DNA from: Desulforegula conservatrix Mb1Pa
Lineage (GTDB): Bacteria; Desulfobacterota; Desulfobacteria; Desulfobacterales; Desulforegulaceae
Assembly (NCBI RefSeq): GCF_000426225.1
Contig: NZ_AUEY01000040.1
Span: forward strand, 1 to 35,737
Direction of reading: 5' to 3'
DNA length: 35,737 bases
The notes beneath the pieces are model-generated. The model made no database searches. It was not told the DNA's origin and saw only the letters and a program-made list of their open reading frames with translations. The position numbers were made by a program, and so were the translations under genes. Positions 1 to 35,737 of the stretch are shown here, piece by piece; the stretch's first letter is position 1; every line of letters starts with the position of its first letter.

Positions 1-214
1 CCTTTACCGACGCCTGATGGTGACACTTGTGGCATTGGTACAGATCTCTTGATTTGAGCTCGCAAAATTTCGAACCGCCGCAATTCGGACAACTAAAACC
101 ATGCGGCCATCTAAGTCTGAATAATGAGTCTTGGCACTTATCTTCGGTCCCATATTCGGACAGGAATTCGTGAATACTCTTTCCTTTTTGAAATTGGATC
201 ATATTTTTTGCCAT
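1..214 (-). CDS. IS1595-family transposase, N-terminal fragment (cut by window edge)
   Basis: The minus strand reads an open frame of 71 codons from an ATG at 214 to the window edge. A good ribosome binding site, GGAGG, lies 6 bases before the ATG (221-225 on the plus strand). The protein has the opening segment typical of IS1595-like transposases, with FRLRWPHGFSCPNCGG followed by a second CxxC (CHKC). Together these form the N-terminal zinc ribbon that precedes the DDE/DDN nuclease domain. Family members are roughly 300 residues long, so about three quarters of the protein lies outside the window. A C-terminal piece of a similar transposase lies on the same strand at the right edge (35454-35737). 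The family call rests on remembered similarity and the zinc ribbon, and is fairly firm. Confidence 0.82.
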   Translation of the reverse strand, partial: MAKNMIQFQKGKSIHEFLSEYGTEDKCQDSLFRLRWPHGFSCPNCGGSKFCELKSRDLYQCHKCHHQASVK

Positions 215-574
215 GCTACACCTCCATCATATCTGGATAATCTTTCACATGCCTTAAGATAAGCATGGCGGAGTAAAAATGGTAATCAAAATTTTAAATA
301 TGGTCTGAGCTGCCAAGATAAGTCCTGAAATATATTCATTGCCCAGGGGGAAAATTATCATGTGTTGGAATATAAATATTTTGAATTACTGGACTATTCG
401 TTCATAGGACTTATCTTTTGCTGTAAGTGTTGGTAATGTTTACTGACCTATTTGTACCGAATAATTTCAGGCTTTATGATTAGGGGTTCCTCTGGTTGAA
501 GCTGCCACGATTGATTATGGATTTACGGGGACTCATAAAAATGTCTGTGATTTGAATGGCAGGAGGATCGCAAA
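215..574. other. Intergenic region between transposase start and methyltransferase gene
   Basis: No credible gene is seen here. The stretch should contain the outer end of the IS copy. It holds a perfect 12-bp inverted repeat, AAGATAAGTCCT at 315-326 and its complement at 406-417. The ribosome binding site of the next gene, AGGAGG at 561-566, closes the region. The DNA around 330-480 is AT-rich and probably carries the promoter of the downstream gene, but no confident -35/-10 pair was identified. Confidence 0.5.
315..417. repeat. 12-bp perfect inverted repeat, candidate IS end pair
   Basis: AAGATAAGTCCT at 315-326 is repeated as its exact complement at 406-417, separated by 79 bases. The similarity extends imperfectly on both sides (CTGCC next to one arm, CAGCAA next to the other, then GAA beyond). 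The left arm lies about 100 bases upstream of the transposase start, a plausible place for its terminal inverted repeat. The right arm would then be the outer end of a second, otherwise missing copy facing the other way. This is an inference; it could instead be a regulatory palindrome. Confidence 0.4.
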
Positions 575-1762
575 ATGATAGGTTCAGAAAGTGTTGCAGA
601 TGTGGAATTTTCTCTTGAGTGGAAGAGCGGGGATGCTTCTCACAGGGAAGTCAGCTTCAGAAGAATCAATTTCTGGAGAGATATCATGCCAGGAGATCTC
701 TATTCTATGTTTATGGGATCTTTTGAGGGGGATCGCTTTGATACCAGGTTTCGTGCGGGTGAGTTTGTCCCTTTGTATAATCAGCACGGTGAGATAAAAA
801 TCAAAAGAAGCCTGTTCAATGATTCTAAGGCCTCACTAAGGGTCGGGAGATTTTATCCCCGTGGGTTGCTTAAAGGTCTGCCAGGTCTTTTTCCGGAAAA
901 CATAGAGCCTTTCAGATGCACTTATTATGACGGGGACTTACTCCACGCCGACTTTAATCATCCAATGGCTGGCAGGGAAGTCCATATTGAGGCCATGATT
1001 CGCGGTGTTAATCCTGTGGCAAACACCATTGGCGGGGAATGTGCCGTTTTATCCGAAGTGCTTGTTTCAGGGCCTGGGATGCAGGCCAGATGGAAAGAAA
1101 AACCTACTCATTTCATAAGTCATGAGGATGATTTTAAAAGAGAGATAGAGGAGGACGATTCATTTTTTTATCTTAATCCAAGATTTATTATGCACATAGA
1201 TACTTTGGCAGCTTCAACGTTATCACGTCTATATGCAAAATATCTGAAGCCAAGGTATGATGTTCTTGATCTTATGACCAGCTGCGAATCCCACATCCCT
1301 GAGCATATTGAACTGAATTCAGTAACCGGACTTGGAATGAATATGGATGAAATGCTCGCTAATCCGGTACTTACAAAGCGGCTTGTTCATGATCTTAACA
1401 AAAATCACATCATGCCTTTTGATTCAGGCAGTTTTGATACTGTTTTATGTTCTCTGTCTGTGGAGTATTTAATCAGGCCTGTGGATGTATTTTCTGAGGT
1501 GGCAAGAATATTGAAACCTGGGGGCAGATTCGTTGTCTCATTTTCCAACAGATGGTTTCCTCCAAAAGCAATAAGGCTGTGGGCCGAATTGCATGACTTT
1601 GAAAAAATGGGACTTGTTCTGGATTATTTTATGAAAACAGATCTTTTTGAAAATCTTGAAACATTTTCTTCACGTGGCTATCCAAGGCCTTATGATGACA
1701 AATATTTCCCTTCCCAGAGGTTGTCAGACCCTGTTTATGCCGTGGCAGGGGAGAGAAAGTAG
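575..1762 (+). CDS. FKBP/SlyD-like domain fused to a degenerate SAM methyltransferase domain
   Basis: This 395-residue protein starts at an ATG 8 bases after AGGAGG. Residues about 20-145 resemble a SlyD-type FKBP prolyl isomerase; the clearest piece is HADFNHPMAGREVHIEAMI, which matches the conserved NHxLAG strand of SlyD proteins. Residues about 195-370 match a class I methyltransferase-like family in which the usual glycine motif I is replaced by VLDLMTSCESHIPE. It is followed by GLGMN, DSGSFDTVLCSLSVEYL, ILKPGGRFVVSFSNRWFP and PPKAIRLW. Because motif I is altered, SAM binding is uncertain. The protein has no signal peptide and should be cytosolic. It appears to be transcribed alone and converges with dmeF. 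The methyltransferase-fold call is firm; the FKBP-like call is moderate and the biological substrate is unknown. Confidence 0.72.
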   Translation: MIGSESVADVEFSLEWKSGDASHREVSFRRINFWRDIMPGDLYSMFMGSFEGDRFDTRFRAGEFVPLYNQHGEIKIKRSLFNDSKASLRVGRFYPRGLLKGLPGLFPENIEPFRCTYYDGDLLHADFNHPMAGREVHIEAMIRGVNPVANTIGGECAVLSEVLVSGPGMQARWKEKPTHFISHEDDFKREIEEDDSFFYLNPRFIMHIDTLAASTLSRLYAKYLKPRYDVLDLMTSCESHIPEHIELNSVTGLGMNMDEMLANPVLTKRLVHDLNKNHIMPFDSGSFDTVLCSLSVEYLIRPVDVFSEVARILKPGGRFVVSFSNRWFPPKAIRLWAELHDFEKMGLVLDYFMKTDLFENLETFSSRGYPRPYDDKYFPSQRLSDPVYAVAGERK

Positions 1763-1811
1763 AAGCATTTGGGCGGTTGCGATTATCTTTCATCATATAA
1801 TGACTGATTAA

Positions 1812-1832
1812 GGGGCTTTGGGGAAAAGCCCC
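1812..1832. terminator. Hairpin between convergent genes
   Basis: GGGGCTTT and AAAGCCCC form an 8-bp stem around a five-base loop. It lies between the ends of the methyltransferase gene (1762) and dmeF (1847), which converge. The T-run after the stem is weak on both strands, so it may be an inefficient bidirectional terminator. Confidence 0.5.
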
Positions 1833-1846
1833 AGAAGCTATTACTC

Positions 1847-2803
1847 TCAATGATGCTTCAAACTGTTAACTTCCACGGCAACATGAACTATTGCCTTAAA
1901 TTGTTCGAGCATGTTTTTGAAATGTGCGGGGCCCATTTTTCTTGAGGAAATGCTTATCATTGCGGCATATTCGGATGAGTTTATTTTCCACATATGGAAG
2001 TCGAGTATTTTTGTTTCTCCATCAGACGTTATAATTTTGTGGACTTCGTTAATCAGCCCTTGGTTTGTATTTCGGTCCACAAGAATTTCTGAAGTTGTTA
2101 TAATCAGGCCGTAAGCCCATTTAAGAATAACAACACTGCCAACGGCTCCCATGAAAGGGTCGAGCCAGTTCCATCCCAGGTATTTCCCTGCTGAAAGCGC
2201 AAATATGGCTGTAATCGACGTAATGGCGTCTGCCGCGACATGGAAATAAGCAGCCCTTAGATTGTGGTCGTGATCTCCGTGGCTGTGATCTTTATGCTTG
2301 TGGCCTTCATGTTTTGATCCGTCTCTGTGACTATGATCGTTGTGTTCATGGGTTTCATGTAAAATAACTGCTGAAACCAGATTTACAATAAGACCGATCA
2401 CGGCCACTATTATTGCCTCGTTGAATCTTATCTGCTCAGGCGCAAAAAATCTTTCCACTGATTCAAAACATATCAGGATAGCGGCAAAACCCAGCATAAC
2501 TGCGCTGGCAAAACCGCCAAGAACGCTTATTTTGCCTGTTCCGAACACATAGGCCGGGTCTTTTGCGTGCTTTCTTGCATATGCATATGCAAAGAATGCG
2601 ACCCCAAGTGCAAGTACATGGGTTCCCATGTGCCATCCGTCCGCAAGAAGTGCCATCGATCCGAAAATCATTCCTGACGCTACTTCTGCAACCATCATTA
2701 TTGCTGTTATCCAGATGACATATTTGACTTTTTTTTCGCCGGACTGATCAGGCAGGGCAAAATCATGGCTGTGAACCCATTCGTCAATTTCAAGAAAATT
2801 CAT
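1847..2803 (-). CDS. dmeF: Cation diffusion facilitator, DmeF-type Co/Ni exporter
   Basis: This 318-residue inner-membrane cation/proton antiporter belongs to the CDF family and probably exports Co2+, Ni2+ or Zn2+ to the periplasm. Family marks are GSMALLADGWHMGTH in the second membrane segment, which carries the Asp/His transport-site residues, and the later HVAADAITSI. Between them (about residues 150-183) is a histidine-rich loop with repeated HxH units (HETHEHNDHSHRDG and KHKDHSHGDHDHN), the usual metal-sensing or delivery loop. The N-terminal W-H-H-F pattern and the overall layout fit DmeF rather than ZitB. The start is supported by AAGGGC about 8-9 bases upstream. No DmeR-like repressor gene lies next to it. 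Metal specificity cannot be read from the sequence. Confidence 0.88.
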   Translation of the reverse strand: MNFLEIDEWVHSHDFALPDQSGEKKVKYVIWITAIMMVAEVASGMIFGSMALLADGWHMGTHVLALGVAFFAYAYARKHAKDPAYVFGTGKISVLGGFASAVMLGFAAILICFESVERFFAPEQIRFNEAIIVAVIGLIVNLVSAVILHETHEHNDHSHRDGSKHEGHKHKDHSHGDHDHNLRAAYFHVAADAITSITAIFALSAGKYLGWNWLDPFMGAVGSVVILKWAYGLIITTSEILVDRNTNQGLINEVHKIITSDGETKILDFHMWKINSSEYAAMISISSRKMGPAHFKNMLEQFKAIVHVAVEVNSLKHH

Positions 2804-3004
2804 TTTATGAGCCCTTTTAAATTATTAATAACAGCTAATAATTTTAGTCTATCCGAAAAACAACCATAAAAGTAAATAATAATATTGAAAATTCTTCTTG
2901 CATTTGATGGTTTCGACTGATTTCAGATCACATTTTGGCTAATTTCCCTCACAAGCAGGCCTGATGATTATAGTCACCCCTGGATCTGGCCTTGATATGC
3001 AGGT

Positions 3005-3658
3005 TCATAATTTCTTCATTTTTTCAAGGGACTTGTTGTCACCCAGTATTATCATTATATCACTGTCTTTCAGCATAAAGTGGCCTGTCGGGATCATATG
3101 GACCCTCTCAGGAATGAGTTCCTTTATCGCTATAACCTGAATGCCGTATTTATTTATAAGGTCAAGATCCTTGAGTTTTTTGCCGAGAAAGGAGCTGGGT
3201 GGAGCCATCTGAACAATACTGTAGTCTTCCATAAAAGGAAGGTAGTCAAGCATATTTGGTGCGTGCAGTTTTTCAGCAAGGGATATTGCCTGGTCCCTTT
3301 CAGGAAATAGAATCTCGGACACCCCTATTTTCTGGAGAATTTTTGCATGGGAATCGGACAATGCCTTGGCTATTATTCTTTTTATTCCAATTTCCTGGAG
3401 GTTCAGAACAGTCAGAATGGAGTTACCAAGAATGGATCCTATACAGACAACAACTGCGTCCATATCCCTTATTCCTGTCGCTGTAATGGCTTCTAAGTCT
3501 GTTGTATCCGCAACTATTGCCCTTGTAACATCATCCTTGATTCTTTGAACAAGGGACTGGTTTTTGTCAATGGCCATTACTTCATGTCCGCTTCTGTATA
3601 AATGTACGGCAAGGTAATAACCGAAATTGCCCAGACCAATGACTCCGAACTGTTTCAT
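3005..3658 (-). CDS. ktrA: KtrA/TrkA-type potassium channel regulatory subunit
   Basis: This 217-residue soluble RCK protein gates the membrane subunit encoded immediately upstream. The N-terminal Rossmann fold has GLGNFG at residues 8-13 and an acidic residue at the end of strand 2 (AIDKNQ), typical of NAD(H)/ATP binding. A C-terminal TrkA_C domain runs from about residue 135 (LPFMEDYSIVQM) to the end. The length fits KtrA, with one RCK unit, rather than the double-unit E. coli TrkA. The gene follows ktrB by 6 bases in the same direction, so the two are surely co-transcribed. Its ribosome binding site is weak and overlaps the end of ktrB, suggesting translational coupling. Confidence 0.92.
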   Translation of the reverse strand: MKQFGVIGLGNFGYYLAVHLYRSGHEVMAIDKNQSLVQRIKDDVTRAIVADTTDLEAITATGIRDMDAVVVCIGSILGNSILTVLNLQEIGIKRIIAKALSDSHAKILQKIGVSEILFPERDQAISLAEKLHAPNMLDYLPFMEDYSIVQMAPPSSFLGKKLKDLDLINKYGIQVIAIKELIPERVHMIPTGHFMLKDSDIMIILGDNKSLEKMKKL

Positions 3659-3664
3659 TGTTTT

Positions 3665-5122
3665 TTATCCAATCATAATATTTTCTTCAGCATAGAAAAA
3701 AGCGGCCTGGCTTTTTCTTGAAATTGCGATGGCAATCATCAGGGGGCCGAGTCTTCCTATAAACATGACGCCAGATATTATAAGCTTGCCAAGTACGGTT
3801 AACTTTGAGGTTATGCCCATGGAAAGACCAACTGTTCCAAAGGCGCTTACTGTCTCGAAAAGAATTGTCATCAGGCCGCCCTGGCTCTCCGAAGGTGACA
3901 GTCCCTTGAATTCGGATATGAGGAGCAGCATGACCGAGGCTCCCACAAGGGTCATGCTTATAAGGACTACGTTTATGGCCCTGGTTATACTCTGGTTAGG
4001 GATTGTTCGGCAGAAAATTTTTGTGTACTCATGGCCCCTGAGTTTTGATATCGCAAGAAGGGTCAAAGTCGCGGCAGTAGTTGTTTTTACTCCACCTGCG
4101 CATGAGCCGGGACAGGCCCCGATGAACATCAGAAGTATGCAGATCAAAAGGCTTACTCCTGTCATTCCCCCGATCGGAATTGTATTAAATCCCGCCGTTC
4201 TTGTGCTAACTGACTGAAAATATGCGCACAGAATTTTGTGACAAGGAGCAAGCTCGGCCAGGGTGTTTTCCCATTCAAGAAAAGCTATTGAAACTGTTCC
4301 GAAAATTATCAGTATGGCAGTTGTGACAAATACAAGTTTTGTGTGAAGGCTAAGTCTTCGTATTCTCTCCCTTGTGTATGGAAGCCTTCTCCATATTTCG
4401 GCAAGAACAAGAAATCCTATACCTCCTAAAATAATGAGGGAGCTTATTGTCAGGCTTACAATCCAGTCTGTCTTGTAATTTTCAAGACTATTTGAAAAAA
4501 GAGCAAAACCAGCGTTGCAGAAAGCGCTCACAGAATGAAAAACAGCGCTGTATACGCCCTTTACCAAGCCCTGTTCAGGAACAAATCTGCAGGCAAGAAG
4601 AGCGGCTCCAATACCTTCTATTATAAGAGTGAATTGGAGAACCTCTTTCGCAATGGTGGCCGGGCTTCTTTGGCCTCCGTGGGTATACGTATCCTGAATC
4701 ACGTCCTTTTCAGTCAGGGACAAACGTTTTCCGGCCATCATCATGAATATTATTGAGAGGGTCATTATGCCCAGACCGCCTATCTGAATAAGGGAAAGCA
4801 GAACTATTTCACCAAAAAGGTTGAATTCCCTGCCGACATCTATTGTGGCAAGTCCTGTTACGCATACTGCGGAAGTGGATGTGAACAGGGCATCAATGAA
4901 AGATACGTTTTTGTTTTCGGCTGAAATTGGAAGTGAAAGCAGAAAAGCCCCCAGAAGTATGATTCCGAGGAAGGAGAGAACAAGAATTCTTGATGGATCA
5001 TGGATGATGTTTTTGGCTCTTCTTTTCAATCTGGCCTTTAAGCGTTCCTTATTTTTAATCTCAAGAACCAGGGTTTTAAGTCGCCACAGATTATTGGATA
5101 AAGGCCGTCTGGATATCTTCAT
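3665..5122 (-). CDS. ktrB: KtrB/TrkH-type potassium transporter membrane subunit
   Basis: This 485-residue integral membrane K+ translocation subunit belongs to the SKT superfamily. Four pore-loop repeats are visible, each with the filter glycine: SAVCVTGLATID, SAFCNAGFALF, STRTAGFNTIP and SAFGTVGLSMG. The start is set at 5122, where CACAGGAATAC precedes the ATG. The frame stays open for 44 more codons upstream to 5254, but that extension is just the translation of a dispersed 131-bp repeat (VIPAQAEIQ and so on) and is not protein. ktrA lies directly downstream and completes the uptake system. Repeat element A sits within 25 bases of the start codon, so the promoter must lie inside or beyond it. 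Confidence 0.92.
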   Translation of the reverse strand: MKISRRPLSNNLWRLKTLVLEIKNKERLKARLKRRAKNIIHDPSRILVLSFLGIILLGAFLLSLPISAENKNVSFIDALFTSTSAVCVTGLATIDVGREFNLFGEIVLLSLIQIGGLGIMTLSIIFMMMAGKRLSLTEKDVIQDTYTHGGQRSPATIAKEVLQFTLIIEGIGAALLACRFVPEQGLVKGVYSAVFHSVSAFCNAGFALFSNSLENYKTDWIVSLTISSLIILGGIGFLVLAEIWRRLPYTRERIRRLSLHTKLVFVTTAILIIFGTVSIAFLEWENTLAELAPCHKILCAYFQSVSTRTAGFNTIPIGGMTGVSLLICILLMFIGACPGSCAGGVKTTTAATLTLLAISKLRGHEYTKIFCRTIPNQSITRAINVVLISMTLVGASVMLLLISEFKGLSPSESQGGLMTILFETVSAFGTVGLSMGITSKLTVLGKLIISGVMFIGRLGPLMIAIAISRKSQAAFFYAEENIMIG

Positions 5123-5146
5123 GTATTCCTGTGTTGTTATGATTTG

Positions 5147-5278
5147 ATGGTCTTGCAAAAAGCTCGAAAAGAACGCCTGCGTCATGCCGGGCTTAATCAG
5201 ACATCTTTGTATTTTCAAATACTTCTGAATTTCGGCCTGCGCCGGAATGACCAAAATCGAACTTTTTGCTACTTTGCC
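5147..5278. mobile_element. MITE-like repeat, copy A
   Basis: This is a 132-bp element beginning ATGGTCTTGCAAAAAG and ending CTTTTTGCTACTTTGCC, so the ends are imperfect inverted repeats. Inside are the two blocks shared by the family: a GTCATGCCGG-type block on the left and CGGCCTGCGCCGGAATGAC on the right. It is flanked by ATGATTTG (5139-5146) and ATGATTTT (5279-5286), a 7-of-8 direct repeat that looks like a target duplication. It lies just upstream of ktrB and produces a false N-terminal extension of that gene. Confidence 0.82.
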
Positions 5279-5286
5279 ATGATTTT

Positions 5287-5749
5287 AATAGTTTCAAATT
5301 TGCTTAAAAATATTTTTATAGCAAATATGCTAAAAGATCTAACACAAAACATAAGAAGATACCAATTTTGTATTGACAGTACGATCTGTTAGGCCCGAAG
5401 AGTCGCTTTCTTGTTAGTATGTTAAATGAATTGAGAGTCCCGGGATATTAGCCCAATGAATCTTTTAAGTAGCAGTAATTTTAGACGCCATTTTTTAACT
5501 TAAAAGCTATTATTTACCTCGCTCATTTCAAGGATGGATAATTCAATTCTGTATAATATTATTTTGCGTATACATATCAAACATATTTCAAAATATTACT
5601 TTTTTGAATACATTAATACAAAAATGTAGTTGTAAAAAAAACACAAAAACAAATTTGTTGTAAATTAGTTTGATAATTATATTGATTTATTGTCGTCATC
5701 ATTTGAATTTATTCATTAAAAATTAGTGCCAAGTTTTTTTTAATACAAG
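5287..5749. other. AT-rich intergenic region upstream of amt
   Basis: No gene is seen. The region is very AT-rich with poly-A/poly-T runs, especially 5560-5740, as expected for a bent upstream activation region ahead of a sigma-54 promoter. No clear NtrC dyad (TGCACC-type arms) was recognised by eye. Confidence 0.5.
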
Positions 5750-5765
5750 TGGCATTCATCTTGCA
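5750..5765 (+). promoter_or_regulatory. Sigma-54 (-24/-12) promoter of amt
   Basis: TGGCATTCATCTTGCA matches the RpoN consensus TGGCAC-N5-TTGCA. The invariant GG (5751-5752) and GC (5763-5764) are separated by exactly 10 bases. Transcription would start near 5776, giving a leader of about 40 bases that contains the amt ribosome binding site. Nitrogen-regulated ammonium transporter genes are classic sigma-54/NtrC targets, so position and gene function agree. Confidence 0.8.
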
Positions 5766-5815
5766 TCTAACCCGGTGTTTTTTGAAAACAACAAAAAAAA
5801 TCGGAGGCAGGTTTA

Positions 5816-7150
5816 ATGAATAGAAGATTGAATGGATGGATCTCAATTTTTTTAATGAGTTTTTTACCAACAGCAGCTTTTGCTGCGGATGCTGTCCCTG
5901 TTGACACAGGAACAACTTCATGGATGCTTATCTCAACGGCACTTGTTCTTCTCATGGTTCCTGGACTCGCAATGTTCTACGGCGGTCTTGTAAGAACCAA
6001 GAATGTTCTTTCAACAATGATGCACAGTTTTGTGGCAATGGCCATCATTGGTGTATTATGGGTAATATTAGGCTACTCGCTTACCTTTGGGAAAAGCATT
6101 TTTGGCGGATTTGTGGGGTGGGACTGGTCTTATTTTTTTCTTAATGGAATAGACGACGCTATTGAAAATGGTATTCCTCTATACATAATTGCAATGTTCC
6201 AGGGTAAATTTGCCATCATAACCCCGGCCCTAATAAGCGGCGCGCTTGCTGAGAGGGTGTATTTCAAAGGCTACTGTTTATTCATATCTTTATGGTTTCT
6301 TTTCATTTATTCGCCCTTATGCCACTGGATCTGGGCTCCGGACGGATGGCTGTTCAAATTCGGCGCCGTTGGCGTAATTGACCTTGCAGGCGGTCTTGTA
6401 ATACATGTTTCCGCGGGAACCAGCGCCCTTGTTGTGGCTCTTTTCCTTGGAAAAAGAAAAGGCTTTCCTGAAAAGCCGATGCTTCCGAACAATCTTGTCA
6501 TGACCATGATGGGCGCAGGACTTTTGTGGGTAGGTTGGTTTGGATTTAACGCAGGTTCAACAGTCCAGAGCGGTCTGAATACTGCGAGGGCTCTTACCAT
6601 GACCCAGATTTCAGCCGCTAGCGGAGCGCTCTGCTGGCTTGCCATAGAAGCATTTGTTCATAAAAAAGCAACTTCCCTTGGTTTTGTTTCAGGAATACTT
6701 GCGGGTCTTGTTGCAATAACTCCCGCAGCCGGTGTCGTAAAGCCAGTCGGCGCCATGGTACTTGGTACCTTGTCATCAATATTATGTTATTATGCACTTC
6801 AGCTTAAGATGAAATTCAAATATGATGACAGCCTTGACTGCTTCGGAATTCATGGCGTCGGAAGTGGCATGGGCGTTATTCTTCTTTCCTTTTTCATAAG
6901 AGACAGCTGGATGGCTGATGCTGCCAAGGCTTCGGCAACCGGAAAATGGACTGTGTTTGACCAGCTTGGCGTTCAGTGCGTAGGAATGATTGTTACAATA
7001 CTGTTTTCAGGAATCCTGACATATGTCATATGCCATGTGGTTGACAAAATCACCGGATTCAGGATTGATGAGGAAAGTGAAGTCATGGGGCTTGATTATT
7101 CGCTTCATGGTGAAAACGGCTATGGTATGGTCAATTCTGATCTGGTATAG
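5816..7150 (+). CDS. amt: Ammonium transporter (Amt family)
   Basis: This 444-residue Amt/MEP/Rh channel takes up ammonium across the inner membrane. It begins with a cleavable signal peptide ending near TAAFAADA, as in E. coli AmtB, followed by about eleven membrane segments. Hallmarks are MFYGGLVRTKNVLSTMM, GVIDLAGGLVIHVSAGTSAL (the conserved Asp and the first pore His), WVGWFGFNAGS and CFGIHGVGSGMGVIL (second pore His). The ribosome binding site GGAGG precedes the ATG. A sigma-54 promoter lies 50-65 bases upstream and a strong terminator follows, so it is transcribed alone. The usual PII partner gene glnK is not adjacent, so gating by PII would need a gene elsewhere. Confidence 0.96.
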   Translation: MNRRLNGWISIFLMSFLPTAAFAADAVPVDTGTTSWMLISTALVLLMVPGLAMFYGGLVRTKNVLSTMMHSFVAMAIIGVLWVILGYSLTFGKSIFGGFVGWDWSYFFLNGIDDAIENGIPLYIIAMFQGKFAIITPALISGALAERVYFKGYCLFISLWFLFIYSPLCHWIWAPDGWLFKFGAVGVIDLAGGLVIHVSAGTSALVVALFLGKRKGFPEKPMLPNNLVMTMMGAGLLWVGWFGFNAGSTVQSGLNTARALTMTQISAASGALCWLAIEAFVHKKATSLGFVSGILAGLVAITPAAGVVKPVGAMVLGTLSSILCYYALQLKMKFKYDDSLDCFGIHGVGSGMGVILLSFFIRDSWMADAAKASATGKWTVFDQLGVQCVGMIVTILFSGILTYVICHVVDKITGFRIDEESEVMGLDYSLHGENGYGMVNSDLV

Positions 7151-7196
7151 TAGCCTTTTTGATTCTGCCTCCTGGGCCTGATTGCGGCCTGTTAAT

Positions 7197-7243
7197 AACC
7201 CGCCGTTCTTCTGATTTTCAGCTGAACGGCGGGTTTTATTTTT
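7197..7243 (+). terminator. Strong rho-independent terminator of amt
   Basis: AACCCGCCGTTC (7197-7208) pairs perfectly with GAACGGCGGGTT (7224-7235), a 12-bp GC-rich stem with a 15-base loop. It is followed by TTTTATTTTT. It lies 47 bases after the amt stop codon and separates amt from the convergent YkgJ gene. Confidence 0.92.
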
Positions 7244-7276
7244 CATGTGTTAACTCCAGAATATGTGTTGCTCGAA

Positions 7277-7531
7277 TCATGGGATGGTCGCAAGCTCAAG
7301 CATGTTCAAAAAAGAGATGGCTGCATCTGCTCCTTGTCCGCACATTTCATCCGATGGCTTTAGATTGACACATACTTCAGGCCTTTCATCTGTTCCGAAT
7401 ATTTTGCACATTCCGTTTTCTGTAAGTTGAATGCATCTGACACCCGCAGGTTTGCCATTCGGCATTCCTGGTATTGAAGAAGATATTGAAGGCGCAATAC
7501 AGCAGGCCGCGCATCCTGGACGGCATTTCAT
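7277..7531 (-). CDS. YkgJ-family cysteine cluster protein
   Basis: This is a small 84-residue protein with eight cysteines (residues 3, 7, 10, 11, 33, 42, 54 and 64), arranged as CRPGCAACC near the start and then single cysteines. The opening with SSIPGMPNGKPAGVRC matches the YkgJ/UPF0153 family, thought to bind a metal or Fe-S centre through this cluster. No signal peptide is present. It lies 61 bases after the exported hypothetical gene in the same direction and could be the last gene of the diaphorase operon. Its biochemical role is not established in the family. Confidence 0.8.
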   Translation of the reverse strand: MKCRPGCAACCIAPSISSSIPGMPNGKPAGVRCIQLTENGMCKIFGTDERPEVCVNLKPSDEMCGQGADAAISFLNMLELATIP

Positions 7532-7592
7532 TGTTATTTAGGCCTTATCGTTTATTGCATTAGGCATAGTTGATTGCATCCATGATAACCTA

Positions 7593-7985
7593 TCAATATT
7601 GCAAAATAATATTAAACTCATCATCTGGCCAAGAATGGTTTTTTTTAATGGTTTCCTCATCCAGAGGAAAGACTTTTTTGTCACCTTCATTTGAATAGAT
7701 TGTTATTTCATCAGGGAAGTATGAACATGACAGCTCTATAAAAATAACAAGTCCTATCGTGGAATACTCAATTTCTCCCTGAAATATTCCTTCATCTATC
7801 TTTAATAAATCAGCCTTCTGAACGGTCCACCCTTTTTTTATTTCAGCATACAGTTTTGTTATTTCTGGTTTATCGCTCTGTACGATAATTTTCAAAATTC
7901 CCATAGGGCATTTGGCAAAGCAGCATTCTACAAATATTGAAAAAAAGAAAATCAAGAAAATGATGGGGATGTTTTTTTTCAGCAC
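7593..7985 (-). CDS. Small exported hypothetical protein
   Basis: This 130-residue protein is read from a GTG at 7985, with GGAG about 12 bases upstream. The frame is open much further upstream but there overlaps the 3' end of the NuoF-like gene, so the long version is unlikely. The N-terminus has two lysines, a long hydrophobic run (IPIIFLIFFFSIF) and a likely signal peptidase site near CCFAK. The mature part is mixed, with EIEYSTIGLVIFIELSC and an acidic tail, and matches no family I recognise. It follows the NuoF-like gene by about 30 bases and is probably co-transcribed. The exact start is uncertain. Confidence 0.6.
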   Translation of the reverse strand: MLKKNIPIIFLIFFFSIFVECCFAKCPMGILKIIVQSDKPEITKLYAEIKKGWTVQKADLLKIDEGIFQGEIEYSTIGLVIFIELSCSYFPDEITIYSNEGDKKVFPLDEETIKKNHSWPDDEFNIILQY

Positions 7986-8016
7986 GAGCGTCTGCTTCTC
8001 CAAATGTTTTATCAAA

Positions 8017-9873
8017 TTACAGAATCGCCTCAAACCTGCATGCCTTATAACATGAAAGGCATTTCGTGCATTTGTCCCTGTCAATCGAGGCAGCCTGTTT
8101 TTTCTGCCACAATATTGCTTTTGCTGGACATGCTTTGAAGCACAGGCCGCATTTCGTGCACTTTTCTGTATCAACTTTGAATTCCAGAAGACTTGCGCAT
8201 CTTTTTGCAGGGCATTTTTTATCTTTGATGTGTGCCTCATATTCGTGCCTGAAATGCCTCAAGGTCGAAAGAACAGGATTCGGTGCTGTCTGGCCCAGTC
8301 CGCAGAGTGACGTCGATTTTATGAATTCTGACAATTCCTCAAGCTCTGCTATGTCCTCATCTTTCCCTTCGCCTGTCGTGATTCTGTCAAGAATCTCAAG
8401 CAGTCTTGAGCTTCCTTCCCTGCAAGGAGTGCATTTCCCGCAGGATTCATCTTTGATGAAGTCTATGAAGAATCTTGCCATATCCACCATGCAGCTTGTT
8501 TCATCCATGACAATCACGCCGCCGGAACCCATTATGGCTCCAGCCTGGATAATGGCTTCGTAATCCACCGGAGTATCAAGAAATGCTTCGGGAATACATC
8601 CGCCTGACGGGCCTCCAAGCTGGACGGCCTTGAATTTTCGCTTGTTTGGAATGCCTCCGCAAATATCAAAGATAAGACTTCTAAGGCTGATTCCCATTGG
8701 TATTTCCACAAGGCCGACCGTGTTTATGCTTCCTGACATTGCAAAGACTTTTGTTCCCTTGCTCGTTAGAGTCCCCATTGAAGAATATGCCTCTGCGCCT
8801 TCGCGTATTATGCTTGGAACAGTTGAAAGGGTTTCGACATTGTTTATTACGGTCGGTTTTCCAAACAGCCCTTTCTGTGCAGGGTATGGAGGCCTTGGCC
8901 TGGGCATTCCGCGCTTGCCTTCTATTGAAAGCATGAGAGCGGTTTCCTCTCCGCAAACAAAAGCTCCTGCACCTTGGCATATTTCTATGTCAAGTCCCAT
9001 CCCTGTCCCAAAAATATTCCTGCCGAGAAAATTGTATTCCCGCGCCTTGGCCAGAGCTTTTTCCAGCATTTTTATCGCAAGGGGATATTCTGTACGGCAG
9101 TAGATATAGCCGTGGGTCGCTCCGAAAGCCTTTGCTGCTATTATCATTCCTTCAAGTACGGAATGAGGGTCAGATTCCAGAATGCTTCTGTCCATGAATG
9201 CCCCTGGGTCGCCTTCGTCCGCGTTGCAGATTATATATTTAACGTCTGATTTATTGTTAAAGGCTATGTCCCATTTTCTGCCAGTTGGAAATCCGCCACC
9301 GCCCCTTCCCCTGAGTCCTGAGGCAAGGATTTCTTTTATTATCTGTTCGGATTCCATTTCAGTAACAGCCTTGAGAGCCGCAAAATAACCGTCCCTGGCT
9401 ATATATTCATCTATGCTTTCAGGATCAATGACACCCTTGTTCCTCATTGTGAAAAGAACCTGGGATTTAAAGAAATCAAGCTCATCTATTTTTTTCAGGT
9501 CAAACCCCGACATATCTTTGCAAGCAAGGGCATGTGACATTACAGGCGCACCTGCTTTTACATGGTTTTCAAACACCTCGGCCATTTTTTCAGGTGTCAT
9601 TTTCTGATATATGACCGATGCTTCGCCTTTACGCATTATTGTTACATTTGGCTCACTGGCGCAAAGGCCGATGCAGCCTGAAAGGGATATGTCAACAGGA
9701 AGGTCTGAAGCCGCAGAAATATTCTTTGCTGCTTCAAGGATTTTTCTTGCGCCAGCAGCGTATCCGCATGTTCCTGTGTGAATCAGTATGCGTACTTTCG
9801 TTGATCCGGATTCCATATTCATGGTTTCAAGGTTTTTTTTCTTAATCTGATTGAGGATCTGAATGGATGCCAT
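8017..9873 (-). CDS. NuoF/HndC-type NADH-binding diaphorase subunit with extra ferredoxin domains
   Basis: This 618-residue flavoprotein would oxidise or reduce NAD(P)H through FMN and Fe-S clusters. In order it has a thioredoxin-like ferredoxin domain (residues about 25-115; Cys36, Cys67 and Cys71 visible). Then come the NuoF NADH/FMN core with GLRGRGGGGFPTGRKW, the SLBB region with QLGGPSGGCIP, and the N3-type 4Fe-4S ligands CGKCTPC plus SLCGLGQ. Two C-terminal 4Fe-4S ferredoxin motifs (CTKCGLCFKACP, CTKCLSCYKACR) finish it. The layout matches the HndC/HydB subunit of NAD(P)-linked hydrogenases and related complexes. The start at 9873 has AGGGG upstream, overlapping the stop of the NuoE-like gene. 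No HydA/HndD or NuoG partner gene is adjacent, so the electron partner is unknown. Confidence 0.9.
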   Translation of the reverse strand: MASIQILNQIKKKNLETMNMESGSTKVRILIHTGTCGYAAGARKILEAAKNISAASDLPVDISLSGCIGLCASEPNVTIMRKGEASVIYQKMTPEKMAEVFENHVKAGAPVMSHALACKDMSGFDLKKIDELDFFKSQVLFTMRNKGVIDPESIDEYIARDGYFAALKAVTEMESEQIIKEILASGLRGRGGGGFPTGRKWDIAFNNKSDVKYIICNADEGDPGAFMDRSILESDPHSVLEGMIIAAKAFGATHGYIYCRTEYPLAIKMLEKALAKAREYNFLGRNIFGTGMGLDIEICQGAGAFVCGEETALMLSIEGKRGMPRPRPPYPAQKGLFGKPTVINNVETLSTVPSIIREGAEAYSSMGTLTSKGTKVFAMSGSINTVGLVEIPMGISLRSLIFDICGGIPNKRKFKAVQLGGPSGGCIPEAFLDTPVDYEAIIQAGAIMGSGGVIVMDETSCMVDMARFFIDFIKDESCGKCTPCREGSSRLLEILDRITTGEGKDEDIAELEELSEFIKSTSLCGLGQTAPNPVLSTLRHFRHEYEAHIKDKKCPAKRCASLLEFKVDTEKCTKCGLCFKACPAKAILWQKKQAASIDRDKCTKCLSCYKACRFEAIL

Positions 9874-9885
9874 ATTTTTGCGCCC

Positions 9886-10395
9886 CTATTTATATTCAGA
9901 AAGAATGTCGTTTATCTTTTCAGCTGTCATCGCGCCGTGGGTATCATCATTAACCACCATTACAGGGGCAAGGCTGCATGCTCCGAGGCAGCGCACATGC
10001 TCAAGTCCGAATCTGTTATCATCAGATATTCCTGATGGCCCAATCTGGTATTCATTGACTATCCTGTCATTTATTTCTTTTATGCCTTTGACATAGCAGG
10101 CTGTACCCATGCAGAGCCTGATTGTATTCTTTCCTTTAGGAGTAAGTGAAAAGAGAGAATAAAACGATGCGACACCGAAAACATCGCTGAGAGGAAATCT
10201 AAGGAATCTTGAAACATGTATGATTAATTCCTCAGAAAGATAGCCGTTGATTTCCTGACATTCCCTTAATGCTGCAATGATCTGGGATTTTTTGCCCACA
10301 TATTTTTCAAGCACAAGATCGATTCTCACCCAGTCAGGGGTAGCTTCACAGCAGCTTTTTGCCTCGCCTTTATTTACGGATTGCATTGCCACCAT
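9886..10395 (-). CDS. NuoE/HndA-type 2Fe-2S diaphorase subunit
   Basis: This 169-residue thioredoxin-fold [2Fe-2S] protein is the normal partner of NuoF. The N-terminal helical part (IIAALRECQEINGYLSEELI, then VFGVASFYSLF) is typical of the 24-kDa family. The four cluster ligands are visible as CMGTAC (C-x4-C) and CLGAC (C-x3-C). GGAGG sits 7 bases before the ATG at 10395. It is the first gene of an operon with the NuoF-like gene 12 bases downstream. It should pass electrons between the flavin subunit and an unknown third partner. Confidence 0.92.
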   Translation of the reverse strand: MVAMQSVNKGEAKSCCEATPDWVRIDLVLEKYVGKKSQIIAALRECQEINGYLSEELIIHVSRFLRFPLSDVFGVASFYSLFSLTPKGKNTIRLCMGTACYVKGIKEINDRIVNEYQIGPSGISDDNRFGLEHVRCLGACSLAPVMVVNDDTHGAMTAEKINDILSEYK

Positions 10396-10919
10396 ATTAA
10401 GTCCTCCATTTGCTGGTGTTCATTAAGAAAATCGATGAGATTCTGCAGATTGTAAAATGTAATATTATACAGATTTTTTATGATACATGAAACCTATACT
10501 TCACATTGTCATAAATTGAACTCTTCTGTTAGATGAAAGGTCAAAGGCCGCTTTTTGAAAAAAGCTTGGCAAAAACTTTTCGGTTATGGATTCTTTTTCT
10601 TGAAAAACATATGTTCTCAACTCGTAATATAAAAACCATAGAAGTTTTGGGAAAGGTCTGGAAAATCCTTTTTCAAAAGGGTTTTCCAGTAATAGTGCAA
10701 CAGCAGGCTTGCCATTCAAACGGCCTGAGTCATTTCAAATGTTCAAGCTGTGACATTGATGAGTATATCTTTGATGATGCTGAAAAAACAAATGACGCTT
10801 TTCTCAATACACCAAACATGGTAATTCATAAAATCTTTCTCGTATATGCCCATAACTTATGGCCTGATTGAATCAGGCTTGCGTGTCTTAAAATCCCTCT
10901 TTTTAATAAAAGGACTCTT
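10396..10919. other. Intergenic region between divergent diaphorase operon and nucleoside phosphorylase gene
   Basis: The two neighbouring genes diverge, so promoters for both must lie here. The middle part (about 10551-10690) is repeat-like: a CTTTTTGAAAAAAGCTT hairpin and, further on, GGAAAATCC pairing with GGGTTTTCC. An open frame across 10533-10871 looks like translated repeat, not protein. No -35/-10 pair was assigned with confidence. Confidence 0.5.
10551..10687. repeat. Second dispersed repeat family, copy 1 (two modules)
   Basis: The first module, 10551-10580 (core AAAAAAGCTTGGCAAAAAC), recurs at 13102-13134 with GCTTCGCAAAAAAC. The second module, 10631-10687, has GTTTTGGGAAAGGTCTGG and then a hairpin of GGAAAATCC and GGGTTTTCC; it recurs degenerately at 35343-35397. 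The modules are unrelated to the 131-bp MITE-like family. Their function is unknown; the hairpins could act as terminators or be remnants of another element. Confidence 0.5.
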
Positions 10920-11747
10920 ATGGAAGAATATGTAAAAAAGGTTAAAGAAACCGCTGCTTTCATAAAAAAGAATATTTCCGAAATGCCCGTGACTGGTCTG
11001 CTTACTGGAACTGGTCTTGGAGACAGCGTTGCTGGCATAAATGTCTTACATGCCTTTGATTACAAGGATATTCCCAATTTTCCGGTGTCCACGGTGGAAA
11101 GCCATAAGGGCAAACTTATTTTCGGAGATATTTCAGGACACAGGATCGTGGCAATGCAGGGAAGATTCCATATGTATGAAGGATATTCTCCGCTTGAGGT
11201 TACTTTTCCCATAAGGGTCATGCAGGAACTGGGCGTGCAGAATCTGATAGTCACAAATGCTGCCGGCGGTTTAAATCTGTCATTTTCACCCGGGGACATA
11301 ATGTTGATAAGGGATCACATAAACATGTCAGGTGAAAACCCTCTCATCGGCCCGAATGTGGACTCATGGGGTGTGAGATTCCCGGATATGTCGGCTGTCT
11401 ATGATCTGGGATTGGCCGCGATTGCCCTTGATGCCGCAATAAAGCATGATCTGGATATGTTTCAGGGCGTTTATGTTGGACTCAAGGGTCCATCCCTTGA
11501 AACCCCTGCTGAAACGAGATTCATAAGGATGATTGGCGCGGATGCGGTTGGTTTTTCCACAATCCCCGAAATCATTGTCGCCGTTCATGCAGGAATGAAG
11601 GTGCTTGGTCTTTCGACAATAACAAATGTGAATGATCCTGATCATCAGGAAAAAGCCACTGTTGAGGAAATTATTGACGTGGCTGTCAAGGCTGCTCCAA
11701 AAGTTGCATTGATAATAAAACATGTTCTGGAGACACTTGAGCTATGA
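10920..11747 (+). CDS. Purine nucleoside phosphorylase (trimeric type)
   Basis: This 275-residue enzyme should cleave inosine/guanosine-type nucleosides with phosphate to give base plus ribose 1-phosphate. Family marks include LTGTGLGDS (phosphate loop, about residues 28-36), SHKGKLIFG, QGRFHMYEGYS and TNAAGGLN. Later marks are GPSLETPAETR, which carries the purine-contacting Glu, GADAVGFSTIPE and the late STITN. The canonical Met of the ribose site in GMSTVPE is Phe here. The ATG is preceded by AAAAGGACTCTT. Its stop overlaps the start of the following MTA/SAH deaminase gene. This suggests a coupled route: deamination of MTA, SAH or adenosine, then phosphorolysis of the product. Whether methylthioinosine is a substrate cannot be read from sequence. 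Confidence 0.88.
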   Translation: MEEYVKKVKETAAFIKKNISEMPVTGLLTGTGLGDSVAGINVLHAFDYKDIPNFPVSTVESHKGKLIFGDISGHRIVAMQGRFHMYEGYSPLEVTFPIRVMQELGVQNLIVTNAAGGLNLSFSPGDIMLIRDHINMSGENPLIGPNVDSWGVRFPDMSAVYDLGLAAIALDAAIKHDLDMFQGVYVGLKGPSLETPAETRFIRMIGADAVGFSTIPEIIVAVHAGMKVLGLSTITNVNDPDHQEKATVEEIIDVAVKAAPKVALIIKHVLETLEL

Positions 11748-13078
11748 CCCAAACAATGAACCAGGCCATAAAGAAACATGCAGACCTTATAATTAAAAAT
11801 GGAACAGTCCTTGTAATGGACAATGCCGAAACCCTTATCAAAAATGGTTTTGTGGCTGTATGCGGTGACTCAATTGCAGAAGTGGCATCTTCAGAAAAAT
11901 TAGGCGAGTGGGAAGCCTTAAAAACCATTGACGCAAAGGGCGGAATAATCATGCCCGGATTCGTCAATACCCACACCCACGCAGCCATGACCTGTTTTCG
12001 CGGCCTTGCCGATGATCTGCCCCTCATGGCCTGGCTGAATGACCATATCTTCCCTGCCGAGGCAAAGCTTGATCACGATATGGTTTATAAGGGATCTATG
12101 CTTGCCTGTGTTGAGATGATCATGTCAGGTACTACAACTTTCTGTGACATGTATCTCTTTGAAGATGCTGTTGCTGAAGCCGCAGCTGCCTCAGGCATGC
12201 GTGCGGTTGTAGGCGAGGTTCTATATAATTTCCCTTCTCCATGCTATGGCCCGCTCGAAAAAGGATTCGAATATACAGAAAATCTGATTTTGAAATGGAA
12301 AAGCAATCCGCTGATAACAATTGCGGTGGAGCCTCATTCGCCTTATCTCTGCTCACCTGATCTTCTTAAAACAGCTTTTACCCTGGCAAAAAAGCACGAT
12401 GCTCCGCTTGTTATCCATCTTTCTGAAACTCTGCACGAGGTCGATCAGATAAGATCAGAACGCGGAAAAACTCCGGTAGAGTATCTTGCAGAACACGGCT
12501 TTCTCGATAAAAATCTTGTGGCTGCACACTGTGTTTATCTTAGTCAGAACGATATGGATCTTTTAAGAAGCTTTGACGTAAAGGTTGCGCATAATCCTGT
12601 GAGCAATATGAAGCTCGCATCCGGCATAGCGCCTGTTCCATCCATGATTGCCCACGGAATAACTGTTGGCCTTGGGACAGACGGATGCGCCAGCAATAAC
12701 AATCTGGATATGTTCAGGGAAATGGACATGTGCGCCAAGCTTCATAAAGTCTCGACCCTTGATCCAACTGTTATGAATGCCCATCAAACCCTCAGGATGG
12801 CGACCGCAGACGGAGCAAAAGTTCTTGGGCTTGATTCAATTACAGGAACGCTGGAAAAAGGCAAAAAAGCCGACATTATTGTGATTGACACTGACGCGCC
12901 TCATCTTTGCCCAATTTATAATCCATATTCCCATCTTGTTTATTCCGCATGCGGTAGCGATGTTTCCTGCACAGTAATTAACGGGAAAGTGCTCATGGAA
13001 GACAGGCTGCTTGTATCTCTGGATGTAAGGAAAATAATGGATGATGTTAGGAAAATTGCGGAAAAGATCAGAAAATAA
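11744..13078 (+). CDS. mtaD: 5-methylthioadenosine/S-adenosylhomocysteine deaminase, paralog 1
   Basis: This 444-residue cytosolic amidohydrolase converts MTA, SAH and often adenosine to the inosyl forms. The metal-site motifs are complete: VNTHTHAAMTCFRG (HxH), PHSPYLCS, VIHLSETLHEV, AAHCV and GTDGCASNNNLD. The length fits MtaD. Its ATG overlaps the stop of the phosphorylase gene as ATGA (11744-11747), a strong sign of translational coupling. A second homolog follows 172 bases later; the two align throughout with similar motifs. The product would be the natural substrate class of the upstream phosphorylase. Confidence 0.9.
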   Translation: MTQTMNQAIKKHADLIIKNGTVLVMDNAETLIKNGFVAVCGDSIAEVASSEKLGEWEALKTIDAKGGIIMPGFVNTHTHAAMTCFRGLADDLPLMAWLNDHIFPAEAKLDHDMVYKGSMLACVEMIMSGTTTFCDMYLFEDAVAEAAAASGMRAVVGEVLYNFPSPCYGPLEKGFEYTENLILKWKSNPLITIAVEPHSPYLCSPDLLKTAFTLAKKHDAPLVIHLSETLHEVDQIRSERGKTPVEYLAEHGFLDKNLVAAHCVYLSQNDMDLLRSFDVKVAHNPVSNMKLASGIAPVPSMIAHGITVGLGTDGCASNNNLDMFREMDMCAKLHKVSTLDPTVMNAHQTLRMATADGAKVLGLDSITGTLEKGKKADIIVIDTDAPHLCPIYNPYSHLVYSACGSDVSCTVINGKVLMEDRLLVSLDVRKIMDDVRKIAEKIRK

Positions 13079-13101
13079 GACTCATGGGTCTTCTCAGGTC
13101 T

Positions 13102-13134
13102 CTTTTTTGTAAAAAAGCTTCGCAAAAAACTTTC
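13102..13134. repeat. Second dispersed repeat family, first-module copy
   Basis: CTTTTTTGTAAAAAAGCTTCGCAAAAAAC matches the module at 10551-10580 closely. CTTTTTTGTAAAAAAG forms a hairpin. It lies 23 bases after the first deaminase gene and could act as a terminator between the two paralogs. Confidence 0.5.
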
Positions 13135-13250
13135 AGGATTTTAATTTTAGTCTGTGTCGGTTTAGAGAGTTCTTTGCTCGTAACCCAACATTGATTAGAA
13201 GGCTTGCGCACCAAGCCCTCAGCAGACCAGACATATTTTTCGGAAATTTT

Positions 13251-14549
13251 ATGAAAACTTTATTGATCCGTAACTGCACTGCAATCACTGTAAATAGTAA
13301 TTTTGACATAATAGAAAACGCTGAAATAAGAATTTCTGACGGTCGTATTGTATCAGTGGCAAAATGTACAAATATGCCCGGGATTGATGACTCTGAAGAA
13401 ATAATCGACGCAGAGGGCGGAATCGTAATGCCCGGCCTTGTCAATACCCATACACATCTGCCCATGACTCTTTTCAGAGGGCTGGCCGATGACATGCCCC
13501 TAATGACCTGGCTTAATGATTATATATTTCCGGCAGAAGCAGAATATATAAATGCGGAATCAGCCAGAGCTGGCGCGCTTCTTGGGTGCGCGGAAATGCT
13601 TCTTTCAGGCACTACTTCCTGCTGCGACGGATATTTCCATGAAGACAGCGTTGCAATGGCCATGTTCGAATCAGGAATCAGGGGAATAGCAGCTCATGGG
13701 ATTATCGATTTTCCTGCGCCGGGAGTTCCTGATCCTTCTAAAAACGTCGAGGCAGCTTCAATTTTCGCAAAAAAATGGCTTGGAGTTAATGGCCTCATAA
13801 AACCAGCGTTTTTCTGTCATTCTCCCTACACATGCTCGGCCGAAACCATAATAAACGCAAAAAAAGAAGCCGATCATCTTGGTCTTAAGTTTTTCATCCA
13901 TGTTTCAGAAACCAAGGGTGAAGTAGATTCAATGAAGGCCGAAAAAGGAATGAGTCCGGTTCAGTACCTTGATTCCCTTGGTGTTCTTGGCGAAAATACA
14001 ATTGCGGTGCACTGCGTGTGGGTTGACGATATCGATATGGAGATTCTTGCATCAAAAAAGGTCTTTGTTTCCCACGCACCCGAAAGCAATATGAAGCTTG
14101 GGTCTGGCATTGCGCATATTTATTCTATGATTGAAAATGGAATCCGTGTAGGGCTTGGAACAGACGGTTGCGCCAGCAATAATGATTTGGATTTATTGAG
14201 TGAGATGGACACAGCTGCAAAGCTCCAGAAGGTTTTTTTGCATGATCCGGCAGTAATGAATGCGGAAACCGTAATCAGAATGGCAACTATTAGAGGCGCG
14301 GAACTCATGGGGCTTGATCATGTGATTGGCTCAATAGAACCAGGCAAGGCCGCAGATCTGATAATAATAGACACAAAAAAGCCCCATATGCGCCCGATGT
14401 TTCATCATGCGTCCCAGGTGGTTTATGCTGCCAAAGGCTCTGATGTCCGCCATGTGTTTGTTGATGGAAAACATATTGTAAAGGATTTTCAGCTATTGAG
14501 TCTTGATATACATGTTATTTCCGAAGCGGTGGAGCAGTCAGTCAGGTGA
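13251..14549 (+). CDS. 5-methylthioadenosine/S-adenosylhomocysteine deaminase, paralog 2
   Basis: This 432-residue amidohydrolase is a paralog of the preceding gene. The same motifs are present: VNTHTHLPMTLFRG, CHSPYTCS, FIHVSETKGEV, AVHCVW and GTDGCASNNDLD. The start is set at 13251 (MKTLLIRNCTAI), where the family's opening begins; 20 more upstream codons are open but unlike the family. The ribosome binding site (GGAAA) is weak. Differences around the substrate pocket (CHSPY instead of EPHSPY, APESN instead of NPVSN) suggest a shifted substrate, such as SAH versus MTA versus another aminopurine nucleoside. It probably arose by tandem duplication. Confidence 0.88.
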   Translation: MKTLLIRNCTAITVNSNFDIIENAEIRISDGRIVSVAKCTNMPGIDDSEEIIDAEGGIVMPGLVNTHTHLPMTLFRGLADDMPLMTWLNDYIFPAEAEYINAESARAGALLGCAEMLLSGTTSCCDGYFHEDSVAMAMFESGIRGIAAHGIIDFPAPGVPDPSKNVEAASIFAKKWLGVNGLIKPAFFCHSPYTCSAETIINAKKEADHLGLKFFIHVSETKGEVDSMKAEKGMSPVQYLDSLGVLGENTIAVHCVWVDDIDMEILASKKVFVSHAPESNMKLGSGIAHIYSMIENGIRVGLGTDGCASNNDLDLLSEMDTAAKLQKVFLHDPAVMNAETVIRMATIRGAELMGLDHVIGSIEPGKAADLIIIDTKKPHMRPMFHHASQVVYAAKGSDVRHVFVDGKHIVKDFQLLSLDIHVISEAVEQSVR

Positions 14550-14664
14550 TTGAAGAAAGAATAAAGTCTTTTTGCCAGAGTTTAATACGGCAGCAGCATC
14601 TGCATTGTGCCTGAACCCTCTAAAGAAAAAAGTTCTAATAATAGCGCCTGAAAAGGACTTCAAT

Positions 14665-15180
14665 ATGTATAAATTTGTATTAATCATTCTTTTTTTCATT
14701 TGTTTTATATGTGAAGAACCAGGCTGGGCCGAGGCAAAAAAATCACTTCCTGCCTTGCTGGACTCTTTGAAGGTCGAGGCCGTTACCCATTGGGGTGATC
14801 GATTATGCATAGCCCGTAGACTTGATTGTGGTTACGAATTAGAAGTTTACCGGAAAAATACCTCAAAGAAACTTGTTAGAATATATTCAATAATGCTCGA
14901 TGGTATCTATCATCTTGATGGAACGATCTCTGAAGATTTTTTGGTCGTATATGGATCTTCGGCCGTTGCCACTCAGATGAGCCTCTTGCGTTGGGATGAG
15001 AAAAAAAAGAGGGTATTGAAATTTGATGACAGTCGATTCAATGGAGATTCCCGTTTGCATCCCGAAATCTTTAGGCAACCGAAGGGGTTTCAGTTACTGA
15101 CTTATGGGAATATCAATGATATGGGTAATGAGCCTGATTTATCGAAATGGTATGCCAATATGATTAGAGGCTATTTCTAA
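14665..15180 (+). CDS. Exported hypothetical protein
   Basis: This 171-residue protein starts at an ATG with AAAGGA 7 bases upstream. An open upstream extension to 14572 lacks a comparable site. A clear signal peptide (MYKFVLIILFFICFI, cleavage likely near GWAEA) indicates export to the periplasm or outer membrane. The mature part alternates beta-type strands (YELEVYRKN, LVRIYSIMLDGIYHLDG, DFLVVYGSSAV) and ends DLSKWYANMIRGYF. No family is recognised. It is 115 bases after the second deaminase gene on the same strand, but no functional link is evident. Confidence 0.65.
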   Translation: MYKFVLIILFFICFICEEPGWAEAKKSLPALLDSLKVEAVTHWGDRLCIARRLDCGYELEVYRKNTSKKLVRIYSIMLDGIYHLDGTISEDFLVVYGSSAVATQMSLLRWDEKKKRVLKFDDSRFNGDSRLHPEIFRQPKGFQLLTYGNINDMGNEPDLSKWYANMIRGYF

Positions 15181-15298
15181 AAAGATTTATCCCTAAAGTT
15201 TTTGGGGGATAGGCGGACAACATCCTACTTATTTTTGTGACTTTTTTCAAAAAGCGACCCTCCGGCACACAGTTTCCTTTTTGCGAGACCTTGATCTT

Positions 15299-16453
15299 TT
15301 ATTCCGCAGTCTTTCCCTTAATTGCATATCCGAAAATATATGTACACACTGGAACTCCGAGAATAAGTCCCCAAAGGTTGAAAAGCTTCCCTCCGATTGT
15401 CAGGATTATGAGGACAATCACAGGATTGATGCGCATATATGTTCCGTATATTCTGGGGTTAAGAATATATCCTTCAATAAGATGAATTACCGTTACCATC
15501 ACAATTGAAAGAAGCATTGTTTGAAGGCCGGATGTCTGTAAGGAGATCAGACAAATGGGAATGGAGCTGACGAATACCCCCGCAACAGGAATAAAGCTGC
15601 AGAAAAAGACTATGACTGAAAGAAAGGCTACGCTTTGACCGAGTCCAAGGATCGATATCCCTATGGCTGTAAGAAAACTGTTCATGATGGCAATTATGAG
15701 CTGGGCCTCAAGGGATCTGCCGAGAACATTGGCAAAATCCCTTATGTTTTCTGATACTTCAAGATAAATAAAGCTGAGTTTTGTTTTTTTTAGCTCAGCT
15801 ACATTTTCCCGCAGATTAGGCATATCAAGGACAATAAGAAACGAAAACAGCAAAGACAGCAAAAAGGCTGAGCTAGCAGACGCTATTCTGCCGCTTATGC
15901 CGCCTAATCTTTCCAGCACCTGGTTCATGTTTTTAAGGCCCGGGGCTTCTTCTCCAAGGCCAGCAAGGTGCTGGAGAAGAGCCATTGTAGGTGATTTCGC
16001 AACCGGAGCCTTTGCTGTCAACTCTGTAACTTCATCAGTTTTCAGCTGGGGGATTATTTCTTTGACTATGGGATATTTCGCCCCAAATATAAAAAGCTCC
16101 TGATCCATTCTTGCTACGTACTCGGTGAACTTTGACACAAATATTTCAGTTTGCTGCTTGACTTTTGGCACAAGAAAAATGCCCGCAGCTGTCAGAATTC
16201 CAAGTATGAGTGAAGCCATTATAAGAACTCTCAATGTCCTGTTTCTGACGAATCGTTCGAGTCTCTTTACGCCCCTAGTCTGAATGTATGCAAAGACGAA
16301 TGTGAAAAAAACAAGTAGAAAAAAAGATCTCAGGATATAAAGTGCCGCAAAAAGAGTACCCCATGCGAGCACTTTGTTAAAGATCGGCATAACATTGCTC
16401 TTATTCCAGATGCTTCCATCATTCTCTTTCTTTTCAGATTGTTGCATAGACAT
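15299..16453 (-). CDS. AI-2E family (PerM/UPF0118) membrane transporter
   Basis: This 384-residue polytopic membrane protein has two N-terminal membrane segments (LAWGTLFAALYILRSFFLLV and the next) and a soluble central part. Its C-terminal membrane bundle carries the family signature (LGLGQSVAFLSVIVFFCSFIPVAG, then GYILNPRIYGTYMRINPV). Family members include TqsA (autoinducer-2 export) and Na+/H+ antiporters, so the substrate is open. AGGA lies 9 bases before the ATG at 16453. It ends a three-gene minus-strand run: RdgC-like, unknown, AI-2E, with gaps of 14-15 bases. Confidence 0.88.
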   Translation of the reverse strand: MSMQQSEKKENDGSIWNKSNVMPIFNKVLAWGTLFAALYILRSFFLLVFFTFVFAYIQTRGVKRLERFVRNRTLRVLIMASLILGILTAAGIFLVPKVKQQTEIFVSKFTEYVARMDQELFIFGAKYPIVKEIIPQLKTDEVTELTAKAPVAKSPTMALLQHLAGLGEEAPGLKNMNQVLERLGGISGRIASASSAFLLSLLFSFLIVLDMPNLRENVAELKKTKLSFIYLEVSENIRDFANVLGRSLEAQLIIAIMNSFLTAIGISILGLGQSVAFLSVIVFFCSFIPVAGVFVSSIPICLISLQTSGLQTMLLSIVMVTVIHLIEGYILNPRIYGTYMRINPVIVLIILTIGGKLFNLWGLILGVPVCTYIFGYAIKGKTAE

Positions 16454-16468
16454 TCAAGTATTCCTGAC

Positions 16469-17011
16469 TTATACGTTTTTATTACCTATGATCCATTTCT
16501 GCATCGCTGGGACTGTATTTCTGTGCCAGTCTTCCGAAATCCTCAGTTTTATGAACAGCTTGAATAAGCCTTCCATTATGTTGACAGCTTTTTCACACAG
16601 GAATATTTTTTCAAGAACAGCGCCGTCTTCTTCATCTTCCTTATTCTCTATGTTGCCAGTTTCAGGAACCTTGAGTGACGACAAAGACAGATTTTCACCT
16701 TTTATTCCAAATCTCCACTGGCTGTCATTGGAAGTTATGACAAGGTTCATCTCGGAAACCGTGGCTCCTTTACTGAGAGCTATTGAACCTTCGGCGAGAT
16801 CTGCCTCGTCACCTTTTATGGTTATGACTTCCACAGTATCTTTGAGATTTCTGTTTTCAAAGACTACCTTGTTGCCGATGGCAATGGATTCCATGTCTGG
16901 CTCTGCAGCCGTCAAAATGCCAATTTCGTTGTCAATCATATACCATAACCAGGTGAGGAATTCCTGACCGACAAATTTGTATTTATTATAGGCTACCGCT
17001 ATATCAAGCAT
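16469..17011 (-). CDS. Conserved hypothetical protein, partner of the RdgC-like gene
   Basis: This 180-residue soluble protein opens with VGQEFLTWLWYMID, a motif I associate with proteins encoded beside short RdgC-like genes. A middle piece reads LSKGATVSEMNLVITS followed by WRFGIKGENLSLSSLKVP. An acidic stretch near residues 122-132 (ENKEDEEDG) precedes a helical C-terminus. No catalytic motif is evident. GGAG lies 8 bases before the ATG at 17011, and the gene starts 14 bases after the RdgC-like stop, so the two are co-transcribed. I infer that they work together, possibly as a split or two-component RdgC-like system, but this is not proven. Confidence 0.65.
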   Translation of the reverse strand: MLDIAVAYNKYKFVGQEFLTWLWYMIDNEIGILTAAEPDMESIAIGNKVVFENRNLKDTVEVITIKGDEADLAEGSIALSKGATVSEMNLVITSNDSQWRFGIKGENLSLSSLKVPETGNIENKEDEEDGAVLEKIFLCEKAVNIMEGLFKLFIKLRISEDWHRNTVPAMQKWIIGNKNV

Positions 17012-17025
17012 TATATCTGCTCCAT

Positions 17026-17640
17026 TTATATTCTGAAAGATGTGGGGGTAAGTTTAAGAAAAGCGTCTTTTTCCTGTGGTGAGAAATCACAGCAAAGCTC
17101 AGCCATGGAATAAGGAAAAAGCCTAACCAGTCTCAGTCCAAATGATTTTGAGAATAGGGTTTCTAATTCCTCTCCGGCGGCCTTGAGTCCAGTAAAAAAC
17201 CAGACTTCATTTTTTTCCATATCCCACATTAGATCATAGATGTCAGGATTTGATGGTACGCGTGACATCAGCATATTAATAATGCTTTCCTTGATTTCTT
17301 TTTTTTCTGCCTTTGATAGAAAAGTTTTGCCTGACTCTGAAAGCCTTCTGGCTGATTCAATCGCGACATGTTTTTTTACTGCCTTTGAAGACACTGTTTT
17401 CTTGTCTATCCTCACGGAAAAAACAAAAAACTGCATGATCTGGAACTTCTCGGCCTCAAAATCGGCAGAAAAAGAATTTGAAAAACTTGTCCAGCCAGAC
17501 ATGAATTCTGCCGTGTCATCCTCTATTTCAGGGAATCTGTGTTTTTTCAGTCCTTCCTTGACTGTCTCGATTAGATTCTCGGGAATTTGTCCTTCTATTT
17601 TGTAACGGTTTATTGAAACACTTCCGGAAAGTAGGCCCAT
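17026..17640 (-). CDS. RdgC-like protein (recombination-associated, short form)
   Basis: This 204-residue protein is shorter than E. coli RdgC (about 300). The opening MGLLSGSVSINRYKIEG and the central part resemble RdgC. They include KTVSSKAVKKHVAIESAR, then AEKKEIKESIINMLMSRVP and IYDLMWDMEKNEVWFFTG. In E. coli the corresponding piece reads [20 protein letters not shown] followed by a WID strand. RdgC is a ring-forming DNA-binding protein that modulates RecA. AAGGA is 6 bases before the ATG. The short length, with a co-transcribed unknown partner, suggests that the ring-closing C-terminal region is missing or supplied by that partner. Confidence 0.65.
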   Translation of the reverse strand: MGLLSGSVSINRYKIEGQIPENLIETVKEGLKKHRFPEIEDDTAEFMSGWTSFSNSFSADFEAEKFQIMQFFVFSVRIDKKTVSSKAVKKHVAIESARRLSESGKTFLSKAEKKEIKESIINMLMSRVPSNPDIYDLMWDMEKNEVWFFTGLKAAGEELETLFSKSFGLRLVRLFPYSMAELCCDFSPQEKDAFLKLTPTSFRI

Positions 17641-18040
17641 CTGTAATCCTTAAAAAAAGTTTTAATAAAGAGTTATTTGAAAAATTATTTTTTGATTCAT
17701 GCTTATTGCCGGACGTCTGAAAAAAACAATTTCCATAGAGACTCTTAAAGAAATGACAAATCTATACTGTTTCAAAATTTTTTCAAGGAGGGTTTTAAAA
17801 GATAGTCTGAGCAAATAACGGTTTTTTTGTTTTAAGGCCTTCATCCCGAATAAAGGCATTGATAAAGATGTTTTCGGTGGTCAGACTCGGAATAAAAATT
17901 GAAGTCAACTTTGAATCAACTTGCTTAAAAATGTTCAAAAAACTATTATAAATCCTGTGGATTGTCATTTTTAACCATTATCAGATGGTGTCTTTATGTT
18001 TTTATTTCGATCTCCATAAGCATATCTTTATTCTGATTTG
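17641..18040. other. AT-rich intergenic region between divergent genes
   Basis: No gene is seen. The region is AT-rich with many short A and T runs and should carry the promoter of the RdgC-like operon. An AAGGAGGG string near 17784 looks like a ribosome binding site but no credible reading frame follows it. The right end abuts repeat copy B. Confidence 0.45.
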
Positions 18041-18171
18041 ATGGACTCGCAAAAAGACAAATGAAAGCGACGGTGTCATGCCAGATTTGATCCGGCATCC
18101 AGTATTTTCAGACACTTCTGGATTATGGCCTGCGCCGCAATGAATTAAATCTGACTTTTTGCGACCTTGTC
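18041..18171. mobile_element. MITE-like repeat, copy B
   Basis: This 131-bp element starts ATGGACTCGCAAAAAG and ends CTTTTTGCGACCTTGTC. Internal blocks GTCATGCCAG and GATCCGGCATCCAG (left) and CTGGATTATGGCC (right) are recognisable. Flanks TGATTTG (18034-18040) and ATATTTG (18172-18178) agree at 5 of 7 positions. It ends 49 bases before the GspE-like start codon, so the gene's promoter lies within or across it. Confidence 0.8.
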
Positions 18172-18220
18172 ATATTTGATTCAGTTCTTTTTCGGATTGT
18201 TCACGCGCGGAGGGGACCAT

Positions 18221-19924
18221 ATGATAAAACGCAAAATAGGTGATATTCTTATTGAAAAAGGCCTTGTCACAGACGAACAGGTCGGCACAGCCCTTGCTCT
18301 CCAGAAAACAAACAAGAGAAAGCTTGGTATTATTATGGTTGGCCTTGGTTATCTGACCGAGGAAGAAATAATTCAGACTCTTTCAGAAAAATTTGATTAC
18401 GAGGTTGTTGACTGTGGAGAGCTTACCCTTACCGAGCAGCTGATGAATCTTGTTCCAAAAAAGATGGCGGAAAAAGAGGTTATAATTCCGGTCGAGCTTG
18501 AAGGCAAGAGGCTGAAAATAGCTGTTTCCGACCCTCTCAATCTTGGGGCAGTGGATGATCTGAAGTTTAGAACAGGCCTCAACATCGATATAGTCCTTTC
18601 AACAGAAACCTCGATAATGGCTGCGGTTGAAAGAAATTACGGAAAGAGCGAGCAGATATGGAGCCTTATAAAAGAAATTCCCACACACTCTGAAGTGGAA
18701 TTTTTAAAAGAGGAGGAGGAGAAAAACCATCGTTATGTCGAAGCTGAAGCCCTTATACGCCTCAGCGCTACTCCTCCGATCATAAAACTTGTAAGCATGA
18801 TCTTTGTGGACGCCGTCAAATCAAGGGCAAGCGATATACATATTGAGCCCGGTCAGAATCAGGTCAGGGTCAGGTACAGGATTGACGGTGAGCTTGTCGA
18901 GGCTCATAAATATCCAAAAGAAATCATGGATTCCGTCGTGTCAAGGGTAAAAATTCTTTCGAACCTTGATATAACAAACAGACGCACCCCCCAGGACGGA
19001 AGGGCATCCATAAGATACAAGGACTCCACAGTCGATCTCAGGGTTTCGACCCTTCCTTCAATTTATGGTGAAACTATAGTAATAAGAATTCTGGATAAAT
19101 CCATGGGGCTTATCAAGTTTCATGATGTTGGTATGCCAGACAGAATTCAAAGGCTATATTCAGAAATTATTGCAAACCCACAGGGTGTAATAATAATTAC
19201 AGGCCCCACCGGAAGTGGTAAAACCTCTACTATTTACGCATCACTCAATCAGCTTGTTTCTGAACAGAAGAACATAGTGAGTGTCGAAGATCCGATAGAA
19301 TTCAATATGCCCGGAATTACCCAGACCCAGGTTAATGAGGCCGTAGGGCTTACATTCCCTGTGGCTTTAAGGGCTTTTTTCAGACAGGACCCTGACATCA
19401 TGATGGTTGGAGAGGTACGAGATCTCGAGACCGCCCAGATAGCTGTAAGGGCGGCCCTGACAGGCCATCTGGTCATTACGACCCTGCACACCAACGACGC
19501 TGTTTCAACCCTAACCAGACTTATAGATATAGGCGTTGAAAAATTCCTTGTGGCTTCAACAGTAATAGGAATCATGGCCCAGAGGCTCGTTCGCAAGATA
19601 TGCCCCAGATGCAGGGTGGAGATCGATGTCCCTTCAATTTATAAGGCTTCTCACCTGCCTGTAATATCAAGATGCTTTAGGGGAGCTGGTTGTGATCATT
19701 GCCGACAGACAGGGTATTGGGGGCGAATAGGAGTTTTTGAACTTCTTCCTGCAACTCCCAGGATAAAATCGGCTCTTTCAGGCGACTTCAGTGAGGAGGC
19801 TCTCTGGGAAGCTGCCAAGGCCGAAGGTTTTACGACAATGTTCGAAGATGGAATCAAAAAAATAGAGGAAGGTGTCACAACGATTGAGGAAGCATTTGCA
19901 AAAATCCCTTATGTACAGAGATAA
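18221..19924 (+). CDS. GspE/PilB-type secretion or pilus assembly ATPase
   Basis: This 567-residue cytosolic ATPase would power type II secretion or type IV pilus extension. The start at 18221 has GGAGGGG 6-7 bases upstream; an open extension to 18167 runs back into repeat copy B. An N-terminal MshEN-type domain (KIGDILIEKGLVTDEQVGTA, two repeats, about residues 1-145) is followed by the N2 domain (RASDIHIEPGQNQVRVRYRI). Then come Walker A GPTGSGKT (residues 328-335), the Asp box, and Walker B with RQDPDIMMVGEVRD. The His box (GHLVITTLHTND) and a four-cysteine zinc finger (CPRC, CDHC) complete it. No other gsp or pil gene is in the window, so it is an orphan here. Confidence 0.92.
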   Translation: MIKRKIGDILIEKGLVTDEQVGTALALQKTNKRKLGIIMVGLGYLTEEEIIQTLSEKFDYEVVDCGELTLTEQLMNLVPKKMAEKEVIIPVELEGKRLKIAVSDPLNLGAVDDLKFRTGLNIDIVLSTETSIMAAVERNYGKSEQIWSLIKEIPTHSEVEFLKEEEEKNHRYVEAEALIRLSATPPIIKLVSMIFVDAVKSRASDIHIEPGQNQVRVRYRIDGELVEAHKYPKEIMDSVVSRVKILSNLDITNRRTPQDGRASIRYKDSTVDLRVSTLPSIYGETIVIRILDKSMGLIKFHDVGMPDRIQRLYSEIIANPQGVIIITGPTGSGKTSTIYASLNQLVSEQKNIVSVEDPIEFNMPGITQTQVNEAVGLTFPVALRAFFRQDPDIMMVGEVRDLETAQIAVRAALTGHLVITTLHTNDAVSTLTRLIDIGVEKFLVASTVIGIMAQRLVRKICPRCRVEIDVPSIYKASHLPVISRCFRGAGCDHCRQTGYWGRIGVFELLPATPRIKSALSGDFSEEALWEAAKAEGFTTMFEDGIKKIEEGVTTIEEAFAKIPYVQR

Positions 19925-20086
19925 TAATTTTTATCTGTACAAATACTCATATGGAATTTCAGGCCTTTTCATTTTTATAAATAAGGCTTGGGATTCTTTT
20001 TTATTTTGCGCTTCATATTTTTTTGACTATCTGTACTTGAGATAAATAATTAATTTGAAAACATTCAGACATTTTAAGGTGGCATA

Positions 20087-20485
20087 ATGGAAGAAATGAT
20101 TAAAACACAGCTCGAAAAATGGCACGATGTGGTTTTTAACAAGAATATGGCGGGTCTTGAAGAAATGCTGGCTGACGACATTGTCTTTTACTCCCCTGCC
20201 TTGTGGAAGCCCAAAACCACAAAAATTGAGGCCGTGGCAATTCTAAGCACTGTAATAGAGGTTTTTGATAATTTCACCTATCATCGTGAACTTACTCCTG
20301 ATCGCAGGTGGGCACTTGAATTCAGCGCAAATGTCGGTGAAAAGGGAATAAAGGGAATCGATCTAATTGAGTTTAATGAAAACTGGAAGATTCATAAATT
20401 CGAAGTCTTTATAAGGCCTTTGACAGGACTCATGGCTCTTGCCGAAACCATGGGCCAAAGGCTGAAGGAAAAAGGCTATATCTGA
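20087..20485 (+). CDS. NTF2-like (SnoaL-type) small protein
   Basis: This 132-residue protein fits the NTF2/SnoaL cone fold: an N-terminal helix pair (QLEKWHDVVFNKNMAGLEEMLADDIVFYSP), then strands (FTYHRELTPDRRWALEFSANV and KGIDLIEFNENWKIHKFEVF) and a C-terminal helix. Such proteins are enzymes (isomerases, cyclases, dehydratases) or binding proteins; nothing here fixes which. AAGGTGG precedes the ATG by 6 bases. It stands alone, and a hairpin follows the stop codon by about 8 bases. Confidence 0.75.
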   Translation: MEEMIKTQLEKWHDVVFNKNMAGLEEMLADDIVFYSPALWKPKTTKIEAVAILSTVIEVFDNFTYHRELTPDRRWALEFSANVGEKGIKGIDLIEFNENWKIHKFEVFIRPLTGLMALAETMGQRLKEKGYI

Positions 20486-20492
20486 CAATCTT

Positions 20493-20518
20493 GTGCCCAA
20501 CCTTCAAGGATTGGGCAC
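20493..20518. terminator. Hairpin between convergent genes
   Basis: GTGCCCAA (20493-20500) and TTGGGCAC (20511-20518) form an 8-bp stem, extended inside by CCTT pairing with AAGG. It sits between the end of the NTF2-like gene and the end of the convergent ATPase gene. No T-run follows on either strand, so its efficiency as a terminator is doubtful. Confidence 0.5.
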
Positions 20519-20520
20519 CT

Positions 20521-21072
20521 TCAAAGCTTATATGGTTTTACCACCTTGACGCTGCTGATAAAAGGCCGTGATTGATTGAACAAATACATGAGATTGAATC
20601 CGGTGCCATTGTCCGTGAAAAAAATATGGAAATCCCGGCTATCGATCATTCGTTTTAAGCCATTTCCAGCCATGTGAAAATAGGCTTTCCCCTTTATATA
20701 CCGGTCCATGACCCTATCAATTTCAAATCCTGTACCGGTGTCCTTTATTCTGATGATAAGGCCTTTTTCTCCGAGATAGACATTCAGTTCAATCGGTTTT
20801 GTTGGGTCTTTTTTGTGGCCGTGGCAGAATGCATTTGAAAGAGCTTCGCATATAATTCCTTTGTCACCAATGAGTTCAAATCTCAGGTGTGACATCCAGG
20901 GGTCGAGAACTCCGGCTATAATCCGTTCGTAAGTAAAAAGCCAGTCATACTCTGGTTTATAAGTGGAGTTAGGATTTTTTGTGCAGTCAGAAGGAATGAT
21001 TGTCTCGGTGAAAATAACCCTGCCATCAAAAATATTCATAAGGCCTTTGTCGAGATTGATGTCAGTTATCAT
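20521..21072 (-). CDS. RsbW/HATPase_c-type regulatory ATPase (anti-sigma-like)
   Basis: This 183-residue protein has a GHKL ATP-binding fold without a kinase dimerisation domain: N-box ICEALSNAFCHGHKKD (about residues 74-90), G1 box KDTGTGFE (about 110-117) and a GNGLKRMIDS G2-like segment (about 136-145). This is the arrangement of RsbW/SpoIIAB-like anti-sigma or switch kinases. The ATG overlaps the PHP gene stop by 4 bases (21069-21072), so translation is coupled. No sigma factor or STAS antagonist gene is adjacent, so its partner is not known. The Roadblock/receiver protein upstream in the same run is a candidate partner by context only. Confidence 0.78.
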   Translation of the reverse strand: MITDINLDKGLMNIFDGRVIFTETIIPSDCTKNPNSTYKPEYDWLFTYERIIAGVLDPWMSHLRFELIGDKGIICEALSNAFCHGHKKDPTKPIELNVYLGEKGLIIRIKDTGTGFEIDRVMDRYIKGKAYFHMAGNGLKRMIDSRDFHIFFTDNGTGFNLMYLFNQSRPFISSVKVVKPYKL

Positions 21073-21743
21073 AAAATCACCGTTTCTACATTTCCTTCCT
21101 TGGTCATGGGTGTTACCATGCCTTTTTTTATCATTTCCGCAAGATCTTTTTCGTGGTCAGGAAGATGGGGGAAACACGTGTAAACTTTGCCAAGGTTCTC
21201 GCTGCAATGGGCATCACTTCCCGCAACAGGAACCAGCCCCATACATAGGCAAAGGGTAATGGTTTTTGTTCTTATGTCGTCCCGTGTCATTGTCGATGCA
21301 ACCTCTATGCTGTCAACCCCGCTTACAAAAGCCTTGTTAGAACACAGACAGCCGGAGGTGTGATAGGGATGGACGAGGATGGTGACGGCTTGGTTTTCAT
21401 TTGCCAGAGCAATCAACCTTTCATATTCAATCCCAGGATAAATTCCCTTTGAATTATCAAGGCCAATGACAATTACATGGAACAGCGAGGTGCTTACTTC
21501 AACACCAGAATAAATCCTTCGTCCTTGCGGCAGACGCCTGTTAATCTCTTTAATCCTCTCATCTGGCCACATCCTGTTGTGTTCTGTTATGACAATGCCA
21601 TTTAGAACTTTTTTATCCATGGTGTCGGGAATAGTTTCCGGATTGTGCAGCTCGGCGCAGGCTGAACCGAAAGCTGTATGCACGTGCAGATCAATTCTGA
21701 CCTGCGCCGAATGTCCAGGCTTGTATATAGTTTCTTTTAACAT
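21069..21743 (-). CDS. PHP-domain phosphoesterase-like protein
   Basis: This 224-residue protein has the PHP metal motifs in order: RIDLHVHTAFGSA (HxH, about residues 17-29), VITEHNRMW (about 51-59), SGVEVS (Glu), VHPYHTSG and AGSDAH. They form the trinuclear metal site used by phosphoesterases such as histidinol phosphatase and 3',5'-nucleotide phosphatases. No polymerase domain is attached. It overlaps the downstream RsbW-like gene by 4 bases, which suggests that it belongs to the same signalling unit. Its substrate cannot be inferred; a small phosphorylated signal or nucleotide is possible. Confidence 0.85.
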   Translation of the reverse strand: MLKETIYKPGHSAQVRIDLHVHTAFGSACAELHNPETIPDTMDKKVLNGIVITEHNRMWPDERIKEINRRLPQGRRIYSGVEVSTSLFHVIVIGLDNSKGIYPGIEYERLIALANENQAVTILVHPYHTSGCLCSNKAFVSGVDSIEVASTMTRDDIRTKTITLCLCMGLVPVAGSDAHCSENLGKVYTCFPHLPDHEKDLAEMIKKGMVTPMTKEGNVETVIL

Positions 21744-21848
21744 GATTCTTTAATCCGCATCTCTTCCTGAGAAGAGAGATGTTTAAGATGATAAATCCTA
21801 TTCCCTGCATGCTTCAACAGAAACCGTTGCCTTGAGACTTAGTCAAGC

Positions 21849-23051
21849 TTATCTGAAATGCTCGGCAATTTCCATTATGATGGTTTCAAGCCTCATTTTT
21901 GACATTGCGACATTCCCTTCCTTGTCTATGACAATAACTACATGAACATGAGCTCTTCCTGCTGCCGTGACAGCATAATCTGTGGACTCATTCAGACAAC
22001 GCGTAAAAATATGAGCTTTGGGCGCCTCAATATGTACAAGCTGACCTCTGCCTACACCCATAATTTCCGTCGCCTTCTGAGCTTTCAGCAAGACATCGTT
22101 TGCAAGGGCTCCAAGTTCTGCCAGGTTTACTCCGGCTATATTTAATTCCGTTACAAGCTCCCCATGTGGAGAAAAAGCGCCCGCAGCCATAAAACCGTCA
22201 ACGGCCTTGAATTTGTCCAATGATTCTTTGATACTGGCCATGTTGTTAACTCCTTTTATTATGGGATTCCGGTTATAATCATGATCACCTTGCAGATGAT
22301 CATCCTTTAAAGTGTTTTCCAGGTTTTCTTCACATTCATTTATTTGATTTACGGTCGCCTGTTCCCGTATCTCCGCAGCCCTGCGTTCGTCCATCCTCTG
22401 CATGCCTTCCATGAGAATCTGCATGAGATTTGAATGAATGATCCGTTTAATTTTTTTTTGGGGAATTTTTTTGAAACCTATTTGAATATCCTGATATTCC
22501 AGAAGATCATATATTGCATCCACTCCTTTCACGCCTGAAAACACGGCATTTATCAGTTCTCCTCCCTCGAAATAAACATGGCCGATTTTTTCCTGTACCT
22601 TAACTTCAAGAAGGCAGGTCTTACGTTCGGAATGAATCAGCTGCATGAAACTTGAAAGAGAAATGCCAAATGAGCATTCATGTGAGTTATTGCGTACTGT
22701 TTCGATTATTGTTTTTGCAAAATCATTGAAATTGACTGGTTTTTCAAAAATTGTCATGGTTCGTTCAGGATTAAGCCTGCTTTCAATTTCCGGAGTGTTG
22801 AAAGCAGTCATGACCATCGCCGGAAGGCCTGGATAGTATTCTGAAATATGTGCAAGGACTTCAAATCCATCCATCTCAGGCATTTTAAGATCGGTAACAA
22901 CAAGATCGACCTCCTTGGAGCCAAGTATTTTGATTGCTTCGATCCCGTTTTCAGCCGTAATTATATTCAACTCATCGCTGAAAGGCTCAAAACCTTTTTT
23001 CATACTGAAAAGCAGAGAATTCTCGTCATCAATGATCAGAACGGTTTTCAT
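21849..23051 (-). CDS. Response regulator: receiver - DUF4388-like - Roadblock/LC7
   Basis: This 400-residue protein is read from the ATG at 23051 (MKTVLIIDDEN), with AAAGG 8 bases upstream; an open extension to 23120 has no site of its own. Residues 1-125 are a receiver domain (acidic Asp8/Asp9, phospho-acceptor Asp54 in VVTDLKMPEMDG, EKP with the conserved Lys). Residues about 130-230 resemble DUF4388/PATAN (SFMQLIHSERKTCLLEV, GHVYFEGGELINAVF). A polar, acidic linker follows. Residues 271-400 are a Roadblock/LC7-type domain (DGFMAAGAFSPHGELV, LAELGALANDVLLKAQ). Such domains bind small Ras-like GTPases (compare MglB). A strong internal ribosome binding site precedes codon 271, so a separate Roadblock protein may also be made. 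No MglA-like GTPase gene is in the window. Confidence 0.85.
   Translation of the reverse strand: MKTVLIIDDENSLLFSMKKGFEPFSDELNIITAENGIEAIKILGSKEVDLVVTDLKMPEMDGFEVLAHISEYYPGLPAMVMTAFNTPEIESRLNPERTMTIFEKPVNFNDFAKTIIETVRNNSHECSFGISLSSFMQLIHSERKTCLLEVKVQEKIGHVYFEGGELINAVFSGVKGVDAIYDLLEYQDIQIGFKKIPQKKIKRIIHSNLMQILMEGMQRMDERRAAEIREQATVNQINECEENLENTLKDDHLQGDHDYNRNPIIKGVNNMASIKESLDKFKAVDGFMAAGAFSPHGELVTELNIAGVNLAELGALANDVLLKAQKATEIMGVGRGQLVHIEAPKAHIFTRCLNESTDYAVTAAGRAHVHVVIVIDKEGNVAMSKMRLETIIMEIAEHFR
22239..22255 (-). promoter_or_regulatory. Internal ribosome binding site and in-frame ATG inside the Roadblock fusion gene
   Basis: AAGGAG (complement of 22250-22255) lies 8 bases before an in-frame ATG at 22241, the best-placed Shine-Dalgarno in this operon. 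Translation from here gives a 130-residue protein (MASIKESLDKFKAVDG onward) corresponding exactly to a complete Roadblock/LC7 domain. The preceding linker is charged and low in complexity, as if two genes had merged in frame. Confidence 0.65.
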
Positions 23052-23147
23052 ACCAATTGCCTTTAATATTAAAGGTTTCGAACACAGACCTAATATGTTC
23101 GGGTATAATGCTAAATACATGCCAATGACCGCAAACAGCCAAACTTG

Positions 23148-23277
23148 ATGGACTCGCTAAAGTCAAAAATGACTTTAGCTTCATGCCTGACCTGATCCGG
23201 CATCATTGTAATTTCAACCAGTTCTGGATTCCGGCCTGCGCAGGAATGACAGTAACAGTTTTTTTTGCAACCTTGTC
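23148..23277. mobile_element. MITE-like repeat, copy C
   Basis: This 130-bp element starts ATGGACTCGCTAAAG and ends TTTTTTGCAACCTTGTC. The internal right block CTGGATTCCGGCCTGCGC is well kept; the left block is altered, with GACTTTAGCTTCATGCC. Flanks AAACTTG (23141-23147) and AAAATTC (23278-23284) agree at 5 of 7. It lies about 95 bases upstream of the Roadblock regulator gene. Confidence 0.75.
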
Positions 23278-23417
23278 AAAATTCAAGCCTGCGCTTGTTT
23301 TGAGGTAGGTAAATCTTTGATTAAACTATAATTCTGACTCATTTCAGGTAGTTTGTTTTGGAATAGTGATTTGTTATAGATCAGTCGCCATTATGAACTA
23401 TCTGAACCTTAAATTTC

Positions 23418-23548
23418 ATGGTCTCTCAAAAAATCATAAAAGGGCTTCAGCGTCATGCCGGACTCGATCCGGCATCCAGTATTATCAGATACTTCTGGAT
23501 TACGGCCTTCGCCGGAATGACGAGAACCCGAGCTTTTGCGACCTTGTC
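23418..23548. mobile_element. MITE-like repeat, copy D
   Basis: This 131-bp element starts ATGGTCTCTCAAAAAATC and ends GCTTTTGCGACCTTGTC. It has the most complete internal blocks: CGTCATGCCGGACTCGATCC with GGCATCCAG, then CTGGATTACGGCC with CGCCGGAATGACG. It is flanked by identical 7-bp direct repeats AAATTTC (23411-23417 and 23549-23555). It lies in the same orientation as copy C, 140 bases away. Confidence 0.85.
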
Positions 23549-23762
23549 AAATTTCAAGGTCACCTTCAAGAGAAACGCTTCTGGAAGAGATCCATTTTAC
23601 AATGACTTGAGATCATGCTTGTTATTCATCAGGCAATATCATATATTTAATAATTAATTATCTACTTAAACACAGCCTCAATATTATTTTTAAACTTAAA
23701 AATCAGATATATTACGACTTTTTCCCATAACATATCTTTACTTGGATATTGCCGGGCAGAAT

Positions 23763-25604
23763 ATGAACGATGAAGATTGCAGAATTCTGATTATTGAAGA
23801 TAATCCCTTTGATTTCAAGCTAACAAGTAAACTTCTCGCCAAAAGCAACGTCACTTATTCGATAGAGTGGGCCAATACTCTCGGAGAAGGGATTAAAAAA
23901 CTGGGGGCTTTTGTCTTTGATGCCATACTTCTTGACCTGAATTTACCTGACAGCAATGGCATCGTGTCTTTGATGACCATAAGGAGCCTTGTTCCAACTA
24001 CGCCGGTCATTATCATCACTTCCCAGGATGATGAAAACACGGCTGTTCTTGCATTAAAATCAGGAGCTCAAGATTATCTTATCAAAGGGAAAATAGAAAA
24101 ATTCCTTCTTGAGCGCTCAATCCGTTACTCTATTGAACGCCAGCAGGCCGCTTTCCGGCTTAAGGTGCAAAATGATTTTCTCATGTCCATACTTGAGTCA
24201 TTGACACACCCTTTTATAGTGGTAGAAGCTCAAAATCACACGATTACAATCGCAAACTCATCGGCAAGAAAAAACTGGCTCAAGGAAATGATTTGTTGCA
24301 GCGAACCAGACCAGGCAAATTCCCGTCCCCATCCGTGCTGGAAAGACTCTTGCCCTGTTAAGGCTGTAATTGAGACTAAAAAGCCGGTCATGATGAAGCA
24401 TCATTATAAAGATGATTTTGAAAGGAACATGACGAACGAGGTTCACGCATTTCCTGTGATGGACTCTGAAGGGAGAAATGTTAAACAGGTAATAGTCTAT
24501 TTTCTTGATATATCCGAACAGGAAAATTCAAAACGGAAATACCAGCGCCTCAGTACCGTGGTACAGCAGTCCTCGGACAGTATCCTTATCATGGATACGG
24601 ATGAAATTATTCAATATGTTAACCCTGCTTTTGAACAGATGACAGGCTATTCAGGAAGCGAAATAGTCGGGCGGCCCTACAGTTTTCTTGCGAGCAGCAA
24701 GCACACAAACGAATTCTTCAGACACATCCGGACAACACTGGAAAAAGGACTAAGCTGGAGCGGCGTTCTTATAAGCAGAAAAAAAGACGCTACCATGTAT
24801 GAAGAAGATGTGGTGATCACTCCGGTAAAAAATGAAAAGAAGCAGATCATTAATTTTGTTTCGACCTCGCGGGACATCACGAATAAAAAACGACTGGAAT
24901 CCATAGCAGAAGCAGCTAACTTGATGACCAATATCGGTTACATTTTTTCGGGGATCCGCCATGAAATAGGGAATCCAATCAATTCGATCAAAATGGCTCT
25001 GACAGTTCTTAATAACAATATCAATAATTATACTATTGAGATGATCAAGGAATTCACCGAAAGATCCCTTGAGGAGGTTCTGAGGGTTGAATACCTTCTC
25101 AAGGCTCTTAAGAATTTCAGCATGTTTGAAAATCTTGATATAAAAAAAATAAATCTCAATGACTTTCTTAATAATTTTACAGGTCTGATCAAAGAGGATT
25201 TTCTTGAGAAAAACATCACCATAAAAAAAATATTGGCGCCAGAGCCTGCTCATGCCTATGCCGACCCAAGAGCCTTGCATCAGGTGCTTTTGAACCTTGT
25301 CACTAATGCGGTTGATGCGCTTTCCGAAATTGAGTCCCCTGTCATTATTCTGAAACTGGAGAAAAAAACACGACTTTTCATAATTGAAATTTCGGATAAC
25401 GGATGTGGCATGACGCCTGAGGAGCACTCTTATCTCTTTAAACCATTCTATACGTCCAAGCGTAACGGTACAGGTCTGGGACTTGTGATAGTGAAGAAAA
25501 TGCTTTCAAAAATGAACAGTACAATCAAGATCCTGAGTGAAAAGGACAAAGGGACAAGCGCAATGATTTTTATTCCGGAGGACAAGATTGGCAACTGCTG
25601 CTAA
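23763..25604 (+). CDS. Hybrid histidine kinase: receiver - PAS - PAS - HisKA - HATPase
   Basis: This 613-residue soluble sensor kinase starts at the ATG at 23763; a TTG at 23742 is also in frame but has no ribosome binding site. Residues 1-125 are a receiver domain with phospho-acceptor Asp58 (AILLDLNLPDS). A first PAS-like domain (about 145-255) holds a cysteine set, PHPCWKDSCP, that could bind a metal or respond to redox. A second PAS domain (about 262-385) has SSDSILIMDTDEIIQYVNPA. The phosphorylated His is His400 in GIRHEIGNPINSI; the N-box is HQVLLNLVTNAVDAL and the G1 box DNGCGM, with GTGLGL following. No membrane segment is present. It overlaps the regulator gene downstream by 17 bases, so the two form a cognate pair. 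Confidence 0.9.
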   Translation: MNDEDCRILIIEDNPFDFKLTSKLLAKSNVTYSIEWANTLGEGIKKLGAFVFDAILLDLNLPDSNGIVSLMTIRSLVPTTPVIIITSQDDENTAVLALKSGAQDYLIKGKIEKFLLERSIRYSIERQQAAFRLKVQNDFLMSILESLTHPFIVVEAQNHTITIANSSARKNWLKEMICCSEPDQANSRPHPCWKDSCPVKAVIETKKPVMMKHHYKDDFERNMTNEVHAFPVMDSEGRNVKQVIVYFLDISEQENSKRKYQRLSTVVQQSSDSILIMDTDEIIQYVNPAFEQMTGYSGSEIVGRPYSFLASSKHTNEFFRHIRTTLEKGLSWSGVLISRKKDATMYEEDVVITPVKNEKKQIINFVSTSRDITNKKRLESIAEAANLMTNIGYIFSGIRHEIGNPINSIKMALTVLNNNINNYTIEMIKEFTERSLEEVLRVEYLLKALKNFSMFENLDIKKINLNDFLNNFTGLIKEDFLEKNITIKKILAPEPAHAYADPRALHQVLLNLVTNAVDALSEIESPVIILKLEKKTRLFIIEISDNGCGMTPEEHSYLFKPFYTSKRNGTGLGLVIVKKMLSKMNSTIKILSEKDKGTSAMIFIPEDKIGNCC

Positions 25605-26940
25605 AAAAAGGCTTTTGATCATTGATGATGACCGTCTGTTCTGCGATTCTGCAAAGGAATATCTGTCAAGTATTCCTGTTGAAATCCATTTGGCAAACAC
25701 AGGACAAAGAGGGATTGAAATTTGCTCTGAAAAAAAAATGGATATAGTTCTGCTAGACCAGAAGCTACCGGACATCCCTGGTACGGATATCTATAAAACA
25801 ATCATTTCAAAAAACGAACAGACTAAAATTATCTTCATAACTGCATTCCCGGATCTAAAAGGAGCGGTCAATGCACTGAAGGAGGGGGTTCACGATTACA
25901 TAACAAAGCCGTTTGACCCCGAAGAATTGTCCATGTCTATTTTAAGGATGATTAGAACTATTGACCTTGAAAAGGTAGCCCAGATTCATGAATACACTCA
26001 AGGGCTTGAAACATTAGGGGCTTGTCTTGTTGGTTCAGGACATGTTGCAGAGGACCTGAAAAAGCTCATCGCTTGCGCTGCCGGAAGCCTTTCTCCTGTT
26101 TTTATAACTGGCGAAACAGGTACAGGGAAAAACAGAATAGCAAAAGCCATCCACTATGAATCCCCAGGCGCTGACAAGCCCTTTTTAACGGTAAACTGCG
26201 CGGCAATACCAGAAAATCTGATAGAATCAGAATTGTTCGGTTTGGAAAAAGGCGCATTCACAGGCGCTGTTCAATCAAAAAAAGGGCTTTTTGAACTTGC
26301 CGAAGGAGGAACTCTTCTTCTTGATGAAATTGGGGAATTGCCAGTTTCTGTTCAATCCAAACTGCTTGGCGTTCTTGATGAAAAGAAATATAAAAAAATA
26401 GGTGGCAGCAAGATGATTGATACAAATGTGAGAATCATCGCAGCCACAAATGTGGAAATTGAAAAAGCTCTGATGGAAAAATTATTCAGAAAGGATTTGT
26501 ATTTCAGATTGAATATCATTCCTGTTCATGTTCCTCCTTTGAGGGAGCGCATTGACGACATACCCGGGCTTGCCGCACATTTCATGAACAAGTTTTCCAG
26601 GAAAAAAAGTTTAAAAATTGCCATCAACGAAATTGAGAAATTACAGGCCTACAGCTGGCCTGGCAATATAAGGGAGTTGAGCAATATCATAGAGAGATCT
26701 GTTATCCTCGGAACCGGAGATGAAATAAAACCTTCTTCTTTAATAAAAACAAATTGTTACTTAAAATACAGTCGGACGCCATCCCTTGATCATTCCTGCC
26801 ATGTTTCGCTTAAACAGATGGAAATGTCCCATATTAAACATACGCTTGAAAATGTCTCAGGGAATTATACAAAAGCGGCAAAACTGTTAGGGATTTCCCG
26901 GTCAACACTTATGAGAAAAATCCAGGTCTACGGTCTTTAA
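25588..26940 (+). CDS. NtrC-family sigma-54-dependent response regulator
   Basis: This 450-residue activator starts at TTG (25588), supported by GGAGG 6 bases upstream, inside the end of the kinase gene. The receiver domain (residues 8-125) has DDD at 13-15 and phospho-acceptor Asp57. The AAA+ domain has Walker A GETGTGKN (175-182), with Asn in place of the common final Glu, and GAFTGA (222-227), which contacts sigma-54. LLLDEIGELP supplies Walker B. The C-terminal Fis-type helix-turn-helix reads NYTKAAKLLGISRSTLMRKI. It should activate RpoN promoters on phosphorylation by the upstream kinase. The only sigma-54 promoter recognised in the window is that of amt, but a link is not shown. Confidence 0.92.
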   Translation: MATAAKKRLLIIDDDRLFCDSAKEYLSSIPVEIHLANTGQRGIEICSEKKMDIVLLDQKLPDIPGTDIYKTIISKNEQTKIIFITAFPDLKGAVNALKEGVHDYITKPFDPEELSMSILRMIRTIDLEKVAQIHEYTQGLETLGACLVGSGHVAEDLKKLIACAAGSLSPVFITGETGTGKNRIAKAIHYESPGADKPFLTVNCAAIPENLIESELFGLEKGAFTGAVQSKKGLFELAEGGTLLLDEIGELPVSVQSKLLGVLDEKKYKKIGGSKMIDTNVRIIAATNVEIEKALMEKLFRKDLYFRLNIIPVHVPPLRERIDDIPGLAAHFMNKFSRKKSLKIAINEIEKLQAYSWPGNIRELSNIIERSVILGTGDEIKPSSLIKTNCYLKYSRTPSLDHSCHVSLKQMEMSHIKHTLENVSGNYTKAAKLLGISRSTLMRKIQVYGL

Positions 26941-27034
26941 AGATGACAATGTTCCCGTTAAGTGTTTAATACTTTTAATAAAAAAAAGCGGCCCGAATGG
27001 CCACGCAAATCTATGCAATCTTTATTTGTAATTG

Positions 27035-27163
27035 ATGGTCTCGCAAAAAATCAAAAAAGGCGACGCGTCATGCCGGACTTGATCAGGCATACAGTATTTT
27101 CAAATACTTTTATATCCCGTGCCGCGCCGGAATGACTGGAACCGGATTCTTTGCTACCTTGTC
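27035..27163. mobile_element. MITE-like repeat, copy E
   Basis: This 129-bp element starts ATGGTCTCGCAAAAAATC and ends TTCTTTGCTACCTTGTC. Internal blocks CGTCATGCCGGACTTGATC and GCGCCGGAATGAC are well kept. Flanks GTAATTG (27028-27034) and AAAATTG (27164-27170) agree at 5 of 7. It sits between the end of the NtrC-type gene and the end of the RND permease gene, only 10 bases from the latter's stop. Confidence 0.8.
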
Positions 27164-27173
27164 AAAATTGGAA

Positions 27174-30100
27174 TTATATCTTCTTAAGCCTTCTCAATTC
27201 CATTGAATAATATATTGTCGGAATAAGCACCAATGTCACAAGGGTTGAAACAGAAAGTCCTCCAAGCATGGTTATTCCAAGGGGATTCCATGTTTCTGCT
27301 CCAATTCCTCTGCTGAACGCCATTGGGATCATGCCGAAAATTGTGGTCAGAGTGGTCATGAGAACCGGCCGCAGCCTGCTCTTGCATCCGAGTGTGATTG
27401 CTTCTTTTAGCTCATATCCCCTGTCTTCAAGGAGATGTATGTAATCTATAAGAACAATAGCATTGTTCACCACAATACCCATGAGCATTATTATACCCAT
27501 GAAAGCCATTACTCCGAGGGCGGTGCCAGTAAAAAAATATGCGTAGAATATTCCGGTAAATGCAAATGGCACTGCAAACATTACTATGAATGGATCTCTG
27601 AAATTTCTGAACAGCGCAGCCATGACCATGTAAACAAGTATGAATCCAAGAACCAGAAACAGTAGAAGATCCTTGAAAACCTTTTTCTGCTCTTCCACGT
27701 CACCGCCCATTGATACGCTTACTCCTGGAGGAGTTCCTATTTCAGAGATTATTCTTTTAACCTCTGATTTTGCGGTTCCAAGGGTGATTTTATAAATGTC
27801 GGCCTCGATCTTGATTATTCTCTGTCTGTTTTTTCTTTCAAGCTCAATTGGCCCCTGACCATGAACAAGCCGTGCGACATTGCCGAGCCTTGTCATTCTT
27901 CCGTCCTGAGTAAATAAAGGGATGTCCTGGATTGCATCTATATTGTCCTTGTCAGCCGTACAGAATCTTGTAAATATGTCGAATCTCTCGCCGCTGTCCC
28001 TTAATTCACTGGCCTCGTACCCATAATAATAATTACGGAGAGAAGCAGCTATCTGCGCCGAATTAAGGCCAAGGGCCGCAGCCTTGACCCTGTCGACCTC
28101 TATCCATATTTCTGGACGCGGATCTTTCTGGCTGGTACTCACATCAACAATTCCGTTAACATTTGAAAGTCTTTGAGAGAGTTCTTTAGCATATAAAGAG
28201 CCTCCTTCAGAATCGATGCTCTGCACTTCCACTGCAAGAGGCTTGTTGTTTGAGCCCATGAGAGCGCTCATGGTCTTGTTCTGGGCAAGAACCTGAACCC
28301 ATGAAATTCCAGGAATCTTGCTGACCCTTTTTCTTAGTATTTCGGCGATGTCATCAACGCTTCTTTGTCTCTTGTCTCTGTCAACCAGTTTGAATGAAAC
28401 CTGGCCGACATTAGGCCCCTGTTCAAAACCCAATGCGACAGCAAAACCGTCTTCGCTTTTGCCGTCTGTGGCGAAATAATGCCTTATCTCCTCGGGCTTG
28501 ACGAGGGTATTAACCTCTTTCATGATTGTTTTGACAACTTCATCTGTTTGCTCAATTCTGGTTCCTTCGGGGAGTCTGAATCTGATGGAAATGTCGCCTG
28601 TATCCGGTTTTGCAAAGAATGCCGTGGAAAGATGAGGAACGAGCGATAGGCCGCTTGCAAAAATAGCCACTGCGGTTACTATTGTGAGGCGTCTGTTGGA
28701 AATCGCCCATTCCAGGTTTTTCTGATAAAGATTGTCAACATGCCTGAATCCCTCTTCACTCGCTCTTACCAGCTTGTTTATTATTCCACGTTTTTTAATT
28801 TCTTTTTCAGGATCTGGTTTTTTGAGCCATCTGGAGCACATCATCGGAACTATCATAAGGGCTGTAAATAGGGAGGCAATCAGAGTAACGGTCAAAACAT
28901 AGCCAAGCACCTTAAAAAGTATCCCGGCAAGTCCTGATAAAAACATAAGCGGAATGAAAACAATTACTGTTGTCAGGGTAGAGCCTGTGATTGCGAGCCA
29001 CATTTCAGCAGCACCTTCAACAGATGCAATATACGGACTCGACCCTGACTCAAAATGCCTTATTATATTTTCAAGTACGACTATACCATTATCAACAACC
29101 ATTCCTGATACTATGGCAAGGGCCATAAGTGAAATCAGGTTTATTGTGTCTCCGTTTAGAAGCATGAATATAAAAGCAACAATCATGGAAAACGGGATCA
29201 TCAGGGTTATGATAACAGACGGCTTAATTCTTCTTAGAAAAGCGAGCGTGACAATTATGACGAAAATAATTCCCCACAACAGGGAGTCTGTCAGATTTCT
29301 TACAGAATTAAGAATGTCTTCGGAATTGTCAGAAACTATATTGATTTTTACATCCGGTGGCAGTTCTTTTGACAATTTTTCAAGACGTGATTTGATTTTA
29401 TCAATGACTTCGACAGTATTTTGACCTGCCTGCCGCTGAACCATTACAACAATCCCTGATTCTCCATCCCCCCACGCGTTGAATTCGGGCGGTTCAAAGT
29501 CATCAGACACTTTTGCGACATCCCTCAAAAAAACCGGATTACTCTTCCATGATCCAACAACCGTGTCCTGAACATCTTTTGCTGTTTTGAATCTGGAGGG
29601 AACCCTCATGAAATATTCCATCCCTCCTGTTTTAATGCTTCCGGCAGGAATATTGATGTTTTCCATGGCAAGGGCCTGGTTTATTTTCTGGATGGAAAGA
29701 TTGAGGCCTTCCACCTTCTCTCTGTCAAAATAGACGTTGATTCGCCTTTTAAGCCCGCCGTAAAGAAGCACAGCGCCCACCCCGGCGACTCTTTTCAGTG
29801 CATCGCCGATATATGTATCAGTCAGATGATAAAGCCTCGGAACACTTTTATCCGCTGTGACGGTAAATGTAAGAACAGGGGCTGTTGCGCTGCTGAATTT
29901 GAAAAGCATGGGCGGATCAGCGTCTTTGGGAAGATGTCTTTTAACAAATTCCAGCTTGTCCCTGATATCATTCCCTGCTGTATCAAGGTTCGTCCCCCAG
30001 GCAAACTTGCATGCAACCATGGAAAGAGAATCCTGAGATTTTGAATTAAGTGAGTCAAGGTTACTGACGCTGCTAAGAACATCTTCGACAATTTCAGTCA

Positions 30101-30287
30101 GTTCAGATTCAACATCGGACGCGCTCGCACCTTTCCATGTGGTAATTACCGTAATTACAGGTGGTTCTACATGGGGAAGCATGTCTATATTAAGTCTTGT
30201 AGCTGAAAAACCACCAAGCAGAAGAAAGGCAAGAAAGAGCATCCATGTGGCAACAGGCTGTTTTACTGCAAATTCAGATACCCTCAT
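27174..30287 (-). CDS. RND-family efflux permease (HAE1/AcrB type)
   Basis: This 1037-residue inner-membrane pump has the expected RND layout: a first membrane segment, a large periplasmic loop, membrane segments 2-6, a second large loop, then segments 8-12. The TM4 segment GMVVDNGIVVLENI has Asp-Asn rather than Asp-Asp, as in several Gram-negative HAE relatives. The TM10 equivalent reads GIVVNNAIVLIDYI. The start codon overlaps the stop of the adaptor gene by one base (TGATG) and uses AAGGAGG within that gene, so translation is coupled. With the adaptor and TolC-like genes it forms a tripartite envelope-spanning pump; its substrates are not predictable here. Confidence 0.94.
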   Translation of the reverse strand: MRVSEFAVKQPVATWMLFLAFLLLGGFSATRLNIDMLPHVEPPVITVITTWKGASASDVESELTEIVEDVLSSVSNLDSLNSKSQDSLSMVACKFAWGTNLDTAGNDIRDKLEFVKRHLPKDADPPMLFKFSSATAPVLTFTVTADKSVPRLYHLTDTYIGDALKRVAGVGAVLLYGGLKRRINVYFDREKVEGLNLSIQKINQALAMENINIPAGSIKTGGMEYFMRVPSRFKTAKDVQDTVVGSWKSNPVFLRDVAKVSDDFEPPEFNAWGDGESGIVVMVQRQAGQNTVEVIDKIKSRLEKLSKELPPDVKINIVSDNSEDILNSVRNLTDSLLWGIIFVIIVTLAFLRRIKPSVIITLMIPFSMIVAFIFMLLNGDTINLISLMALAIVSGMVVDNGIVVLENIIRHFESGSSPYIASVEGAAEMWLAITGSTLTTVIVFIPLMFLSGLAGILFKVLGYVLTVTLIASLFTALMIVPMMCSRWLKKPDPEKEIKKRGIINKLVRASEEGFRHVDNLYQKNLEWAISNRRLTIVTAVAIFASGLSLVPHLSTAFFAKPDTGDISIRFRLPEGTRIEQTDEVVKTIMKEVNTLVKPEEIRHYFATDGKSEDGFAVALGFEQGPNVGQVSFKLVDRDKRQRSVDDIAEILRKRVSKIPGISWVQVLAQNKTMSALMGSNNKPLAVEVQSIDSEGGSLYAKELSQRLSNVNGIVDVSTSQKDPRPEIWIEVDRVKAAALGLNSAQIAASLRNYYYGYEASELRDSGERFDIFTRFCTADKDNIDAIQDIPLFTQDGRMTRLGNVARLVHGQGPIELERKNRQRIIKIEADIYKITLGTAKSEVKRIISEIGTPPGVSVSMGGDVEEQKKVFKDLLLFLVLGFILVYMVMAALFRNFRDPFIVMFAVPFAFTGIFYAYFFTGTALGVMAFMGIIMLMGIVVNNAIVLIDYIHLLEDRGYELKEAITLGCKSRLRPVLMTTLTTIFGMIPMAFSRGIGAETWNPLGITMLGGLSVSTLVTLVLIPTIYYSMELRRLKKI

Positions 30288-31462
30288 CAGGAGGCCTCCT
30301 TGCCTTTTTCCGATATTTTGACAGTATCTCCGTCCCTCAGACGGTTATGACCCTGGACGACGACTTTCTCCCCGTTTTTTATTCCTGAAAGAATTTCAGC
30401 CCTGTCTTTTTCCTGTATTCCCACGACCACATTCTTCTGAACAGCTTTACCTTTTTCTATGGCAAAGACATAAAAACTGCCTGTTCCAGGTAGTTTTAGA
30501 AGTGCGTCGTTCGAAATCAGAGTTCCCTGCCTCTTTCCAAGTATGATGGATATTTCAGCGAACATTCCGGGTTTGAGCCTTGAGTTTTTATTATCCAAAT
30601 TGACTTCTATTTCGCTCATCCGGCTTTCCGGCTTGACTTCATCTGATACTATGTCGATCTTACCTTCGAATTTTTCATCAGGAAAGGCATCGATGGACAC
30701 AAAGGCTTTCATGTCTTTTTTTATTTTTGGAAGGTCCTTTTGAGTAATTGTGGTGACGATTTTTAAGGATTTTTCTTCTGATATTCTGACAACAGGAATA
30801 TTTGGGGAAGACATTGCCCCTGGATCCACATATCTTTTTGTCACAGCCCCGGATATCGGAGCTGTTATTATATGATCCGAAGTTGCTATCTTTAGCTGCC
30901 TGATCGCAGCTTTTGCTTTTTCTATTTTTGCCAGCGCGGCTTTTTTGTTTTCTGACGCTGATTTGTACTGGGCGATTACTTGATCAACCTGTCTTGCCGC
31001 CACCGCTTTTTCGGCTAAAAGACTTTCCAGTCTGCCCTTGTCTTTTTCCAGCACTTCAAGATTGGCTTCCGCCCCCCTTGCCCCAGCCTCTGCTGCCTCG
31101 AGCTCTGCTTTTGCTTCTTCAAGCTTTGCAACCACAGTTTCGTTTTCAAGAAGGGCAATCACATCCCCTTTTTTTACATGGACTCCGGTTTCAACAAGAA
31201 TTTCCTTGATAGTCCTGCCAGGTACTTTAGCAAAAACGTCAACTGATGATCTGGACTGGATATTCCCGGCCTGGGATATCATATCCGTTATCTCTCCTTC
31301 TTCAGCAACGTCCGCCACGACTGGAACACCTTCGCCTTCCGCAATTTTTCCGTTTTTTTTCTTCACGGCCGAGACAATTATATTGGCTGCTGTAAAGACC
31401 ACGCAAAAGATGATGACCACTGCTGCCAGAGCGACTCCGCCCCTCATTTTCTTTTCCTGCAT
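30287..31462 (-). CDS. RND efflux periplasmic adaptor (membrane fusion protein)
   Basis: This 391-residue adaptor bridges the RND permease and the TolC-like channel. It has an N-terminal membrane anchor (ALAAVVIIFCVVFTAANIIV), a lipoyl-like half (VKKGDVIALLENETVV), and a long alanine-rich coiled hairpin (about residues 115-195, AKAELEAAEAGARGAEANLE and so on). The second lipoyl half and beta-barrel domains follow (SGAVTKRYVDPGAMSSPN, VSIDAFPDEKFEGKI). The C-terminal region ends GEKVVVQGHNRLRDGD. It overlaps the permease gene by one base. A 131-bp MITE-like element separates it from the upstream TolC-like gene. Confidence 0.92.
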   Translation of the reverse strand: MQEKKMRGGVALAAVVIIFCVVFTAANIIVSAVKKKNGKIAEGEGVPVVADVAEEGEITDMISQAGNIQSRSSVDVFAKVPGRTIKEILVETGVHVKKGDVIALLENETVVAKLEEAKAELEAAEAGARGAEANLEVLEKDKGRLESLLAEKAVAARQVDQVIAQYKSASENKKAALAKIEKAKAAIRQLKIATSDHIITAPISGAVTKRYVDPGAMSSPNIPVVRISEEKSLKIVTTITQKDLPKIKKDMKAFVSIDAFPDEKFEGKIDIVSDEVKPESRMSEIEVNLDNKNSRLKPGMFAEISIILGKRQGTLISNDALLKLPGTGSFYVFAIEKGKAVQKNVVVGIQEKDRAEILSGIKNGEKVVVQGHNRLRDGDTVKISEKGKEAS

Positions 31463-31553
31463 GTTTTTAAGCTCCTGTTAACCCGGAATCTTTTTCAATA
31501 TGTAATTATTCAGCAAAGAGTTCATTGCCAATATAGGCGGAAATCAATACCTG

Positions 31554-31684
31554 ATGGACTCGCAAAAAGTCAAAAAATGTCATTGGCGTCATGCCGTACT
31601 TGATCATTAATCAAATATTATCAGATACTTCCGGATTCAGGCCTTCGCCAGAATGACGAGAACCTGACTTTTTACAACCTTGTC
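31554..31684. mobile_element. MITE-like repeat, copy F (inside efflux operon)
   Basis: This 131-bp element starts ATGGACTCGCAAAAAGTC and ends GACTTTTTACAACCTTGTC, the best terminal inverted repeat in the family. It is flanked by identical copies of AATACCTG (31546-31553 and 31685-31692); the match extends to ten bases if TC is included. It lies between the TolC-like and adaptor genes, exactly at the 3' end of the TolC-like gene, whose stop codon lies at the element-flank junction. Confidence 0.87.
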
Positions 31685-33005
31685 AATACCTGCCCTGGGC
31701 TCGTGCAAGGGCAGCAAGTGCTATGTGACATCCGTACATTGACCTGTAAAAATCTCCTTCGGTTTTGCTTAGAAAAAGTCTGGCATCGAGAACGTCAGAT
31801 GCTGTCGCCATCTGCTGGGAAAATTGCAGATTTGTGATTCTCCAATTCTCTTTGGCTTGGCTAAGTGCGGCTGATGCTGTTTTGTAATTCGCTTCGGCAA
31901 CTCTCAATCTGGCCATAGATTCTTTAAGATCAAGGCGGATTCTGTTCTCAAGACCTGTTATTTTTTGCATTACTGCCCGCTTTTGTGACTTGAGCGCGTT
32001 TTTTTCCTTGATGGCCCTGCCGCCTTCAAAAAGAGTCCAGTCAGCCTGAAGTCTTACGCTTGAATTGAATCTGTTTCTGTAATCATGTTCAGTAGTTCCA
32101 GCATCCTTGCCGTTCTGTTCATATCTGCCAAGCAATGAAACTCTGGGATAAAGTGAGCTTTCGGCAAGTTTAATCTGGTGATCAATCTGCTCTGCCTGAA
32201 GTCTGAGGATGCTCATTTCTGGACGACTTTCAAAAGCTGCTTTTTCGTCATAAACCGCCCATTCAGGCTTGTCAGGGAGGCCCTTGATATCAACGAGTTC
32301 AACATCCTGATTCTGAGGGATATTAATAACAAGGAGAAGGTTCTGGTGGCTTATTTCCAAATCAGCCATTGCGTTTTCCAGATTATGGCTGGCAGAGGCA
32401 AGGCCGACCTGAGCCTTCAACACATCGCTATAGGGGATCATGCCCTGATCAAAAAATTTCCGGGCATCTCTTTCGTGCGCCTTAAGGCTCTCGACAGAAT
32501 CCTTTGAAACACCTGCGAGCTTTTCGGCCAGAAGTCTTGATATAAAGGCATTTTTTGCCTGAAAAGCAGAGTCTGCTATAACGAGATCAATATTCTTTCT
32601 GGATATCTCAACATTTTTGCCGGCTATTCCGCATTGGCTGGTTATAGCAAAACCCGTGAAAATGGGCTGCACCGCAGTTATATCCCATGAAAAATTTGTT
32701 TTATCTTCAACCGGTATGCGCATTCCGCTGCCTGATGAATAAGGCTGCTCATCAAATTGTGTAAGGCTGTAGCCGGCTGATATTTTTGGTATTTTTAGCG
32801 TTTCGGTCGCCTCGAGACTGTGCGAAGCCGCAGATGATGACTCTTTTGCCTCAATGATTCTCGGATTGTTTTCAATCGCCATTTCCACTGCTTTTTTCAG
32901 GTCAAGGCCGACTTTTTCAGATTTGACGCATGTTTCAGCCTGCGCCGAAGCAAGGCTGATTTTAAAAACAAAGAGGCATATGTTTAATAATATTAAACGT
33001 TTCAT
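31683..33005 (-). CDS. TolC-family outer-membrane efflux channel
   Basis: This 440-residue outer-membrane factor has a signal peptide (MKRLILLNICLFVFKISLAS, cleavage near ASAQA). The mature protein has the TolC duplicated pattern: LDLKKAVEMAIENNPRI at the start of repeat 1, long helices, GLASASHNLENAMADLEI, and in repeat 2 WTLFEGGRAIKEKNALKSQ with ATASDVLDARLFLSKTEGD. It is probably first in the tolC-adaptor-RND operon. The stop codon TGA (31685-31683) sits on the boundary of repeat copy F, yet the same stop is present in the reconstructed sequence without the insertion. The ribosome binding site is weak. Confidence 0.92.
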   Translation of the reverse strand: MKRLILLNICLFVFKISLASAQAETCVKSEKVGLDLKKAVEMAIENNPRIIEAKESSSAASHSLEATETLKIPKISAGYSLTQFDEQPYSSGSGMRIPVEDKTNFSWDITAVQPIFTGFAITSQCGIAGKNVEISRKNIDLVIADSAFQAKNAFISRLLAEKLAGVSKDSVESLKAHERDARKFFDQGMIPYSDVLKAQVGLASASHNLENAMADLEISHQNLLLVINIPQNQDVELVDIKGLPDKPEWAVYDEKAAFESRPEMSILRLQAEQIDHQIKLAESSLYPRVSLLGRYEQNGKDAGTTEHDYRNRFNSSVRLQADWTLFEGGRAIKEKNALKSQKRAVMQKITGLENRIRLDLKESMARLRVAEANYKTASAALSQAKENWRITNLQFSQQMATASDVLDARLFLSKTEGDFYRSMYGCHIALAALARAQGRY

Positions 33006-33139
33006 GGCAACCAGCTTATTTTTTAATTATAAATTTCGGAAAGGGTGCGCCGCAAAAGGCAGGCATCCATGGTATGCGAAGAATATTTTAAGCCTGTGTC
33101 AGGCATAACTGAAAGGTGTTGCTCGTTGATACTACATCT

Positions 33140-33210
33140 TTGCATTTTCAGATACTAATGGAATCCAGCCTGCTCCTGAAAGACGAGACCTGGCTTTTTG
33201 AGACCTTGTA
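33140..33210. repeat. Degenerate MITE-like remnant, copy H
   Basis: The right half of the family is recognisable: TGCATTTTCAGATACT, GGAATCCAGCCTGC, then CTGGCTTTTTGAGACCTTGT at the end. The left terminal repeat is missing or too decayed to place. It appears to be an older insertion than copies A-G. Confidence 0.55.
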
Positions 33211-33291
33211 AAACTTAACTTTCCCTGCGTTTTCGGTTTGTTTTTTAATCAGGAACTGCCAGAAAGATGTTTTTGTACTACTTGAGGGCCT

Positions 33292-33307
33292 CTTTCCCGC
33301 GGGAAAG
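33292..33307. promoter_or_regulatory. Perfect 16-bp GC-rich palindrome
   Basis: CTTTCCCGCGGGAAAG is an uninterrupted palindrome between tetR and the TolC-like gene. It has no loop, which is unlike a typical terminator, and it differs from the AT-rich palindrome upstream of tetR. It could be a regulator site or a hairpin in the RNA; its role is unknown. Confidence 0.4.
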
Positions 33308-33377
33308 CTCCGAGTTATGGTTGCATAATATACGACTTTGACTGGCCTGCCTGTTTTAGCAAGAAGGAACTCAATGA

Positions 33378-33986
33378 CTATCTGGTCTTGATGCGACTGT
33401 AAAAGATATCCAATATCAGGTCTGTGGTAATTTCCATGCTGTCAGGATGTTCAACTATAGAAACAAGAATGCTGTTGACCATACCGTCTAGCGAAAGAGC
33501 AAGAAGCCATGGGTCAAAATAGGTGAAAATCTTTTCCTTGATTCCTTTTTCAAAAATTCCGGCAAGACGTTTTCTGATATCCTGGTGAAGCTGGCGAATT
33601 TCTCCTGTGAGTGCCGCTCTCAGGCTGATATTGATTTTCATGCTTTCAACAAAGAAGATACTAAAAAACTGCCTGTTTTCAGTATAAAGTCTGATTTTGG
33701 TGTCAACCCATCTTTTCAGTATCTCTTCAGGGGAGCCAGGAGAGTCGAGAACATCTTTAAGAATTTCATAGAATTCGGACGCCTTTTCGTTTACCATGGC
33801 TTTATATAATTCTTCTTTGTTTATGAAAAAATTATAAAGTGTTCCAACTGAAAACTCGGCCTTCTGGGCGATTTCATTCATTGAGGTCTGGTGGTAGCCT
33901 TTTTCTGAAATAAGGCTTAACGCCACATCCATGATGAATTTTTTTCTCTGTATTAGTTCTCTTTCCTTGCGTGATAGCTCAGACAT
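33378..33986 (-). CDS. TetR/AcrR-family transcriptional regulator
   Basis: This 202-residue regulator has the standard N-terminal helix-turn-helix (residues about 14-60): IMDVALSLISEKGYHQTSMN, EIAQKAEFSVGTLYNFF and INKEELYKAM. A variable all-helical ligand domain follows. It lies directly upstream of the TolC-adaptor-RND genes on the same strand and diverges from an esterase gene, the usual setting of a local repressor of an efflux pump. A perfect palindrome 28 bases upstream of its start is the likely operator, implying autoregulation. The inducing ligand is unknown. Confidence 0.92.
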   Translation of the reverse strand: MSELSRKERELIQRKKFIMDVALSLISEKGYHQTSMNEIAQKAEFSVGTLYNFFINKEELYKAMVNEKASEFYEILKDVLDSPGSPEEILKRWVDTKIRLYTENRQFFSIFFVESMKINISLRAALTGEIRQLHQDIRKRLAGIFEKGIKEKIFTYFDPWLLALSLDGMVNSILVSIVEHPDSMEITTDLILDIFYSRIKTR

Positions 33987-34013
33987 ATTTTTTTGATACC
34001 GGGTTATGTTAAA

Positions 34014-34029
34014 GTGAATTATAATTCAC
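34014..34029. promoter_or_regulatory. Candidate TetR operator (16-bp perfect palindrome)
   Basis: GTGAATTATAATTCAC is a perfect palindrome in the 137-base gap between tetR and the divergent esterase gene. Its centre reads TATAAT on both strands, so it could overlap the -10 element of either promoter. Bound repressor would then block transcription in both directions. Size, symmetry and position fit a TetR-family site. Confidence 0.7.
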
Positions 34030-34123
34030 AAAATCAGATTGTCTTTCATGAACCATAATTTTCAATATTTGTCAATGTTTTATTAGCTAAACAGCGTTAA
34101 TCAATCTCCAATTGAGGTGATGT

Positions 34124-35059
34124 ATGGGGTTAAATGAGTTGTCCGCATTTCTTGAAAAATGTAATGCCTTTATAAAAAAACAGGAACAGGACGGTACAAA
34201 ACCAAGCCCAGCCCTTGCCAGGAAAGCCCTTGATGCTCTTGCTTCGTACGCTGGGGAATCCCCAGAAATTGCGCTCACCGTCGATAGAAATATTGAGGCC
34301 GATGGAAGAGTTATTCCTGTAAGAATTTATCATTTCTCTCCTGAGAAGAAATTGCCTGTAATGCTTTTCCTCCACGGAGGAGGTCATATGTGTGGGAGCA
34401 TAGATACATACGATGTTTTATGCAGAAAAATGTGTCTTTCAGCCGAATGCGTTCTTGTTTCCGTGGATTACAGATTGGCGCCGGAATTCCCATATCCTGC
34501 CGGATTAGACGACAGCAGAGAAATCTTATGCAGATTGAATGAGGTACTTGAAGGCATTAACGCTGATCATGAAGTCGTTGTGATAGCAGGAGACAGTGGC
34601 GGCGGCACATTTGCCGCAACATTGTCATCAGAAGGCATAGTTGCCGGAACTTCGCCATTGGCAGGCCAGATTCTGATTTATGCAAGTCTTGATTACACAA
34701 AATCATCAAACTCATACAACAAATACTCAAAAGGCTATTTTCTGGAGACTGAAAGGGTTTCATGGTATTTTGAAAATTATTTTAAGAATAACGAAGACCG
34801 AGTAAAGGCATCCCCTCTGTTCATGCCGACAGATACTGTGCCTCCAACCCTGATTATTTCTGCGGAATATGACCCCCTGGTTGGTGACTCCATGAAATAT
34901 GGATTCCACCTTGCCGGCACAGGCGTCCATGTTGAATATGTTGAATATCCCGAAATGATCCATGCCTTTCTTTTTCTTGAAACCCTTATCCCTGAAATTG
35001 CGGAAGACGCTTATGCAAAGGCCGGTGATTTTTTTAAAAGAATGACAAGCCGACCATGA
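34124..35059 (+). CDS. HSL-family alpha/beta hydrolase (esterase/lipase)
   Basis: This 311-residue cytosolic esterase belongs to the hormone-sensitive lipase family. The oxyanion-hole motif HGGG is in LFLHGGGHMCGS, and the nucleophile elbow is GDSGGG (GDSAGG in most relatives). The catalytic Asp is in SAEYDPLVGD and the His in EMIHAFLF. There is no signal peptide. GAGGTG lies just ahead of the ATG. It diverges from tetR across a shared palindrome, so it is probably controlled by that regulator along with the efflux pump. It might modify a compound that the pump exports, but the substrate is not known. Confidence 0.9.
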   Translation: MGLNELSAFLEKCNAFIKKQEQDGTKPSPALARKALDALASYAGESPEIALTVDRNIEADGRVIPVRIYHFSPEKKLPVMLFLHGGGHMCGSIDTYDVLCRKMCLSAECVLVSVDYRLAPEFPYPAGLDDSREILCRLNEVLEGINADHEVVVIAGDSGGGTFAATLSSEGIVAGTSPLAGQILIYASLDYTKSSNSYNKYSKGYFLETERVSWYFENYFKNNEDRVKASPLFMPTDTVPPTLIISAEYDPLVGDSMKYGFHLAGTGVHVEYVEYPEMIHAFLFLETLIPEIAEDAYAKAGDFFKRMTSRP

Positions 35060-35134
35060 ATAATTGACAATTAATTCAGAATTTTAAATTAAGAGGCATT
35101 GTTTTTCATGCACGGAGATGGGCAGCTTAATTAT

Positions 35135-35266
35135 GACAAGGTCGCAAAAAGTTCTATTACTGTCATTCTGGAGCAGACCTGAATCCAAAAGTGACTGATA
35201 TTACAAAGATGCCGGATCAAGTCTGGCATGATGCTTAAGCATTTTTTAAACTTTTTGCGACTCCAC
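35135..35266. mobile_element. MITE-like repeat, copy G (inverted orientation)
   Basis: This 132-bp element lies in the opposite orientation to copies A-F: it begins GACAAGGTCGCAAAAAG and ends CTTTTTGCGACTCCAC. Internal blocks are partly decayed (GTCATTCTGGAGC and GATGCCGGATCAAGTC with GGCATGATG). Flanks TAATTAT (35128-35134) and CAATTAT (35267-35273) agree at 6 of 7. It follows the esterase gene by about 75 bases. Confidence 0.78.
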
Positions 35267-35453
35267 CAATTATAAAAGCCCTGCAAAGGCTTTCATGATT
35301 TCGAACCCGGCAATAACACAAAACAGATGCCTGCACGTGGTTAAAACCATGAAGGTTTGGGAAAGGCCTCTCAAATCACTTTTCAAGAGAGTTCCCCATA
35401 AATCAAGAAATATCTTCTCGCAATGGCAACCAATAACACAAAACTTATTCTGA
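35267..35453. repeat. Repeat-rich stretch next to the right transposase copy
   Basis: No gene is seen. 35343-35397 is a degenerate copy of the module at 10631-10687 (GGTTTGGGAAAGGCCTC, then a hairpin half GTTCCCC). The 14-mer CAATAACACAAAAC occurs at 35311-35324 and again at 35431-35444, just before the transposase stop. The outer end of the IS must lie near 35431-35453, but its inverted repeat could not be fixed. Confidence 0.5.
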
Positions 35454-35737
35454 TTACCACTCTGCTTCAGCCATAGAAAGCATGGTTGATGGCATGGGTG
35501 GAGTCCTAAGAGCAACATAAATCAGTCTGTGAATCATGGACGGCAGATCATATCGGCGATTGAATCTGTACTGAAATTCTGCCAGGTACCGCGGAACATG
35601 CTTGCGATTAATTGCATGATAAGTACCTTTGAGCGCATTTTTTAAGTTACCAAGTATTATATTGACCCATTTGAAGGATGGATGCTCTACAGCTGCTTTA
35701 CCACCTCCAGTAACATGGGGTTCGTGCTGGAAACCAG
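35454..35737 (-). CDS. IS1595-family transposase, C-terminal fragment (cut by window edge)
   Basis: The minus strand enters the window in frame two bases after the edge and reads 93 residues to a TAA at 35454-35456. The segment FKWVNIILGNLKNALKGTYH, then HVPRYLAEFQYRFNRRYDL and MIHRLIYVALRTPPMP, is the characteristic end of IS1595-like DDE/DDN transposases, including the conserved FNRRxDL. It is on the same strand as the N-terminal fragment at 1-214. The two pieces do not join: roughly 100-150 residues of the nuclease core are absent from both. They are therefore two copies, or one repeated copy at which the sequence was broken. Confidence 0.88.
   Translation of the reverse strand, partial: GFQHEPHVTGGGKAAVEHPSFKWVNIILGNLKNALKGTYHAINRKHVPRYLAEFQYRFNRRYDLPSMIHRLIYVALRTPPMPSTMLSMAEAEW

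Follow-up and report, generated by a model that had tools for sequence, protein, structure and literature searches.

In type I-D, I-B and I-C CRISPR systems, the Cas11 subunit is made from inside cas10d and similar genes by means of an internal in-frame start, an arrangement described as widely conserved (PMC10212523). In type III secretion, one gene for SctQ (YscQ) gives rise to a long protein and to its C-terminal part, and the two are described as assembling together (PMC4295842); Spa33 and HrcQ appear to be related cases. We propose that a receiver-DUF4388-Roadblock gene of Desulforegula conservatrix Mb1Pa belongs to the same kind of genes, with a short product that is predicted from its sequence. 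As in the case of Cas11, an in-frame internal start would free the C-terminal part as a subunit; however, Cas11 is found in a nucleic-acid complex, whereas the gene described here encodes a signalling regulator. Like the SctQ gene, it would give both a long protein and its C-terminal part, but the domains and the process are different and the long form carries a receiver.

Roadblock proteins are known to dimerise. In Myxococcus xanthus, the Roadblock proteins MglB and MglC and the response-regulator protein RomR act jointly on MglA, according to two reports (PMC9481161, PMC12719032). These are separate proteins, whereas in our case the receiver and the Roadblock part were fused, a free Roadblock copy was predicted and there was no adjacent GTPase gene. 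The actinobacterial conservons CvnA-D were described as combining a histidine-kinase-like protein, an MglB-type Roadblock protein and a Ras-like GTPase in one system (PMC13343842). Unlike them, the locus studied here had no GTPase gene alongside, and its Roadblock part was fused to the receiver. If DUF4388 is the same domain as PATAN, which we assume, then the fusion also resembles the cyanobacterial PATAN response regulators, although no Roadblock part is described for those. The latter proteins include PixE, PixG and LsiR, and PixE was hypothesised to bind PilB1 (PMC7690835). In the literature library searched, DUF4388 and roadblock were not mentioned together in any paper, and DUF4388 was mentioned in one. 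Additionally, this architecture did not appear among the matches listed by searches that combined Roadblock proteins with either response regulators or internal translation, or that addressed internal initiation within two-component proteins.

The fused gene and the fold of its C-terminal domain

The window, i.e., the whole stretch of 35,737 nucleotides that was analysed, contained the fused gene with the following features.

21849..23051, minus strand: full-length receiver-DUF4388-Roadblock-fold protein of 400 aa (frame open between ATG 23051 and its stop codon, 21849; Pfam and 27 fused genes read)
22710..23042, minus strand: receiver domain, residues 4-114 (Pfam Response_reg, E 1.6e-19)
22383..22664, minus strand: DUF4388 domain, residues 130-223 (Pfam, E 6.7e-15)
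22251..22364, minus strand: linker, residues 230-267 (pLDDT below 50 in the full-length model, poorly alignable)
22250..22255, minus strand: internal Shine-Dalgarno motif AAGGAG, 8 nt 5' of ATG 22241
22239..22241, minus strand: in-frame ATG of the internal start (codes for Met271 in the long form)
21849..22241, minus strand: predicted second product, a free Roadblock-fold protein of 130 aa (internal ATG, site present in 23 of 27 fused genes, fold)

The open reading frame list placed the start of the long form at 23120 (423 aa), and we adopted 23051 instead, in agreement with the first-pass annotation, since the homologues started there. The receiver and DUF4388 domains that the first-pass annotation had placed in a 400-residue protein, as well as the 130 residues counted from ATG 22241, agreed with Pfam and the open frame. 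Residues D8, D9, D54, T82 and K104 of the receiver (the acidic pair, phospho-acceptor Asp, Thr/Ser and Lys) were invariant in 16 aligned sequences, and the receiver appeared to have the residues needed for phosphorylation.

The same annotation had labelled the C-terminal part as a Roadblock domain, which held for the fold but not for the Pfam family. Namely, the Robl_LC7 score of the domain was 12.9 bits (E 0.095) against a curated cut-off of 23, and an E-value of 0.0046 or lower was reached in Pfam by one of 15 family members. A PDB sequence search with the domain profile returned weak Roadblock matches, the best of them with E 0.043. On the other hand, the secondary structure in the AlphaFold2 model of the domain followed the order H E E H E E E H, which is the Roadblock order; the mean pLDDT of the best model was 74.7, with the five models spanning 47.1 to 74.7. 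MglB and other Roadblock proteins were the best Foldseek matches of this model (MglB 3t1r_D, E 2.4e-6), and structure comparison matched it to Roadblock3 9jue_B (Z 15.0, 117 aligned, rmsd 2.2) and to MglB 1j3w_C (Z 14.1, 117 aligned, rmsd 2.1). The modelled C-terminal domain can be considered as a Roadblock fold with divergent sequence, which we do not class as Robl_LC7 proper. In the full-length model the first Roadblock helix spanned residues 266 to 283; therefore, Met271 would be located near the beginning of this helix.

Conservation of an in-frame ATG at the Roadblock boundary

We read 27 fused genes, that of the window included, from 25 genomes, 19 of which were from the same phylum as the window and six from records labelled Desulfobacterales, Desulfobulbaceae, delta proteobacterium or Proteobacteria. 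Ten loci came from the first scan of genome contigs. The domain profile had matches in 17 genomes out of 389 from the order and in three of 395 drawn from the phylum (the genome of the window was in both); when 389 genomes were drawn from the class, the matches were those 17 again. Moreover, the gene was found in two of 12 genomes in the order of the relative G446 and in six of 30 in the family of G151; thus, the distribution of the gene was patchy. Loci L002-L008 and L034-L037 were further copies of genes already counted and were not added. The main subtype comprised 22 genes, defined by a profile E-value of 1.5e-44 or lower in the order search or by at least 52% identity in the contig scan, and the five distant genes had profile E-values of 2e-8 to 4e-12. 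Full-length identity to the window protein was as low as 29% among the 16 aligned sequences.

The first-pass annotation had noticed the motif AAGGAG 8 nt upstream of an in-frame ATG, where the Roadblock domain begins; this was confirmed, and the site proved to be conserved beyond chance. At the Roadblock start, 23 of the 27 fused genes had an in-frame ATG whose Shine-Dalgarno site had an energy of -7.4 or stronger, which is the combination of a conserved ATG and a ribosome-binding site at a C-terminal domain boundary expected of a gene with two products. The first-pass annotation had named a lack of such conservation among homologues as a ground for rejecting two products, and this lack was not observed. 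The site was present in 21 of the 22 main-subtype genes and in two of the five distant ones (L033b and L020). One genome (G030) had two fused genes in tandem (L033 5342-8282), each with an internal start, and their Roadblock subtypes differed. In the remaining four genes (L032, L028, L029 and L019a), the stretch from -90 to +60 nt around the expected place contained no in-frame ATG preceded by a strong site; in three of these genomes (G037, G094 and G036) the profile found no separate Roadblock copy. These four genes count as evidence against the two-start reading and were left out of the statistics on ranking, clusters, columns, phases, openness and sigma-54 sites, which refer to the 23 genes with an internal ATG. 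In the ranking, cluster and column statistics the long-form starts of L011 and L015 were placed one codon late, with no effect on the internal site. In L022, two ATGs followed the Shine-Dalgarno motif and we used the second one, since it was the aligned one.

The linker before the site varied in length and aligned poorly, with the Met and the purine-rich stretch recurring nevertheless, and the internal Met occupied a single alignment column in 20 of the 23 genes. Twelve alignment columns had Met in at least 40% of the 23 rows, and the internal-start column alone was preceded by a strong site before every Met (20/20 at -7 kcal/mol or below, mean -8.8), with eight of 20 in the next-best column. 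The latter, column 420 (residue 383 of the window protein, near the C-terminus), had strong Shine-Dalgarno-like sites in those eight rows, and a start there would give a very short peptide. Since a second conserved Met column had eight such sites, strong sites were not rare by chance. In comparison with all in-frame ATGs of its own gene, the internal site ranked first in 19 of 23 genes and second in the other four; it was also stronger than the Shine-Dalgarno site of the long form's own start in 21 of 23. With the genes grouped into 11 clusters at 60% identity and Fisher's method applied to cluster medians, the p-value was 3e-9 against in-gene positions and 3e-8 against codon shuffling of the linker. 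Synonymous recoding, the strictest test, gave p 0.003 over the same clusters, with only 0.03-0.30 for single genes. The motif occurred in two codon phases (19 and four genes). In all 19 genes of the first phase the Gly codon was GGA, a codon that accounted for 4-45% of Gly elsewhere in those genes. RNA openness was discarded as evidence for the start: although the region was folded less than other parts of the gene, base composition explained this (mean 0.52).

It could be argued, though we find it improbable, that two neighbouring genes fused and that the old start of the second gene was left without function. Such an origin has a parallel in Cas11d, which was proposed to have arisen by fusion with a retained start (PMC10212523). 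Additionally, the relative G446 had a separate gene beside its fusion. Namely, its REC-DUF4388 fusion had a divergent Roadblock end without a strong internal start, and 57 nt past the stop of the fused gene there began a second gene, which encoded a Roadblock protein of 130 residues and had a Shine-Dalgarno site of its own (-8.8 kcal/mol); its start was set at 4599, the ATG after the Shine-Dalgarno site, rather than at 4584 as in the open reading frame list. In the Roadblock tree the stand-alone protein grouped with the fused domain of L027 (97/81). Several branches of this tree were long and most deep forks weak, and only this grouping was used. However, a functionless start would hardly be kept in 23 of 27 genes behind a linker that can be poorly aligned, nor would it be strong in both codon phases and exceed synonymous recoding across the clusters.

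As an alternative to two products, a recent gene merger had been offered in the first-pass annotation. This was disfavoured, since the internal site was conserved in two codon phases and the G446 gene grouped among the fused ones; moreover, the fusion was found in 25 genomes with identities down to 29%. The two-product alternative gained from the same observations. The suggestion that relatives might encode the Roadblock part as a separate gene was borne out by G446 alone: profile searches of the order, the phylum, the class, the order of G446 and the family of G151 found no other stand-alone copy. Thus, at least one lineage encoded a free Roadblock protein of this family separately, as predicted for a subunit that would otherwise be produced from an internal start.

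It is still less probable that the purine-rich site makes ribosomes pause between the domains and aids folding, with no initiation. The site is preceded by a low-confidence linker and followed by a folded domain, which would suit such a role, but pausing does not need an ATG 5-9 nt downstream of the motif, which was kept in 23 of 27 genes, or a shared alignment column for 20 of 23 of these Met residues. We give even less credit to the idea that constraint on a Lys-Gly...Met stretch of the protein creates the motif by accident. It would be in line with the means of -3.5 to -7.7 kcal/mol that sites retained after synonymous recoding and with the Gly at position -4 in 18 of 23 rows. On the other hand, L032 (genome G037) lacked the Met but kept the domain, and in four genes the motif was in a different reading frame. 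Since the motif occurred in two codon phases and GGA was used in 19 of 19 genes, neither a functionless remnant of fusion nor a constraint on the protein was expected to produce this pattern.

Neighbouring genes, a sigma-54-type site and GTPases

The following features were found around the fused gene, with 25 loci searched for homologues of its neighbours.

25588..26940, plus strand: receiver-sigma-54 activator-Fis HTH regulator (17 of 25 loci searched had a homologue adjoining the fusion)
23742..25604, plus strand: receiver-PAS-histidine kinase (homologue adjoins the fusion in many relatives)
23109..23124, minus strand: sigma-54-type -24/-12 promoter-like site (two mismatches, upstream of the long start)
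21069..21743, minus strand: PHP-domain protein (homologue 3' of the fusion in 11 of 25 loci searched)
20521..21072, minus strand: HATPase_c_2 (anti-sigma-like) protein (4-nt overlap with the PHP gene; the pair was 3' of the fusion in 10 of 25 loci searched)

The sigma-54 activator was located on the same strand upstream of the fusion in 15 of 25 loci and downstream of it in two (L019 and L020). The order of kinase, activator, fusion, PHP and HATPase genes was complete in six loci (L010, L011, L022, L023, L024 and L025); several of the 25 loci ended early at contig ends. In the window, the kinase and the activator pointed away from the fusion yet adjoined it, and L009, the closest relative, had no kinase or activator match within 12.4 kb. 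A PilB/GspE-type ATPase with an MshEN domain (18167-19924, plus strand) was rejected as a part of the system, its query having matched one of 25 loci (L029, 33.5%).

In 16 of 23 genes, the 100 nt upstream of the start of the long form contained a GG/GC -24/-12 element with at most two mismatches, compared with one of 262 within-gene control pieces, and in 17 of 23 genes no more than 1% of shuffled upstream stretches scored as well. In the whole window there was no excess of sigma-54-like sites (16 found, 20.8 expected). Therefore, the match in the window, which was not significant alone, carried weight only through its conservation. Because the element is conserved, the fusion can be placed among predicted sigma-54-dependent genes, and the activator encoded next to it would be the obvious candidate for its control. 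None of the 23 genes had a sigma-54-like site at up to two mismatches in the 200 nt that precede the internal start, which favoured one mRNA with two starts. Accordingly, a transcript of its own for the short form, in place of the long mRNA, had nothing found in its favour and is given as little credit as the protein constraint, with the scan covering promoters of the sigma-54 type.

The first-pass annotation had stated that no GTPase was encoded nearby and advised a genome search for MglA-like proteins. Indeed, searches for Arf-like and MglA-like GTPases had no match on the contig of the window (C40), and the fusion did not form an MglA/MglB-type module, i.e., a GTPase gene adjoining a Roadblock gene. 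The genome search found three MglA-like genes on contigs C52 and C33, MglA-like being our own name for them. The C52 GTPase matched the Pfam Ras family with 39.7 bits (cut-off 21.6) and NCBIfam small_GTP. The Roadblock gene adjoining it had a Robl_LC7 score of 35.4 bits (cut-off 23) and can be called MglB-like, with an NCBIfam score of 62.4 against a cut-off of 200. The same-strand cluster also included a REC-DUF4388 paralogue of the fusion (34% identity over 249 columns). As a whole, this cluster (L052 1817-9947) comprised a kinase, a receiver, the MglB-like Roadblock protein, the MglA-like GTPase, a HAMP protein, the REC-DUF4388 paralogue and small proteins. We considered the 120-residue protein encoded after the paralogue as a separate Roadblock gene and rejected it, as it had no Pfam match. 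A single-sequence profile comparison did not match it either, but this was uninformative because the same comparison also missed the MglB-like protein of the genome.

On contig C33 (L047 853-2655), another MglA-like GTPase gene was followed 12 nt later by a DUF4388-cNMP-binding gene, and the two were likely to form one operon. Elsewhere on this contig (L053 3002-5318), a receiver, the third MglA-like GTPase and a histidine kinase were encoded in a row, the receiver and the kinase being judged by eye. These arrangements were suggestive of a link between DUF4388 proteins and MglA-like GTPases in this genome, although not a specific one. Co-occurrence with MglA was rejected as evidence because it did not discriminate: MglA-like genes were present in six of six genomes with the fusion and in 44 of 52 without it.

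A possible mode of action

We conclude that the best reading of the locus is a conserved two-product gene with two start sites on one mRNA, with a probability of about 0.83 as judged from sequence comparison. The sigma-54-type promoter, conserved as a site, would yield one mRNA, on which ribosomes would start at both sites and produce the receiver-DUF4388-Roadblock regulator together with a free Roadblock subunit of ~130 residues. The short protein may be at least as abundant as the long one. Next, from what is known of Roadblock biology, the free subunit might pair with the Roadblock end of the long form, and we regard this pairing of free and tethered copies as an even bet. Phosphorylation of the receiver, either by the neighbouring kinase or by another one, could then alter the position or activity of the mixed dimer, and its target could be one of the MglA-like Ras-type GTPases encoded on other contigs; both the receiver and the GTPase steps are put forward tentatively and are more doubtful than the pairing. 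Taken together, the gene might serve as a sigma-54-controlled two-component output that supplies tethered and free Roadblock domains, with phosphorylation selecting the pairs and the mixed dimer regulating or localising an MglA-type GTPase in a switchable manner. This complete scheme is a speculative one, and we consider it no more probable than its receiver and GTPase steps.

Internal in-frame starts are easy to miss because gene lists give the long form. That this start is conserved among distant relatives suggests that a signalling protein has a hidden subunit, and it raises the question of why a Roadblock regulator would need both tethered and free copies of the domain. If the proposed scheme is true, then the response regulator would exert its action through a dimer formed with a separately made copy of the domain at its C-terminus.
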